Source: Mycoplasmatales bacterium (lineage in GTDB: Bacteria > Bacillota_I > Bacilli_A > Mycoplasmatales > Metamycoplasmataceae). From it: a stretch of DNA of 64,000 nucleotides. Made by a program: the position numbers and the translations under genes. Positions 1 to 64,000 of this stretch are shown here, in pieces. The notes beneath the pieces were generated by a model. That model saw nothing but the letters and a program-made list of their open reading frames with translations. It did no database searches and was not told the origin of the DNA. Every line of letters begins with the position of its first letter. Position 1 is the stretch's first letter. The stretch covers positions 1 through 64,000 of the forward strand of contig JABSQT010000002.1 of NCBI GenBank assembly GCA_013215715.1, in the 5' to 3' direction.

Positions 1-436
1 GTATTGAACATATTTTATTTTAATTATCTTTTAATTTATATTCAATATTTTTTGATTACTCAATCTTTTGCAAAAAATATACATTAATTCTATACAGTAT
101 TTTTTTATTCATCACAATAAAAAATAGTTATTATTTAATATCTATTTTTAAGGAAGGTGAATCATATATTTAAATAACATTTTCAATTTATTGACTTATA
201 CCACCATATTTTTGATGTTTTTTTATAAAATATCTATCTTTTCAATGAAATGACCGGCCCTTTCTAGATATTTCCAAGAGTATAATTTTAATATGTGGAT
301 TGGAGGTGAAAATAGTGGTATAGCAGCAAAAAAACTCATACCAACAATAAGATATTAATAAAAAATCTTAAGATATAAAATTTAGATGTCTTGAGCATAA
401 ATCATTACAAATCAAACGAATGTTAAAGGAGAAAAT
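1..436. other. AT-rich intergenic region with a possible gene remnant
   Basis: No intact gene is visible. On the plus strand an open frame with TGA as Trp runs from about 152 to 358, with an ATG at 215, and ends in a basic tail of mixed residues that looks more protein-like than random. A GGAGGTG-like Shine-Dalgarno sequence near 302-308 is followed only by GTG-GTA-TAG. A decayed gene end or a leader region of the next gene are both possible. Confidence 0.3.
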
Positions 437-1372
437 ATGAAAAAAAGTTTAAATAGTAAAAAAGTTATTCAGATTGGAATTTTAACAACTTCAGCTGCGG
501 CATTAATTACAGGTGTTACTTTAGCATCAACACTTGATAATTCAAGCACAAAACAAATGAATAGTCAAAAAATAGCAAGATTAAATAATAAAAGTGTAAG
601 CAACAAAATAAAAAATAAAAATCTTGAAAAAGTAAATCAATATAACAATATAAAAACTACCACTTATTCAATGATTGATGCTAACACAAAATTAAATAAT
701 GTAACTTTGACTACAAAACAAACAGAAGAAGTGAAAAAATATGCAATGAAATTCTTAGAATATCGTAAAGGACACAATAATATTCCATTATTAGAATCTA
801 TAAAAGGTTTTTTAAAGCAATTTAAAGATATAAGTCCATCAAAATATAATGAAATTAATAATATATTAAACAAACAAATTGTAAACCAAAGTATAAAAGT
901 TGGTTCTACTCATGAAAATTCATTAAAAGTTAACCCATATAGATCGCGTACCTATTCAAAAGGTGAAGTTAAGAAATTTTTGGATTTAGCTGGAGAAGCA
1001 GCGGCAGAAGCTGGAATCCTATCTGCTTCTGCTGCTACAGCTGCAGCAGGTTACTATGCACTTGCAACATTATCCTTTGGTCTTTCAGTTCCATTTGCTA
1101 TTGCAGCTACAACTGCAGCAGGTACTCTCGCTGCTCAATCCGCTATATTAACAGATGCAAAAAATAAGGTAGAAAATGATTATAAATCCGCTCATAATAA
1201 TAAAGTTGTTGTAAGTTATAAATCTATAGGTGCAATAGAAAATACCACTCAAGCAACAAGAATAATTATAAAAACCGCTGAAGTAACAGCTTTTGCAGTA
1301 CCTTGAGCCTTAGCCACTAATGAAATATTCAATTCAATTCTAGATTTAAAAATAGTCAGAGAATTAGGATAA
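437..1372 (+). CDS. Hypothetical secreted or membrane protein with Ala-rich hydrophobic hairpin
   Basis: A 311-residue protein that I do not recognise; TGA at 1304-1306 is read as Trp and the frame ends at TAA 1370-1372. Residues 1-31 form a basic start plus hydrophobic segment, either an uncleaved anchor or a signal peptide without a lipobox cysteine. A polar Lys/Asn-rich region follows, then at about residues 181-235 a long Ala/Gly-rich hydrophobic stretch that could form two membrane-spanning helices, then a short C-terminal tail. The start is set by AAAGGAG a few bases before ATG. It stands alone with its own terminator. A pore-forming or surface protein is conceivable from the hairpin, but no family motif supports this. 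Confidence 0.75.
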
Positions 1373-1381
1373 TACCATTTA

Positions 1382-1410
1382 AACACTAACGGTAAATATT
1401 AGTGTTTTTT
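1382..1410 (+). terminator. Rho-independent terminator of the secreted-protein gene
   Basis: AACACTAA pairs with TTAGTGTT, followed by a T-run. Confidence 0.85.
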
Positions 1411-1460
1411 CAATCTTATATAAATTCGCATTTTTAATTGTTCTAATTACAAATATTAAA

Positions 1461-1490
1461 CTAAAAAATAGTCTTACGACTATTTTTTAG
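1461..1490 (-). terminator. Terminator of rplU-rpmA
   Basis: A 13-bp perfect inverted repeat (CTAAAAAATAGTC with a TTAC loop) that contains the rpmA stop codon. Confidence 0.85.
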
Positions 1491-1761
1491 TTGCTTTTTT
1501 AGTTTCAACTCTTTCAGTATAAACTGAAGCGTATTTTCTTCCTTTAATCATTTCGTATTTTACATAACCATCAATTAATGCGAATAGAGTATCATCTCCA
1601 CCACGTCCAGTATTTGTACCAGGATGAATTTTTGTTCCTCTTTGTCTATAGATGATTCCACCTGCTAATGTAAATTGTCCATCTGCAAGTTTAGCTCCAA
1701 GTCTTTTAGAATGTGAATCTCTACCATTATTAGTAGATCCACCACCAAGTTTATGTGCCAT
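1480..1761 (-). CDS. rpmA: 50S ribosomal protein L27, no N-terminal extension
   Basis: L27 of the large subunit, 93 residues; its N-terminus reaches toward the peptidyl transferase centre. The conserved core ([27 protein letters not shown]) is present. The protein begins directly with MAHKLGGGS, as in E. coli. Firmicutes and many mycoplasmas instead carry about nine extra residues ending in a phenylalanine-containing motif that the protease Prp removes. The start lies only 9 bases after the rplU stop, so there is no room for prp, which usually sits between these genes. Confidence 0.97.
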
Positions 1762-1770
1762 TTATTTCAC

Positions 1771-2070
1771 CTAACCTTTCAGTCCAGTAATTTTTACACG
1801 AGTGTAAGGTTGTCTGTGACCGTATTTTCTTTTGTGTGTTGATTTTTGATTATGTCTATATACTACGATTTTCTTTTGTTTACCTTGTTTTTCGATTGTG
1901 CCTTCTACTGAAGCACCTTCGATTAATGGTTTACCAATTTTGTCTCCAAGAACTAATACTTCAGAGAAAACAATTTTGTCTCCTTCTTTTCCTTCAACTT
2001 TTTCAATGAAGATAGTATCATCTTTTTGAACAAGAATTTGTTTACCACCAGTTTTAATGATTGCGAACAT
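1771..2070 (-). CDS. rplU: 50S ribosomal protein L21
   Basis: L21, 99 residues, the usual length, with the family's GGKQ near the N-terminus and a basic RHNQKSTHKRKYGHRQ region that contacts 23S rRNA. It starts at ATG after an AAAGGAG-type ribosome site and heads a two-gene unit with rpmA. The roughly 80-base leader has conserved-looking hairpins and may be the autoregulatory L21 leader. Confidence 0.97.
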   Translation of the reverse strand: MFAIIKTGGKQILVQKDDTIFIEKVEGKEGDKIVFSEVLVLGDKIGKPLIEGASVEGTIEKQGKQKKIVVYRHNQKSTHKRKYGHRQPYTRVKITGLKG

Positions 2071-2152
2071 ATTATTTGTTCTCCTTTTAAATGTGACTCA
2101 CCCGGATGGCGCTATGCTTAAATGCCATTTTGGTATGGTTGTATGAAACAAC
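2071..2152 (-). promoter_or_regulatory. Candidate L21 leader
   Basis: The leader between the inferred start of transcription and rplU is about 80 bases and can form an ATGGC...GCCAT hairpin plus a small GTTG...CAAC hairpin. Its position and length fit the L21 leader of Firmicutes; I could not compare it with the family model. Confidence 0.4.
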
Positions 2153-2158
2153 TTAATT

Positions 2159-2164
2159 ATTATA
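2159..2164 (-). promoter_or_regulatory. -10 box of rplU-rpmA
   Basis: TATAAT on the minus strand, 88 bases before the rplU ATG. Confidence 0.6.
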
Positions 2165-2214
2165 TAGTAAAAATAACTAAATTACCCATACATATAGGAG
2201 TTTTTTTCTTTAAT

Positions 2215-2490
2215 TTAATAAGCTGAAAAATTTGATATGTTTACTTTTTTAATCTTTGAACCTTTTTGTTGTGGATCATGTGTTTCACTTGAGTATTTTT
2301 GAGTAATAGTTTTACTCCCTCCAAAAGAAACAGAACCCGATTTTTGATGAACAGCTTGAAAGATAGCTACTCCAGAGCTAACAACAGTTTGAACTAATGT
2401 TGCAATTGCAGGTATTGCTGCAAGTCAAGCGAATCCACCATAAGTTTTTATTCTTTCTTCTTTTGTCATGGGTATAAATTCTTTTTTCAT
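2215..2490 (-). CDS. Small peptide with GG leader-like motif, possible exported peptide
   Basis: A 91-residue peptide with one TGA-encoded Trp, starting at ATG after a strong GGAGGTG site. Residues 1-19 are charged (MTKEERIKTYGG) and end in Gly-Gly; next comes a hydrophobic stretch of about 25-30 residues (FAWLAAIPAIATLV onward), then a polar Gly/Ser/Lys-rich tail. A charged leader ending in GG before a hydrophobic segment is the plan of peptides cut and exported by C39-peptidase ABC transporters, one of which lies at 25000-27033. Against the double-glycine consensus, -12 (Met), -8 (Glu) and -2/-1 (GG) fit, while -7 (Arg) and -4 (Thr) do not. A small single-span membrane protein is the alternative. 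Confidence 0.7.
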
Positions 2491-2544
2491 TTTCACCTCC
2501 CATAACTATATGTATTTTTTTAATATTAAATTCAAAACCTAAAT

Positions 2545-3543
2545 TTACTTAGTATATTTTATCAATTTCGGGTTTTTATTGTATCCTCTACCACTTTTAG
2601 CACAATTAACACCATCAATAATCACAGCATCAGCTGTAAATCCAACATTAATAGTTAATAATGATCCGCCAACTCCATAAACATCAACTGGTGAGTTTGT
2701 TTTTTCAAAAAGTTCAATTTTTTTAGCATTAAATCCAGAAGAAACTATTATTTCAATATGTTGACCCCCATTCATATCAAGCGAACTTCTTAATGCTTTA
2801 ATTAAATTAGGTGTAACCCCAAATTCCTCATTATTCTTAAAGTAAGCATCAGAAACCCCATCAGATGTATCAACTCTTACAGCTTTTAATTCATGACCAA
2901 ATTCTTTAAGTGCTAATAGAGAATCCGTTATTACATCATTATTAAAATCTACAAGAGCAACTAATTTCTCTTTAGGAAAAGTTTGTTTATACGCTTTTAA
3001 AGCATTAACTAAATCACCTTTAAACATTTGTATTAATGCATGAGGGACTGTCCCAACAGGTTGACCCCCATGTAATTCTGTATGTGCTTTAGTAACTTGT
3101 GTTTCAATACCACCAAGAGAAATTGCATATCCATCCCTAATTTGATTGGTATAATGATCTGCTCTATCTCCCATGAAAATAATTTTCTTATTCGTAAGTT
3201 TTCTAATTCTTCTTGCATTTGAAGCCAATGATGTTTGTCTAGCAAGAATTCCATCAATCATCCCTTCATAAATACCAAACTCAGTATATTCACCTTCTAA
3301 TTCAAGAACAACATCTTTGTTATTTATTATTGTCCCTTCTTTTAAATACTTAATGTTGTATTTTGAAGTATCAGTGCAGGTTTCGAGTAATTCTAACACT
3401 TCATTCATTCCACAAAGAACAATATCATCATTCCGTTGGAAAAATTGTAGAGTTATTATACTTTTCTGTTTATTATTTTTTATTATTGCTTGTGTTTTGA
3501 AAAAATAATTAGCAATATATTTTTCATTTTTTTTAGATTTCAT
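2545..3543 (-). CDS. pncB: Nicotinate phosphoribosyltransferase
   Basis: A 332-residue enzyme joining nicotinate to PRPP to give nicotinate mononucleotide, the first step of NAD salvage from nicotinic acid. Seen in the sequence are the family block HGGQPVGTVPHALIQ near residues 155-170, the FMGDRADHY region and a phosphate-binding segment near the C-terminus (YGVGGSL). The start overlaps the last 11 bases of the upstream permease gene, so both are translated from the FMN-riboswitch transcript. A vitamin transporter and a vitamin-salvage enzyme are therefore co-expressed. Confidence 0.93.
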   Translation of the reverse strand: MKSKKNEKYIANYFFKTQAIIKNNKQKSIITLQFFQRNDDIVLCGMNEVLELLETCTDTSKYNIKYLKEGTIINNKDVVLELEGEYTEFGIYEGMIDGILARQTSLASNARRIRKLTNKKIIFMGDRADHYTNQIRDGYAISLGGIETQVTKAHTELHGGQPVGTVPHALIQMFKGDLVNALKAYKQTFPKEKLVALVDFNNDVITDSLLALKEFGHELKAVRVDTSDGVSDAYFKNNEEFGVTPNLIKALRSSLDMNGGQHIEIIVSSGFNAKKIELFEKTNSPVDVYGVGGSLLTINVGFTADAVIIDGVNCAKSGRGYNKNPKLIKYTK

Positions 3544-4657
3544 TTAATTTCAACTCACTTTCATTAATTCATTTCATTTTTTTAAAGAATCGCCACAAAA
3601 GCGATGTTAATAATATTGGTAATGCTATTTGCATCACAAGAACATGTATTCATGCAATATAATTCATTCATCCATTTTCAAATAATGTGAAAATAGGTCC
3701 ATAGAGAGCAGCGGTACCCATTCCAGATGTAGGAACACCACTTATCCCTATTGGGAATTCTAAAGGTAATCAAGCAGCACTTGTTGCCGCTATCATTGAT
3801 ACAATAATAGGAATTATTAAAATTCTAGGGTTCCTAGCAATATTTTGCATATGTAACATTGATGTTCCAAGCCCAACAGCTAAAGTCTTTCCAATAGTTT
3901 TATTTGAATTTCAAGTCAAAACAGCAAATGCTATCATTTGTGCTGCGGTTGCTGCCATTGCAACTGAAGCTGGTGTTCCATGCAAATGTAACATCATTGC
4001 TATTGCGGCAGATGAAGTAGGTAATGTTAGCGCTAATCCCATTATCAATCCAATTAATGGAGCGCATAATATATTCAATTCCTTCGAACTTCTCGCCAAC
4101 ATATCAACTATCAATTCAATAATGGAAATCATTCCAGACGTTATAAAAGTTAAAGAGCCAGCTGCGATCATTCCAAACAATAAACCAATAAGAGGTATAA
4201 AGAATATATCCATATATGTTTTAAATTCAACTATACAGAATAAATATACCAATAAAACTGCAATCAATCATGAAGATAAGATATCACCAGGTATACCTTT
4301 TTTAAGATGTGTAAAGGTGAAGAATCCATACCTTGTATTACTCGTTGTTATTTGTTGTGTTGTTAATAAATAATGAGGTACTAACATTGAAACTGAAGCA
4401 ATCATAGCAGCAATTCCAAGCGAAAATATTTGTAATGGTTTTAGATTGCATTTTATACCTACCCCAATACCAATACCAAACCCAACAGAATATGACAATA
4501 TATTTTTGATATCATACATAAATTTCATATTTGGAATTTTACCAAACAAGCCTATTAAGGTCCCAAGGATTAATGTTGCAAAAAATCCATAAGTCATACC
4601 TATCATAGAACTAACCCAAATTTCTTTTTGGTTAGTTATTTTGTTAATTTTAAACAT
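3533..4657 (-). CDS. ribV: EIIC-like membrane permease, probable riboflavin transporter (RibV-type)
   Basis: A 374-residue polytopic membrane protein with about 8-10 hydrophobic segments. It resembles the PTS EIIC-like family (PTS_EIIC_2) but no phosphorylation domain is fused or adjacent. It lies directly behind an FMN riboswitch. From memory, a PTS-like permease from Mesoplasma florum behind an FMN riboswitch was named RibV and shown to take up riboflavin; the riboswitch makes flavin uptake the best inference here. Three TGA codons are read as Trp, including one at 4265-4267. The start is ATG after TAGGAG. It overlaps pncB downstream. Confidence 0.8.
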
Positions 4658-4714
4658 TTTTCTCCTAGTGAAATGTTCCTGTTATTTAGTTGTGTTGAAA
4701 ATTTACAGATAACA

Positions 4715-4840
4715 CTGTCGCATTTTCTATATTCAGACTTTACTGTCGGCTCAGGAATTCCACCTGCTCATGCTCAAAAGAGTACGATGGCTATTACATC
4801 CGGTTGAGAAATTAACTCAGTCAGGAAACTACAAACATTG
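4715..4840 (-). promoter_or_regulatory. FMN riboswitch (RFN element)
   Basis: Read on the minus strand, the 5' half has a GAGTTAATTTCTC hairpin followed by ACCGG, then a GATG...CATC hairpin containing AATAGCC. The 3' half has GCAGGTGGAATTCCTG followed by GAGCCGACAGT and AAGTCTG. These are the conserved blocks of the FMN aptamer in the correct order. The element ends about 60 bases before the permease start, whose ribosome site could be masked in the ligand-bound state; no long T-run follows, so translational control is the more likely mode. Confidence 0.9.
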
Positions 4841-5022
4841 TTTGCTTTTAAATTATAAATAATTTTTAACATTCCTTTAAAAAAATACAAAAAAGATATA
4901 GCTTAATAAAATATCGGTATTTTCTTATTTGTTTTTAAATTTAATTAACACCCTCAACAAAAAGTAAAATAATTATTGCATTCATAATAAGAAATATCTT
5001 AAATTTTAAATAATTTTCATAT
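4841..5022. other. AT-rich intergenic region
   Basis: No coding potential on either strand; it should hold the promoter of the FMN-controlled operon, but I see no convincing -35/-10 pair. Confidence 0.4.
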
Positions 5023-5045
5023 AAAAAACACCAAAGGTGTTTTTT
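5023..5045 (-). terminator. Terminator of the lemA / DUF3137-like unit
   Basis: AAAAAACACC pairs with GGTGTTTTTT around an AAA loop, overlapping the stop codon. Confidence 0.85.
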
Positions 5046-6111
5046 ATAACATAGGGGGAATTAATGCTAATCCTATAATTTCATAAAATTTATAAAAATC
5101 ATCGACGATATCTTCAAGATAGTTTTCCGCCGTTTCATCATCAGTCTTACCTTTTCTAGCATTTATAATATAACGATCACTATCTGTGACTGCTGTAAAT
5201 GCATAACACAAGCGCTCTTTAACTAAATTGAATTCACTTGTTATAGTCTTGTGATGTTTAGATACTTCTTCCATTGCCAATGGTGTAAATGCCATTCTTG
5301 ATTTTATTTCATTATTTGAACGATATTTGGTTGTTTTTAAAAAATCTTTATTTTCTAAATCAATTTTTTTTAATGCAGTCCCAAATGATGATATATTCAT
5401 TGAATATAAATAATCAGAATTTTTTTCATCTCCTTCTAACAATATATATCCAGAATTACCATAATAATTTCTAGTTGTTGTACCATTTTTTGTTTTAACA
5501 ACTCTAACTCAATGATATCTAGCTGATTGAAATTGTAAAACATATTTCTCTTTATATGTCGCAACAAATAAAGGGGATGTTTTAACAACTTCTCCATCAT
5601 TTGGTATGTTAATTTTATAATTATATAAATCAGGCGATAATGTATTTTCAACTTTTGTTAATTTAAAATTTGGAAAAGATTCTATCGCAATTTTATAAAT
5701 AGCTTCTTTATTCATACCACTGCGATAAATATCATCAATTTTTTTAATTATTTTACCTTTATAAATAAACATAGCTACACCTACAATAATAATAAAACCA
5801 CCTAACCCTAAACAAATTATTTGAAGAGTATTAAGACTTTGACTATTATTGTTTGTAGTTGTATAATAATTATTAACTTCGTAAGCTTTGTTTTGATTGG
5901 AATAAGTTACAAATACACCAATCATTACTCCTATTCCCAAAATGATCAAAAATGTTGCAAGCATTCAAAATCATGTTTTTAAAATATTTTTATAATATTT
6001 AGGAATAAGTGATTCTGAATTTTTAATACCTATAAGTATTTCTTCTTTTAATAATGGTTTTATCTTATTAGCATATTCTTCTTTTGAAATTAATCTTTCT
6101 ACTTTTTTCAT
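5044..6111 (-). CDS. DUF3137-like membrane protein
   Basis: A 355-residue protein with a basic N-terminal segment (about 45 residues), two transmembrane helices at roughly 48-70 and 95-118, and a large soluble C-terminal domain. TGA codons near 5967-5980 and 5508 are read as Trp. It lies 5 bases behind lemA, the usual partner arrangement of DUF3137-type proteins in mollicutes. The function of the pair is unknown; membrane stress or envelope roles have been proposed for LemA proteins. The family call rests on layout and context rather than a definite motif. Confidence 0.7.
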
Positions 6112-6116
6112 AATAA

Positions 6117-6758
6117 CTAATCAAATTTCATCTCTACATCTTTTTTATCTATAGTTGAAGCTTCAAAATAAGGTAATGTACTTAACCCCAATTCTGTTGC
6201 AGGTACGTTTGAAGGTCAAGCAAATAATTGTTGGTTAAATTGTCTTACGGAAGTATTGTATAGTCTTCTAGATGCTGCGATTTCTCTTTCAAGATATGAT
6301 GCTTGTTCCATCAAATCATTTATACTTTCATTTGCTTTTAAATCTGGATAATTCTCTGAAACCATTAATAATCTACCTAATGCTGATTCAGTTCTAGAAT
6401 TTACTTCTGCTCTATTTTCAGAATTAATTGTCATTTTTCTTAATTTAGTTACATCAGAAAGCACTGTTTTCTCATGTTTCATATAAGCTTTTGTAGCTTC
6501 TAATAATTTAACTAAAGTATCTCTACGTTTTTTTAATTGAACATCAATTCCTGATGCTAATTCGTTTACTTCTGATTGTTTTCTATTTAATGAATTTTTT
6601 TTCATAATATGAATTATTAAAGGAATTATTAAAATAAAAAATATATATCATATAATTCTTCCTATTTTTCCTGCGTTGGCATATTTGGCACTATTGTCAA
6701 CATTAGGATTAAATCCTTCGGGATTTCCTTGTTTTCTTGTATTTACTAATTGTGGCAT
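6117..6758 (-). CDS. lemA: LemA family protein
   Basis: A 213-residue membrane-anchored helical protein: a transmembrane helix at about residues 32-52 and then long amphipathic helices. The LemA signature ENYPDLKANESI, followed by LEREIAASRRLYNTSVRQFN, is clear. The start at 6758 follows AAGGAG and gives a typical LemA topology; the internal Met nearer the helices would remove the membrane anchor. The leader before the ribosome site contains a strong hairpin (6771-6812). Confidence 0.92.
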
Positions 6759-6770
6759 ATTGTTCTCCTT

Positions 6771-6812
6771 TTATTATGCTTCATTGAAATGAAGTTATTT
6801 TATGCATAATAA
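6771..6812 (-). promoter_or_regulatory. Bipartite hairpin in the lemA leader
   Basis: TTATTATG pairs with CATAATAA, enclosing a second helix CTTCATT/AATGAAG. No T-run follows and AAGGAG comes immediately after, so it may control ribosome access or mRNA stability rather than end transcription. Confidence 0.5.
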
Positions 6813-6858
6813 AGTATACAATAATTACACCTTTAATAATATTGTTTCATCCTATTTT

Positions 6859-7965
6859 TTATACAATTGGTCATACTCTTGGCCCTCTCGGTTTATCAAA
6901 TATTGATTGTTGATATGTTCAACTATCAATGTTTTTTGTTTGACAAATTTTAACACCTATTAATTTTACCTCTTCACCTTTTCAATTTTTATCAAATAGA
7001 TTTAGTGCTATAGGAAATATTTCTTCAACAGTTTGAACTGGTATTCTCAATTTTTTTTGTTTTTGTTTAACTATAAAATTTGCATTTTTTATCATCACAC
7101 CTACAGCCATACCGATTTTACCTTCATGTTTTGCAGTTTGCGAAATTTTTTCCGTTAAAAACCTTAATGTTTCAATGATTTTTTGACGATTTTTCGAATA
7201 AGCTTTATCTAATGTTTTTGAACTTGATATTTCTTTATATCTTATTTTTGAGTTATTAACTACATCTGAAGATATTCCATAAGTTGTATCTATAATATGT
7301 TTTGCTCTATTTTTAAAAATTTGTATTGCTAACTCTGATTCTGGTTTAAGTTTAGCTAATTCACCAATTGTATTTATATTATTTTCTTGCAATAAGGGTC
7401 ACGTTTTTTTACCAATCCCATGATACTTATTAATTGATAATTTTCAAATAGTTTCTTTTAATTGTTTAGGTCCAACTGAAACAACTCCTTCAGGTTTTCT
7501 TATATCAGAACACATTTTAGCAATTCATTTAGTAAATGATATTCCGATAGAAATTGTGAAACCCAATTCTTTTTTTATAGTATTTTGCATATCTTGTGCC
7601 AATTTGAATGCAGTTCCATATTTTTTTCATATATCAGTAACATTAATATAACATTCATCAATTGATGTTATTTCTATTTCATTTGTATATTTAACATTAA
7701 TAATTTCAAACATTCTTTTGGAAAGATTTTCATATAATTCAAAGTCAGCTGGAATTATTATTAATTCCGGACAAATGTTTAGTGCTTCTTTAATTATCAT
7801 CGCAGAAGAAATACCCTTTGCTCTCGCTTCATAAGATGCTGATCCAATCACGGAGTTACCTTTTCCACCAGTAACTGCAACAGGTTTCCCTATTGTTTCA
7901 GGTCTAATTGTTTGACTTGCAGAAACATAAAAAGCATCTGCATCTAAATGGAATATTACTTTCAT
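6859..7965 (-). CDS. dinB: Y-family DNA polymerase (DinB/Pol IV type)
   Basis: A 368-residue translesion polymerase. It begins MKVIFHLDADAFYVSASQ, with the first catalytic Asp, and carries the second catalytic motif SIDECYINV near residue 105. Helix-hairpin-helix (KYHGIGKKTW) and little-finger regions follow (residues about 200-368). Six or more TGA codons are read as Trp. Length fits Pol IV/UmuC-type enzymes. The TATAAT box ends only 6 bases before the ATG and no Shine-Dalgarno sequence is present, implying a leaderless mRNA. Confidence 0.92.
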
Positions 7966-7971
7966 AAATTA

Positions 7972-7977
7972 ATTATA
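7972..7977 (-). promoter_or_regulatory. -10 box of dinB, leaderless
   Basis: TATAAT ends 6 bases before the ATG. The wider sequence TTTATAATTAATTTATG is repeated exactly at rsmE. Confidence 0.7.
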
Positions 7978-7984
7978 AACCACA

Positions 7985-8008
7985 AAATAAAATAGCGTAA
8001 ACGCTATT
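7985..8008 (-). terminator. Terminator of the suf genes
   Basis: AATAGCG pairs with CGCTATT, then TTATTTT. Confidence 0.8.
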
Positions 8009-8010
8009 AA

Positions 8011-8427
8011 TTAAATTGATTTTAATGTTTCGGAAATCATGTTTGCACACAATAATCTATTCAAATGTGTTTTAACATTATCAAATATAATAAGTTTATC
8101 TAATTGTTCTTTGTTATATTCTCCGGATTGATTTATCATTATATTATAATTTCGAACAATATCTTTTATTTGTTCTTTATTTTTACCAATTATATAATCA
8201 ATAAAAAGGTCTAAAGATGATAAAAACACTGCACAACCAACTGATTCATGTTTAGCATCAACCAAAATATTTTTTTCTCATTTAAGAAATAATTTCATCT
8301 TATCAACACATTGAGTTGAAAATCTTTCAATCATTTCAGCTTTTTCTATTTTACCTTTATGAATTGGATTTGAGTATCTTTCCATTATTATTTTTCTTTT
8401 AACCATTGGATCATTATATGAAGTCAA
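8011..8427 (-). CDS. sufU: SufU-like iron-sulfur scaffold / sulfur acceptor
   Basis: A 138-residue NifU-N/SufU-type protein that accepts sulfur from SufS. The three conserved cysteines are recognisable: STQCVDKM, SVGCAVFLSS and RLLCANM. The start is taken as TTG at 8427, 6 bases after GGAGGTG, giving the N-terminus (M)TSYNDPMVKRKIIMERYSNP that matches SufU proteins; an ATG at 8406 would cut this off. The gene overlaps the end of sufS by 14 bases. No sufB, sufC or sufD is nearby. Confidence 0.9.
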
Positions 8428-9556
8428 GAAAATCACCTCCATCTTTAATTTCTTTTACCATTATATCAAAATCAGATTTCTCGGTGTATAAACCAATAGA
8501 AGCTCTCATTCAAGATGGTTCTCCTGTTGCCTCTTGAATTAATCTAACACAATGTTGTCCTGCTCTTAAAATGATATTCCTATGACCTAAATAAGATACG
8601 ATATCTTGTGAGTTCAAATTACCTATATTAAATATAATATTTTTATCACCTCTTTTAGAAGCAAATTTAACACCTTCAATAGTTGCGATTTGATCATATC
8701 CATATTCAGCCATTTCCGTTTCATGTTTATTTATGTTTTCCATACCTATTTCATTGATATAATCAATGGCTGCTCCATGCATTAAAATACCAGCCGTGTT
8801 CGGCGTTCCAGGTTCTCTCGCTGCAAAACCTTCATGAGGAATTCAATTTTCTTTTGAGAATGTTGCATTAGCTCCACCACCAAATCTAACTAATGGTAAT
8901 TCTTTTTGCAAATCATTCGACATAATTAATACACCAAATCCAGTTGGACCATATAGTTTATTTGATGAATATACAGTAAAATCAGCCCATTGAGAATTTA
9001 CTAATTTATGTGCGATTGATTGAGCTGCATCATTTACAACTAAAATCCCATTTTTATTTGCCTTTTTATAAATTTGTTCCATATTTCTTTCAACTTCAAT
9101 AGTATTATTAACTTCTGCTAAAGCAATTAATTTTGTTTTATTTGTTATTACATCCAAAATTGTTTCTGATCAAACTAGTTTTGCACCAGTTCTTTTAGCT
9201 AATTCTATTCAAACAATTACATTAGCTGCATGATTTAATGGAGTTACAATAATTTCATCATCTTGTCCTAATTTACTTGTTAACATATCCGCTATTCTAT
9301 TAAGTCCTTCAGTAGTTCCAGAGGTGAATATAATTTCTTCTGGTTTAGCATTAGAAAAAAGAGCTGTCTTTTTTCTTACTTCTTTTATTTTCTCTGAAAG
9401 TCAAACCCCTTTTTTTGAATCAATTGAATGGGGATTAATGGAATAATTTTCATAAAAATTAACCCCTGCTTCAATTACTTGCTTGGGTTTTAACGCACCT
9501 GCACTACTATCAAGATAAATCACATCTTCTAGAAGTTTAAAATCTTTTCTATTCAT
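8414..9556 (-). CDS. sufS: Cysteine desulfurase (SufS type)
   Basis: A 380-residue PLP enzyme that removes sulfur from cysteine to form a protein persulfide. Seen are the PLP-binding lysine block YSSNKLYGPTG, the aspartate of VVNDAAQS, and the persulfide cysteine in RAGQHCV. It is slightly shorter than the usual 400-410 residues. It is translationally coupled to sufU and starts just after tlyA. With mnmA elsewhere in the window the pair could feed tRNA thiolation as well as Fe-S assembly. Confidence 0.95.
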
Positions 9557-9557
9557 A

Positions 9558-10277
9558 TTATTTCCTTTCAAACAATGTTATATATTCTATATTTTTCGCC
9601 TTATTACCCTTAATTGGTGAGGCTTTATGTTTTATATATTTAAACCCAAAGTCATTAGAGTGTTTTTTTACTCTTTCTATTATTTCTGCATGTAAATGTT
9701 TTGGAACATAACCACCATCTTCAACTTGATCAGCAAAAGCTTCAAATTGAGGTTTTATAAGAGCCATTAATTGAACCTTTGATTCTAGTGTGCTTTCCAA
9801 TACTCTAAATACTTCTTTTAGAGATATAAAAGAAACGTCGGTAACAACTAAGTTTAATACATCATCAAACATCTCTTTATTTATTTTCTTTAAATTTGTC
9901 TTTTCCAAAACTACAACTTTTTCATTTCTTCTTAATGAAAAGTCGAGTTGATTAGTTCCAACATCAAGAGCATAAACTTTACTTGCGCCTTTATTTAAAA
10001 GAACTTCAGTAAACCCCCCCGTTGAAGAACCTATATCTAACACGATTTTATCTTGAACATTCAAGTTGAACTCTTCAAATGCTGCCAAAAGTTTAAAAGC
10101 ACCTCTAGATACTCATTTTTTAACATCTTTAACAAATACTTCACTAACTTTCTTAAACTTCTCAGAAGGAATAAAAACGTCGTTACCATTAATTTTTACT
10201 TTACCTGATCTAATCAATCTTTCGGATTGCTCATATGTATAACCCATTTCCATAATAATTTGTATTGCCGTTTTCAT
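9558..10277 (-). CDS. tlyA: TlyA-type rRNA 2'-O-methyltransferase
   Basis: A 239-residue protein with an N-terminal S4-like RNA-binding domain (residues 1-60, ending KWVSRGAFKL) and an FtsJ-like SAM-binding fold (LDIGSSTGGFTEVLL near residue 80; VTDVSFISL; LIKPQFE). The family methylates ribose in 16S/23S rRNA and some members are called haemolysins. The start ATG shares one base with the upstream stop (TAATG). Confidence 0.93.
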
Positions 10278-10744
10278 TATAAAACCACCTTAAGAATTTC
10301 TTTTATAAAATGATTATGTTTGGGGGTTAATGTTTTTATAGATTCAATAAAGTTATTAAATAGCATTTTCTTTTCTATGTTGAGCGCAACATAATTACCA
10401 TTTATAAAAATATTTTCCACATTATTTTTTTGATTATGATAAAAAACACCAGTTTGGAAAACAAAATATAAAAATTTGCCAAATGATTCTCAATCCGCTT
10501 TTTCATATTCTTTAACTTTTGTTAATTTCACTATTTTTTTTGCGCCAGATATAAACATATCCTCTTTATTGATGTTTAAATCCATTTCTATTATTGCCAT
10601 CTTTTTTGGATCAACTTCTGGATTTAAAATATTAACAATTTTCGTAAGCAAAAATCTTGTTTGCTTGTGAGCAAATAAGTTATTATATTTTTTTAATTTT
10701 CCTTTATCTTTTAAAATTTTTGAAGTCTTATTTTTTAGTTTCAT
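10277..10744 (-). CDS. Conserved hypothetical protein between nusB and tlyA
   Basis: A 155-residue protein I do not recognise. It is rich in Lys, Phe and Asn and mostly soluble, with a helical middle and no membrane span. A TGA near 10488 is read as Trp. It overlaps the nusB end by 17 bases and is coupled to tlyA by TAATG, so it is a real member of a nusB-X-tlyA operon. In Firmicutes the space between nusB and tlyA holds xseA-xseB-ispA-dxs, but I see no similarity to these. Confidence 0.75.
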
Positions 10745-11114
10745 AATAGTCCGCAACCTTATCTAAAATAGCGTTTATAAATTTATATGATTCACCAGAA
10801 ATATAACCCTTAGATAAAATAACTAATTCATTAATCACAATTTTTTTATCACGAAAAGATAACTCGAAGGCACCAAAAAGTAACATTGCTCTTTCAAGTG
10901 GAGCCATTCTATTTCATGTTCAACTGTCTTTTGTGAATGTAGTAATTAATTTTTTAAGTCCATTATATTTAGTTATTATTCAATCTAATGACTTTAATTC
11001 AATTTCCGAAAGATCAAAATCTTCTCTAATAGCTTCTTTTGTAAGTCTTTCATTTGTTAATTCTGAAACATAAATTACATTGATTACATTCATTCTTGAT
11101 TTTGTTTGTGCCAT
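10728..11114 (-). CDS. nusB: Transcription antitermination factor NusB
   Basis: NusB, 128 residues, all-helical, binding boxA RNA with NusE (S10) for rRNA antitermination. The N-terminus MAQTKSRMNVINVIYVSE and the conserved middle block (PLERAMLLFGAFEL) and C-terminal KFINAILDKVA are typical. The -10 box lies 9 bases before the ATG and no ribosome site precedes it. Confidence 0.92.
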
Positions 11115-11123
11115 ATTAAAAGA

Positions 11124-11129
11124 ATTATA
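11124..11129 (-). promoter_or_regulatory. -10 box of nusB, near-leaderless
   Basis: TATAAT with 9 bases to the ATG. Confidence 0.65.
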
Positions 11130-11174
11130 CATTATGTATACATAAAATTACTTTAATATTTAAATTTAAACATT

Positions 11175-11200
11175 AAAAAATCACTATTTGATAGTGATTT
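11175..11200 (-). terminator. Terminator after transketolase
   Basis: AAATCACTAT pairs with ATAGTGATTT, with T-runs on both strands, so it may work in both directions. Confidence 0.8.
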
Positions 11201-11207
11201 AATATTA

Positions 11208-13040
11208 TTATTTTATAATTGCTTTAATTTTAGAAATAAGAGTATCTTTATTCATTCCTAATGCAGCGTAAACAGCATCACCATTTCCAGATTCCCCAAA
11301 TCTATCAATACCAAAATTATATTTACCAAAACTTGACATACCATATGTTGTTGCAGCTTCAATTGTAAATGCTTTTTGAGTATCTCAATTTATATCCGAT
11401 AACTCTGCACAAGGCATTGAAATAACATTTACATCTAACTCAATACCAATTTCATATGCATTAGCAACTTCTGAACCTGTAGCGACAATTGTTCATTCAG
11501 AATTTGATTTGTGTAAGTAGTATGCACCTTTTTTAGTTTCTGTTTTTGAAGTTTCTTTTAATGAAACAATATTTTGTCTTGTAAGTGCAATAACAGTTGG
11601 CGTTTCATTTGAATTCAAGGCCACTTCATAAGCTCCCATAACTTCTTTTTCATCTGCAGGTCTAAAGAAATTTAAATTAGGAAGGGATCTAAACATAGCA
11701 TTATGTTCAATAGGTTCGTGAGTTGGACCATCTTCTCCAACATAAACCGAATCATGTGTAAATACATAAGTGACAGGTAACTTCATTAATGATGCTAATC
11801 TGATGGCAGGTTTTGCATAATCCGAAAATACAAAGAATGTTGAAACAAATGGTTTGAAATTTGAATGTAAAGCAATTCCGTTTGCCATAGCAGCCATAGC
11901 AAATTCTCTAACCCCAAATAAAATATTTCTACCTTTTCTATTTTTAATAGAAAATACACCATCTCCACCCATTGCTTTTGTTGAACCAGCTAAATCTGCT
12001 GATCCACCAATTCATTGTTCTACATTTTCATTTAAGTATTGAATCACTTCTCCTGAAGAAACACGTGTTGCAGTATTTTTATCAACTTCTAAATTAATTT
12101 CAATAGATTCGTTTTTTAAGAATTTTTTAAGTTCATCAGATTCCTTGAATTTTGAGAAAACATCTGCCCCTCTTTTAAAAATTGTTTTTTTATAAAATTC
12201 TTCCACTTCTATTGGAACTTCAAAATCCCCATAAGTTCAATTTAATGATTTTTTAACCGTGTCAAAATCCTCTCCTAATGGAGCACCATGAACAGCAGAT
12301 GTACCTTCTTTCGTAGCACCTTCTCCTATTATTGTTTTAACTTCAATAAATGAAGGTTTTGTCGATGATTTAGCAGCGATAATAGCTTTATCAATTGCTG
12401 CTACAGTATTTGTTTCAACTAATTGATAAAAGAATCCTAAAGCCTCCATTTTACCTTTAATATCTTCATTAAATACTTCTTTAACATCTGTATCTAATTG
12501 AACATCATTTGAATCGTGTATAACAATTAATTTTGATAGTTGTTGTTTACCAGCAAAGGATAAAGCTTCGTTAGCAACTCCTTCTTGTAAATCCCCATCT
12601 CCACAAATAACATAAACATAATGATCAATCTCTGAAAATTTAGCCCTTAATGATTCTTCTGCAATTGCCATACCAACCGCCATTGCTATACCTTGACCTA
12701 AAGGTCCTGTAGTAGCTTCAACCCCTTTAGTATGTTTATATTCTGGATGACCTGGTGTTAAAGAATCAAGTTGTCTAAAATTTTCTAAATCTTTTTGTGA
12801 AATTAATCCTAATAATCTAAGTTGAGCATATAAAAGTGCTGAACCATGTCCTGCCGATAAAATAAATCTATCTCTATTTACTCATAATGGATTTTTAGGA
12901 TCAAAATTCATATGTTTTGTAAAAAGTGTATGAATCATTGGTGCTGCGCCTAGCACTATTCCTGGGTGACCTGAGTTTGCTCTATTAATAGCAGCTACCC
13001 CATTTACTTTTAAAGTATTAATAGCTAATTGTTCATTCAT
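11208..13040 (-). CDS. tkt: Transketolase
   Basis: A 610-residue thiamine-diphosphate enzyme of the non-oxidative pentose phosphate pathway, a little shorter than the usual 650-660. Seen are the substrate loop NSGHPGIVLGAAPM, the ThDP/Mg motif GDGDLQEGVANEA, the catalytic glutamate region LFGVREFAMAAMANGI and the middle-domain block HDSVYVGEDGPTHEP. TGA is read as Trp at several places, so the frame is continuous. It heads no operon but is followed by its own terminator; it lies just after the Asp23-like gene. Confidence 0.95.
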
Positions 13041-13346
13041 TTAAAATCTCCTTGTTAATTTTACTTGTATATTTGAAGGTTTTGAATTGATAATATCCAC
13101 AACCCTTTCTTCTATTGCTTTTGAAAAGTCTAATATGATTTTTGAGGCATCACCAGTTTTGTCAATAGCTATTTCAATTATAAACTCAATATCTTCTCCG
13201 CCTTTAATGATATTTACTTGTATATCTTCTGTAATTCTTAATTCTTTTCTAAAGTTTGAAGCAACTTTTTCTACAATTTGAGTGAAAACATTTTTATGAA
13301 CATTATATGTTTGGTTTAAAGAATAATTAACTGTAACAAATTCCAT
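13041..13346 (-). CDS. Asp23/Gls24-like small conserved protein
   Basis: A 101-residue protein of alternating beta strands and helices, similar in size and pattern to Asp23/YloU-type proteins and to the mollicute MMB_0454 family. No catalytic motif is visible. It begins one base after the efp stop and ends right at the transketolase start, so the three are co-transcribed. Family assignment is by pattern and context only. Confidence 0.65.
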   Translation of the reverse strand: MEFVTVNYSLNQTYNVHKNVFTQIVEKVASNFRKELRITEDIQVNIIKGGEDIEFIIEIAIDKTGDASKIILDFSKAIEERVVDIINSKPSNIQVKLTRRF

Positions 13347-13906
13347 TAATTAGATCTCCCTACATATTTACCATTTGAAGTAGCAATAACAATTGTTTGC
13401 CCTTCTTTGATAAACATAGGTGCTTCTAGTTCAAAACCAGTTTCAACTTTAACGAATTTTTGAGGATTATTTGCAGTATTTCCTTTAACAGCATCGGGTG
13501 CTTCAATAACTTTTAATTCAATATTAGCTGGTAATTCAATATCAAGAATTTCTGACTCAAATGCTCTTACCATAACTTTATTACCTTCAACCATAAAGTT
13601 AAGTTCTCATTTGATTTTTTCCATTGGAATTTCAACTTGTTCAAATGACTCTTGATCCATTAAAATAACTGATGTTCCATCATTATATAAATAATCCATA
13701 TCTTTTTTATCAATATGAGCTTTTTTTACTTTATCTCCACCTGTTCATGTTTTTATAATTGTGGCACCAGTTCTTAAGTTTTTAATTTTAGCTTTAACAG
13801 AAGCTTGCCCTCTTCCTTGTTTTGAGTGTTGCGCTTCTACAACAACAAATATTTCTTTTCCATCTTGAAAAGAAATACCTGGTTTAAATTTATTTACATC
13901 TATCAT
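13346..13906 (-). CDS. efp: Elongation factor P
   Basis: A 186-residue tRNA-shaped factor that relieves ribosome stalling on proline runs. Three beta-barrel domains are present; the first carries the loop HSKQGRGQAS. The tip residue at position 32 is Arg (codon AGA), where Bacillus and E. coli have a modified Lys. Arg at this place is rhamnosylated by EarP in Pseudomonas, and no EarP gene is in the window. Confidence 0.95.
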
Positions 13907-13993
13907 ATTTTCTCCTTTTATTTTCTTATATATTATATATGAAATATATAAAGTGTATACTTATCCATCATTCTAATTATTCATTATCCGAAA

Positions 13994-14020
13994 TAAAAAA
14001 ACACCCTCTCTCAAGGTGTA
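13994..14020 (-). terminator. Terminator of the small membrane protein gene
   Basis: ACACC pairs with GGTGT, with a T-run on the minus strand. Confidence 0.75.
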
Positions 14021-14036
14021 AAATAATTTTATAAAA

Positions 14037-14306
14037 TTATTTTTGTTTATTTTGTTTTTCAATTTCTATTTGTTGTTTTTGAAGTTCAAGTTTTTGTTTT
14101 TCAAGTTCAAGATTTGTATTATTATTTTGTCAACCATTTGTTTGAATAATTGCAATAATTAAACCTATAATCCCTAATGAAAATAATCCACCTAAAACTA
14201 CCATCATGGTATTTTGTTTTTTTGTCCCTTTTACTCAAACTACAATTCAACCAACAATTCAAGCGATTACAAATAATACTATTGCTATCCCTATTCCTAT
14301 TGCCAT
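14037..14306 (-). CDS. Small two-span membrane protein with coiled-coil tail
   Basis: An 89-residue protein with two hydrophobic helices (about residues 3-24 and 31-53) containing several TGA-encoded Trp residues, then a heptad-like Glu/Lys/Leu/Gln tail (LELEKQKLELQKQ) likely to form a coiled coil. It starts at ATG after AAGGAG and has its own terminator. I do not recognise a family; a membrane-anchored scaffold is an inference only. Confidence 0.75.
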
Positions 14307-14419
14307 ATTTTTCTCCTTTTGATATTTTATTTTATCAATTAATTATATAGTGAAACCTTTCCTTTGTGTGAATAAAGTTTTATTTTTCACAAAAAAAGTC
14401 ATTGTATAAACATCTTATA

Positions 14420-15454
14420 TTATTCGTATGAAAGAACTTTGTAACCTGTTTCAGTTACTAACACATCATCTTCAATTCTAACCCCGCCAAGTCCTTCGAT
14501 ATAAATACCTGGTTCAACAGTTACGACATGTCCTGGTTCTAATGGGTTTTTATTTCCTGAATTTGTATTAGGTAATTCATGAACATCAATACCTAAACCA
14601 TGACCTGTACCATGACCAAAGTATTCTCCATAACCTTTTTCAGTAATGTAATCTCTACATACCTTATCAATTTGAGCACCAGTAACACCTGGTTTAACTG
14701 CTTCAATACCTCTTCTTTGAGCTTCTTTAACAACTTCATAAATTTCTAATAATTTTGGATTTGTAACTTCACCAATTTGTATTGTTCTTGTTGTATCTGA
14801 CATATACCCTTTAAAAACTGTTCCAAAATCAAATGTACATAGTTCACCGTTCTCAAGTTTTTTGTCTGAAGGAACCGCATGTGGTTTCGCACCATTGTAA
14901 CCTGAAGCAACGATAGTATCAAACCCTTCTTTTGTAGCGCCATTTATTTTAAATAGGTATTCCAATCTTGCAGCTAATTCTTTTTCCGTTTTTCCAGCAA
15001 CTATTTCTGGTTTTAATTGTTCAAATGATCTAAGTCCAATTAATGCTGCTTCCCTAATTTTTAAAGCTTCTTCATCTGTTTTGTAATCTCTAAGACCTTG
15101 TCCTGAAACAGCCACAAATTCAGCATTTGGGAATAACTCTTTTGCAAGATTTAATTGATCAATTGTTACATAATCAGATTCATATGCAACTTTTTTATAT
15201 TTTGATTCTTTGGTTTTTGCAAATTCTTTTAATGCTCCCGCTTTTAATAAGTTAACATCAGCATTTTTAGCTTCATTTTTAGCTAAAATGATGTATCGTG
15301 AGTCAACGAATAAATCCGCCCTATCTTTTTCAATGAATAAGAATCCATATGATGATTGAACTCCTGTATATCAAAATCTATTTTGGTCTGACATAATAAT
15401 GATTGCATCAAGACCTTTTTCAGCGAAATGTTTATCTACTACTTTTCTGTTCAT
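14420..15454 (-). CDS. pepP: Xaa-Pro aminopeptidase (M24B)
   Basis: A 344-residue proline-directed aminopeptidase of the pita-bread fold. Residues 1-125 form the creatinase-like N-terminal domain. The five metal ligands are all visible: FDFG, SDTTRT, GHGTGHGLG, TVEPGIY and GVRIEDD. It releases N-terminal residues before proline, useful to an organism living on peptides. Start at ATG after a TAAGGAG site. Confidence 0.93.
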
Positions 15455-15518
15455 AATTTCTCCTTAATGATAGTTAAATAACTAATTTAATTTTACTCCT
15501 AAATAAAAAATGAATAAA

Positions 15519-15546
15519 CAAAAAGAGAAAATTATTTTTTCTCTTT
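15519..15546 (-). terminator. Terminator of rpmG
   Basis: AAAGAGAAAA pairs with TTTTCTCTTT and encloses the rpmG stop codon. Confidence 0.8.
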
Positions 15547-15684
15547 GTGTGTTGTGTGTTTATTACATTTATGACAGTGTTTTGAAACTTCAAGTTTTTC
15601 AGTTTGAGTTTTTTTGTTTTTCTTAGTAATGTAATTTTCCATTTTACAGTCAGCGCATCTTAAAATGATTCCATCTCTAGCCAT
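15532..15684 (-). CDS. rpmG: 50S ribosomal protein L33, zinc-binding type
   Basis: A 50-residue L33 with both zinc-binding pairs (CADC and CHKC), so it is the C+ form. Start at ATG after AAGGAG. It is a single-gene unit between pepP and nfo. Confidence 0.93.
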
Positions 15685-15733
15685 GTTGTTCTCCTTTAAT
15701 ATTTTGTTATTGTTCTATTAAATAGTAAATCTA

Positions 15734-16564
15734 TTATACACTAATTAACATTTTTATTTCCTTATCATAAATATCTTTTCCATCTACTCAAGGTGTTTCT
15801 AAAATCATTGGTAACCCTTCAAACTCTGGTGCATGAACAATTTCTCGTAATGTTTCAAGACCAATAAATCCCTTTCCAATATTTTCATGTCTATCTTTAT
15901 GAGCTGATAAAGGGTTTTTAGAATCGTTAATATGCAACACTTTAACTCTACTTAGTAAATTATTTTCTTTAAGTTTATTGATTACTGATTTTAAATTTTT
16001 AAAGTTATAACCTGCATCTCATGCATGACATGTATCTAAACAAATTCCAACCCTTTTTGAATTTACTTTTTCTATAACATAAGATAATTCTTCAAATGTT
16101 TTACCGACTTCAGTGCCTTTACCAGCCATTGTTTCAAGACAAATATCAATATCTTTTGTTTGTCTCAAAACATTTTTAATAGTTGCAACTAATCTATCTA
16201 TCGATTCTTGCCTATTAAACTTTGTACTTGCTCCTGGGTGAACTACCATTAAATTAGCACCAATAAAATTCATTCTTTTTGCATCTGCAATAAGCATTTC
16301 TTCTGCAAATCCAGCTTTATCTAAAGATGAGGGATTTATTATATATGGTTCATGAACAACAATATCTTTTGGCGATATTATATTTGAATACTTATCAATA
16401 TATTCTTCTAATCTATATTCACTAGTTTCTGCTCTCCTTGTATTTTGTGGAGGACCAAGATAAATCATCATTGTATTAGCCCCTATATTTTTAGCAGTTT
16501 CTCCTGCTCCAATTAAATAGTTTCCTTTTTTTGAAAATGAAACATGTGCTCCTAATTTTATCAT
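15734..16564 (-). CDS. nfo: Deoxyribonuclease IV (endonuclease IV)
   Basis: A 276-residue AP endonuclease of base-excision repair, a TIM barrel with three zinc ions. Ligand-bearing motifs are seen in order: VVHPGAS, CLETMAGKG, CLDTCHAWDAG, HINDSK, RHENIGKG and ILETP. The length is typical. The -10 box ends 6 bases before the ATG, so the mRNA should be leaderless. Divergent from the DJ-1-like gene. Confidence 0.95.
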
Positions 16565-16570
16565 ATAAGA

Positions 16571-16576
16571 ATTATA
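16571..16576 (-). promoter_or_regulatory. -10 box of nfo, leaderless
   Basis: TATAAT with 6 bases to the ATG. Confidence 0.7.
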
Positions 16577-16584
16577 ACTTATTA

Positions 16585-16590
16585 TATAAT
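16585..16590 (+). promoter_or_regulatory. -10 box of the DJ-1/PfpI gene
   Basis: TATAAT 16 bases before the ATG; a GGAGG site lies between them. Confidence 0.6.
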
Positions 16591-16606
16591 GGTTGTAGGA
16601 GGCGAT

Positions 16607-17098
16607 ATGAAAAATATAGCAATACTTATAGCAGACGGATTCGAAGATACAGAATTAATAGGAGCAATCGATTTGTGAACAAGGGAGAATATTAATTTTG
16701 AATTGATATCAATTCAAAATAAATTTGAAGTCAAAGGTTCTTATTATGCTAAAGTTGATGCGAAACCAATCAGTGAAATAAATTTTGATGATTTCGAAAA
16801 TCTTTTTATACCTGGAGGGAAATCAACTAATTTGTTTAAAGAATATCAAGAAACAAATAATATATTATTAGATTTTTATAATAAAAATAAAGGTATTTTC
16901 ACAATATGTGCTGCACCTTCACTTCTTTTTGATGTAGGTATCTTGAAAAATCATTCTTTTACTTGTTGAACTGGTTTAGAATTACCTGGTTCTACAAATT
17001 CTGAGTATGAAGTAGATGGAAACATAGTAACTGGAAGGGATTATCTAACAACGATGATTTTTGCAAAAGAAGTTGCAAAATTTATAAAAAAGAAATAA
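16607..17098 (+). CDS. DJ-1/PfpI family protein
   Basis: A 163-residue protein of the class I glutamine-amidotransferase-like fold. The family glutamate is in GFEDTE near residue 14 and the nucleophile elbow is ICAAPSLL around residue 105. Family members include protein or glyoxal deglycases, chaperones and peptidases; which applies cannot be told from sequence. Two TGA codons are read as Trp. Start at ATG after GGAGG. One of few plus-strand genes here. Confidence 0.88.
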
Positions 17099-17117
17099 GC
17101 ATTTTGCTTATTTTTAT
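17093..17117. terminator. Shared terminator of convergent genes
   Basis: AATAAGC pairs with GCTTATT; it overlaps the stop codons of both the DJ-1-like and the Nif3-like gene and has T-rich flanks on both strands. Confidence 0.75.
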
Positions 17118-17902
17118 ATTTTTTTTATAAATGATTCTAATTCGATCATTTTTACATTAATATTTTTATAATTCTTTTTTAAGAATCCATAAATATGTTC
17201 TGTAAAAACATCTTCAACAATATGAGATACTTCCATAGCAAAAATATTTTCTTCATTAATTGTCATTCATTCAGATCATTTAATATCCGATGTTATAACT
17301 AAATCAACTTCATTTTCTTTTCATGCAGTTTGAATACCTTCAATTGAACCCGAACCAGGAATAAATGCGAATTTATTAATTTTTATCGATTTTTTATCCA
17401 TATTAGTTAAAGTAATACTTGTTTTGAGTTTTTCTTCAAACAATTGTGTTAATTGCCCAAGAGTCTTTCCTCACTTTATTACAGAACCGTATTCAAGGCC
17501 TTTTATTTGTTTTGAACCTTTTACTAAGCCAAGTTTTCTCAACATTGCTAAACGCATTCCTTTTGGTTCTTTATCAAACGCAGTATGCATTGAATAAACT
17601 GTAATACCTGATTTAATCAAACGTTTAAATAACTTTCTTTTTCATGGTTGTTTGGGAGTTGTACCAAAATCAGATTCATTAAATAGAAAAGGGTGAAAAA
17701 TTATTATTAAATCAGCTTTATTTTGAATTGCAAAATCAACAACTTTTAAAGTAATTTCCATTGCAACAATTATATTTTCTACACTCTTTTTAGAATCCCC
17801 TATTTGAATCCCAACTTTATCTCACTCTTCAGCAAGTTTTAAAGGGAAGATTTCTTCTAAAGTATTAGTAATCGTTTTTACAGTTATTTTTTTATTAAGC
17901 AT
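17114..17902 (-). CDS. Nif3-like dinuclear metal centre protein
   Basis: A 262-residue member of the Nif3/YqfO family, with the family patterns AEEWDKVGIQIGD, HPFLF, MHTAFD and SHIVEDVFTEH providing metal-binding His/Asp/Glu. Its role is not firmly known; some members have GTP cyclohydrolase-like activity. It overlaps the end of rpoD by 8 bases, forming dnaG-rpoD-nif3, a common arrangement in Firmicutes and mollicutes. Confidence 0.88.
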
Positions 17903-19136
17903 TAATAAAATCTTTTAATTTCCTTCTTTTTTGTGGATGTCTTAATCTTCTTAAAACCTTAGATTCTATTTGTCTAATTCTTTCACGAGTTACATCGAAT
18001 TTTTCTCCAATTTCATCCAATGTGTGAGCTCTCATCCTCTCACCATTTTCATCTTCACCAATACCATAACGCATTTTGATAACTTCTCTTTCACGCTCTT
18101 CTAAATAGGTATCAAGAATTTGTAATAATACTTTACGCAATTCTTCATTGGCAGCAAAATCAACCGGTGATGTTGCTGAGTCATCTTCAACAAAATCAGA
18201 AAATGATGAATCATCTTCTTTACCAATTGGTTTATCAAGTGAAATAGGATCAATATTAATTTTTCTTATATATTGAACTTTTTCAGCTGTAAATCCACTT
18301 CCATATTCAACTGCTAACTCTTCATCAGTTGGTTTACGCCCAAGTTCTTGGTGTAATTCTCTTTCAATTTTAATTAATTTATTTATTGTTTCAACCATAT
18401 GAACCGGTACACGAATTGTACGTGCTTGATCAGCAACTGCACGAGTGATCGCTTGTCTTACTCATCATGTTGCATATGTCGAGAATTTAAATCCACGTTC
18501 TCATTCATATTTTGACACAGCTTTTAAAAGACCAGCATTACCTTCAGAAATTAAATCTATAAATGATAAACCTCTATTTTTATATTTTTTAGCTAAATTT
18601 ACTACAAGACGCAAGTTTCTACGAATTAAAATTTCTCTTGCACGCTTATCACCTTTTTCAATTCTTTTTGCTAATTCTATTTCTTCATCATGTTTAAGTA
18701 ATTTTCCATATTTACCAATTCAACGCATGTATCATTTAACAATATCATCTGTTTCTGTTAATTTATTTGATAATTGCTTATCTTCAATGTATGCAGCTGT
18801 TGAAATATTTGAAAGTGATATTTCTTGTGTTTCATCAAAAGATTGCAATGAAATACTTTCTTCTCTAATTCTTCCTTCTTGTAATTCATCTTCATTAACA
18901 TCATCAAAATCATGAGCATCAATTTCTGTTCCAATGATTTTATTTTCAATCAGTGTTTCTAATAACTCATCTGCTCCTTCTTCTGAAACAAATAATTTCT
19001 TTTTGTTAAGCAATTCAAAAACTTCTTCTTGTGAAAAGATTATCTCTTTTTTTGCTTTTTTTGCTTTTTTCTTTTGTTCCGCCTTTAATAATTGAACTAT
19101 TGTTTCATACGGATTTTTCTTTACTACTTTTGCCAT
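17895..19136 (-). CDS. rpoD: RNA polymerase primary sigma factor
   Basis: A 413-residue sigma-70 factor. Residues 1-130 are an acidic/basic region with a Lys-rich stretch, typical of region 1. Region 2 is clear ([41 protein letters not shown]), as are region 3 ([10 protein letters not shown]) and region 4 ([19 protein letters not shown]). Regions 2.4 and 4.2 look standard, consistent with TTGACA/TATAAT promoters in the window. Adjacent to dnaG (TAAATG junction). Confidence 0.97.
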
Positions 19137-20897
19137 TTATTCCCCTCTTTCTTTTTGTAACTTAATCATCGACTCTAAAAGTTTTATTTTTTCTTTATCA
19201 CCTAGCTCGTCATCATTAAATTTATTTTGTAATTTTTTAAGCGCTTTAGGTCGAGCGGCCTTATTAATCCTATTAATCATATCATTAAACTCTGTTTCAT
19301 TGGGTAAATCAGATTCATTTTTTATATAACCTTTTATTCCATACATATCATTCAACATATCCGGACTAACTTTTTTTACATTACCTTGCTTTGCATCAAT
19401 TAAATATTTTGAAATTAATACCAACATAGGATCAGAAAAATTAATTTCTTGTTTCATTGCTAAATTAATCAATATTGGTTTTTGCATCATTGCAGATAAT
19501 AATTGTAATGATCATTTATTTTCATCTAATTGTTCATCATTAGTCACTTGTGGACTAGGGATATCAACAATAACAAACTCATCAACTTTTGGATGATTAA
19601 GTTTATTTTTTTTAAATTCTTTTTTTACAGGTTCTACTTTTTTAACTATTCCAACTTTAGATAATATAGTTTCTTTTGAGATGCCAAGAGTGGTAATCAT
19701 CTTTTGTATATAGAAATCTTTATATGTGTTATTAACATTTTGTAAATAAGGTGTAAAAGATTTTACAAATTTATCAACTTTTTCAGGAGAATCATTCCCA
19801 TATTTATTAATGTGCATTTTAAAAATGAATTCCAATGCATGTTCTCTATTTTGCATTAACTTTTGCAATTCTATTGCACCGTTTTTGTTAAAATATTCAT
19901 CTGGATCTAATCCCGAATTATTTTTTACGACAAATATGTTTTGATTATATTTTAATAATACTTTAATTGATTTTATAGTTGCTGAAATACCCGCTCTATC
20001 TGAATCAAGCATAAGTGCCACAGTAGTATTTTTTAAGAATTTAGAATGCTCTTCAGTTAAAGCTGTACCCATAATTGCAACGGCGTGATAAATATCAGCT
20101 TTATCCAATGCGATTACATCCATAAATCCTTCAGTAATGATAATTTCTTTATTTCTTCTTATCATTTGCTCAGCAGCAGAATAATTATATAAAATACTCG
20201 ATTTGTTAAAAACACTTATATCAGAAGAATTAATATATTTAGCTTTAATTTTAGGATCTAAAGTTCTTGCTGAAAAACCAACAATTTGACCAAAATTATT
20301 TTTTATACCAAATATTATCCTCTCTTTAAAGAAATCTTGCATGGTTTCTGTTGCTAATGATGCATTAATTAATATTGAATCGTCATACCCTTTGGTTCTA
20401 AGGAACTTAACTAAACCTTCTTTTGGTGCATAACCAATAGAGAATTTTTCAAGATATTTTTGTGTTAGACCTCTTTTTTGAAGATATTCTAGTGCTTGAA
20501 CCCCCTCTTCTGTTGTAGATAAAGAATATTGAAAAAAATTCATTGCTTCTTTTAGAACTTCTAATATTTTTTGATCTTTTTTACTATATTCTTTGTGGTT
20601 GGATTTTTTTAAATTAAAAGGAATACCAATTTTATCAGCTAATTTTTTAGTTGCTGTGACATAAGTTATTTTCTCAAATTCTGCAACAAAATTAATAACA
20701 TTACCACCCACATTACAAACAAAACATTTAAACATTTGTTTCTCTTGTGAAACTGACATTGAAGGTGATGTATCATCATGAAAAGGACAAACACCTCAAT
20801 AATTCTTACCTTTTTTTATTAAATCAACGTATATTGAAACTTCCGAAACAATATCAATGGAATTCTTGATTTGTTCAAAAACATTTATATTTTGCAT
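19137..20897 (-). CDS. dnaG: DNA primase
   Basis: A 586-residue primase that makes RNA primers at the replication fork. The N-terminal CHC2 zinc finger is seen (CPFHDD, then CFVC). The TOPRIM domain has EGFMDVIAL and MLDSDRAG with the catalytic acidic residues. The C-terminal helicase-binding part begins after a Lys/Asn-rich linker. TGA codons are Trp at the two gaps. Start at ATG 20897. Confidence 0.96.
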
Positions 20898-20950
20898 TTT
20901 GCCTCACAATTCATTAATTATTTTAATTTTACCACCTTTTTATTACATAA

Positions 20951-20984
20951 AAAGAAAATAAAGGTTTTGCCTTTATTTTCTTTT
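20951..20984 (-). terminator. Terminator of glyS
   Basis: AAGAAAATAAAGG pairs with CCTTTATTTTCTT. Confidence 0.85.
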
Positions 20985-20986
20985 GA

Positions 20987-22339
20987 TTACTTAATATAAT
21001 TTACAATTTCTGAAATAAGAATTCTTTCTTGTTTCATTGTATCTCTATGTCTTATAGTTACCATATCATCTTCTAAAGAATCATAATCAAAAGTGATAGC
21101 ATATGGAGTACCAATTGAATCTTGCCTTCTATAACGTTTTCCAATTGAACCAGCTTCATCAAAAGCTACTGAAAATCCCTCATCAATTAATAATGCAAAT
21201 ATCTTTTTAGCCTCTTTGGAAATTTTCTTAGTTAAAGGTAAAACAGCGGCACGATAAGGAGCTAATTTTTTATCTAACTTCAGAATAACTCTTTCATCAT
21301 TTTCTAGTTTTTCAATTTCAAAAGCATCACAAATAAGTGTAAGAACCAATCTATCCATACCAAATGATGGTTCAATTACATAAGGCGTGTAAACATCATT
21401 TGATATCGGATCTCTATATTCGAGTTTTTCGCCCGAATGATTTGCATGAGCTTTTAAATCAAAATCAGTCCTATTAGAAACACCTAATAATTCACCCCAA
21501 CCAAATGGAAATTTATATTCAACATCAGTAGTTCCTTTTGAATAGTGCGCCAATTCTTCTTTATCATGTTTTCTAAATTTAACATTTTCTTCCTTAATAC
21601 CTAATGAAAGAATAAAGTTCATTGCTTTTTCAATATAATATTTGTAAGCTTCATCATCTTCTCCAGGTTTCACAAAATATTCGAGTTCCATTTGTTCAAA
21701 TTCTCTTGTACGAAATATAAAATTTCCTGGTGTTACTTCATTACGGAAAGATTTACCAATTTGACCAATACCAAATGGAAGCTTTGCTCTTTGCGATCTT
21801 TGAACATTTGCAAAATTAACGAAAATACCTTGAGCTGTTTCAGGTCTTAGAAATATTGTTGATTTTTTATCAACAACCACACCTTGTTGAGTTTCAAACA
21901 TAAGATGGAATTCTCTAATTTCTGTTCATTCTGTTTCAGCACCTTCATATTTTTTAATATGTTCTTTTAAATATACTTCCATTTCTTTTTTAGACATAAT
22001 TTCAGCATTAATTTCAGGATTGTGTTCTTCTATCAATTTATCTGCTCTATATCTTTTTCCATTTATTTTATTTTCAACAAGTGGATCTGAGAAATTACCA
22101 ACATGCCCAGACGCTTCCCATACTTTAGGATTCATAAGTATTTTTGCATCAATACCATGGTTATGAGGTTCTTTAGTGATAAATTCTTTTCATCAAGCTT
22201 CTTTTACATTTTTTGTTAAAAGCACCCCTAATGGTCCATAATCTCAAGTATTAGAAAGTCCTCCATATATTTCCGACCCTTGAAAAACAAATCCCGATTG
22301 TTTTAAATGGTTAACTATAGTTTGCATATCTTTTTTCAT
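20987..22339 (-). CDS. glyS: Glycyl-tRNA synthetase, single-chain type
   Basis: A 450-residue class II synthetase of the alpha2 (eukaryote/Gram-positive) type that charges tRNA-Gly. Class II motif 2 ([23 protein letters not shown], split here by function) and motif 3 (GMDRLVL) are present, with an anticodon-binding domain at the C-terminus (about residues 355-450). Start at ATG after an AAGGAG site. The gene has its own T-box leader and terminator. Confidence 0.96.
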
Positions 22340-22372
22340 TTTTATTCTCCTTTTTATATAGATTTTTTTCAA

Positions 22373-22474
22373 AAATAAAAAACCCTTATTTGAGGGACCA
22401 ACGTTCCACCCTCAAAGGATTCTTATTTAATATTTATATTTTCGACTCCAGGTTTCCAAGCCTTTCGTTGTCTT
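22373..22474 (-). promoter_or_regulatory. Compact T-box leader of glyS
   Basis: Contains GAGGGTGGAACGTTGG, a T-box core, in the upper part of a terminator hairpin ending in T6. UGGA of the core could pair with a tRNA acceptor ending UCCA, fitting the U73 usual in tRNA-Gly. Upstream is only one 30-base hairpin (22443-22472: GAC...GTC, AGG...CCT) whose apical loop holds GGA, a glycine codon, at 22455-22457. The -10 box at 22481-22486 puts the start of transcription at about 22474. Confidence 0.85.
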
Positions 22475-22480
22475 AAATAA

Positions 22481-22486
22481 ATTATA
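22481..22486 (-). promoter_or_regulatory. -10 box of glyS leader
   Basis: TATAAT on the minus strand directly before the T-box hairpin. Confidence 0.6.
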
Positions 22487-22532
22487 ACTTAAAGAACAAT
22501 AGTATTTTAAATATTTTAAAATAAAATATATG

Positions 22533-23405
22533 TTAGTAACCCATTTTCTTTATTTTTTGAACATCTTCCGTTCAATTTTTATTAACTTTAACTTTTAAGT
22601 CTAAGTGAATCTTTTGATCAAATGTATATGCCATTTTCTTTCTAGCAGAAATACCAATTTTTTTGATTTTAGAACCTTGCGATCCAACAATAATGCCTTT
22701 TTGAGACTCTCTTTCACAGTATATACGTGCACTGATGTCATATTGCTCTTCACCTTCTTTGAATTCCATTATTTCTACACCAATGGAGTGGGGTAATTCA
22801 TCCCTCAACATATTTATTGCTGATTCTCTAATAATCTCCTTAGCAATAAACCTTAAGGACTTATCAGTTAATTGATCTGTATCATAAAACTTAGGGCCTT
22901 CAGGCAATCTTTCTTTAAGTTCTTTTATAACAAGATCAATAGTTCTTTGTATTTCTACTGAAGTCCCAAGAACAACTTCAAACCCATATTCACTTTTAAG
23001 CTTTTGAGCTTTTTCTTTTAGTGTATCGAAATCTTCTTCTAAATCTACTTTGGTTAATATCGCTACTTTATTTTTTTGTTTATTAATTTTTTCAAGAATC
23101 ATTTTATCTCCAGGACCTATTTTTTCATTAGCTGGTTGTAAAAATAAAACTACATCAACATCTTCTAATGCTTTATAAGAAGCTTCATTCAATGATTCAC
23201 CTAATTTTTGTTTTGGTTTATGGATTCCTGGTGTATCAATAAAAATTATTTGTGAATCTTTATCATTATAAATTCCTCTAATTTGATCACGTGTTGTTTG
23301 TGGTTTATCAGAAGTAATTGATACTTTATAATCCATGATTGCATTTAATAATGTCGATTTACCAACATTTGGCCTACCTAATATTGCTACGAATCCTGTT
23401 TTCAT
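22533..23405 (-). CDS. era: GTPase Era
   Basis: A 290-residue ribosome-assembly GTPase for the 30S subunit. The G domain shows GRPNVGKST (P-loop), DTPGIHKP (G3) and TKVD (G4); the C-terminal KH domain shows GSQGSKIKKIG. The last 13 residues follow a TGA read as Trp. Start ATG shares one base with the cdd stop. Confidence 0.97.
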
Positions 23406-23797
23406 TATTTTAAATCTCCTTTTTCAAATCCAAAAGGAAGCAATTCATCAACCGTATTAACTCTAACTTCTCCATTTATTGAATATTGAAATACTTTTGC
23501 ATTAATAGGCATTAATTCAATCATAACTTGCCTACATACACCACATGGTGTAATGATTTTATTTTTTGAATCACCAAGAATATGGATTTCTTTAAACTCT
23601 TGTGATTTTACACCATTAGAAATTGCTGAAAAAATCGCACTTCTTTCACCACAATTTGTTGGAGAATAAGACGCGCTTTCAATATTAACACCTTTTCATT
23701 CTCCCCCTTTACTGTCAACTAAAATAGCCGCTACCCTAAAATTTGAGTATGGTGTGTATGCATTTTTTTGTAATTTTTTTAATTTATCTAATACCAT
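23405..23797 (-). CDS. cdd: Cytidine deaminase
   Basis: A 130-residue zinc enzyme converting cytidine to uridine in pyrimidine salvage. The zinc and catalytic motifs are NCGERSA (Cys, Glu) and PCGVCRQ. It is in the ybeY-dgkA-cdd-era operon, overlapping both neighbours. Confidence 0.96.
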
Positions 23798-24164
23798 TTG
23801 CTACATCCTTAAATTCTGGAATAAATATTAACATACCAACAATAATCGCCGCTATTGCTACAAGTAAAGTGGCCCCAGCTGCAATATCTTTTACCTTTTT
23901 AACTTTCAAATTATATTGAAAAGAAATCATATCAACTAAAGCTTCCATTGCTGTATTCAAAACTTCAAAACCCATTACTATAGCAATTGTAATAATCAAA
24001 ATTGATCAATTAATTAAAGAAAGTTTAACTCAAACTCCAAGACCCACCACTATTGTCGTAATGAATATATGCATAAGAAGAGACTTTTCTTCTTTTATTG
24101 TTATTCATAATCCTATTAGAGCATATAAAAATTTTCTTTGTGTTTTTTTTATAATTTTTTTCAT
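23784..24164 (-). CDS. dgkA: Diacylglycerol / undecaprenol kinase family protein
   Basis: A 126-residue integral membrane kinase with three hydrophobic helices. The family active-site block is seen as GFEVLNTAMEALVDMIS, with Asn and Glu. Gram-positive members mainly phosphorylate undecaprenol; in a wall-less mollicute a diacylglycerol recycling role is more likely, but this is inference. Overlaps ybeY (1 base) and cdd (14 bases). Confidence 0.92.
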
Positions 24165-24616
24165 TATTCTCTACCAACCTTAATTGCATCCATAACTTTA
24201 TAAGCTAAAGAATTCATATAAGTTTCTTCTTCAGGCGTCATATGATCTAAACCAAATAAATGAAGCATCCCGTGGGTAAATAAATATGATCATTCTCTTT
24301 TTGCTTTGTGACCAAATAACTTTGATTGCTCTTCAATTTTTTCTCAAGAGATAAAAATATCACCCATTAAATAATAACCAATTTGTTTTCTTAACTCCAT
24401 TGCTCCCTGTGGAAACGATAAAACATCTGTTGCATAATCTTTATTTCTATATTGACTATTTAACTTTCTGATTTCTTTGTTGTCAACAATTATCAAACTC
24501 ACTTCAATAGGTGCATCAACATTGAAATGTTGACCTACTAATTCAATAATTTTTTCAAATAATTGTTTATGTTCAAAATTATATTTTGTATTGTTTGTTA
24601 TGTATATTTTATTCAT
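24164..24616 (-). CDS. ybeY: Endoribonuclease YbeY
   Basis: A 150-residue metallo-endoribonuclease acting in 16S rRNA 3' maturation and ribosome quality control. The zinc motif HGMLHLFGLDH (H-x3-H-x5-H) is present. I chose ATG 24616 over the preceding TTG because the -10 box lies 7 bases before the ATG, implying a leaderless message. Confidence 0.95.
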
Positions 24617-24623
24617 CAAAAGA

Positions 24624-24629
24624 ATTATA
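24624..24629 (-). promoter_or_regulatory. -10 box of ybeY operon, leaderless
   Basis: TGTTATAAT (extended -10 form) with 7 bases to the ATG. Confidence 0.65.
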
Positions 24630-24632
24630 ACA

Positions 24633-25016
24633 CTATCATTCTAAGATTTTTTCTCAAACTGAAATTGAAGAATATATAACCCTTGCTTCCATAGTACTAT
24701 TCATTGTAAAATCAGCTATCTTCTCCTTTATTGTTAATTCTGTTTCCCCATTTTCTTGTTCTTCAATACTTTCTATTGTTACATCATAATATTTATAACT
24801 AGATTTCAATCTTATTTTCTTTGATTTTTTTATTAAAAACATATCTTGAGATTTAACTAAAAGCTTATCAATACCAACTTTTGAAACAATGACTTTAACA
24901 ACTACATATTTTTCAATTCGTTTCGTTAACACTAAATAAGTTGTAGAAAATAAAGAAAAAAGTATCAAACCAAAAACTACTCAAACTCAATTTTTAATCT
25001 TACTTAAGTGATTCAA
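24633..25016 (-). CDS. Small membrane-anchored partner of the C39 exporter
   Basis: A 127-residue protein with one N-terminal transmembrane helix (about residues 10-32) and a beta-rich, Lys/Glu-rich outer domain. The start is TTG at 25016, 5 bases after AAGGAGGT; this overlaps the exporter's last codons, so the two are translationally coupled. Position suggests an accessory subunit like the HlyD-type proteins of bacteriocin exporters, but it is far shorter than those (about 450 residues) and shows no clear motif. The last TGA before TAG is Trp. Confidence 0.75.
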
Positions 25017-27033
25017 TTGATACCTCCTTACTATCATTCACAAAAATATTATTATGTGAAATCTCTATAAAAAGAGCATCTTCATTATTTTTTTTGATTA
25101 CATTAATGATCTTTTTACATAATTCTATTTCAATATTTTCAAATGCCTCATCTAATATTATTAATTCATATTTTTGTGAAAAAAGACGCAGTAATTGGAC
25201 TATCTGTCTTTGTCCAGATGATAAGTTAGAAGCGTTATTCACCATTTTTTGATCCAATGACAACCCTGCCTTCTCAACTATAGAACGCAAGTTTCATTTC
25301 TCGTATTTTTCAAAAAAACATTCATATTGCTTGATATCACCAGCAGTTATGAAATCAATTATTGATGTATTTGGTAAGTGATCTGATGGATTCACTCTAA
25401 ATATACTATCTCTTATTGAATTCAAATTATAATATTTAGTTTCTAAATTATTAAAATATATACCTGATGTGTGATAATTAGTAACAATAATGTCCAATAA
25501 TGTTGTTTTACCCGAACCATTAGGACCTCTTAAAATGATATTTTTATCAATCACTAATTCTTTTATATTTAATATTGGTTTTCCAGTTTCATAACTGAAT
25601 TCAATTCCTTTTAAAGTTATGGATTTAATTTTCTGTAATTTTTTACCTTTTGGATTAATTTTTTCCTCCTTTAAATCTAATACATATTGCAACATATCCA
25701 TTTCTTTTTTAATTAAAGGATATTTCATAAAAACATTAGCTATCGATGTTGTTGGCTCTATAAAGAAATGAAATATTGATATGTAAAGGATCAAAGAACC
25801 CATGGTCATTTTGTCCTTAATTACATATTGTGTAGCTAATAAGGTTATCAATAATGGCGCTATATTTGTTAGAATATTCTGAATAATTCCATATATATTA
25901 TTGACAATCCAAATTTTTTTATCTATCTTTTTGAATTGATATAAAGTATCGCTTTGTTTAATTAAAAAGAATTGTTTCATAGATGGTTTTCTCAACTGTT
26001 TATCCATCTTCAACGAATCTAAATTAATTGAAGAATAATCTAATTGCTTTTTAATGAAAAGACTATATTTACTATTAATAATTCTTTGACTAGTAAATGT
26101 TAAAATTAATAAGATAATTACCACAATTATAGATATCAAAAATAATTTAATATTTATTCATATTAATATAGAAGATGCTACTAAACAAATTAAAACATCA
26201 GTTGTTAATGAAAAAATTGTTGATGCAATAAATAAAGAGATAGAATCTATAAATGCTGTCCTCCTAATGATGTCACTTCTAGTTAATTTTTCAATTTTTA
26301 ATAACTCTGCATTTTTTATTTTATTATTAAATTTTTGAGTAATTTCCATTGAAATATGTAAATACATTTTATAAATTATAAAATTTTTAAAACCAACATT
26401 TAATGATCCTAGAATACCAATAAGTACAAAACCAATAAAAAGTACAATTAACGTCTTATTTAAGGCTCCTGGGATTATTTGATCCATTATAATTTTCATA
26501 AAAAATGAAGATGAAAATAAAACAATGATAGAAATTAAAATAGAAATTAAAATTCAAGGGATTGTGGATTTAAATTGTGATAAATACTCATACATAGAAT
26601 TGACCTTAATATTCTTATGTGAATAACTTGTTTTTTGAACATGGATAATAACATCTAAAAACTGAAACTGAAATTTTGTAAAAGCAACACTTTCAGTTTG
26701 TCCTGTTATTGGGTCAAGTAATATTAGAGAATTTTTCTTAATTTTTTCTATAACTACATAATGATTCTCTTCTTCATTGCCAATTAAAGCTATTATTGGT
26801 TTTGTTATTTTTAATTTTTTTAAAGCTTCAAAATCACCTTTCATTGGAATCAATTTCATACCAAATGCTTCTGATATCTTGCATAATCCCTCAATATTAA
26901 TACCTTTCTGACCGTATGAAGCTTTTTTCTTAAATTCATTAATATTTATCCATCTATTGTAAAAGTAATTGTGAAAACCTTGCAAAATTGAAATTCCACA
27001 ATCCCTTATATCTTCTTGTTTTTTTATTCTCAT
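25000..27033 (-). CDS. Peptidase C39-containing ABC exporter
   Basis: A 677-residue protein read through three TGA-Trp codons. Residues 1-150: C39 cysteine peptidase with Gln and Cys in KKQEDIRDCGIS (Cys12), His in NHYVVIEK and Asp in LLDPITGQ, so the triad is intact. Residues about 150-430: six-helix exporter membrane domain. C-terminal ATPase: Walker A GPNGSGKTT, signature LSSGQ, Walker B LIILDEAFEN, H-loop SHNN. Such proteins cut double-glycine leaders and export the peptide, usually bacteriocins or signals. No substrate gene is adjacent; the peptide at 2215-2490 is a candidate. Confidence 0.93.
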
Positions 27034-27070
27034 ATATTAATATGTAGTTATAATGCAAAAAATGCAAAAT

Positions 27071-27094
27071 AAAAATCCCGTTAAGGATTTTTTT
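27071..27094 (-). terminator. Terminator of the S10-spc-alpha block
   Basis: AAAATCC pairs with GGATTTT, with T-runs on both strands. Confidence 0.8.
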
Positions 27095-27118
27095 ACTGTA
27101 ATAATTAGTATTATTGAA

Positions 27119-27484
27119 TTAAACTAGTTCTACAATCGCCATTTTTGAGTTGTCACCAAGTCTTGCAGGAAGTTTGATCACACGTGTGTAACCACCATTT
27201 CTGTCATTATACTTAGGACCTACAACATTAAATAAATGTTGTAGAGCAGTTGCTTTACCATCTGTTGTTTTAACATTTCTTAGGTAAGCAGCAGCTTGAC
27301 GTCTAGAAGCTAAAGTATTCTTTTTAGCTTTAGTAATCATTTTTTCAACATGACGACGAACTTCTTTAGCTCTTGTTTCAGTAGTAGTAATTTTACCATA
27401 AACGATAACATCAGTTACTAATGAACGCATAACACCTTTTCTTCATTCAGCATTTTTTCTAAATAATTGTGTTGGGTTAGCCAT
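27119..27484 (-). CDS. rplQ: 50S ribosomal protein L17
   Basis: L17, 121 residues, with the family core [24 protein letters not shown]. The full start at 27484 uses a TGA-Trp near residue 15 and shares a base with the rpoA stop (TAATG). Last gene of the ribosomal block. Confidence 0.96.
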
Positions 27485-28479
27485 TATTCGTCTCCTTCTT
27501 TAAATGTGATTCCGTGAGTTTCAAGTTTTTCGATAATTTCTGAAACTGATTTTTTACCTAAGTTCTTGATGTTTTCAAGTTCTGATAATGTTAAGTTTGA
27601 AATATCTGCAACCTTGTTGTATCCGGCTCTCTTTAGAGAGTTGTATGATCTTACTGAAAGATCTAATGAAGAGATTGACAGCGAAAGTGATTTTGAGTTT
27701 TCTTCAGCTTTTTTAGCTTCTTCAAATACTTCCTCTGCATCTAAGTTTGAAATATCTTGCATAATTGCTAAATGAGACATTAATATGTTTGCAGCTTGAG
27801 CTAATGCGTCTTTAGCTTCAACTGAACCATTTGTTTTAATTTTAAACTCTAAAGCTTCTTGAATAATTGGGGCTGATGAGTTTAATTCTTTTGTTTCGTA
27901 AGCAACTTGTTTAATTGGTGAAAAGTCTGAATCAATAGCAATAATGTTTCCTGATGTTAATTTAGTTTCAATTTGTGTAGAAACTGATTTAACAAAATCT
28001 TTATTTTTATCAAATCCAACAAAACCTCTACCTGATCTAACAAATAGTTCTAATTCTAGTGCTTTAGCCTTTGAAACTGTAGCAATGTGTTGTGTTGGGT
28101 CAACAATTTCCATTCCAACTGGTAATATTAAATCAGCAGCTGTTACTTCTCCTTTTGGAGATTTAATTGAAATTGTGTAAATTTCTCCATCTTTAATGAT
28201 TTCTGGGTTGTATGTAAACTTAAGTTCTTTTAAATTAAGGATTAATTGTACAACGTCTTCTTCAACATTTGCAAGTGTTTGGAATTCATGAGAAACACCA
28301 GCAATTTTAGTTGCAAAAGGAGCTACACCAGTTACTGATGATAGAAGTACTCTTCTAATTGCGTTTCCTAATGTGTTTGCAAAACCTCTTTCTAGTGGTT
28401 GAATTGTAAATGCTGTTTCGTACTCCGAGATTCTTTGTTTTTTAATTTCTGAGTAAGCTAGTTTCATAAATTTTTCCAT
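27484..28479 (-). CDS. rpoA: RNA polymerase alpha subunit
   Basis: A 331-residue alpha subunit. N-terminal dimerisation/assembly domain (RGFANTLGNAIRRVLLSS) and a C-terminal DNA-binding domain (LSVRSYNSLKRAG through LKNLGKKSVSEI-type helix-hairpin-helix at about residues 270-325) are both kept, so contacts to UP elements and regulators remain possible. Between rpsK and rplQ as usual. Confidence 0.98.
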   Translation of the reverse strand: MEKFMKLAYSEIKKQRISEYETAFTIQPLERGFANTLGNAIRRVLLSSVTGVAPFATKIAGVSHEFQTLANVEEDVVQLILNLKELKFTYNPEIIKDGEIYTISIKSPKGEVTAADLILPVGMEIVDPTQHIATVSKAKALELELFVRSGRGFVGFDKNKDFVKSVSTQIETKLTSGNIIAIDSDFSPIKQVAYETKELNSSAPIIQEALEFKIKTNGSVEAKDALAQAANILMSHLAIMQDISNLDAEEVFEEAKKAEENSKSLSLSISSLDLSVRSYNSLKRAGYNKVADISNLTLSELENIKNLGKKSVSEIIEKLETHGITFKEGDE

Positions 28480-28480
28480 A

Positions 28481-28876
28481 TTAACCTCTTCTTCTTAATA
28501 CTTTTTTAGGTGGTCTTGTTCCGTTGTGTGGAACTGGTGTAACATCTTTAATTTGAGTTACTTTAAGTCCTGAGATTTCTAGTTGTTTTCTAGCTGAATC
28601 TTTACCTGGACCTGTACCTTTTAATTCAACACGTACTTCTTTTAATCCGTGTTCTTTAGCTGAATCAGCTGCTGCAGATGCAGCTAATTGTGCTGCATAA
28701 GGTGTTGATTTTTTTGAACCTTTGTAACCAATAGCACCTGATGATGATCAAGCGAATGCGTTACCTTGTTCGTCTGTAAATGTGATGATTGTATTATTGT
28801 GTGTAGAGTGAATGTGGGCTACACCAGTTGTAATGTTTTTCTTTTTAGCTTTTTTAGCTTTAACTTTTTTTGCCAT
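28481..28876 (-). CDS. rpsK: 30S ribosomal protein S11
   Basis: S11, 131 residues, with [35 protein letters not shown] and the end block [18 protein letters not shown]. One TGA-Trp (AFAWSSSG). Confidence 0.98.
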
Positions 28877-28882
28877 TATGGT

Positions 28883-29248
28883 TTAACCTTTCTTACCGGC
28901 CACAGTTTTTCTTGGGCCTTTTCTTGTACGTGCATTCTTTTGAGTCACTTGACCTCTAACTGGAAGCCCTCTTCTGTGACGTAATCCTCTATACGCTTTA
29001 ATTTCCATAAGACGTTTAATGTTTAATGCAACGTCTCTACGTAAATCACCTTCTGTTGTGTACTTGTTTGCAGCTTGACGAATAGCATTAAGTTGATCAT
29101 CTGATAGATCTTTAACTCTTGTGTTTTCGTCGATATTTGTTTCTTTTAAGATTTGTTTTGACAGTGAGCTTCCAATTCCGTGAATATAAGTTAATGAGAT
29201 AACGACTCTTTTGTCGTTAGGTACTTCGATATTTAATATACGTGCCAT
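28883..29248 (-). CDS. rpsM: 30S ribosomal protein S13
   Basis: S13, 121 residues, in the head of the 30S subunit, contacting the P-site tRNA through its basic tail ([22 protein letters not shown]). Helix-turn-helix block [15 protein letters not shown] at residues 19-33. Standard alpha-operon position. Confidence 0.98.
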
Positions 29249-29259
29249 AATTTTTCTCC

Positions 29260-29373
29260 TTAACCTTGTCTTTGTTTGTGCTTAGGAGTTTTACAAATAA
29301 CTCTAATCACTCCACGTCTCTTGATAGTTCTACAGTCTTTACACATCTTTTTTACTGATGCTCTTACTTTCAT
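29260..29373 (-). CDS. rpmJ: 50S ribosomal protein L36
   Basis: L36, 37 residues, zinc-binding form with Cys-Cys-Cys-His ([17 protein letters not shown]). Starts at ATG after AGGAG between infA and rpsM. Confidence 0.96.
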
Positions 29374-29447
29374 AAATTGTTCTCCTGTTAATTTTCTTAA
29401 AATTGTTATTTTGTTATTTTGTTTGTGTGAATGTTTTATAGACTATT

Positions 29448-29663
29448 TTATTTGTGTCTATACACGATTCTCCCGCGTGTTAAGTCATATGGGGAAACTT
29501 CTACATCTACAGTATCACCAGGTAAAATGCGAATGTGGTGTACACGGATTTTACCTGAAACACGGGCTTTGATGATTACGCCGTTCTCTAATTGAACGTC
29601 ATACTCCATTGTAGAGTGCGCTACTGTTACTTTCCCTTCCATTTTAATAGCATTTGAAGCCAT
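29448..29663 (-). CDS. infA: Translation initiation factor IF-1
   Basis: IF-1, 71 residues, OB fold binding the A site of the 30S subunit during initiation. Typical blocks [22 protein letters not shown] and ISGKIR-like [26 protein letters not shown] (partly shown) are present. ATG overlaps the map stop. Confidence 0.97.
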
Positions 29664-30415
29664 TAGTCCTCCTTCTCTGTTAGGATAACTGGGTATCCAT
29701 TTTCAATTAAGATAGTTTGTTCATAATGTGAAGTGTTTTTTCCAGAAAGTGAACGAACAGTTCATCCATCTTCTAGTATAACCACTTCTTCTGTATCTTG
29801 CATTATCATAGGCTCGATACATATAACCATACCATCTCTTAATAATGGTCCAGTTCCTGGATTACCATAATTTGGTATGTAAGGTTCTTCATGTAATGAC
29901 GAACCAATTCCATGTCCTGTGAAATCATCGGGTACGTATAATCCTTTTGAATCAACGAATGATCCAATAGCATGACCAATATCACCTATACGTGCTCCGG
30001 GCTTAATGGCATCAATTCCTTTATAGAATGACTGCTCAGCAACTTCGATAACCTTTTTATCTTGTTTAGAGATGGTCCCTAATCCGATAGTGAAAGCTGA
30101 ATCTGAGTGATATCCGTTATAAACAGCACCCATATCAATCTTCACAATATCTCCATCTTTAAACTTCTTATTATTAGGTATACCGTGAATTAGATCTTCA
30201 TTTAGCGAAATACATAATGTATGTTGGAACCCCATATATCCCTTAAAGGATGGTGTCCCCCCTAATTGTCTTATACGTTTTTCCGCATAAGCATCAAGTT
30301 CTAATCCTGTTGCCCCTGGTCTTACTAAAGTCTTAAGCTCTTGCTTAACTTCGGCCAGGATAGCAGCTGATTTCTTAAGTTTTTCTATTTCATCTTTAGA
30401 TTTTATACTAATCAT
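29663..30415 (-). CDS. map: Methionine aminopeptidase
   Basis: A 250-residue type I enzyme that removes the initiator Met. The five metal ligands are seen: [34 protein letters not shown] and the final Glu in HYEQTI. A TGA-Trp near 29761 continues the frame into the last part. Overlaps adk and infA by single bases. Confidence 0.96.
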
Positions 30416-31053
30416 TAAAATAGCTCTCTTTCGATATCAGCAAATATGTCATCTGGTTTCTTATCTGCATTAAATTTTACCAAAATTCCTTGTTTTTTAT
30501 AAAAATCAATTAAAACTTTTGTTTGATTTTTATAAACTTCAAGACGTTTTTGAATTGCTTCAGGCATGTCATCTGCTCTTTGAATTAATGTTTCACCATC
30601 ATTATCACAGATGTTTTCTTGTCTTGGTTTTTTATATTTAATGTGGTAGTTTTGTTTACATGTTTGACAAGCTCTTCTTCCACTTAGTCTTTCAACAATA
30701 ACCTCTGTTGGTGCATCTAATAAGATGGCTTTTTGAGGTTGTAAATCTTCTTTAATAAGAAATTCTGCTTGATTTATTGTTCTTGGGTATCCATCTAAAA
30801 GAAAACCTGATTCTTGAATTTCTTTAGATTCAAGAACACCCTTAACTATTTCATTTGTGATTTCGTCAGGGACATATTCACCTTTTGATGTGATATCAAT
30901 AACTTTAAGGCCTAATTCTGTTTTATTTTTAATTTCAGCTCTAAAAATATCACCTGTAGAAATGTGTTTGATTCCTTTAGTTTCAGATAATTTTGAAGCT
31001 AAAGTACCTTTTCCTACACCTGGAGGCCCTAAAAATATAAATTTGTTTATCAT
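30415..31053 (-). CDS. adk: Adenylate kinase
   Basis: A 212-residue enzyme equilibrating ATP, ADP and AMP. P-loop GPPGVGKGT, AMP site STGDIFR, hinge GYPRT and a LID with a zinc site (CQTC, then CDND, so three Cys and one Asp). Start overlaps the end of secY by 4 bases. Confidence 0.97.
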   Translation of the reverse strand: MINKFIFLGPPGVGKGTLASKLSETKGIKHISTGDIFRAEIKNKTELGLKVIDITSKGEYVPDEITNEIVKGVLESKEIQESGFLLDGYPRTINQAEFLIKEDLQPQKAILLDAPTEVIVERLSGRRACQTCKQNYHIKYKKPRQENICDNDGETLIQRADDMPEAIQKRLEVYKNQTKVLIDFYKKQGILVKFNADKKPDDIFADIERELF

Positions 31054-32468
31054 AGCAACCCTCCTGTAGAGTTATCTTCTTTTTTAACACCTTTTTTAAC
31101 TTTTGATGGTGTTTTATTATTTTGTATTTTTGTAATTTTTCCAGATTTACCTCTGGTTTTAATTTGATTTAGTGTTTCAATAGATACTGATACTAAAATA
31201 ATTAATGACGTACCACTAAATGTGATGTTCCTATCCATGCCAAGTATCTGTTCTATATAAGAAGAAGCAGATATAACAGCAAGGAATAAAGCTGAAAATA
31301 CAGCCAATCTTAATAATACTTTTGTTATATAAATTTCAGTTTCTTCTCCAGGTCTAACCCCAGGGATAAATGTTCCATTTTTAGAAAAGTTTTCTGCAAC
31401 TTTTGAAGGAGCAAAAATTAAGATAGACATGATTAAAGTAAAAACCATAATTACTGCAATGTATAGTGATAAACCAATTGGATCTGTAAAACGCATATTA
31501 TGTTCAATTCAGAATCTTGATTCTGAATATCTCGGTAACAATTGTGCTACTTGTAAAGGTATAACAACTATCAACGCTGCAAACATAACAGGCATAACTC
31601 CAGCAGTATTAACTTTAATAGGTAATCTAGACATTCTATTTTTATCCTGAGTTAACCCTCTACCAGTCTGTTGCAATGGTATATGACGTTCAGATTTGTA
31701 AATGTAAGCTATGATGAATACAAGCACTAAGAAAAGTGAAATATATCCTACAAAGTTAACAATACCCACAAATGTACTTGCTCCACCATTAGATGAAACG
31801 AAAAAGTCATATGCTAATTTAAATTTTGAAGGTAGACCTACAGCTACACCCGAAAATATAATTAATGAAGTACCATTACCAACACCTTTTTGTGTGATTT
31901 GTTCACCCAAAAACAATGTAAACATTGAACCAGCTAATAATATAGTTGGAATTCCAAAATAAATAAATCATGGTTTATTTAACTCCGGAATTATTGTTAA
32001 AAACCCTTGAGATTCAAATGATTTTGCTATAGTAATAGCTTGAAAAATTCCGAATATAAGTGTTAATCACCTAGTTATTATATTTATTTTCCTTCTACCA
32101 GCTGCTCCAGAATTAGCTAACCGATGTATTGGAGGGAAAAATTCCGACTGTAATATAGTCATCAAAATAGAAGCTGTAATATATGGAGAAATTCCCAATG
32201 CTACGATTGAGAATCTCTTTATTGCGCCACCACCCATCATATCCATCAACCCTAAAAATGAAGATGGATCAGTTGCAGCGTTTGTATTGAAAGCTTTAAT
32301 ACCAGGCACAGTAATAGTGGCTGCTATTCTAAAGATTAATAATAGTAATAGCGTATACAAAATCTTAGTAAGCAATTGCTTATTTCTAAAAAAGTTTTTA
32401 GTTTTGCTTTTTGAGTTACGAATAAAGGCAGTTAAACCCCTTCACATATTTAAGATTTTGTTACGCAT
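31050..32468 (-). CDS. secY: Preprotein translocase subunit SecY
   Basis: A 472-residue channel protein with ten transmembrane segments. Family blocks are IFRIAATITVPGI near the plug, GISPYITASILMTI, and SERHIPLQQTGRG in the cytosolic loop. The C-terminus has a Lys-rich extension of about 40 residues. TGA-Trp codons join the pieces. Standard spc position between rplO and adk. Confidence 0.97.
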
Positions 32469-32471
32469 CTA

Positions 32472-32915
32472 TTATTTCACCTCTACTTTTCCTCCAGCTG
32501 CTTCAATCGCTGCCTTAGCAGAAGCTGAAATAGCTTGAACTTGAATTGTAAGTGCTTTAGTAATTTTTCCATTACCAAGTACTTTAACTGGCATAATTTT
32601 TCTTCTAGTAATTCTTTTTTCTAAAAGAATTTCTTTTGTTACAACATCATTTGCATTAAATGCTTTTTCTAATGTTGATAAATTAACTGTTTCATATTCA
32701 ACATGATTCACATTAGTGAAACCACGTTTAGGTAAACGTCTGAATCATGGGTTTTGTCCACCTTCAAATCCTGGACGAACTCCTCCACCTGATCTTTTAT
32801 TTTGTCCGTTTTCACCACGACCAGCAGTTTTACCTTTACCAGCTGCGTGTCCACGTCCTTTTCTAGTTTTTAGTTTTCTTGATCCTTCTGTTGATTTTAA
32901 TTCGTGTAATTTCAT
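32472..32915 (-). CDS. rplO: 50S ribosomal protein L15
   Basis: L15, 147 residues, with the N-terminal Gly/Arg-rich tail ([27 protein letters not shown]). It follows rpsE directly; rpmD (L30), which lies here in many bacteria, is absent, as in other mollicutes. Confidence 0.97.
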
Positions 32916-32924
32916 AAAAATCTC

Positions 32925-33572
32925 CTATCCTGTTATATCAGAAACTTTAACGTCTCTTAATTTTGCGATTTCTTCAACTGTTCTTAAATTTTTAAGAGCG
33001 TCAATTGTTGCTTTAACTGAGTTAGTTTTAGATCTTGAACCAAGTGATTTTGTATAGATATCTGTATATCCTGCAAGCTCAACAACTGTACGAATAGCAC
33101 CTGAAGCGATGATTCCCTTACCTTTTGGAGCTGATTTAACTAGAACTTTTGATGCTAAGAATGTACCTGTTTGTTCGTGTGGTACTGTTCTTTTATCAAT
33201 AATTGGTGCAACAATCATGTTGTTACGTGCGTCTTTAATAGCTTTTCTGATTGCATCAGGAACTTCATTTGCTTTTCCTCAACCTCAACCAACTTTACCT
33301 TTTTTATTACCAACAACAACTAGTGCTGAGAATGAGAATCTACGCCCACCTTTAACAACTGTTGTAACCCTTGCGATATTAACAACTTTTTCTTCAAACT
33401 CTGTTTGTCTTCGGTTGTTAAATCTTCTACGTCCGTTTCCTCTTTGTGGTCTACGTCCATTATTATTTCTTGCGTTAGAAGCGTTTCTTGCACCATTAGC
33501 GGGAGCTTTTGGAGCTTCAACTGGTTTAGTTGCTACTACTTCTACTGTTTTTGTTTCTGTGTTTTCTGCCAT
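32925..33572 (-). CDS. rpsE: 30S ribosomal protein S5
   Basis: S5, 215 residues, with an added N-terminal Ala/Asn/Arg-rich extension of about 55 residues before the core ([21 protein letters not shown]). Two TGA-Trp codons in the sequence GKVGWGWGKANEVP give a clear example of the code change. Confidence 0.97.
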
Positions 33573-33919
33573 TAGAATTTCACTCCTTCATTTCTGATTG
33601 CGTCTGCTAGCGCTTGTATTCTACCGTGATATACATAACCTGAACGATCAAATACCACTTTTTCTAATTTAAGAGCTGCAACTTTTTTACCAAAGTCTGC
33701 TCCAACTGTTTTAGCAGCTTCAATATTTCCACCTTTTTCTAATTTAAGTGTAAGTGATGAAGTAACTGCTAATGTTTTACCTTGAGCATCATCGATTAAT
33801 TGAACTTCAATGTTCTTTAAAGATTTGAAGACAACTATTCTTGGTGATGTAGCTGCTAATTTATTTTTAATACGTAAATGTTTTCTTTTACGAGATTCAT
33901 TTCTTGATAATTTTGCCAT
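33572..33919 (-). CDS. rplR: 50S ribosomal protein L18
   Basis: L18, 115 residues, 5S rRNA-binding, with the C-terminal block [20 protein letters not shown]. Stop and the rpsE ATG share a base. Confidence 0.97.
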
Positions 33920-33921
33920 TA

Positions 33922-34461
33922 CTATTTACCTGCTGCCTTTCCTTCTTTTCTTCTAATGATTTCATCTTTGTACATAATTCCTTTACCTGAATATGGGTTT
34001 GGTCTTCTTATGTCTCTGATGATTGCTGCTAATTGCCCGACTTTTTCTTTTTCAATACCTGAAATTGATACTTCAGTTTGTTTTGTAACTTCAACTTCTA
34101 CACCATCAGGTACTGGAATTGTGTGTGGGTGTGAGTAACCAGCATTAACTACTAGTTCTTTTCCTTGAAGTGCAGCTTTATAACCAACACCTTTAATGAT
34201 TAACTCTTTTTTAAACCCTTTTGATACACCAATAATCATATTATTGATTAAGGCGTTTGTTGTACCGTGTAATTGTTTTGTATGTTTATTTTCATTTGCA
34301 CGAACTGTTGTTACTTGTCCTTCTTTAATTTCAATTGCGATTAATGGTGAAAATTCACGAGTAATTGTTCCTTTTGCACCTTTTACTTCTACTGTTGTTC
34401 CGTTTACGATTACTTCAACACCTTCAGCGATGTTGATAACTCTATTACCTACTCTTGACAT
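33922..34461 (-). CDS. rplF: 50S ribosomal protein L6
   Basis: L6, 179 residues, two repeated alpha/beta domains, with the ending RRPNPYSGKGIMYKDEIIRRKEGKAAGK (family signature RxPEPYKGKGI-like). Confidence 0.97.
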   Translation of the reverse strand: MSRVGNRVINIAEGVEVIVNGTTVEVKGAKGTITREFSPLIAIEIKEGQVTTVRANENKHTKQLHGTTNALINNMIIGVSKGFKKELIIKGVGYKAALQGKELVVNAGYSHPHTIPVPDGVEVEVTKQTEVSISGIEKEKVGQLAAIIRDIRRPNPYSGKGIMYKDEIIRRKEGKAAGK

Positions 34462-34464
34462 AGA

Positions 34465-34863
34465 CTATCACACATAAGCTAATACTTCGCCACCAACGTT
34501 GGCTTTTCTTGCTTCCCTATCTGTAATGATTCCATTTGAAGTAGAAATAATTGCTGTACCAAATCCTGAAAGAACTTTTGGTAAGTCTTCAGCACCAGCG
34601 TAAACACGTAAACCAGGTTTAGAAATTCTCTTAACCCCTGTAATCGCTCTTTGAGCACCTTTATATTTAAGTGCAATTGTTATTTTTTTATCTTTGCCTT
34701 CGCCCGCTACTGAGAATCCTGAGATGAAACCTTCTGATTTTAGGATAACAGCAATGTTTTCCTTAACTTTTGAATGTGGCATAGCTACATCTTTATGTTT
34801 TCTTTGGTTTGCATTCTTAATTCTAACAAGCATATCTGCAATTGGATCTGTAATAATTCCCAT
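34465..34863 (-). CDS. rpsH: 30S ribosomal protein S8
   Basis: S8, 132 residues. The C-terminal signature is GGEVLAYVW, where the final Trp is encoded by TGA 34468-34470 before TAG. It includes [15 protein letters not shown]8 represses the spc operon in E. coli by binding near rplE; not tested here. Confidence 0.97.
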
Positions 34864-34864
34864 A

Positions 34865-35050
34865 TTATCAACTCGCCTTTCTTACACCAGGTATTTTACC
34901 TTCGTGCGCTAATTTTCTAAAGCAAACACGACACACCTTGAATTTTCTAATTACTGAACGTGGACGTCCACATAATTCACATCTTGTATATTCTCTAGTA
35001 GAGAATTTAGCTGATTTCTTTTGTTTTTCTTTTAATGATTTTTTTGCCAT
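34865..35050 (-). CDS. rpsN: 30S ribosomal protein S14, type Z
   Basis: S14, 61 residues, the short zinc-binding form with CELC and CRVC. The last residue is a TGA-encoded Trp before TAA. Confidence 0.97.
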
Positions 35051-35060
35051 AATTCTCTCC

Positions 35061-35609
35061 TTATTTTGTTGCCTTAACGAAAGGCATTCCTAGTAATTTT
35101 AACAGTTCTTTTGCTTCTTCATCTGTTTTAGCTGAAGTAACAATAATAATATCCATACCTCTTACTTTTCTAATTTTATCAAAGTCAATTTCTGGAAAAA
35201 TGATTTGTTCTTTGATTCCTAGAGAGAAGTTCCCTCTACCATCAAAAGCTTTATCATTAACACCCCTAAAGTCTCTAATACGAGGAATCGCAACTGAAAT
35301 TAGTTTGTTTAGGAATTCTCACATACGATCTCTACGTAATGTAACTTTCCCTCCCATAGCCATTCCTTCTCTTAATTTGAATGATGCATTTGATTTTTTA
35401 GCAATAGTTGCTAATGGTTTTTGACCAGTAATAGCTTCTAATTCTTTTAAAACTTCTTCAATAGCTTTTGAGTTAGAAACTTCATTACCAGCTGTTTGGT
35501 TGATTACGATTTTTTCGATTTTTGGAAGTTGCATTGATGATTTGTAATTGAATTTTTCTTGAAGTGCTTTCACAACTTCGTTATTATATTTTTCTTTTAA
35601 TGTTGTCAT
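35061..35609 (-). CDS. rplE: 50S ribosomal protein L5
   Basis: L5, 182 residues, binding 5S rRNA and contacting P-site tRNA. The blocks [23 protein letters not shown] and [16 protein letters not shown] are typical; a TGA-Trp follows RRDRM. Confidence 0.97.
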
Positions 35610-35621
35610 AATTGCTCCTTA

Positions 35622-35936
35622 TTAAATTGCTTTCCCTGTTTTTTTAGCAATTCTTGTTTTCTTACTATCTTTAATTTCGTATCCAACTCTTGAATTTGCT
35701 GCTTTATCTTTACCAGCTTTAACATAAATCGCAACATTTGAAATATGAATTGGTGCTTCCATTTCTTGGATACCACCATCTGGGTTTGTTTGTGAAGGTT
35801 TTACGTGTTTTTTAACTATATTTATTTTATCTACAGTAATTCTTTGTGTTTTTGGATTAACTGATAGAACTCTACCTGTTTTACCTTTTTCTGAACCTGC
35901 GATTACTATAACTTCATCATTTTTTCTTATTTTCAT
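35622..35936 (-). CDS. rplX: 50S ribosomal protein L24
   Basis: L24, 104 residues, KOW motif at the N-terminus (VIVIAGSEKGKTGRVL), an early assembly initiator of the 50S subunit. Confidence 0.97.
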   Translation of the reverse strand: MKIRKNDEVIVIAGSEKGKTGRVLSVNPKTQRITVDKINIVKKHVKPSQTNPDGGIQEMEAPIHISNVAIYVKAGKDKAANSRVGYEIKDSKKTRIAKKTGKAI

Positions 35937-35945
35937 AACGACTCC

Positions 35946-36314
35946 TTAAATAACCTCTGGTGCTAGAGATACAATTTTCATATATCCTGCATCACGCAGT
36001 TCCCTTGCTACTGGTCCAAATACACGTGTACCTTTTGGTTGTTTATTATCATTAATAATAACTACTGCGTTATCATCAAATTTAATATGTGATCCGTCCT
36101 TACGCTTCACTCCGTATGTTGAACGAACAATAACGGCACGTACCACTGCTCCAGCTTTAACAGAACCATTTGGTGTTGCTTTTTTAACTGAACATACTAC
36201 TACGTCTCCGATGTTAGATGTTTTCACTACTGAACCACCTAAGTTTCTAATAATACCTACTTCTTTTGCTCCAGAATTATCAGCAACGTTAGCTCTCGAC
36301 ATTTCTTGTAACAT
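35946..36314 (-). CDS. rplN: 50S ribosomal protein L14
   Basis: L14, 122 residues, with [11 protein letters not shown] near the N-terminus and the C-terminal [23 protein letters not shown]. Confidence 0.98.
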
Positions 36315-36580
36315 TACTTACCTTCTTTCTTAGCTTCTAGTATTTCTACTAGTCTAAATCTTTTAGTTTTTGACATTGGTCTACATTCGTCGATTCTTAC
36401 AAAGTCACCCATAGATGCTTCAATACCTTCAACGTGCACTTGATATCTTTTAGTTGATTTAAAACGCTTAGCGTAAAGTGGGTGTTTTTTATATGTTTCA
36501 ACAGCTACAACAACTGTTTTTTCATTTTTAGTTGAAACAACAAAACCATTTAATGATTTACGTGATGTTTGTCTTTCCAT
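36314..36580 (-). CDS. rpsQ: 30S ribosomal protein S17
   Basis: S17, 88 residues, OB fold, with [15 protein letters not shown] and [14 protein letters not shown]. Single-base overlaps on both sides. Confidence 0.97.
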
Positions 36581-36786
36581 TATTTACCTTCCTTTACTTC
36601 TGCTTTTTTAGCGTTGATAGCCGTAAACGCTCTAGCTACATCTTTTTTAACAAGATTAATTTTGTTGGTTTGGTCTAATTGACCTGTAGAGTTTTTGAAT
36701 CTAAGCATAAATAGTTCTGCTTTTAGGTCTTCAATTAATGTTTGAAGCTCTTCGATTGATTTTGAATTTAATTCTTTCATTAACAT
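36580..36786 (-). CDS. rpmC: 50S ribosomal protein L29
   Basis: L29, 68 residues, two-helix protein near the exit tunnel ([17 protein letters not shown]). ATG 36786 overlaps the rplP stop; ATG 36780 two codons in is an equally usable start. Confidence 0.95.
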
Positions 36787-37199
36787 TATTTGGCCTCCTT
36801 AGCTACTATTTTACATTTAACTGGTAATTTATGCATACCTAGTCTTAATGCTTCTCTTGCGATTTCTTCTGATACACCATTTACTTCAAACATAATTGTT
36901 TGTTCTTTAACAACTGCTACTCATTTATCTGGTGAACCTTTACCTTTACCCATACGCACTCCGATAGGTTTAGCTGTTTTTGATAAGTGAGGGAATATTC
37001 TAATGAATACTTGCCCTTCACGACCCATAGCACGAGTGATAGCAATACGTGCAGCTTCGATTTGACGATTTGTAATTCAATTCGAAGTTACAGCTTGTAA
37101 TCCAAAGTCACCAAAGGCAACTGTTTTACCTCTTTTTGCAACACCTTCATGTGAAATTCTAAAAGGTCTTCTATATTTTGTTCTTTTAGGTTGTAACAT
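36786..37199 (-). CDS. rplP: 50S ribosomal protein L16
   Basis: L16, 137 residues, near the A site and L7/L12 base. Signature [15 protein letters not shown], with a TGA-Trp, and [18 protein letters not shown]. Confidence 0.97.
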
Positions 37200-37849
37200 T
37201 ATTTACTTCCTTCCAGGATTTCTCCTAGTGAAACTCATACTTTAACACCGATTGCACCATATGTTGTACGTGCAGTTGCTTGAGCATAATCCACATCTTG
37301 TCTTAATGTATGCAGAGCCATAATTCCTTCTTGGTAACCTTCTGCTCTAGCCATATCAGCACCATTTAAACGTCCTGATACTTGTGTTTTAATCCCTTTA
37401 GCTCCAGCCATTAGACATGATCTCATAGCCATTTTTTGTGCTGCACGGAAAGAACCACGATTTTCTAATTTAATAGCAATTTCTTCTGCTAATAATCTAG
37501 CATTTAATTCTGGTTTTTGAATTGTAACAACTTTAATATTTAGTTTTAGTTGTCTATTTCTTGTGTGTTTTTTAATATCATTAGTGAATTTTTCAAGGTT
37601 TGATCCATTTTCACCTAATAGTACACCTGGTTTAGCAGTATGTAATGTTAATGTTACATCTTCTGATTGTGTACGTGTAATTTCAACTTTACCAATTTGA
37701 TAAGTTCTTACGAATTTTTCAACATATTGTCTGATTTTTTGATCTTCTAACAGGTATCCTGCGAAATCTGCTTTATCAGCATATCAAGTCGATTCGTGTT
37801 TTTTAGTGATTCCATAACGGAATCCATTTGGATTAACTTTTTGTCCCAT
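37199..37849 (-). CDS. rpsC: 30S ribosomal protein S3
   Basis: S3, 216 residues, with an N-terminal block [14 protein letters not shown], a KH domain ([14 protein letters not shown]) and a C-terminal block ([14 protein letters not shown]). The KH loop reads GENG rather than the usual GxxG with basic residues. It forms part of the mRNA entry site. Confidence 0.97.
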
Positions 37850-37857
37850 GATGCCTC

Positions 37858-38193
37858 CTATTTCTCTTCCACTGTCACAGCTAAGTGTGAAGTTCTTTTT
37901 AAGATAGAGTAAGCTCTACCTTGTGATCTTGGTTGAAATCTTTTTAATGTTGGTCCTTCGTTAACTGTAACTTCAGTTACAACTAATTTTTCAGCATTCA
38001 TTCCGTGATTATTTACGGCATTTGCGATAGCTGAATTAAGTAGTTTTAAAAATAAAACTGTTGACTTCTTATTTGTATTATTTAAAATAGCGATTGCTTC
38101 TGATACATGTTTGTGTCTGAATAAATCAGCTACCAATCTTGCTTTTCTTGGTGAGACTCTTTGTAATTTAACTGATGCTGTTGCTTTTGCCAT
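37858..38193 (-). CDS. rplV: 50S ribosomal protein L22
   Basis: L22, 111 residues; its beta hairpin lines the exit tunnel ([19 protein letters not shown]). Starts with the typical basic [13 protein letters not shown] block. Confidence 0.97.
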
Positions 38194-38468
38194 TATTTTT
38201 TACCTTTGTCTTTCCCGTGCCCTGTATATGTTCTTGTTGGCGCGAATTCTCCAAGTTTATGTCCTACCATGTCTTCTGTTACAAATACATCAAGGAAGTC
38301 TTTACCATTGTGAACTTGAAAATTAAGTCCAACAAAGTTAGGATAGATTGTTGATCTTCTTGATCAAGTTTTAATTGGTTTTTTAGGAGCACCGTTTTCA
38401 ACGATTGCTACAACTTTTTTCATTAAATGTTCATCAATGAAAGCACCTTTTTTAAGTGATCTAGCCAT
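38193..38468 (-). CDS. rpsS: 30S ribosomal protein S19
   Basis: S19, 91 residues, with [13 protein letters not shown] and [24 protein letters not shown]-Trp lies in IKTWSRRSTI. Confidence 0.98.
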
Positions 38469-39313
38469 TATTTACTCCCCTTTCTTCTTCTTATAATTAA
38501 TCTTGTAGAAGCTTTCTTCTTATCTCTTGTTTTAACTCCAAGAGCTTTTTTACCTCAAGGTGTCATTGGGGCTTTTCTACCAATAGGTTGTTTACCCTCA
38601 CCACCACCATGCGGGTGATCTACGGGGTTCATTACAGAACCACGAACTGTAGGTCTAATACCTCTATGTCTATTACGACCAGCTTTACCTCAGTTTACTA
38701 ATGAATGTTCTTCGTTTCCAACAACACCAATAGTAGCTTTACATGTAGCTAGAATACGTCTAACTTCACCTGATTTAAGTCTAACGATAACATATTTACC
38801 ATCATCATCTTTACCTAGGATTTGTACTGATGTACCAGCTGATCTAGCTATTTGCCCACCATGTCCTGGGTGCATTTCTACGTTGTGAACTGTTGTACCT
38901 TCTGGAATTGATTTTAATGGAAGTGCATTACCAACTTTAATGTCAGCTTTTTCACCTGAAACAATTTCTTGTCCTAATTCAATACCTTTTGGTGACAGAA
39001 TATATCTTTTTTCTCCATCTTTATATACAACTAATGAAATATTTGCTGATCTATTTGGATCATATTCAATAGTTGTAACTACGGCTGGAATACCGTCTTT
39101 ATTTCTTTTAAAGTCTATAATTCTATATTTACGCTTTACTCCTGAACCCTTGTGTCTAACTGTAATAGAACCTGAGTTGTTACGACCAGCGTGAGACTTT
39201 AATGGTGCCATCAATGATTTTTCCGGCGCATGACCTGATAGATTTTTTTTGTAATCTAGAGATGTCATATGACGTCTACCATTGGTAGTGGCTTTATATT
39301 TTTTAATTGCCAT
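38468..39313 (-). CDS. rplB: 50S ribosomal protein L2
   Basis: L2, 281 residues, required for subunit joining and peptidyl transfer. I set the start at [15 protein letters not shown] (39313) after an AAGGAG site; a longer frame to 39358 adds 15 unconserved residues. The C-terminal [14 protein letters not shown] and a TGA-Trp at [12 protein letters not shown] are typical. Confidence 0.98.
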
Positions 39314-39361
39314 GTTTTTCTCCTTTGTTTGAAAATGTTTGCGGTTGTTTTCTTTCAAACA

Positions 39362-39787
39362 CTATTTTTCCGCGTTAACTGGTTTTGCTTCTTTTGCTTC
39401 TTTTGCTTCTGCTTTAGCTTTAATTTTTGCTGCAGCTTTTAATTCAGCTTCTGAAGGTTCATTATTTTTAACTTTTTTTGCCACTTTTGGAGCTTCTTGA
39501 ACTGGAGCTTCCTCTGGGAAAATATTAATTTGACCTTCTTTTAATGTAATAACTGCTCTTTTATATGCAGTTGTGAACCCTGCAAATCTTCCAAGTTTGG
39601 TAGCTTTTTTAGCTACATTAGCAATATTAACTTTCGCTACTTTAACCCCAAAAATAAATTCAACTGTTTTCTTAACTTCAGCTTTATTAGTTCTTCTGTC
39701 TACAGCAAATGTATAAACACCTTGACCCATTAATGCATATGATTTCTCTGTAAGAATTGGGTATTTTATAACTTCATTTCTATTCAT
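39362..39787 (-). CDS. rplW: 50S ribosomal protein L23 with Ala/Lys-rich tail
   Basis: L23, 141 residues; the core of about 95 residues sits at the exit tunnel and binds trigger factor and SRP. The last 45 residues are an Ala/Lys/Glu-rich low-complexity tail, longer than in most bacteria. Overlaps rplD by one base. Confidence 0.96.
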
Positions 39788-40404
39788 TATTTAATCACCT
39801 CCACCAATCTATCAATGTGCGCTTGTGATAATACAATAACATCTGCATTTACCACTTTTTCAACTGAGATTGAATTAATTTTAACTGTATCTACGTTAGG
39901 GATATTCGATGCTGATTTGAATACTGTTTCACATTCAGTAACAATCAACACTTTTCTTTGTCCTTTTGTTAATTTTAAAGTTTTAATAAATTTAACCATT
40001 TCTTTTGTCGAGATAGTTTCCATTTTAACTTCTTGAACTTTAATTGCTTTAGCTTTAGCTTTTAATGTTAATGCTGATGCAAGTGCAAGTTTTCTAACTT
40101 TTTTATTTAATGCTAATGAGTAGTTTCTTTCAGTTTTAGGACCGAACGCTCTTCCACCACCAACTCAAATAGGTGATCTTCTTGAACCAGCTCTAGCTCT
40201 ACCTGTTCCTTTTTGTGCTCAAGGTTTAATTCCTGAACCAGATACTTCACCTCTATTTTTAACTTTATGAGTACCTTGTCTTTTTGATGCTCTATCAGAC
40301 ATAATTGTGTCAAATATAGCTTGTGAGTTAACTTTAACCCCAAATACTTCTTTTGGAAGTGTTGATGCAGACTTAGCTGCTGTTGTTGTTTGAACTTCTG
40401 CCAT
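39787..40404 (-). CDS. rplD: 50S ribosomal protein L4
   Basis: L4, 205 residues, with an Ala/Thr-rich start, the tunnel loop region ([30 protein letters not shown], in part) and a Rossmann-like core. Two TGA-Trp codons. L4 is the autoregulator of the S10 operon in many bacteria. Confidence 0.97.
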
Positions 40405-41111
40405 TATGCATCTCCTTTAACTTCTTTAGTTTCTTCTTTAGCTGGTGCTAAGTTAACTAAATTAATAGCTTCTCTATTTGGAAGTTGTTTTACAGCTTGT
40501 TTAATAATAACAAATGATTTTTTAGGCCCTGGGATTGATCCTTTTACTAATAAAACATTATTTTCTAAATCTACTGATACAACTTCAAGGTTTTGAATTG
40601 TTGAAGTAACATGTCCAAATTGTCCAGGCATTGTCATACCCTTAACAACTTTGTTACCTGCAATATCACCAAGTGAACCAGTTTGTCTTTGGGGTTGAGA
40701 TCCACCACCACCACCATGTGATTTTGGACCAATCGCTTGATTATGTCTTTTGATAGCCCCTGAAAAACCGTGTCCTTTTGATGTTCCTTGAACATCTACA
40801 AGCTCTCCTGGTGTAAAGATTGAGGCATCAATGGTAGCTCCTAATTCAAAGCCTTCCATTCCTCTAATCTCTTTAACGAAGCGCTTAGGTGTTGTGTTTG
40901 CTTTTTTGAAGTGTCCAGTTTCCGGTTTATTTTGCCTAGAAGCTTTCTTATCTTCAAGTCCTAGTTGAAGTGCTGTATATCCATCGTGTTCTTCAGTAAG
41001 AACTTTTGATACAACATTAGGTTTAACTTCAATTACTGTAACTGGAATTAATTTTCCATGATCTGAGTAAAGTTGAGTCATTCCTACTTTACGTCCTAAG
41101 ATTCCTTTCAT
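40404..41111 (-). CDS. rplC: 50S ribosomal protein L3
   Basis: L3, 235 residues, with the conserved GKVGMTQ-like start ([11 protein letters not shown]), the loop [15 protein letters not shown] and [15 protein letters not shown] near the peptidyl transferase centre. Confidence 0.98.
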
Positions 41112-41199
41112 ATAATTCTCCTTTTATTGATTCTATTTTTAATCTTATATTATTTAGCAGTTTGAGTTCTTACTAAGGAAACAATGATATATTCTGCAA

Positions 41200-41505
41200 C
41201 TATTTATTTATAACTTCGACTTTAACACCTGAAGGTAAGTTAAGTCTTTGTAGTTTATCCATTAACTCTGCAGATACTTCTGCAAGTTTAATAAGTCTTT
41301 TGTTAGTTCTAATTTCGAATTGTTCACGTGATTTTTTATTAACGTGTACAGATTTTAAAACTGTAAATACTTCCCTTTTTGTTGGAAGTGGAACTGGTCC
41401 TGAGACTTTAGCTCCCGCTGCTTTAGCTGTTTCTACTATTTTAAGTGCTGCTGCATCCACTAGTGATGCTTCAAATGCTTTAACTTTGATTGTAACTTTT
41501 GCCAT
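41200..41505 (-). CDS. rpsJ: 30S ribosomal protein S10
   Basis: S10 (NusE), 101 residues, first gene of the S10 operon and partner of NusB in antitermination. Signature GPVPLPTKREVFTVLKSVHVNKKSREQFE (in part). It starts after AGGAGG. An 88-base spacer separates it from rplC. Confidence 0.98.
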   Translation of the reverse strand: MAKVTIKVKAFEASLVDAAALKIVETAKAAGAKVSGPVPLPTKREVFTVLKSVHVNKKSREQFEIRTNKRLIKLAEVSAELMDKLQRLNLPSGVKVEVINK

Positions 41506-41612
41506 GTTGTCCTCCTTTTGTTCTTTTGAACGACCTCCAGAATAAATACCCGATATACACGAACAACTAATTTTGGTGTATCGGCAACCTTATCTATCAT
41601 TGGTCTAGTTGC
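41506..41612 (-). promoter_or_regulatory. Leader of the S10 operon
   Basis: About 107 bases with two tandem hairpins: GCAAC...GTTGC near the 5' end and CCGATACAC...GTGTATATCGG at 41550-41584. Position matches the S10 leaders through which L4 regulates the operon elsewhere; specificity is unproven. Confidence 0.5.
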
Positions 41613-41618
41613 TAAATA

Positions 41619-41646
41619 ATTATACACATAAATCATTAATAGTCAA
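41619..41646 (-). promoter_or_regulatory. Promoter of the S10-spc-alpha block
   Basis: TTGACT, a 16-base spacer and TATAAT on the minus strand: the best sigma-70-type promoter in the window, placed ahead of 29 consecutive genes. Confidence 0.85.
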
Positions 41647-41686
41647 GAAAAAAGTTTAAGGATAATTAAAACTATAGTTATAAAAG

Positions 41687-41715
41687 AAAAATAATGCACT
41701 TTTTGCATTATTTTA
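41687..41715 (-). terminator. Terminator of parE
   Basis: AATAATGCA pairs with TGCATTATT, with T-rich 3' flank. Confidence 0.85.
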
Positions 41716-41717
41716 TT

Positions 41718-43679
<1,962 letters not shown>

Positions 43680-43684
43680 TCACT

Positions 43685-44401
43685 ATGGAAAATATAATAG
43701 GATTTAACATATTAGCTTTCTTATTTGCATACTTAATTGGAGCTTTAAATACCTCAATCATTGTTTCAAGAAAAATGCTTAAAGAAGATATACGACAAAG
43801 TGGTTCTGGTAATGCAGGAGCTACTAACATGGCACGTAAAACTGGCTTTGGTGGTGGAATGCTTATTGCTTTTATTGATTGAACGAAAGTGGTTTTTACA
43901 ACTTTAATATTTTGAATATTAAAAGAAAAGGCAGGACATGGTTTTGAAACAATATATATTCAGATAGTGGCTTTTGGTGTTCTTGTTGGACATATTTGAC
44001 CAATTTTCTTTAAATTTAAAGGTGGGAAAGGTGTTTCTGCATTTTTAGGATTTGTGATGTCATGAAATATAATTGCAGGTCTCATTATAATTATTGTTTT
44101 TTGAATTATTGTGTATTTTGTAGATAAAATATCATTCGCATCAATGGCTTGTACTTTAGTTGTTGTAATATTAACTTTTATTCCTTGATTCAACAATGGC
44201 ATATTAACAACAATCATGAAAAGTGGAAGTGATATCAAACAAGTCCAATATTGATTAACACCATTATTTGCAACATTAGTCTCTATGATAGTTATTTCAA
44301 AACATTACCAAAATATAAAGAGATTAATTAAAAAAGAAGAAAGTTCTTTTAGAGAATCTATTTTAAAAAGAAAACCCGGATGTAAATTATTTAAAAAATA
44401 A
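43685..44401 (+). CDS. plsY: Glycerol-3-phosphate acyltransferase PlsY
   Basis: A 238-residue membrane enzyme transferring acyl groups from acyl-phosphate to glycerol-3-phosphate, the first step of phospholipid synthesis. Motifs: SGNAGATNMAR near residue 40 and GHIWPIFFKFKGGKGV near 100. About seven hydrophobic segments and many TGA-Trp codons. The C-terminal basic tail is longer than in Bacillus. No Shine-Dalgarno sequence. Confidence 0.94.
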
Positions 44402-44681
44402 GATACCAAATATGGATAAAAAATTTCTACATTCGAAAGGATGTAGTTTTATATGTCAAAATACAAAACAAAAAAGAATAAATTTATTGATTTTAAAATG
44501 TGAATATGTTAAAAATCAATTGAAATTCAGCATGTAGTTTCTATGAGAAAGTTGGCAATTCTCTAGATAATGGGGAAGTAAAATATTTCTTCAGTTGTTT
44601 AAAAAGTGAATACCTAAAGAATATTAAAACATAAAAGATGTCTATTGAAGAAATTCACAAGCGCAAAAAAGTTTGCATTGA
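44402..44681. other. Decayed region around a transposase remnant
   Basis: Apart from the transposase fragment described separately, no intact gene is visible. A short inverted repeat, CTACATTCGAAAGGATGTAG (44429-44448), lies just after plsY and could be a terminator-like hairpin or an element end. Confidence 0.5.
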
Positions 44682-44691
44682 AAAGCACTAA
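44530..44691 (+). pseudogene. Remnant of an IS3-family transposase (OrfB C-terminus)
   Basis: The frame reads CSFYEKVGNSLDNGEVKYFF, then SCLKSEYLKNIKT, an in-frame TAA (44632-44634), and KMSIEEIHKRKKVCIEKH. The block GNSLDN-x-x-V/M-x-x-F-F-x-x-LK-x-E is the C-terminal part of the DDE domain in IS3-type OrfB, including the catalytic Glu region. The rest of the element is missing, so this is an old insertion. Confidence 0.8.
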
Positions 44692-44706
44692 TCGAAATTA
44701 GTGCTT
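44682..44706 (-). terminator. Terminator of galU
   Basis: AAGCACTAA pairs with TTAGTGCTT, followed by T4 on the minus strand; it overlaps the transposase remnant's end. Confidence 0.8.
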
Positions 44707-44740
44707 ATGAATCTAAATTTTAGAATTTATTTGTCTACGT

Positions 44741-45610
44741 TTATTTACTTTTAATAAATTTATAAATTGAATCTTTGATTTCATTATTTTCCAATGCATA
44801 ATCAATAGTTGCTTTCACAAACCCTTCAATTGAACCAAGATCGTATCTTGTGCCTTCAAATGTAAATGCATATATTTTTTCTGTTTCCATTAATCTTTCA
44901 AACGCATCAACAACATTAATTTCATTACCCACACCAGGTTTTAAGTCTCTTAATAATGTCATTAATTTTGGAGTAAATATATATCTACCTAATATTGCTT
45001 TATTTGATGGTGCATCTTTAAGTGCTGGTTTTTCCACTGCACCTGCAATTTCAAATAATTTCTGTTCTTTTTCAGAGTCATTAGAAGGTAATACAACACC
45101 ATATTTATGTATATTTTCAGGTTCGATATCTTGAACACCAATAATAGATGAACCAGTATCATTATAAGCTTTTATCAATTGTTTGATTGCAGGAGATTTT
45201 GAACGAATTAAATCATCTCCTAAAATTACAGCAAATGGCTCATTATGAGTTAAATCAGCACCCATAAAAATAGCATGCCCCAAACCTAATTGTTCATTTT
45301 GAATTGCAAATTTAACTTTAATAATCTTTCTTGTTGATTCAACCATATGCAACATTTCCACTTTGCCTTTTTGTTTAAGCATAGTTTCTAATTCCATATT
45401 TGTTTGGAAATAATTCATAATTTCCATTTTTCTTGGTGAAATAATTAAAATAACTTCTTCAATACCTGCATCAGAAGCTTCTTCTACTAAGTGATGAATA
45501 ATTGGTTTATTTAGCACCGGAACTAACTCTTTATGTACGACTTTTGTTAATGGCAGGAATCTTGTCCCTCAGCCTGCCGCTGGAATAATTACTTTTTTTA
45601 CTTGTTTCAT
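44741..45610 (-). CDS. galU: UTP-glucose-1-phosphate uridylyltransferase
   Basis: A 289-residue enzyme making UDP-glucose for glycolipids or polysaccharides. The nucleotide-binding start is VIIPAAGWGTRFLPLTK (TGA-Trp where Leu is usual), followed by KELVPVLNKP, LGLGHAI and GGVVEKP-like GAVEKP. The -10 box ends 6 bases before the ATG. Confidence 0.94.
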
Positions 45611-45616
45611 AAAAAA

Positions 45617-45622
45617 ATTATA
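45617..45622 (-). promoter_or_regulatory. -10 box of galU, leaderless
   Basis: TATAAT with 6 bases to the ATG. Confidence 0.7.
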
Positions 45623-45687
45623 TACCAAAGTGCATATTAAATTATTGTTATATTTTATTACTTTAATTATTATCTATTCCTTATTGT

Positions 45688-45693
45688 TATAAT
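45688..45693 (+). promoter_or_regulatory. -10 box of pepA
   Basis: TATAAT 28 bases before the ATG; an AAGGAG site lies between. Confidence 0.6.
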
Positions 45694-45721
45694 TCAAATA
45701 TAAACACACAAGGAGAATTAA

Positions 45722-47074
45722 ATGATAAAAATTTCAAAAGAAAACAAAGAACTTTTTACTTTAAAGGCAATTTTCAAAAATGAAAATATTAACCCAAATA
45801 TAATTCAAGACATAAATCATATTACTGAATTTATATCAAAAAAAGAAGTTCTTATATTTTTAGGCGATGCAAAAGACTTTAATATTAAATCTTTAAGAAA
45901 AGCAATAAAGAAAATTGTTAAAGAAAATAAAAGAGGGATCAATATAGATGTATCTTCATTTGTTACAAAAAAAGTCAGTCTTAAATCTGCAACAAAATTC
46001 TTTATTGAAGATACTTATTATGAGACTGCAATTATTTACAATGATAAAACCGGAAAAAATATACCAAAAGCAAAAAAAGATATTTTCTTATTAAATGTTG
46101 ATGATGCAATTGTTGCTGATTCTTTAAACAATTCGAAAGCCATTAATTGAGTAAGAGACTTACAACAACAACCTGCAAATATTTTAACATCAGTAGCATT
46201 AGCTGATATAGTTAAAAAAGAATTTGAAACAAATCACAAAAATATTAAAATTAAAGTAATTGAAAAACCAGAATTAAAAGAACTAGGTATGAATTTATTA
46301 CTAGCAGTTAATGCGGGTTCAAAATATGATGCTAGAGTTGTTGTACTTGAATATCAAGGGAATCCTGAATCAAATGAGAAAACAGTTTTTGTGGGTAAAG
46401 GTATTACATTTGATGCTGGAGGTTATGATATTAAAATTAACGGAGGCTTAATAGGCATGAAATATGATATGTCTGGTGCTGCAATTGTTGCTGGTGCTAT
46501 GAAAGTTATTTCAGAAACTAAACCAAAAGCAAATATTACAGCAGTAATGTGCATCACTGATAATAAGATCTCAATTGATGCAATCACTCCTGATTCAGTT
46601 ATTAAATCATTTGATGGTAAAACGGTTGAAATATCAGATACTGATGCAGAGGGTAGATTAGTTCTTGCTGATGGTTTAGCATATGCAGCTAAGACCCTTA
46701 AAGCTACAAAGATTATTGATATAGCAACTTTAACTGGAACAGTTTTATATCAATTAGGAAATACTTATACTGGTGTTTGAGCAACATCAGATGAATTATT
46801 TAATAATATCAATAAGGTTGCTCGTTCTCAAGATGAAATGTTATGAAGAATGCCTTTTCACGAAGATTATGCTAAGGGGATTAAATCATCTGATGTTGCT
46901 GATTTAATGAATTATTCCAAAACATGTAGGGTTGATTCTTCTCAAGCAGCAATGTTTTTAAAAGAATTTACAAATGAAGTTCCTTATATTCACTTAGATA
47001 TTGCTGGTACGGCTGATATTAAAGGAAAACCAACTTCAGTATTATTAAAAACACTTGCACATATTGAAGAATAA
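45722..47074 (+). CDS. pepA: Leucyl aminopeptidase (M17)
   Basis: A 450-residue cytosolic aminopeptidase with two metal ions. The N-terminal domain (1-150) is poorly conserved; the catalytic domain has VGKGITFDAGG, MKYDMSGAA and the signature ISDTDAEGRLVLADGL (usually NTDAEGRL). TGA codons at 46148, 46778 and 46844 areas are Trp. Starts after AAGGAG. Supports peptide-based nutrition. Confidence 0.94.
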
Positions 47075-47097
47075 AAATACTCTTTTGAGTATTTTTA
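47072..47097 (+). terminator. Terminator of pepA
   Basis: AAAAATACTC pairs with GAGTATTTTT. Confidence 0.85.
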
Positions 47098-47116
47098 TTT
47101 TCTAAAAAGAAATAAG

Positions 47117-47144
47117 AAAAAATTGACTTTTAGAGTCAATTTTA
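47117..47144 (-). terminator. Terminator of the tRNA pair
   Basis: AAAATTGACTC/GTCAATTTT hairpin with a T-run on the minus strand, directly after tRNA-Ala. Confidence 0.8.
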
Positions 47145-47149
47145 ACAAA

Positions 47150-47226
47150 TGGTGGAGAGGATGGGAATCGAACCCACTACCCCCTGCGTGCAAGGCAGGT
47201 GCTCTAGCCAAGTGAGCTACCCCCCC
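47150..47226 (-). tRNA. tRNA-Ala (anticodon TGC)
   Basis: All arms fold: acceptor GGGGGGG/CCTCTCC with two G-T pairs, D-arm with GCTC...GAGC, anticodon loop CTTGCAC, T-arm loop TTCGATT, discriminator A and encoded CCA. Its UGC anticodon and ACCA end match the specifier candidate and UGGU of the alaS T-box. Confidence 0.97.
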
Positions 47227-47252
47227 AAATAAAAACATCCTTACGGATGATA

Positions 47253-47329
47253 TGGTGCGAACGAATGGAATCGAACCATCGACCTCACGATTATCAGTCG
47301 TGTGCTCTAACCAGCTGAGCTACGCTCGC
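47253..47329 (-). tRNA. tRNA-Ile (anticodon GAT)
   Basis: Acceptor GCGAGCG/CGTTCGC, anticodon loop CTGATAA, T loop TTCGATT, discriminator A and encoded CCA. Tandem with tRNA-Ala, 26 bases upstream of it, outside any rRNA operon in the window. Confidence 0.97.
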
Positions 47330-47404
47330 ATTAATATTAATGCAATATCTTTGCTTTAATATAATATCATATTCACAACCTTTTTATCCTATTTTTTTCA
47401 TATT

Positions 47405-47432
47405 TTTTTACTTTTTTTAAAAAAAGTAAAAA
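47405..47432. repeat. Perfect A/T palindrome
   Basis: TTTTTACTTTTTTT runs into its own complement AAAAAAAGTAAAAA. It lies between the tRNAs and the rpsI terminator and may back up termination. Confidence 0.5.
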
Positions 47433-47437
47433 GAAGA

Positions 47438-47460
47438 ATAAAAAAACTGCAATATGCAGT
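47438..47460 (-). terminator. Terminator of rplM-rpsI
   Basis: ACTGCA pairs with TGCAGT, followed by T7 on the minus strand. Confidence 0.85.
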
Positions 47461-47469
47461 AATTTTTTA

Positions 47470-47862
47470 TTAACGTTTCGAGAATTGTCTTGCTCTACGA
47501 GCTTTTCTAAGACCTGGTTTTTTACGTTCTTTAATACGTGCATCCCTAGTTAATAATCCAGCTTTTTTAAGAGTTGGTCTATAATCAGCTGAAGCTTGTA
47601 GTAAAGCTCTTGCAATTCCTAATCTAATTGCTGAAGCTTGTCCTGAAAGTCCTCCACCTTTTACATTAACTCTGATATCAAAAGTACCTTTTGTTTCAGT
47701 AATTACAAGTGCTTGTTCTGCGTCTTGCAGAAGAATTGTTGACATTAAGTAATCTAGTGAATCTCTACCATTAATTTTAAATTCACCTTTACCTGGTTTA
47801 ATAATAACTCTAGCTGTTGAAGATTTACGTCTTCCTAAACCTCTATATTCTACATTTGCCAT
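47470..47862 (-). CDS. rpsI: 30S ribosomal protein S9
   Basis: S9, 130 residues, with [12 protein letters not shown] near the start and the C-terminal RARQFSKR that contacts P-site tRNA. Shares a base with the rplM stop. Confidence 0.98.
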
Positions 47863-48296
47863 TATTTTACCTCCAGTTTCTTAGGTTTTTGTGCCTCTTG
47901 AGCATGTTTTGGTCCTGCATAAACAAATAAATTTCTCCTTTGTTTATCTCCAAGTTTTGTATGTGGTATCATACCTTGAATAGCTTTTTCAACTAATGCT
48001 GTAGGTTTTTTCTTTCTCAAATCTGCTGCATTAATTGTTTTTAATCCACCTGGATACATTGAGTGAGAGTAGTATAATTTATCCTCTTCTTTATTTGCTG
48101 TAAGAACGATTTTTTCAGCATTAATAACAATAATGTAATCTCCGCAATCAACATTTGGTGTAAATGTTGGTTTATTTTTACCACGTAGATATGTAGCAGC
48201 AATAACAGCTAATCTACCTAGTGTTTGACCTTCAGCGTCGATAACGTATCAGTCTTTTTGAACTTCTTGATGTTTAACGATTGTTGTTTGTCTCAT
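47862..48296 (-). CDS. rplM: 50S ribosomal protein L13
   Basis: L13, 144 residues, with [15 protein letters not shown] near the start and the signature block [13 protein letters not shown] near the end. Start at ATG 48296 after AGGAG. Preceded by a TTGACA box at 48354-48359. Confidence 0.97.
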
Positions 48297-48353
48297 ATTT
48301 TGATCTCCTATATTTTTATTTAAATTTTATTTAAAATGTTTTATTTTTTTGTT

Positions 48354-48359
48354 TGTCAA
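48354..48359 (-). promoter_or_regulatory. -35 box of rplM-rpsI
   Basis: TTGACA on the minus strand; the -10 region about 17 bases on is only TTTTAA-like. Confidence 0.5.
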
Positions 48360-48554
48360 CTTTTAATTTTTACTTGCGATGTTGTTAAAACCGCAACTCA
48401 ACTATGTAATACGCTTATTTATTATAACAAAATTAAAAAAGATATATCACAAATTATTAATAAATATAATTTTAACCCTAAAATTTATTCTATTGATTAC
48501 TTCATTATGTAAAATAAATTTTACTTTTTTTAATATACCAATCAATATTTTAAA
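48360..48554. other. AT-rich intergenic region
   Basis: I see no convincing gene. A short TTGCG...CGCAA hairpin lies at about 48373-48395, upstream of the rplM promoter. Confidence 0.4.
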
Positions 48555-48579
48555 AAATAAAAAGTTTTATTATTAAAAC
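48555..48579 (-). terminator. Terminator of rsmE
   Basis: GTTTTA pairs with TAAAAC, then a T-run. Confidence 0.65.
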
Positions 48580-48620
48580 ATTTTTTTCAATTACAATAAA
48601 ATTAAAATTAAGAAGTTATA

Positions 48621-49298
48621 TTAAATATTTTCACTAATCACTTTACTTAATACAAAAATACTTGCAGTTTCCGCCCTTAATATTCTTTTACCCAATGAAA
48701 TATTTAAACAATCTTTTTCTTCAGCTAAAGTAATTTCTTCATTTGAAAAACCCCCTTCAGGACCAATAAAAAAGATGGAGTCAGTTGGAAAAGTATTAGA
48801 TACGGACTTATTAGTTTTTTCATGAGCAATGAATTTATTTTTCATCTTTATATTTAAAGCGTCTTCAAATGTCATAGGTTCAGTTACAATCATTTTTTTA
48901 TTCCTGAAAGATTGTTCACATGCATTATGAGAAATTTGATTTCAACGCTCTATTTTTTTAAAAAATTTATCATTTATTTTTATTTCAACTCTTTTTGTAA
49001 TTAAGGGGATAATTTTTGTTGCACCAAGCTCTGCTGCTTTTTGAATCATTCATTCAAATCTTTTTATATTGATTAAAGCGGCTGCAATAATAACTTCACC
49101 ACTATGTTCATGTTCTTCTTCGAGAATTTCAATTATTTTTGCCTGTTGACCATCCATTTTACATATATAAAATTGAGAATCAAAAATACATATAAATTTT
49201 TCATTTAACACACGAGCAACTTTCATATGTTTGAAAGTTTCTTCTGATATTTCAAAATGTGTTTCGTTTATTTTATTAGTTACAAAAAATCTAAACAT
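48621..49298 (-). CDS. rsmE: 16S rRNA (uracil-1498-N3)-methyltransferase
   Basis: A 225-residue SPOUT methyltransferase. The knot motifs FIGPEGGFSNEE and SLGKRILRAETA are clear; an N-terminal PUA-like domain precedes them. Sequence TTTATAATTAATTTATG around the start is identical to that of dinB, with the -10 box 6 bases before the ATG. Confidence 0.95.
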
Positions 49299-49304
49299 AA
49301 ATTA

Positions 49305-49310
49305 ATTATA
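49305..49310 (-). promoter_or_regulatory. -10 box of rsmE, leaderless
   Basis: TATAAT with 6 bases to the ATG. Confidence 0.7.
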
Positions 49311-49324
49311 AAATAAAAACATAA

Positions 49325-49348
49325 ATAAAAACCACTATTGTGGTTTTA
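49325..49348 (-). terminator. Terminator of the ECF module
   Basis: AAAACCAC pairs with GTGGTTTT and overlaps the ecfT stop codon. Confidence 0.8.
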
Positions 49349-50176
49349 ATAAGGCATTGGAAATGGATGGATTCCACACATACCTAAAATCACCCATGTA
49401 AGCATCCCTAAAATAATCCCTAATGTAATAATATCAAAGTATTTAATCGAATATTTTCTATATCTTGTTCTTTTTGCATACGGATCATATCCTCTTGTTT
49501 CCATAGCGTTACCAAGATCTTCTGCTTTTGAGAATGAAGTTACAAATAAAGGGATTATAAGAGTTACAGTTGATTTCACTTTTGCTCTTGGTCCACCATT
49601 TTTAAAATCAACACCTCTAGAAGCTTGAGCTTTCATAATTCTTTGTGATTCTTCAAGTAATGTTGGTATAAATCTTAAAGCAATTGCAATTATCATAGCT
49701 ATTATGTGTACTGGAAATTTTATAATTTTTAATGGTAACATTAAATCTTCAAGACCCCTTGTTAAATCTATTGGTTTAGTAGTAGAAGTTAAAATGGTGG
49801 TTATAATTATCATAAAATAAACTCTCACTGCAATTAACATTGTTCTATCAATCGCTTCACCCGATATCTTAACTTTTCATCACTCAATAGTATTGAATCA
49901 TTGATCATACGTTGGTTTAATGATAAAAATATTTATTATAAATAAAAATATAGCAATAAAGATAACAGGTTTTAACATTGAGATTAATTTCCTAATAGGC
50001 ATCCTTGATAAGAAATAACATATAATAACTGGTACCATTATAATTCCATAACCAATATAACTTCTATTTAAAAATACAATAACAATTAACAAAATATTAC
50101 AAAGTAACTTAACCCTCGGGTCAAGTCTGTGTACTATTGTATTATTGGGTATATATTTACCAACTGTTAATTGCAT
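49346..50176 (-). CDS. ecfT: ECF transporter transmembrane subunit EcfT
   Basis: A 276-residue membrane scaffold of group II ECF vitamin/metal transporters. Two Ala/Thr-Arg-Gly coupling motifs that dock on the ATPases are seen: QASRGVDF and METRGYDP. Several hydrophobic segments flank them; TGA-Trp codons bridge 49841-49897. Last gene of ecfA1-ecfA2-ecfT. Substrate-binding S subunits are not in the window. Confidence 0.95.
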
Positions 50177-51082
50177 TTATTCTCCTTTTCTATTATTTAA
50201 AACTTCCACTAAGTCATCAATAGTTTTTACTCTTGGAATTTTAACTCCTCTTTCTTCTAATTTATTAACTAAAGCTAATAATTTCGGAGGTTCTAATTGA
50301 TTTTCTTTAAGGAATTCAGTATCTTTTAAAACATCATAGGAATCTTCGAATTTAATTAATTCACCTTGCGAAAACATCATTGTATAATCTGTTCTTGCTA
50401 AAGCGTCATCTAAGTTATGTGTAACGATAATAATTGTTTTTTTATCTTTGTGTAACCTATCAAAAATATCAAGTATTTCTTGCGATCCTTGTGGATCTAA
50501 ACCTGCGGTAGGTTCATCAAAAATAAGTGTATCTGGCTCCATAGCTAAAATACCAGCAAGAGCAACACGTCTTTTTTGACCACCTGATAGTGAAAAAGGT
50601 GATTTTTTCAAATATTCTTTATCAAGACCCACTAACTCAAGATATTTAGCCGCTAATTGTTTTGCCTCTTCTTTCGAAGAACCCATAGTGATTGGACCAA
50701 ACATAATATCTTTTTCTATCGTTTCCTCAAATAATTGATATTCAGCAAATTGAAATACAATGCCTATTCTCTTTCTTATTTGTTTGATCTTTTTAATCTT
50801 CCGTTTTGATGCTTTTATATTTCTTTCAATAGTTATAAATTCATGTTCTGAATTATCTTTCTTTGTATTAGGAACCTCAAACTTTAAATTAATATCTCCT
50901 GATGTTGGTAATATTAATGCATTTAAATGTTCTATATATGTTGTTTTACCAGAACCAGTATGTCCAATTATAGAAATAGACATACCTTGTTCTATTGTTG
51001 ACGTTACATTTTTTAATGCTGTAAATTCTTGAGGTTGCCCTTTATCGAATGTATGTGTTAATTTATTGGTTTTTATTTGCAT
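50177..51082 (-). CDS. ecfA2: ECF transporter ATPase EcfA2
   Basis: A 301-residue ABC ATPase: Walker [10 protein letters not shown], signature [13 protein letters not shown], Walker [14 protein letters not shown]-loop THNL. It has a longer linker after Walker A than EcfA1 (residues about 65-105). Overlaps ecfA1 by 10 bases. Confidence 0.95.
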
Positions 51083-51870
51083 AATTCACCTAACAATTCT
51101 TCTTCGTCATATGTTGCTTTTATATTTTTTAGTTTAGAAGATAACTTATAAATAAATGGTGCATCAATTTTGGCTAGATTAACAATTTCTTCATTATTTA
51201 ATATATCTGATGGTTGGCCACTTGCTATTAATTGACCTTTTGAAAAAACTAAAATTTCATCAGCTAATATAGCCTCATCCATATTATGTGTAATTGAAAT
51301 TAATGTTTTTTTTCTTGATTTTTGTATATCTCTAATTAATTCAAGAACTTCATTTTTTCCTTTTGGATCCAACATAGAAGTAACCTCATCGAATATAATA
51401 ACTTCAGGATCGAGTGCTAATGTTGATGCGATTGCAACTCTTTGTTTTTGACCACCTGAAAGAGTTTGCGGCTCTCTATCTAAATATTTTTCCATACCAA
51501 CCTTAAGAGAAAGTTCTTGAACAATTTTTTGCATTTCTTCTCTATCAAGTTTTTTATTTTCTAAACCAAATGCAATATCATCTTCAACCGTAGAACCTAT
51601 GAATTGATTATCGGGGTTTTGAAAAACTATACCAATTTTATTTCTAATTTGTTTTAATGTTTTTTTTGACATTACAACATCGTCAATAGTGATTGTTCCT
51701 CCGGTTGGTTTATATAAACCAACTAAAAGTTTTGATAATGTTGATTTACCAGAACCATTATGTCCAACTATAGCAATATACTTACCTTTAGTCATTGAAA
51801 AATTAACATTAGTTAAAGCATTTACCTTAGCATCGGAATATTTAAAAGAAAGATTTTTTACTTGTATCAT
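51073..51870 (-). CDS. ecfA1: ECF transporter ATPase EcfA1
   Basis: A 265-residue ABC ATPase: Walker [11 protein letters not shown]-loop FQNPDNQF, signature [12 protein letters not shown], Walker [15 protein letters not shown]-loop THNMDE. First gene of the module; the -10-like TACAAT ends 6 bases before the ATG. In many Firmicutes this module follows rplQ; here it is next to rplM-rpsI instead. Confidence 0.95.
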
Positions 51871-51876
51871 ATTTAA

Positions 51877-51882
51877 ATTGTA
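51877..51882 (-). promoter_or_regulatory. -10 box of the ECF module, leaderless
   Basis: TACAAT with 6 bases to the ATG. Confidence 0.55.
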
Positions 51883-51908
51883 TAAAAAAAAGAGATATTA
51901 TGAGTATA

Positions 51909-51931
51909 AAAAAAGTGAGAATTAAATCTCA
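51909..51931 (-). terminator. Terminator of hpt
   Basis: TGAGA pairs with TCTCA and is followed by T7; the hpt stop codon lies in the loop. Confidence 0.7.
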
Positions 51932-52467
51932 TCTAATTTTTCTTGATTAAAAACGGCAATTACTGGTAAATTTCTCATTTTTTCCTTAACATCCAATCCA
52001 TAACCTACTAAAAATTTATCTGGAACAATTAATCCAACTTTATCAGCATGTAAATCAACTTTTCTACCAGTTGGCTTATCCATTAATGTGATAATTTTTA
52101 ATGATTTTGGATTTCTTGCCGAAAGATTTTCAACAACAGCCTTGAGAGTAATACCCGAATCAATTATATCCTCTGCAATTAAAATATCTTTCCCTGAAAT
52201 GTCTTTTTTAAGATCCATAACAATTTTAACATTACCTGTTGATTCAGTTGAACCACCATATGAAGAAACAGTCATAAAATCAATTGACATATCTACCGTA
52301 ACATCCATCATTAATTTTGACAAAAATGGTATAGAACCCTTCAATAGACCTATTATCACTAAATCTTTTGAATCTTTATATTCTTTATTAACTCAATCCG
52401 CTAATTCTTTAATCTTAGTTTCAATTTCTTCTCTTGTGTATATTATTTCTTTAATTCTTGAATCCAT
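51922..52467 (-). CDS. hpt: Hypoxanthine phosphoribosyltransferase
   Basis: A 181-residue purine-salvage enzyme making IMP/GMP from hypoxanthine/guanine and PRPP. The PRPP loop ILIAEDIIDSGITL and the catalytic-loop region SSYGGSTESTG are present. Starts at ATG after AAGGAG. Confidence 0.95.
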
Positions 52468-52484
52468 ATTTTTCTCCTTTAAAA

Positions 52485-52514
52485 ATGAAAAAATGCCAGT
52501 TGATACTAACTAGC
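52485..52514 (-). terminator. Terminator of greA
   Basis: GCTAGTT pairs with AACTGGC (one G-T pair), then T6. Confidence 0.75.
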
Positions 52515-52524
52515 TTTTTATTTT

Positions 52525-52995
52525 TTATTCGTTAATACTTACAACTTTAACTTTGTATTTATTTTCAACTTCAACAGTGACAATATCACCTTTAGATGTA
52601 CCTAAAACAGCTTTTGCAAGAGGTGATTCATTTGAAACTTTACCTTCAAATGGATTAGCTTCTTGTCTACCAACAATTTTCACAACCTTTGTATTTTTAG
52701 TTCTTTGATCTTCTAATTCTACTTGTGAACCAATTCTAACCATATCTTTTTTAGAACTTGCTTTAATCAATTTTGAATTTTCTAAAATTGATTCAATCTC
52801 TCTAATACGATCTTCGATTTGTCCTTGTTTTTCTCTAGCTGCATCAAATTCTGCATTTTCAGAAAGATCACCTTGTGCTCTAGCTTCTGCTAATTCAGCA
52901 ATAACTTTTGGTCTTTCTATTTCAACTAAACTTTTAATTTCTTCTTGTAATTTTGCTTTACCTTCTTTAGTAAGCATATTTAGGTTTTTTTCCAT
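52525..52995 (-). CDS. greA: Transcription elongation factor GreA
   Basis: A 156-residue factor that helps stalled RNA polymerase cleave its transcript. N-terminal coiled coil carries the catalytic acidic tip (ARAQGDLSENAEFDAAREKQ); the C-terminal FKBP-like domain ends in the family's SPLAKAVLG. Starts after AAGGAG. Confidence 0.97.
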   Translation of the reverse strand: MEKNLNMLTKEGKAKLQEEIKSLVEIERPKVIAELAEARAQGDLSENAEFDAAREKQGQIEDRIREIESILENSKLIKASSKKDMVRIGSQVELEDQRTKNTKVVKIVGRQEANPFEGKVSNESPLAKAVLGTSKGDIVTVEVENKYKVKVVSINE

Positions 52996-53047
52996 ATTTT
53001 CTCCTTGTATTAACTTTTATTAGTATTATTTTATCAAATTTTAACAT

Positions 53048-53728
53048 TTATTTAGCAGCAATGATAAAACCTTCGTGTATTTTTTGATGTTCAAATCTAA
53101 TGCCAGTAAGTTTCATATAATTAATTAATTTCTTTTGATCTTTCGTGGGTTTTTTGCAATTTGTTATTATTAACATACCTTTTTTAGAAACGTTAACTCA
53201 TGAATTATCAAATGCTAAATTAAAATCAGGGCTTTCTGTAGAAATAAATATAAAATCAAATTTTTGTGTTAAAAGTTTATTTTCTATAAATTTAATCCTT
53301 GTTTTTGGAATCTCAAATTCTTTGAGTAACTTTTCAAATAATTCCATATCTCTAATTGATTCCTTAAGAAGAGTAACATTTGCTTTTGTTTTTTTAATAA
53401 TTGTTATTGCTTCATAACCTTCGGTTACACCTTCAATTCAAACACTTTTATATCCATTTCTAATAATGTTTGTTATTAAATATTCCATCGATAAATCATC
53501 AATTGGGCTTTTAATTTGTTCTTTTAATTCTCAAATCATCTCCCCTATTTCTGTTCTTTCTAGCAATTCTTTTGCATTAGGATCACTCACATTTAATTTT
53601 GTTTCTTTTAATAATAGAGTTTTTTTTAATTTTCTCGCTTTAATTTGTAAAATTGTAAAAATAGTAAATCCAATTATTAAAACTATAAATACAGATGCAA
53701 TCAATATATATCTAGTTGTAGAATCCAT
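53048..53728 (-). CDS. Membrane-anchored putative methyltransferase (BC85_0335-like)
   Basis: A 226-residue protein with an N-terminal transmembrane helix (about residues 8-29), a basic linker, then an alpha/beta domain with a VWIEGVTEGYEAITIIKKTKANVTLLKES segment resembling a SAM-dependent O-methyltransferase Rossmann start, though the glycine-rich loop is weak. Similar proteins in mollicutes are, from memory, annotated as BC85_0335 family putative methyltransferases. Coupled to the DUF1292-like gene (TAATGG junction). Activity is unproven. Confidence 0.6.
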
Positions 53729-54000
53729 TATTCTACCTCTTCTCCTTCTTCCTCATATGTTTCTTGGTATTCTTCATATACTTTCTCAACCAATGATCAC
53801 TCATCCTCTTCTATTGGTTTAAGTTGCCCTTGTTCATCAACTTTCGCTGCGAACAATTCTTCTTGAACTTCATAAAGAACAAAATCATCTCCATTAGCTT
53901 CAAACGTAAACAAAATTTCACCTTCTACTTTTTCTCCATTTTCTAATGTTATTTCAATGATTCTATCTTCATCAATATTTGTGTTTGTATTATTTTCCAT
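53728..54000 (-). CDS. DUF1292-like acidic protein
   Basis: A 90-residue very acidic protein resembling YrzB/DUF1292: IIEITLENGEKVEGEILFTFEANGDDFVLYE (in part) is the conserved block. A TGA-Trp near 53796. In Firmicutes this gene also follows alaS-ruvX. It has its own -10 box (TAAAAT) 6 bases before the ATG. Confidence 0.82.
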
Positions 54001-54006
54001 AAAAGT

Positions 54007-54012
54007 ATTTTA
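54007..54012 (-). promoter_or_regulatory. -10 box of the DUF1292-like gene, leaderless
   Basis: TAAAAT with 6 bases to the ATG. Confidence 0.5.
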
Positions 54013-54018
54013 ACAAAA

Positions 54019-54036
54019 TAAAAAGCCCTAAGGCTT
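54019..54036 (-). terminator. Terminator of alaS-ruvX
   Basis: AAGCC pairs with GGCTT, then T-rich; overlaps the ruvX stop codon. Confidence 0.7.
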
Positions 54037-54451
54037 ATATTCTCATTAAATAATCTTCTAAAATTAATTGTGCAGCTAATTTATCTTTACTTTGTTTGCG
54101 TTTTTTTCTGGAAATATTAGCTTTAATCATTATTTCATGGGCTTTATTGGTTGTATTAGCTTCATCAATATAAATTATTGGAACATCAAACTTTTGTTCT
54201 AATAACGCTTTAAATTCTTCAATCATATAGGTAGTATCTGATTTGTCACCAGATGGATATGTAACATAACCTAAGACAATGGTATCAATTTCATATTCTC
54301 GAAAATAATCCGATAATCTATTTAAGGCAGTTTCTCAATCACGTTCATCAAATCTAAAATTTTCTTTACCTTGTGCTGTGAAATTTAATGGATCACTCAG
54401 TGCAATACCTAAAGATCTTGAACCAAGATCTAAACCAATTTTTCTAGCCAT
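54035..54451 (-). CDS. ruvX: Pre-16S rRNA nuclease / YqgF-type resolvase
   Basis: A 138-residue RNase H-fold protein of the YqgF family, thought to trim pre-16S rRNA and originally called a Holliday junction resolvase. The first catalytic Asp is in [16 protein letters not shown] and the second motif is [13 protein letters not shown]. Overlaps the alaS end by 8 bases, the common alaS-yqgF order. Confidence 0.93.
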
Positions 54452-57056
54452 TGACTATCTCTTTAATTATATCTTTTGCTGCATCATCTCATTTACAAGC
54501 ACCTTGAGCGAACATTGGTGCTCCACCACCTCTACCATTTAATTTAGTAAAGATTTGTTGCAGAATTTTATTTGAATTTTTCACTTGCGAAGCTACTGCA
54601 ATTAATAATTTGTCAGTTTTTGCACCAATTACAAATGTACCTTCAGGGTATTTTGTCCTTAATGAAATTGCCAGTGCTTTGACTTGTCCTGGATTCCTCA
54701 AGTTTAAATTAATATAAAGTCCATTTTCTAGTTCTATATCTGGAACTTCTACTTTTTGGGATTTTTTAGAAAGTTTTTTATTATCGTTTCTTAATTTTTG
54801 GATAAGTTCTTTAGCTGTTTCTATTGTTAAAGTTGTGATTTTAACTGAATATTCACTATCCAACTTTTTGTTTTTCTCAAAAATCTTTTCTATCTCTGTA
54901 TATAGTTTATCCATTTCTTTTTTCACAAATGAGTCAACCGTTGTATTTGATGTTATAGCTTCTAATCTAAATACTCCTGAACCCTTATTTTCAATAGAAA
55001 CTATTTTAAATGTCTCAAGACCTATAGTATTTGGGATGTGTGTTCCACCACACAAGTCAGTTGTTATTTCACCAAATTTAACAACACGAACTTTTTCTGA
55101 GTATGAATCTTCATCAATCGTCATAATTGCATTAATTTCTTCAGCACCTTTTAAATCAGTGATGATATATTCTCTATCAACCTTCATCTCAATGTATTGG
55201 TTAACTAAGTTTTCCACTTTTTTAATTTGCTTATCTGTTGGTTTTTTGTCAGAAGGGAAATCAAACCTTAGTCTATCTTCGTTATTATCAGAACCTAGTT
55301 GCTCAATCACATCAGCACCAAATACTTCACGCAATGCACGAAATACAAGGTGTGTTCCTGAATGATTCCTCATTAATCCATTTCTAACTTTAGAATCAAC
55401 TTTTAGCTCCACCGCTCCCTTTTTCAATGAACCTTCAACCTTGTGAATATGATTGCCAAACTTATCTTTAAAAACATCCAAAACTTTTATTTCATTACCA
55501 TTTTGAATAATAATACCTTTATCATGTCTTTGACCACCTGAAGTAGCATAAAATGGTGTTTCTTCAAATATAACAAATCCAATATCTTCAATTTCTTCAA
55601 TTGAATCATTTTCATCTAACATTAATACAACTTCAGATTTTGCATATTCAACATTTTCAGATGCAAGTTCTGTTGAACCGTATCCAATAAATTCAGACAT
55701 CTTTTTATCAATTTTTGCTAGAGAAGCTATTTGTTTATCCATACCAGATACAACTTTCCCTCTTGAAGCATTCGCGTGTCTTTCTTTATATTCATCAAAT
55801 TTCGAAATGTCAAGTTTAATTCCCTTTTCTTCTAAGATTTCTTGAGTCAGTTCAATAGGAAAACCATATGTCTCAAATAATTTAAAGGCAATACCAAAAT
55901 CAAATTCTTCGCCCTTAACAAGTGATTTAAATAATAATTCTTCACCTTGGGAAATTGTTTTTGCAAAAGCAACCTCTTCTTTTTGAATAATTTTCGCAAC
56001 TGTTTCAATATCTATTTTGAATGGTAGTGTATCTCTAACAACTTCAATTAATTTGAATAGAAATGTTGTTTCTTTTATCCCTAATTGAATTGCTGAACGA
56101 TATGCCCTACGAATCAACCTTCTAATAATGTAACCACGAGAAACATTTGATGGTTTTGCACCATCTTGGATTGCATTAACAACCGCTCTCATATGATCAG
56201 CAATTATTTTAAATGATTTATTAACTTTTGTTTGTTCTTCATCATGTGTGAAATATGCATTCCCATCATATTTTTTACCGGTCATTTCTTCAACTTTTTT
56301 AATTATTGGCATAAACAAATCAGTATCAAAGTTTGTGTGTCCTCCTTGTAAGATTGATGCAATTCTTTCTAAACCTGCACCTGTATCGATATTTTTTTGA
56401 ACAAGTTCCTTGTAATTCCCTTCTCCATCATTATTGAATTCAGAGAAAACAATATTTCAAATTTCAATATATCTATCGTTGTCTAAATCTTTTTCAATTA
56501 GTTCAATTCCACGTTTATCGTATTTTGAACCTCTATCAAAAAATATTTCTGTATCAGGACCACATGGACCCATACCCATATCTCAAAAGTTCATTTCTCT
56601 ATCACCAGCAACTAAATGTGAAGGATCTATTCCAAGGGAAATTCATTTTTCATATGTCTCTTTATCTTCTTTAAAATAAGTTATATATAATTTATCTTTT
56701 TCCATCTCTAAAACTTCCGTTAAGAACTCAAATGCAAACTCAATAGCTTCAGGTTTGAAATAATCCCCTATTGAGAAGTTACCAAGCATTTCAAAAAGAG
56801 TGTGGTGTCTTGATGTAACACCCACATTTTCAATATCATTTGTTCTTATTGATTTTTGTGAGTTTGTAATCCTCTTTCTTGGAGGTTGTTTTTTTCCAGA
56901 AAAAAAATCTTTTAAAGTTGCAACCCCCGAGTTTATTCAAAGTAGTGATGGATCGTTTACAGGTATGAGTGATTTAGACTCTACCCTTAAATGACCTTTT
57001 GATTCAAAGAATTTTAATCATTCTTCTCTTAATTCTTTAGATGTTAATTTTTTCAT
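54444..57056 (-). CDS. alaS: Alanyl-tRNA synthetase
   Basis: An 870-residue class II synthetase, full length. The catalytic core (residues 1-250) is followed by a tRNA-recognition domain, an editing domain with intact zinc/catalytic motifs (HSGTH and CGGTH), and the C-terminal domain with the Gly-rich [15 protein letters not shown]. Editing of Ser-tRNA-Ala should therefore work, unlike the stripped LeuRS nearby. TGA codons are Trp throughout. Preceded by a T-box leader. Confidence 0.97.
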
Positions 57057-57088
57057 ATTTTCTCCTTATTATTTAATTTCAAAATAAA

Positions 57089-57224
57089 AAAGTCCTGATA
57101 AGGGGCCAACGTACCACCCTTATCTGGACTCTTTTCTCGTAACGTGAGTTATTCGCTAATTATTAGTGTCTCCAAGGTTTGCACAACCCTTTTCATAGAC
57201 ATATCTTGAAATATATCTTTATTA
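57089..57224 (-). promoter_or_regulatory. Compact T-box leader of alaS
   Basis: The T-box core AAGGGTGGTACGTTGG lies in a long terminator hairpin (57091-57130: AGTCC and GATAAGGG paired with CCCTTATC and GGACT) ending in T6. UGGU fits ACCA of the tRNA-Ala at 47150-47226. Upstream, one 35-base hairpin (57167-57201, TGTCT...AGACA) has GCA, an alanine codon, in its apical loop at 57180-57182. There is no room for a full stem I with the usual AG bulge. Confidence 0.85.
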
Positions 57225-57230
57225 TAATAC

Positions 57231-57236
57231 AAAAAT
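57231..57236 (-). promoter_or_regulatory. -10 box of the alaS leader
   Basis: TATAAT on the minus strand, about 30 bases before the specifier hairpin. Confidence 0.6.
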
Positions 57237-57245
57237 CAAAATGAA

Positions 57246-57267
57246 TAAAAAAATCCTATAAGGATTT
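57246..57267 (-). terminator. Terminator of the RDD-like gene
   Basis: AAAATCC pairs with GGATTTT. Confidence 0.75.
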
Positions 57268-57286
57268 TATTATTTAAAATATTTTA

Positions 57287-57622
57287 CTATTTAGTTTTAA
57301 CAAATTTTACATCTGAGAATTTTTCAGTTGCTAATTTTGAATCAGATAGTAAGAATACTATTTGAACAATTAACATAATTGGTCAGAAAAATGCTACTGA
57401 TAATGTCGCAAAAAGAATATACATAATTTTTTTATCTTCTTTAACTTGGAATTCATATCCCATTAATTTTGTACCAATTGATCAATTTTTAGTAAACATA
57501 AAATACAGGTTAAGAATTGGAACAATAATTGTAATCCCTAATAATGCATTAATTAGCCCAGCTAAAAATCTTCTCCCTAATCCTAATTGCACTTTTCCCA
57601 TGTTTGTTTGTAAGTTATCCAT
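57287..57622 (-). CDS. RDD-like membrane protein
   Basis: A 111-residue protein with two or three hydrophobic helices. GRRFLAGLINALLGI at the start resembles the RDD domain's first helix, and IGTKLMGYEFQV resembles its TxGKxxxGL region. The function of RDD proteins is mostly unknown. Two TGA-Trp codons. Family call is tentative. Confidence 0.6.
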
Positions 57623-57738
57623 TGTAATACCTCTTTCATTTTTATTTTTATAAATACTTGCTAATTATACTACTATTGCACATTAATTAGATTATTTTTT
57701 AACTAAATAAATGGTATTTTTTTTATTTTAATAAATGA

Positions 57739-57744
57739 TATTAT
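57739..57744 (+). promoter_or_regulatory. -10 box of the Abi gene, leaderless
   Basis: TATTAT with 6 bases to the ATG. Confidence 0.5.
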
Positions 57745-57750
57745 TAAATT

Positions 57751-58578
57751 ATGAATAAAAAATATTTACAAGAAAACTTCTTGATAGAAAATCTCTCTAT
57801 AAAACAAACCGAAAAATTAATTAAAAGAAAATCTTTAAAAAGTGATTTTTGAAAATGAATAGTTAATAAACATGAAATCAAATATATTTGTTCATATATA
57901 GGTGTTTTATTGTTAAATGACAAAACAAAGTTATTTATGAAAGGTGTTAAAATTTACGATCTTTTTAACATGTATTATATGGATTTTACTATTAAAAATA
58001 ATTTATTAATTATTTGCCAAAAAATAGAAAGAGGTTTAAAAGTTTCTATGTTAAATGAGACTGACGGAATATTCGATGTTACTAAATCAAAATCATTTGG
58101 TTCAAAAATAGATTTTTTAAAAAAGAAAAAACTTGATGAAAAACATAAAATAAAAGTTATGAAACATTTCGAAAAAATTGTTGAATCTAAATTTATCGAT
58201 TTAAATGATTTCTTGAATTTTTTATTAGCAGTTAAACGAATAAGAAATTTTTCAGCTCATTCATATAACCCTGCAAAACATTATGATTGACACACAGAAT
58301 TTACGCACCATACATTAGAAAAAGAAAATGAATCATCTTTTAGAAATGATTTCAAACAATTGATGCGTGGAGCAACAAACGGAACAATAAAAAATCTTAA
58401 AAATACATTAATTAATTTATTTGAAGAAAAACCTTTTTCAAATAATGAAATTGGTGCAACAATTTGTGCACGTTATTTAGGAACAAGAACAATTTATAGC
58501 TTGGAATGGGATGATTTCCTTAATAAACCAAATTGTCCTTTTGAATTAAATGATTTCTTAAAGGCTAATTCAAAATAA
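57751..58578 (+). CDS. Abi family protein (abortive infection, HEPN-like)
   Basis: A 275-residue helical protein of the AbiD/AbiF (Abi_2) type. The N-terminal SIKQTEKLIKRKSL and the central VKIYDLFNMYYMDFTIKNNLL match the family pattern, and RIRNFSAHSYNP contains the R-x4-H motif of HEPN ribonucleases (about residue 170). TGA codons at 58288 and elsewhere are Trp, so it is intact. It sits alone on the plus strand with its own terminator. Phage defence is inferred from the family. Confidence 0.85.
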
Positions 58579-58598
58579 AAACACTTATGTGTTTTTAT
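58577..58598 (+). terminator. Terminator of the Abi gene
   Basis: AAAAACAC pairs with GTGTTTTT. Confidence 0.85.
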
Positions 58599-58601
58599 TT
58601 T

Positions 58602-59984
58602 CTATCATTTTATATTTGTTAATTTTATAATTGCATGAATATATATCTCGGTTTGTTTAAGGATTTCTTTTCAAAGAACTCTTTCATCAATAGCATGCAT
58701 TCTTCATTCTGAGTTAGGAAACAATCCACCAAAAGCCATACAATTATTTGTAACTTTAGCATAAGTACCACCGCCAGAAGTTATTAATTGAGAATCATAA
58801 TCACCAGTGAATTCTTGATAAGTTGAGTAAAGTGTTGAGACTAATGGTGATTCAGGTTTGATGTATAGAGGTTCATCAACTTTAGATAATGAAAAATTAG
58901 CATCTTTGAATTTATCGATTATTTTTTTATTAAGTGTTTTAGATGTTATTCCATAAGGGAATCTTATGTCTATACTTAAAATAAGTTTTTTATTTTTAGT
59001 TTTTAAAATACCTGGATTTATTGTTGTTGTACCAAATTCATTATTTTTAGCTTGAATCCCTAATTCTTCACCATTAAATTTATTATGGAAATTATCAACA
59101 ATTAATTTCATCAAATCATTATTTGTCAATTCAAACAAGAAGTTTGCTAAGTGTGTTATAGCATTTACTCCTTGTGATGGTATTGAACCATGTGCAGGAG
59201 TGCCTTTAATTGAAACTAAGGTATTCTTACCTTGTGCATCAATAGAACCCTCTAAATTATTCTTTTCTAAATATTCAAAAAACGGAATCGATGCTTCCAT
59301 AAGATCAAAATCTATTTCAGCTTCTGCAAGGTCAGGAACTATGTTTATTGTAGCTCCACCATTAAATGATATTATTGTAGAATCTTTGAATTCAAATTCC
59401 AAATCACCTCTTGCTCCACCCTTTTCATTATTTATTCCTGGAAAAGCATTATCCGCTGTAAAAGCGGCAATAGGTTGTTTGTTTAATTTAAAATATTTTG
59501 TTACACCTTTATAACCCGATTCCTCATTACCACCTATAATTAGTCTTACAGGTTTATTTAGTTTGATATTTAATTCTTTAATTATTTTCAAAGCATAATA
59601 AACAGCAACCAAAGGACCTTTATCATCTTGAGTGCCTCTTCCAAATATAAAGCCATCTTGTTCTAGTGGTTCTCAAGGATTTTGAATTCATTTTTCCGGG
59701 TTTGCTGGCACAGTATCAATATGACATACTACTGCAATATATTCCTCGTCTCTTTCATCAGTTCTTATATCTAAGGCAAATCCTTCAAAATCTCTATAAT
59801 TCATCGAATCTTTCTTAGACATTTCAATAATATAATCCATTGCTTCTCTAACTCCATCACCAAATGGTTTATTTTTGTCCGATGTTTCTAAATCTTCTGT
59901 TGAGTTTATTCTAACTAAACTTTTCAACGCTTCTTTCATTTCTAATTCATATTTTTTTATTTTTTCTTCAATTTGTTTTCTCAT
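58602..59984 (-). CDS. pepV: M20 dipeptidase (PepV/Sapep type)
   Basis: A 460-residue dinuclear zinc dipeptidase. Metal and catalytic motifs are VCHIDTVPAN, RGTQDDKGPL and NEESGYKG; the lid domain occupies about residues 180-360. The last residue is TGA-Trp before TAG. The -10-like TACAAT ends 6 bases before the ATG. Confidence 0.93.
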
Positions 59985-59990
59985 ATTTAA

Positions 59991-59996
59991 ATTGTA
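59991..59996 (-). promoter_or_regulatory. -10 box of pepV, leaderless
   Basis: TACAAT with 6 bases to the ATG. Confidence 0.55.
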
Positions 59997-60025
59997 TTAG
60001 AAAAAATGTTATAACAAAAAATAGA

Positions 60026-61150
<1,125 letters not shown>

Positions 61151-61181
61151 CTATATTAACTAATTTTAATGTTAATAAAAA

Positions 61182-61214
61182 TAAATAAAAAAATAATGCT
61201 TATTTACATTATTT
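61182..61214 (-). terminator. Terminator of leuS
   Basis: AATAATG pairs with CATTATT, then T-run; the leuS stop codon overlaps the stem. Confidence 0.75.
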
Positions 61215-63074
61215 AACTACTAAATTTAATATTTTACCTGGTACATATATCTCTTTTATTATTGTTTTTCCATCAATGAATTTTTTGACGTTCTTGTGTT
61301 CTAAAGCCATTTTCATAACCTCATCTTTTTCTGGGTTCGAATCAAACTCAATTTTTGCTCTTAATTTACCCGAAACTTGAATAGCAACAATTAAATTAGA
61401 ACTTTGTATTAATTTTTCATCAAATGTAGGTCATGTTTGTGTGTGAATTGGTTCTTGATTAAGACTTTCCAACATTTCTTCAGCTAAATGAGGAGCAAAA
61501 ATTGATAATATAATTGCAAATCCTTTTAACTCTTCAACATTTACAATACCAATCTTATAATTTGCATTTACATAAACCATCATTTTTGAAATGGCAGTAT
61601 TAAATTTTAATTCTTCAATATCTTTTGTAATCCCTTTAACCATTTTATTATAATCTGACACTGTTTTTGATTCTTTAGTTCTTGGTAATGAAAACATTCT
61701 TTCAACTCTATCTAATCATTTCCTTATACCTTCAATTGATTCAGTTGATCATGGTTTTGTATCAATTAAAGGCCCCATAAACATCTCATAAACCCTAAGT
61801 GTATCAGCACCCATGCTTTCCACTATATCATCAGGATTAATAACATTACCTTTCGATTTAGACATCTTAGTTCCATCAGTACCTAGTATCATCCCTTGAT
61901 TAACTATTTTATGGAATGGTTCAGAAGTTGGAACTATACCCAAATCATATAAAACCTTATGTCAAAATCTCGCATAAAGAAGGTGTAAAACAGCATGTTC
62001 TTGACCACCAATATATAAATCAACGGGTAATCATTTTTTAAACCTTCTTTTTGCTTCTTCACTATCCAAATCTTCATATGTTCCATCGGAATTTTTCAAT
62101 ATATAAGCTAAATAATACCAAGATGAACCAGCTCATTGTGGCATTGTATTTGTATCTCTTCTAAATTTTTTTCCGTCTTTTTCAAAATTAACTCATTCAT
62201 TATTGTTTGCTAATGGGGATTCACCTGTTCCCGAAGGTTTAATTTCATCCATTTCTGGTAACTCAACAAGTTCTTCTATTAATAGAACATTATTATCTTC
62301 ATCAAATGCAATTGGGAATGGTTCTCCTCAATATCTTTGTCTTGCAAAAATTCAATCTCTAAGATGATAAGTTGCTTTACCCTCTTTAACCTCTTTACCT
62401 ATCCAATTCTTTTGGAGTGCTATTAAAGAATTAGGTCATTCAACTTCTTCAAGTCCTTCAAGTAATTTATCGGCATAATTAGTAATTTTAAGAACTCATT
62501 GTTTCATTGGTTTTTTAACAACTGGAAAGTCTCCACGTTCCGATATTTTTGAACCATCTTCAGCAGTAAGAACTTCTTCATTAGCTAGAACTGTACCCAA
62601 TTCTTCACATCAGTTAACTTCAATATCCTTTATTTCAGCTAAACCTTTTTTGTACATTTGTGCAAAAATTCATTGTGTTTGTTTGTAATACTTTGGATCT
62701 GTTGTATTCACTTCTTTATCATAATCATATGAAAAACCTAAAGACTTAATTTGTCTTCTAAAGTTATCTATGTTTTCTTGAGTAAAGTATTTTGGATGAT
62801 TACCAGTTTTTATCGCATATTGTTCTGCAGGAAGTCCGAATGCATCCCATCCAATTGGATGAAGTACATCAAAACCATTCAATCGTTTATATCTTGCAAC
62901 AATATCTGTTGCAGTATAACCTTCTGGGTGACCCACATGTAATCCTGCTCCTGATGGATAAGGAAACATGTCTAATGCGTAGAATTTTTTATTTGATTTT
63001 TCAGTTGTCTTAAATACTTGATTTTCTTCTCAATACTTTTGTCATTTTGTTTCTATTTCGTTATGTTTATACAT
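61209..63074 (-). CDS. leuS: Leucyl-tRNA synthetase lacking the CP1 editing domain
   Basis: A class I synthetase of 621 residues, against about 800-870 for bacterial LeuRS. The HIGH-type motif is HVGHPEGY (GLHVGH), and KMSKSKGN is intact; the zinc-finger-like insert, the anticodon-binding helices and the C-terminal domain are present. At residues about 220-230 the sequence passes from QKNWIGK directly through [25 protein letters not shown], the point where other enzymes carry about 190 residues of CP1 editing domain. The frame is continuous, so this is a clean domain loss, as known in Mycoplasma mobile. Confidence 0.95.
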
Positions 63075-63083
63075 GATAAAAGA

Positions 63084-63089
63084 ATTATA
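63084..63089 (-). promoter_or_regulatory. -10 box of leuS, near-leaderless
   Basis: TATAAT with 9 bases to the ATG. Confidence 0.65.
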
Positions 63090-63145
63090 CAAGAAAACCC
63101 TCATTTCTTTTATTTAACACCTTTTATTTATTAAATAAAAAAAGG

Positions 63146-64000
63146 TTATTCCTTAGGAACACCTTCAGTTTGAACATCATCTAATGCAGCATATTGTTCT
63201 GCTTGAGCTTTTTCATGTGTAATATTTTTAGCTCAATTAGATTTATAGTAAACAACCATAAATGCAATCCCTCTTGGTATATCAGATAAAAAGAATAAGA
63301 AATAAGCAACTGCAAAATTTATATGAGTTGCTGGAACAATTACCAACATAACAATTGCCAATCAACCTATTTGCAATGGTCCAGCCGTTACAACATCAAC
63401 AGTTGAAACAAGATTAACTTTACCGCCTGAAACAGCTGATGATTTAGCTGTTACAAATCATATTCATCATGGGAAAAATAATGCAAGAGGCCACAATGAA
63501 TATTTTGTCCACTTAAGAACTAATTCATCACGGAGAACTGCTGTTTTTCATTCTGGTGTTCCATGTATTTCTTTTGCAGCAGTGTTTTGTAAAAATGTCA
63601 TTTTCACAATAACAAATGAAAATGCAAACAATATTATTGAAGCAAGTATAGCTAGAGTTGTATTAAATCCATGTAATCTTTTTGAATTCTCTTTAGCAAG
63701 TTCAATATTATTCTTACCCAATTCTCCACCAACAAATTTAGAAACAACAACATTAATTGCATTGAATACAACTGAAAATACACCAAACAATGAACCTGTT
63801 AACCCCAAAAAGGCTGCTGAACCTATTGTTTTTTCAATAGAACCTTCCGGATAACCAGCCACATATATTTTGTTTCTTATAGTTATAAAAATCATTGAAG
63901 AAGCAGTAAACAAGAATATTAACCCTCTTGTCCAAAATTGTTTTTGAATTGTTTTTGACACTTGGAATATTGTTCAAGGTTTAAATACAACCGGCAATTT
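63146..64000 (-). CDS. MATE-like multidrug transporter, C-terminal part
   Basis: The last 284 residues of a membrane protein whose start lies beyond the window. At least six hydrophobic helices are visible, with a MATE-like loop VSKFVGGELGKNNIELAKENSKR. Such proteins export drugs or lipids using ion gradients. A hydrophilic tail of about 30 residues (EKAQAEQYAALDD) ends the protein. Several TGA-Trp codons. Family call is by pattern, without the N-terminal half. Confidence 0.7.

What the first reader, a model, noticed from the sequence alone, without database searches (positions are those of the whole stretch)
2215..2490. GG-leader-like small peptide as candidate cargo of an unlinked C39 exporter
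The 91-residue peptide has a charged 19-residue leader ending in Gly-Gly, a hydrophobic segment beginning FAWLAAIPAIATLV and a polar tail, with a strong ribosome site. A complete C39 exporter lies 22 kb away with no cargo gene next to it. Only part of the double-glycine consensus is met (-12, -8, -2, -1). Together they could be an undescribed mollicute bacteriocin or signal peptide system.
Basis: partly seen in the sequence, partly recalled or inferred. Interest (0 to 1): 0.65.

Follow-up and report, generated by a model that had tools for sequence, protein, structure and literature searches.

The report
Core-genome peptide of a mycoplasma exporter
A tiny mycoplasma gene that looked like a stray export peptide belongs to an ancient, almost universal, one-per-genome family whose members are very probably cut and exported by the one peptide-exporting pump (encoded elsewhere on the chromosome) that nearly all these bacteria keep; this gives that pump its first likely cargo and suggests that mycoplasmas secrete a conserved peptide.

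Summary
Window 2215-2490, minus strand, table 4, encodes 91 aa with the leader MKKEFIPMTKEERIKTYGG. It is the only one of 426 small ORFs in the window that fits a peptidase-exporter leader pattern.

A profile of 14 homologues finds one strong copy in nearly all 135 genomes searched of its family. Divergent copies occur in 51 of 60 genomes of a second family, and cargo-homologous copies in other orders of the class. Position -1 is G/A/S in 123 of 123 aligned peptides. Conserved neighbours (rplU-rpmA, valS, radC, rsmI) are housekeeping genes. The exporter is never within 2 kb.

The link to the exporter (25000-27033; NF045998, 'Mbov_0121 family') rests on three results. In the second family, 8 of 10 genomes without C39 also lack the peptide, against 1 of 50 with C39. 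The cleavage site is mutated in three genomes whose exporter is gone or broken. One clade with P/V/A/S/T at -2 has an altered peptidase active site (one origin). Purifying selection is strong (dN/dS 0 to 0.20).

So it is very probably the exporter's cargo. Vertical, single-copy inheritance without an immunity gene argues against an ordinary bacteriocin. The mature peptide's function is unproven; a third family's equivalent peptides match MPN313 (RrlA, recombination control).

The parts
2215..2490 (-). GG-leader precursor peptide gene, 91 aa (stop 2215-2217)
   Evidence: ORF under table 4; homologues; dN/dS 0.13 against G001
2494..2501 (-). ribosome binding site GGGAGGTG
   Evidence: read from sequence
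2434..2490 (-). leader, residues 1-19, MKKEFIPMTKEERIKTYGG
   Evidence: family conservation at -15, -12, -11, -4, -2, -1; rule from PMC7018657
2347..2433 (-). hydrophobic segment, residues 20-48, predicted membrane helix
   Evidence: GRAVY +1.36 for residues 20-49; low-confidence AlphaFold helix 10-48
2290..2343 (-). conserved core, residues 50-67 (KSGSVSFGGSKTITQKYS); family consensus S-x-x-G-E-[IV]-K-x-K...K-W-[DN]
   Evidence: G 121/123, K 118/123, W 116/123 in family f1; the window has Y where most have W
2218..2232 (-). aromatic C-terminal motif NFSAY
   Evidence: last aligned residue Y/F in 91 of 123
25000..27033 (-). C39 peptidase ABC exporter (NF045998, Mbov_0121 family), 677 aa, predicted partner
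   Evidence: 669.7 bits against cut-off 500; catalytic Cys12, His91, Asp107 present
26629..27027 (-). C39 peptidase domain of the exporter
   Evidence: PF03412
1771..2070 (-). rplU (L21), conserved neighbour of the peptide gene
   Evidence: rplU within 2 kb in 61 of 130 peptide loci; next to the peptide in family f6
1480..1761 (-). rpmA (L27), conserved neighbour
   Evidence: 60 of 130 loci

Best explanation
The ORF is the precursor of an exported peptide. SHOWN by sequence: a 19-residue leader of the double-glycine type, a hydrophobic segment, a conserved core (G-E-I-K-x-K...K-W-D in most members) and an aromatic C-terminus; one copy per genome; vertical inheritance; a distribution and decay pattern that follows the C39 exporter. 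INFERRED: the C39 domain of the exporter at 25000-27033, the only C39 protein detected in this genome, binds the leader, cuts after Gly19, and the transporter moves the 72-residue product FAW... across the membrane. With its long hydrophobic stretch and basic tail it should then sit in or on a membrane. SPECULATIVE: what it does there. I favour a conserved self-directed role (peptide signal or membrane factor, about 0.6) over killing of competitors (about 0.25).
For: Leader rules, 123 family-f1 peptides: -1 is G103/A17/S3; -2 is G in 88; -4 is I/L/V/T in 113; -12 is L/I/M/V in 121; -15 is F/L/M/I in 121. This agrees with the exporter-recognition rule at -4, -7, -12, -15 plus GG/GA/GS (PMC7018657); Thr at -4 was processed by LahT150 (PMC6363468). 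Distribution: PF03412 in 281 of 320 genomes of the order, nearly always one match; a strong peptide in nearly all of the 135 f1 genomes. f6: 8 of 10 C39-less genomes lack the peptide, 1 of 50 C39-bearing (Fisher p 1.5e-7, not corrected for kinship). f11: 10 of 10 have neither. Decay: G184 exporter fragmented, GG to EV; G186 no C39, GG to GV, 2 amino-acid and 0 silent changes against G189; G119 exporter in pieces, GG to AG. Residue after the catalytic His: M/L/I in 33 of 33 exporters of the clade without Gly at -2, Y/F in 56 of 56 others. dN/dS 0 to 0.20 in 23 close pairs. Cargo-only profiles: hhalign 95.6% to f6 and 94.0% to other orders, against 4.9% for f3 cargo.
Against: No direct evidence of cleavage or export. 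Position -7 is not hydrophobic here (R) and is mixed in the family. The clade without Gly at -2 is a single origin, so its covariation counts once. AG also occurs with an apparently intact exporter (G036, G109), so G119 is weak. G111, G121, G145, G157, G179 and G193 have a broken or disrupted exporter and show no new site mutation; G086 has a C39 and no detected peptide. Presence of both genes across f1 is nearly universal and by itself gives little contrast.
Confidence: 0.86

Rival explanations
1. An unprocessed small membrane protein; the GG is incidental and the exporter carries something else.
For: Hydrophobic segment; -7 not hydrophobic; a few genomes keep the peptide without an intact exporter.
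Against: -1 is G/A/S in 123 of 123; co-loss in f6; site mutations where the exporter is gone or broken; no other leader-pattern ORF in the window.
Confidence: 0.08
2. A class II bacteriocin: exported by the same pump, used to kill competing bacteria.
For: Same architecture; one class-level homologue passes NCBIfam's bacteriocin leader model TIGR01847 and nearly reaches TIGR03949.
Against: One vertically inherited copy at conserved housekeeping loci, no adjacent immunity gene or exporter, dN/dS 0 to 0.20, core conserved across genera.
Confidence: 0.25
3. A peptide signal that switches on a recombination or DNA-exchange state, as ComC does in streptococci.
For: The f3 peptides all match NCBIfam MPN313; rrlA (mg220) of M. 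genitalium is needed to activate sigma-20 and recombination (PMC9262362). dprA lies within 2 kb in 36 of 130 loci and radC in 4.
Against: Identity of MPN313 with MG220 is my own knowledge. f3 cargo is not recognisably homologous to this cargo (4.9%). No receptor is known. The dprA linkage comes mostly from one genus. A long hydrophobic peptide diffuses badly.
Confidence: 0.3
4. A pilin-like protein cut by a prepilin peptidase.
For: Gly followed by Phe and a hydrophobic stretch; very weak hit of one member to a pilin-like conjugation family (E 0.005).
Against: No Glu at +5; f6 and class-level homologues do not have Phe at +1; the distribution follows the C39 exporter.
Confidence: 0.02

Closest known systems
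PCAT1 with its substrate CtA (Clostridium thermocellum; PMC6959990)
   Same: C39-ABC exporter with a 90-residue precursor, 24-residue GG leader and 66-residue cargo; same leader geometry.
   Different: Here the peptide is unlinked from the exporter, occurs in almost every genome of a family of wall-less bacteria, and has a conserved core with an aromatic end.
ComC/ComA and BlpI/BlpA of pneumococcus (PMC7018657)
   Same: Leader rule -15/-12/-7/-4 plus GG; one exporter can serve unlinked peptides.
   Different: No regulator, immunity gene or cluster found; -7 not conserved; sequence conserved across genera rather than polymorphic.
NCBIfam NF045998, Mbov_0121 family peptidase domain-containing ABC transporter
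   Same: The window's exporter is a full member (669.7 bits).
   Different: No substrate is named by the model or found in papers; this work proposes one.
NCBIfam NF045747, MPN313 family (equated here with RrlA/MG220 of M. genitalium)
   Same: Family f3 GG peptides, which fill the same one-orphan-peptide role, match it.
   Different: The window peptide has no hit; cargo is not recognisably homologous.
Class IIb bacteriocins (TIGR03949, cerein 7B) and bacteriocin leader TIGR01847
   Same: GG leader plus hydrophobic helix; class-level homologues hit or nearly hit.
   Different: The window peptide does not hit; no immunity gene, no linked exporter, single copy, vertical.

Membership tests
Double-glycine (PCAT) substrate peptides | Leader ending GG, GA or GS | tested here: met
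   GG in the window; -1 G/A/S in 123/123, -2 G in 88/123
Double-glycine (PCAT) substrate peptides | Hydrophobic residues at -15, -12, -7, -4 | tested here: inconclusive
   Window: F-15 and M-12 met, T-4 acceptable, R-7 not met; family: met at -15, -12, -4, mixed at -7
Double-glycine (PCAT) substrate peptides | A C39 exporter with a complete catalytic triad in the same genome | tested here: met
   Window 25000-27033, Cys12/His91/Asp107
Double-glycine (PCAT) substrate peptides | Cleavage after the motif and export | not testable with these tools
   Needs an in vitro digest or mass spectrometry
NF045998 Mbov_0121 exporter | Score above the curated cut-off of 500 bits | tested here: met
   669.7 bits
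Class II bacteriocins | Hit to a bacteriocin family or leader model | tested here: not met
   No hit for the window peptide; one class-level homologue passes TIGR01847
Class II bacteriocins | Adjacent immunity gene or linked exporter | tested here: not met
   No exporter within 2 kb in 130 loci; the recurring neighbours identified are housekeeping genes
Class II bacteriocins | Antimicrobial activity | not testable with these tools
   Bench assay needed
MPN313/RrlA | Score above the NF045747 cut-off of 100 bits | tested here: not met
   No hit for the window peptide; f3 peptides hit, those with scores shown below the cut-off (best E 7.6e-10)
Type IV pilin-like | Gly|Phe with Glu at +5 and a prepilin peptidase | tested here: not met
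   No Glu at +5 in the sequence; a prepilin peptidase was not searched for

The most novel reading that the evidence does not exclude
Mollicutes and related Bacilli share an ancient, core-genome secreted-peptide system: one C39 exporter and one unlinked double-glycine peptide, used not as a weapon but as a conserved signal or membrane factor, possibly controlling recombination. In one clade exporter and cleavage site changed together away from double glycine.
Probability: 0.45. Interest if true: 0.88.

Novelty: new variant of a known kind. Interest (0 to 1): 0.72.

Why it matters
A C39 exporter is kept by most genomes of this gene-poor order, yet I found no substrate named in the exporter's family model or in the papers searched. 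A specific, conserved candidate makes the question testable with one digest and one knockout. If true, mycoplasmas, usually treated as lacking peptide secretion of this kind, put a conserved peptide on or outside their membrane. The clade with a changed cleavage site is a natural experiment in protease-substrate co-evolution. The MPN313/RrlA lead would tie such peptides to control of antigenic variation and DNA exchange.

Tried and rejected
The genome-contig scan with the exporter gave one close relative, Mycoplasma todarodis, plus two distant ABC proteins. AlphaFold of the peptide: mean pLDDT 57.5, one helix, tail disordered; no fold search made. Rfam: only two tRNAs in the window. Promoter scan: nothing better than shuffles; the one terminator-like site lies inside the neighbouring coding gene. 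Pilin-like reading rejected (no Glu at +5). Homology to f3 cargo rejected (hhalign 4.9%). The apparent A1-A4 match (96.6%) comes from leader and hydrophobic stretch, so leader-including comparisons were not used to claim homology of cargo. Literature: no paper on a mollicute GG peptide in the open-access library; the RrlA primary paper is not held.

Full report
WHAT IS THERE. On the minus strand, 2490 down to 2215, table 4 gives a 91-residue ORF with a strong ribosome site GGGAGGTG. The leader MKKEFIPMTKEERIKTYGG is followed by a hydrophobic stretch, a polar basic tail and NFSAY. A leader pattern built from the recognition rule (hydrophobic -12, S/T/N/D -11, I/L/V/T/M -4, G -2, G/A/S -1) picks this ORF alone out of 426 small ORFs in the window. 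The exporter at 25000-27033 is a full member of NCBIfam NF045998, 'Mbov_0121 family peptidase domain-containing ABC transporter'. It lies between ybeY and rplQ and has no candidate cargo beside it.

THE PEPTIDE IS A LARGE FAMILY. One sequence as query found 19 genomes at E<=1; the 14 sequences aligned (the window's own and 13 others) are clear homologues. A profile of those finds one strong copy in nearly every genome of the same family (f1, 135 genomes), at unrelated positions. I extracted 123 f1 peptides. Column counts: position -1 is only G, A or S; -12 is L/I/M/V in 121; -4 is I/L/V/T in 113; -15 is F/L/M/I in 121. The core has G in 121, K in 118 and W in 116. The window itself has Y where most have W. 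dN/dS in 23 close pairs is 0 to 0.20, so this is a protein under strong constraint, not a fast-evolving weapon.

IT REACHES BEYOND THE FAMILY. In f6 (60 genomes) a second profile finds one peptide in 51; most of those read lie directly next to rsmI, rplU or both. rplU lies within 2 kb of the peptide in 61 of 130 mainly f1 loci, valS in 12, radC in 4 and dprA in 36; the exporter in none. In other orders of the class, 53-60 aa peptides with the same core lie near radC, and in several genomes also beside a gene that I read as valS. Cargo-only profile comparison supports homology to f6 (95.6%) and to other orders (94.0%); family f3 cargo, as control, scores 4.9%. The gene is therefore old and mostly vertical, kept near the valS-radC-rplU cluster known from Bacillus (own knowledge).

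IT FOLLOWS THE EXPORTER. PF03412 is found in 281 of 320 genomes of the order, nearly always one match. f11 has neither C39 nor peptide in 10 of 10 genomes. In f6, eight of ten C39-less genomes lack the peptide, against one of fifty others (Fisher p 1.5e-7, relatedness not corrected). The losses are in at least three genera. Three genomes are caught between the two states. G186 has no C39, and its peptide differs from G189's (which has C39) by two residues, one of them GG to GV, with no silent change. G184 has a fragmented exporter and EV in place of GG. G119 has an exporter in pieces and AG in place of GG; AG also occurs with intact exporters, so this one is weak.

A CLADE WITHOUT DOUBLE GLYCINE. 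About 32 genomes, one clade on the exporter tree, have P, V, A, S or T at -2 but keep G/A/S at -1 and the rest of the leader. Their exporters keep the catalytic Cys-His-Asp except G138 (Cys to Phe). The residue after the catalytic His is M/L/I in 33 of 33, against Y/F in 56 of 56 others; the residue after Cys is mostly S against G. This is one evolutionary event, suggestive of co-evolution.

WHAT IT PROBABLY DOES. Shown: sequence, conservation, distribution, decay. Inferred: cleavage after Gly19 by the C39 domain and export of a 72-residue peptide starting FAW. Speculative: the role. A bacteriocin would normally bring an immunity gene, variable cargo and mobility; none is seen. A lead for signalling comes from f3: all eight GG peptides examined there match NCBIfam MPN313. 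A review names rrlA (mg220) of M. genitalium as needed for sigma-20 activation and recombination (PMC9262362). That MPN313 and MG220 are the same gene is my own knowledge and was not tested.

LIMITS. Exporter pseudogene calls rest on single assemblies. G086 (C39, no peptide found) and G179, G193, G111, G121, G145, G157 (disrupted exporter, no new site mutation) do not fit or do not inform. No cleavage or export has been measured.

Noticed in passing
L253, L259, L260, L262, L264, L265, L150, L152 (family f3): Family f3 genomes carry GG peptides with unrelated cargo that match NCBIfam MPN313 (RrlA-like); possible substrate of their C39 exporter and link to sigma-20 controlled recombination.
   Followed up: partly
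L157-L189 (exporters of the clade without Gly at -2): C39 active site has Cys-Ser and His-Met/Leu/Ile instead of Cys-Gly and His-Tyr/Phe; G138 (L181) has Phe in place of the catalytic Cys.
   Followed up: partly
L336 1085-1674: Three tandem GG peptides of the same core type about 400 bases upstream of radC in one genome of another order.
   Followed up: no
L340, L341, L344: Tandem GG peptides with a C-terminal Cys next to an ABC exporter, more like a classic two-peptide bacteriocin locus; found by the profile through the leader.
   Followed up: no
L241 1474-1617: G012, a genome without detected C39, keeps a short 47-aa peptide with EAG next to rplU, perhaps a decaying copy.
   Followed up: no
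window 437-1372: 311-aa exported-looking protein with an Ala-rich hydrophobic middle, beside rpmA; no convincing Pfam or NCBIfam match.
   Followed up: partly
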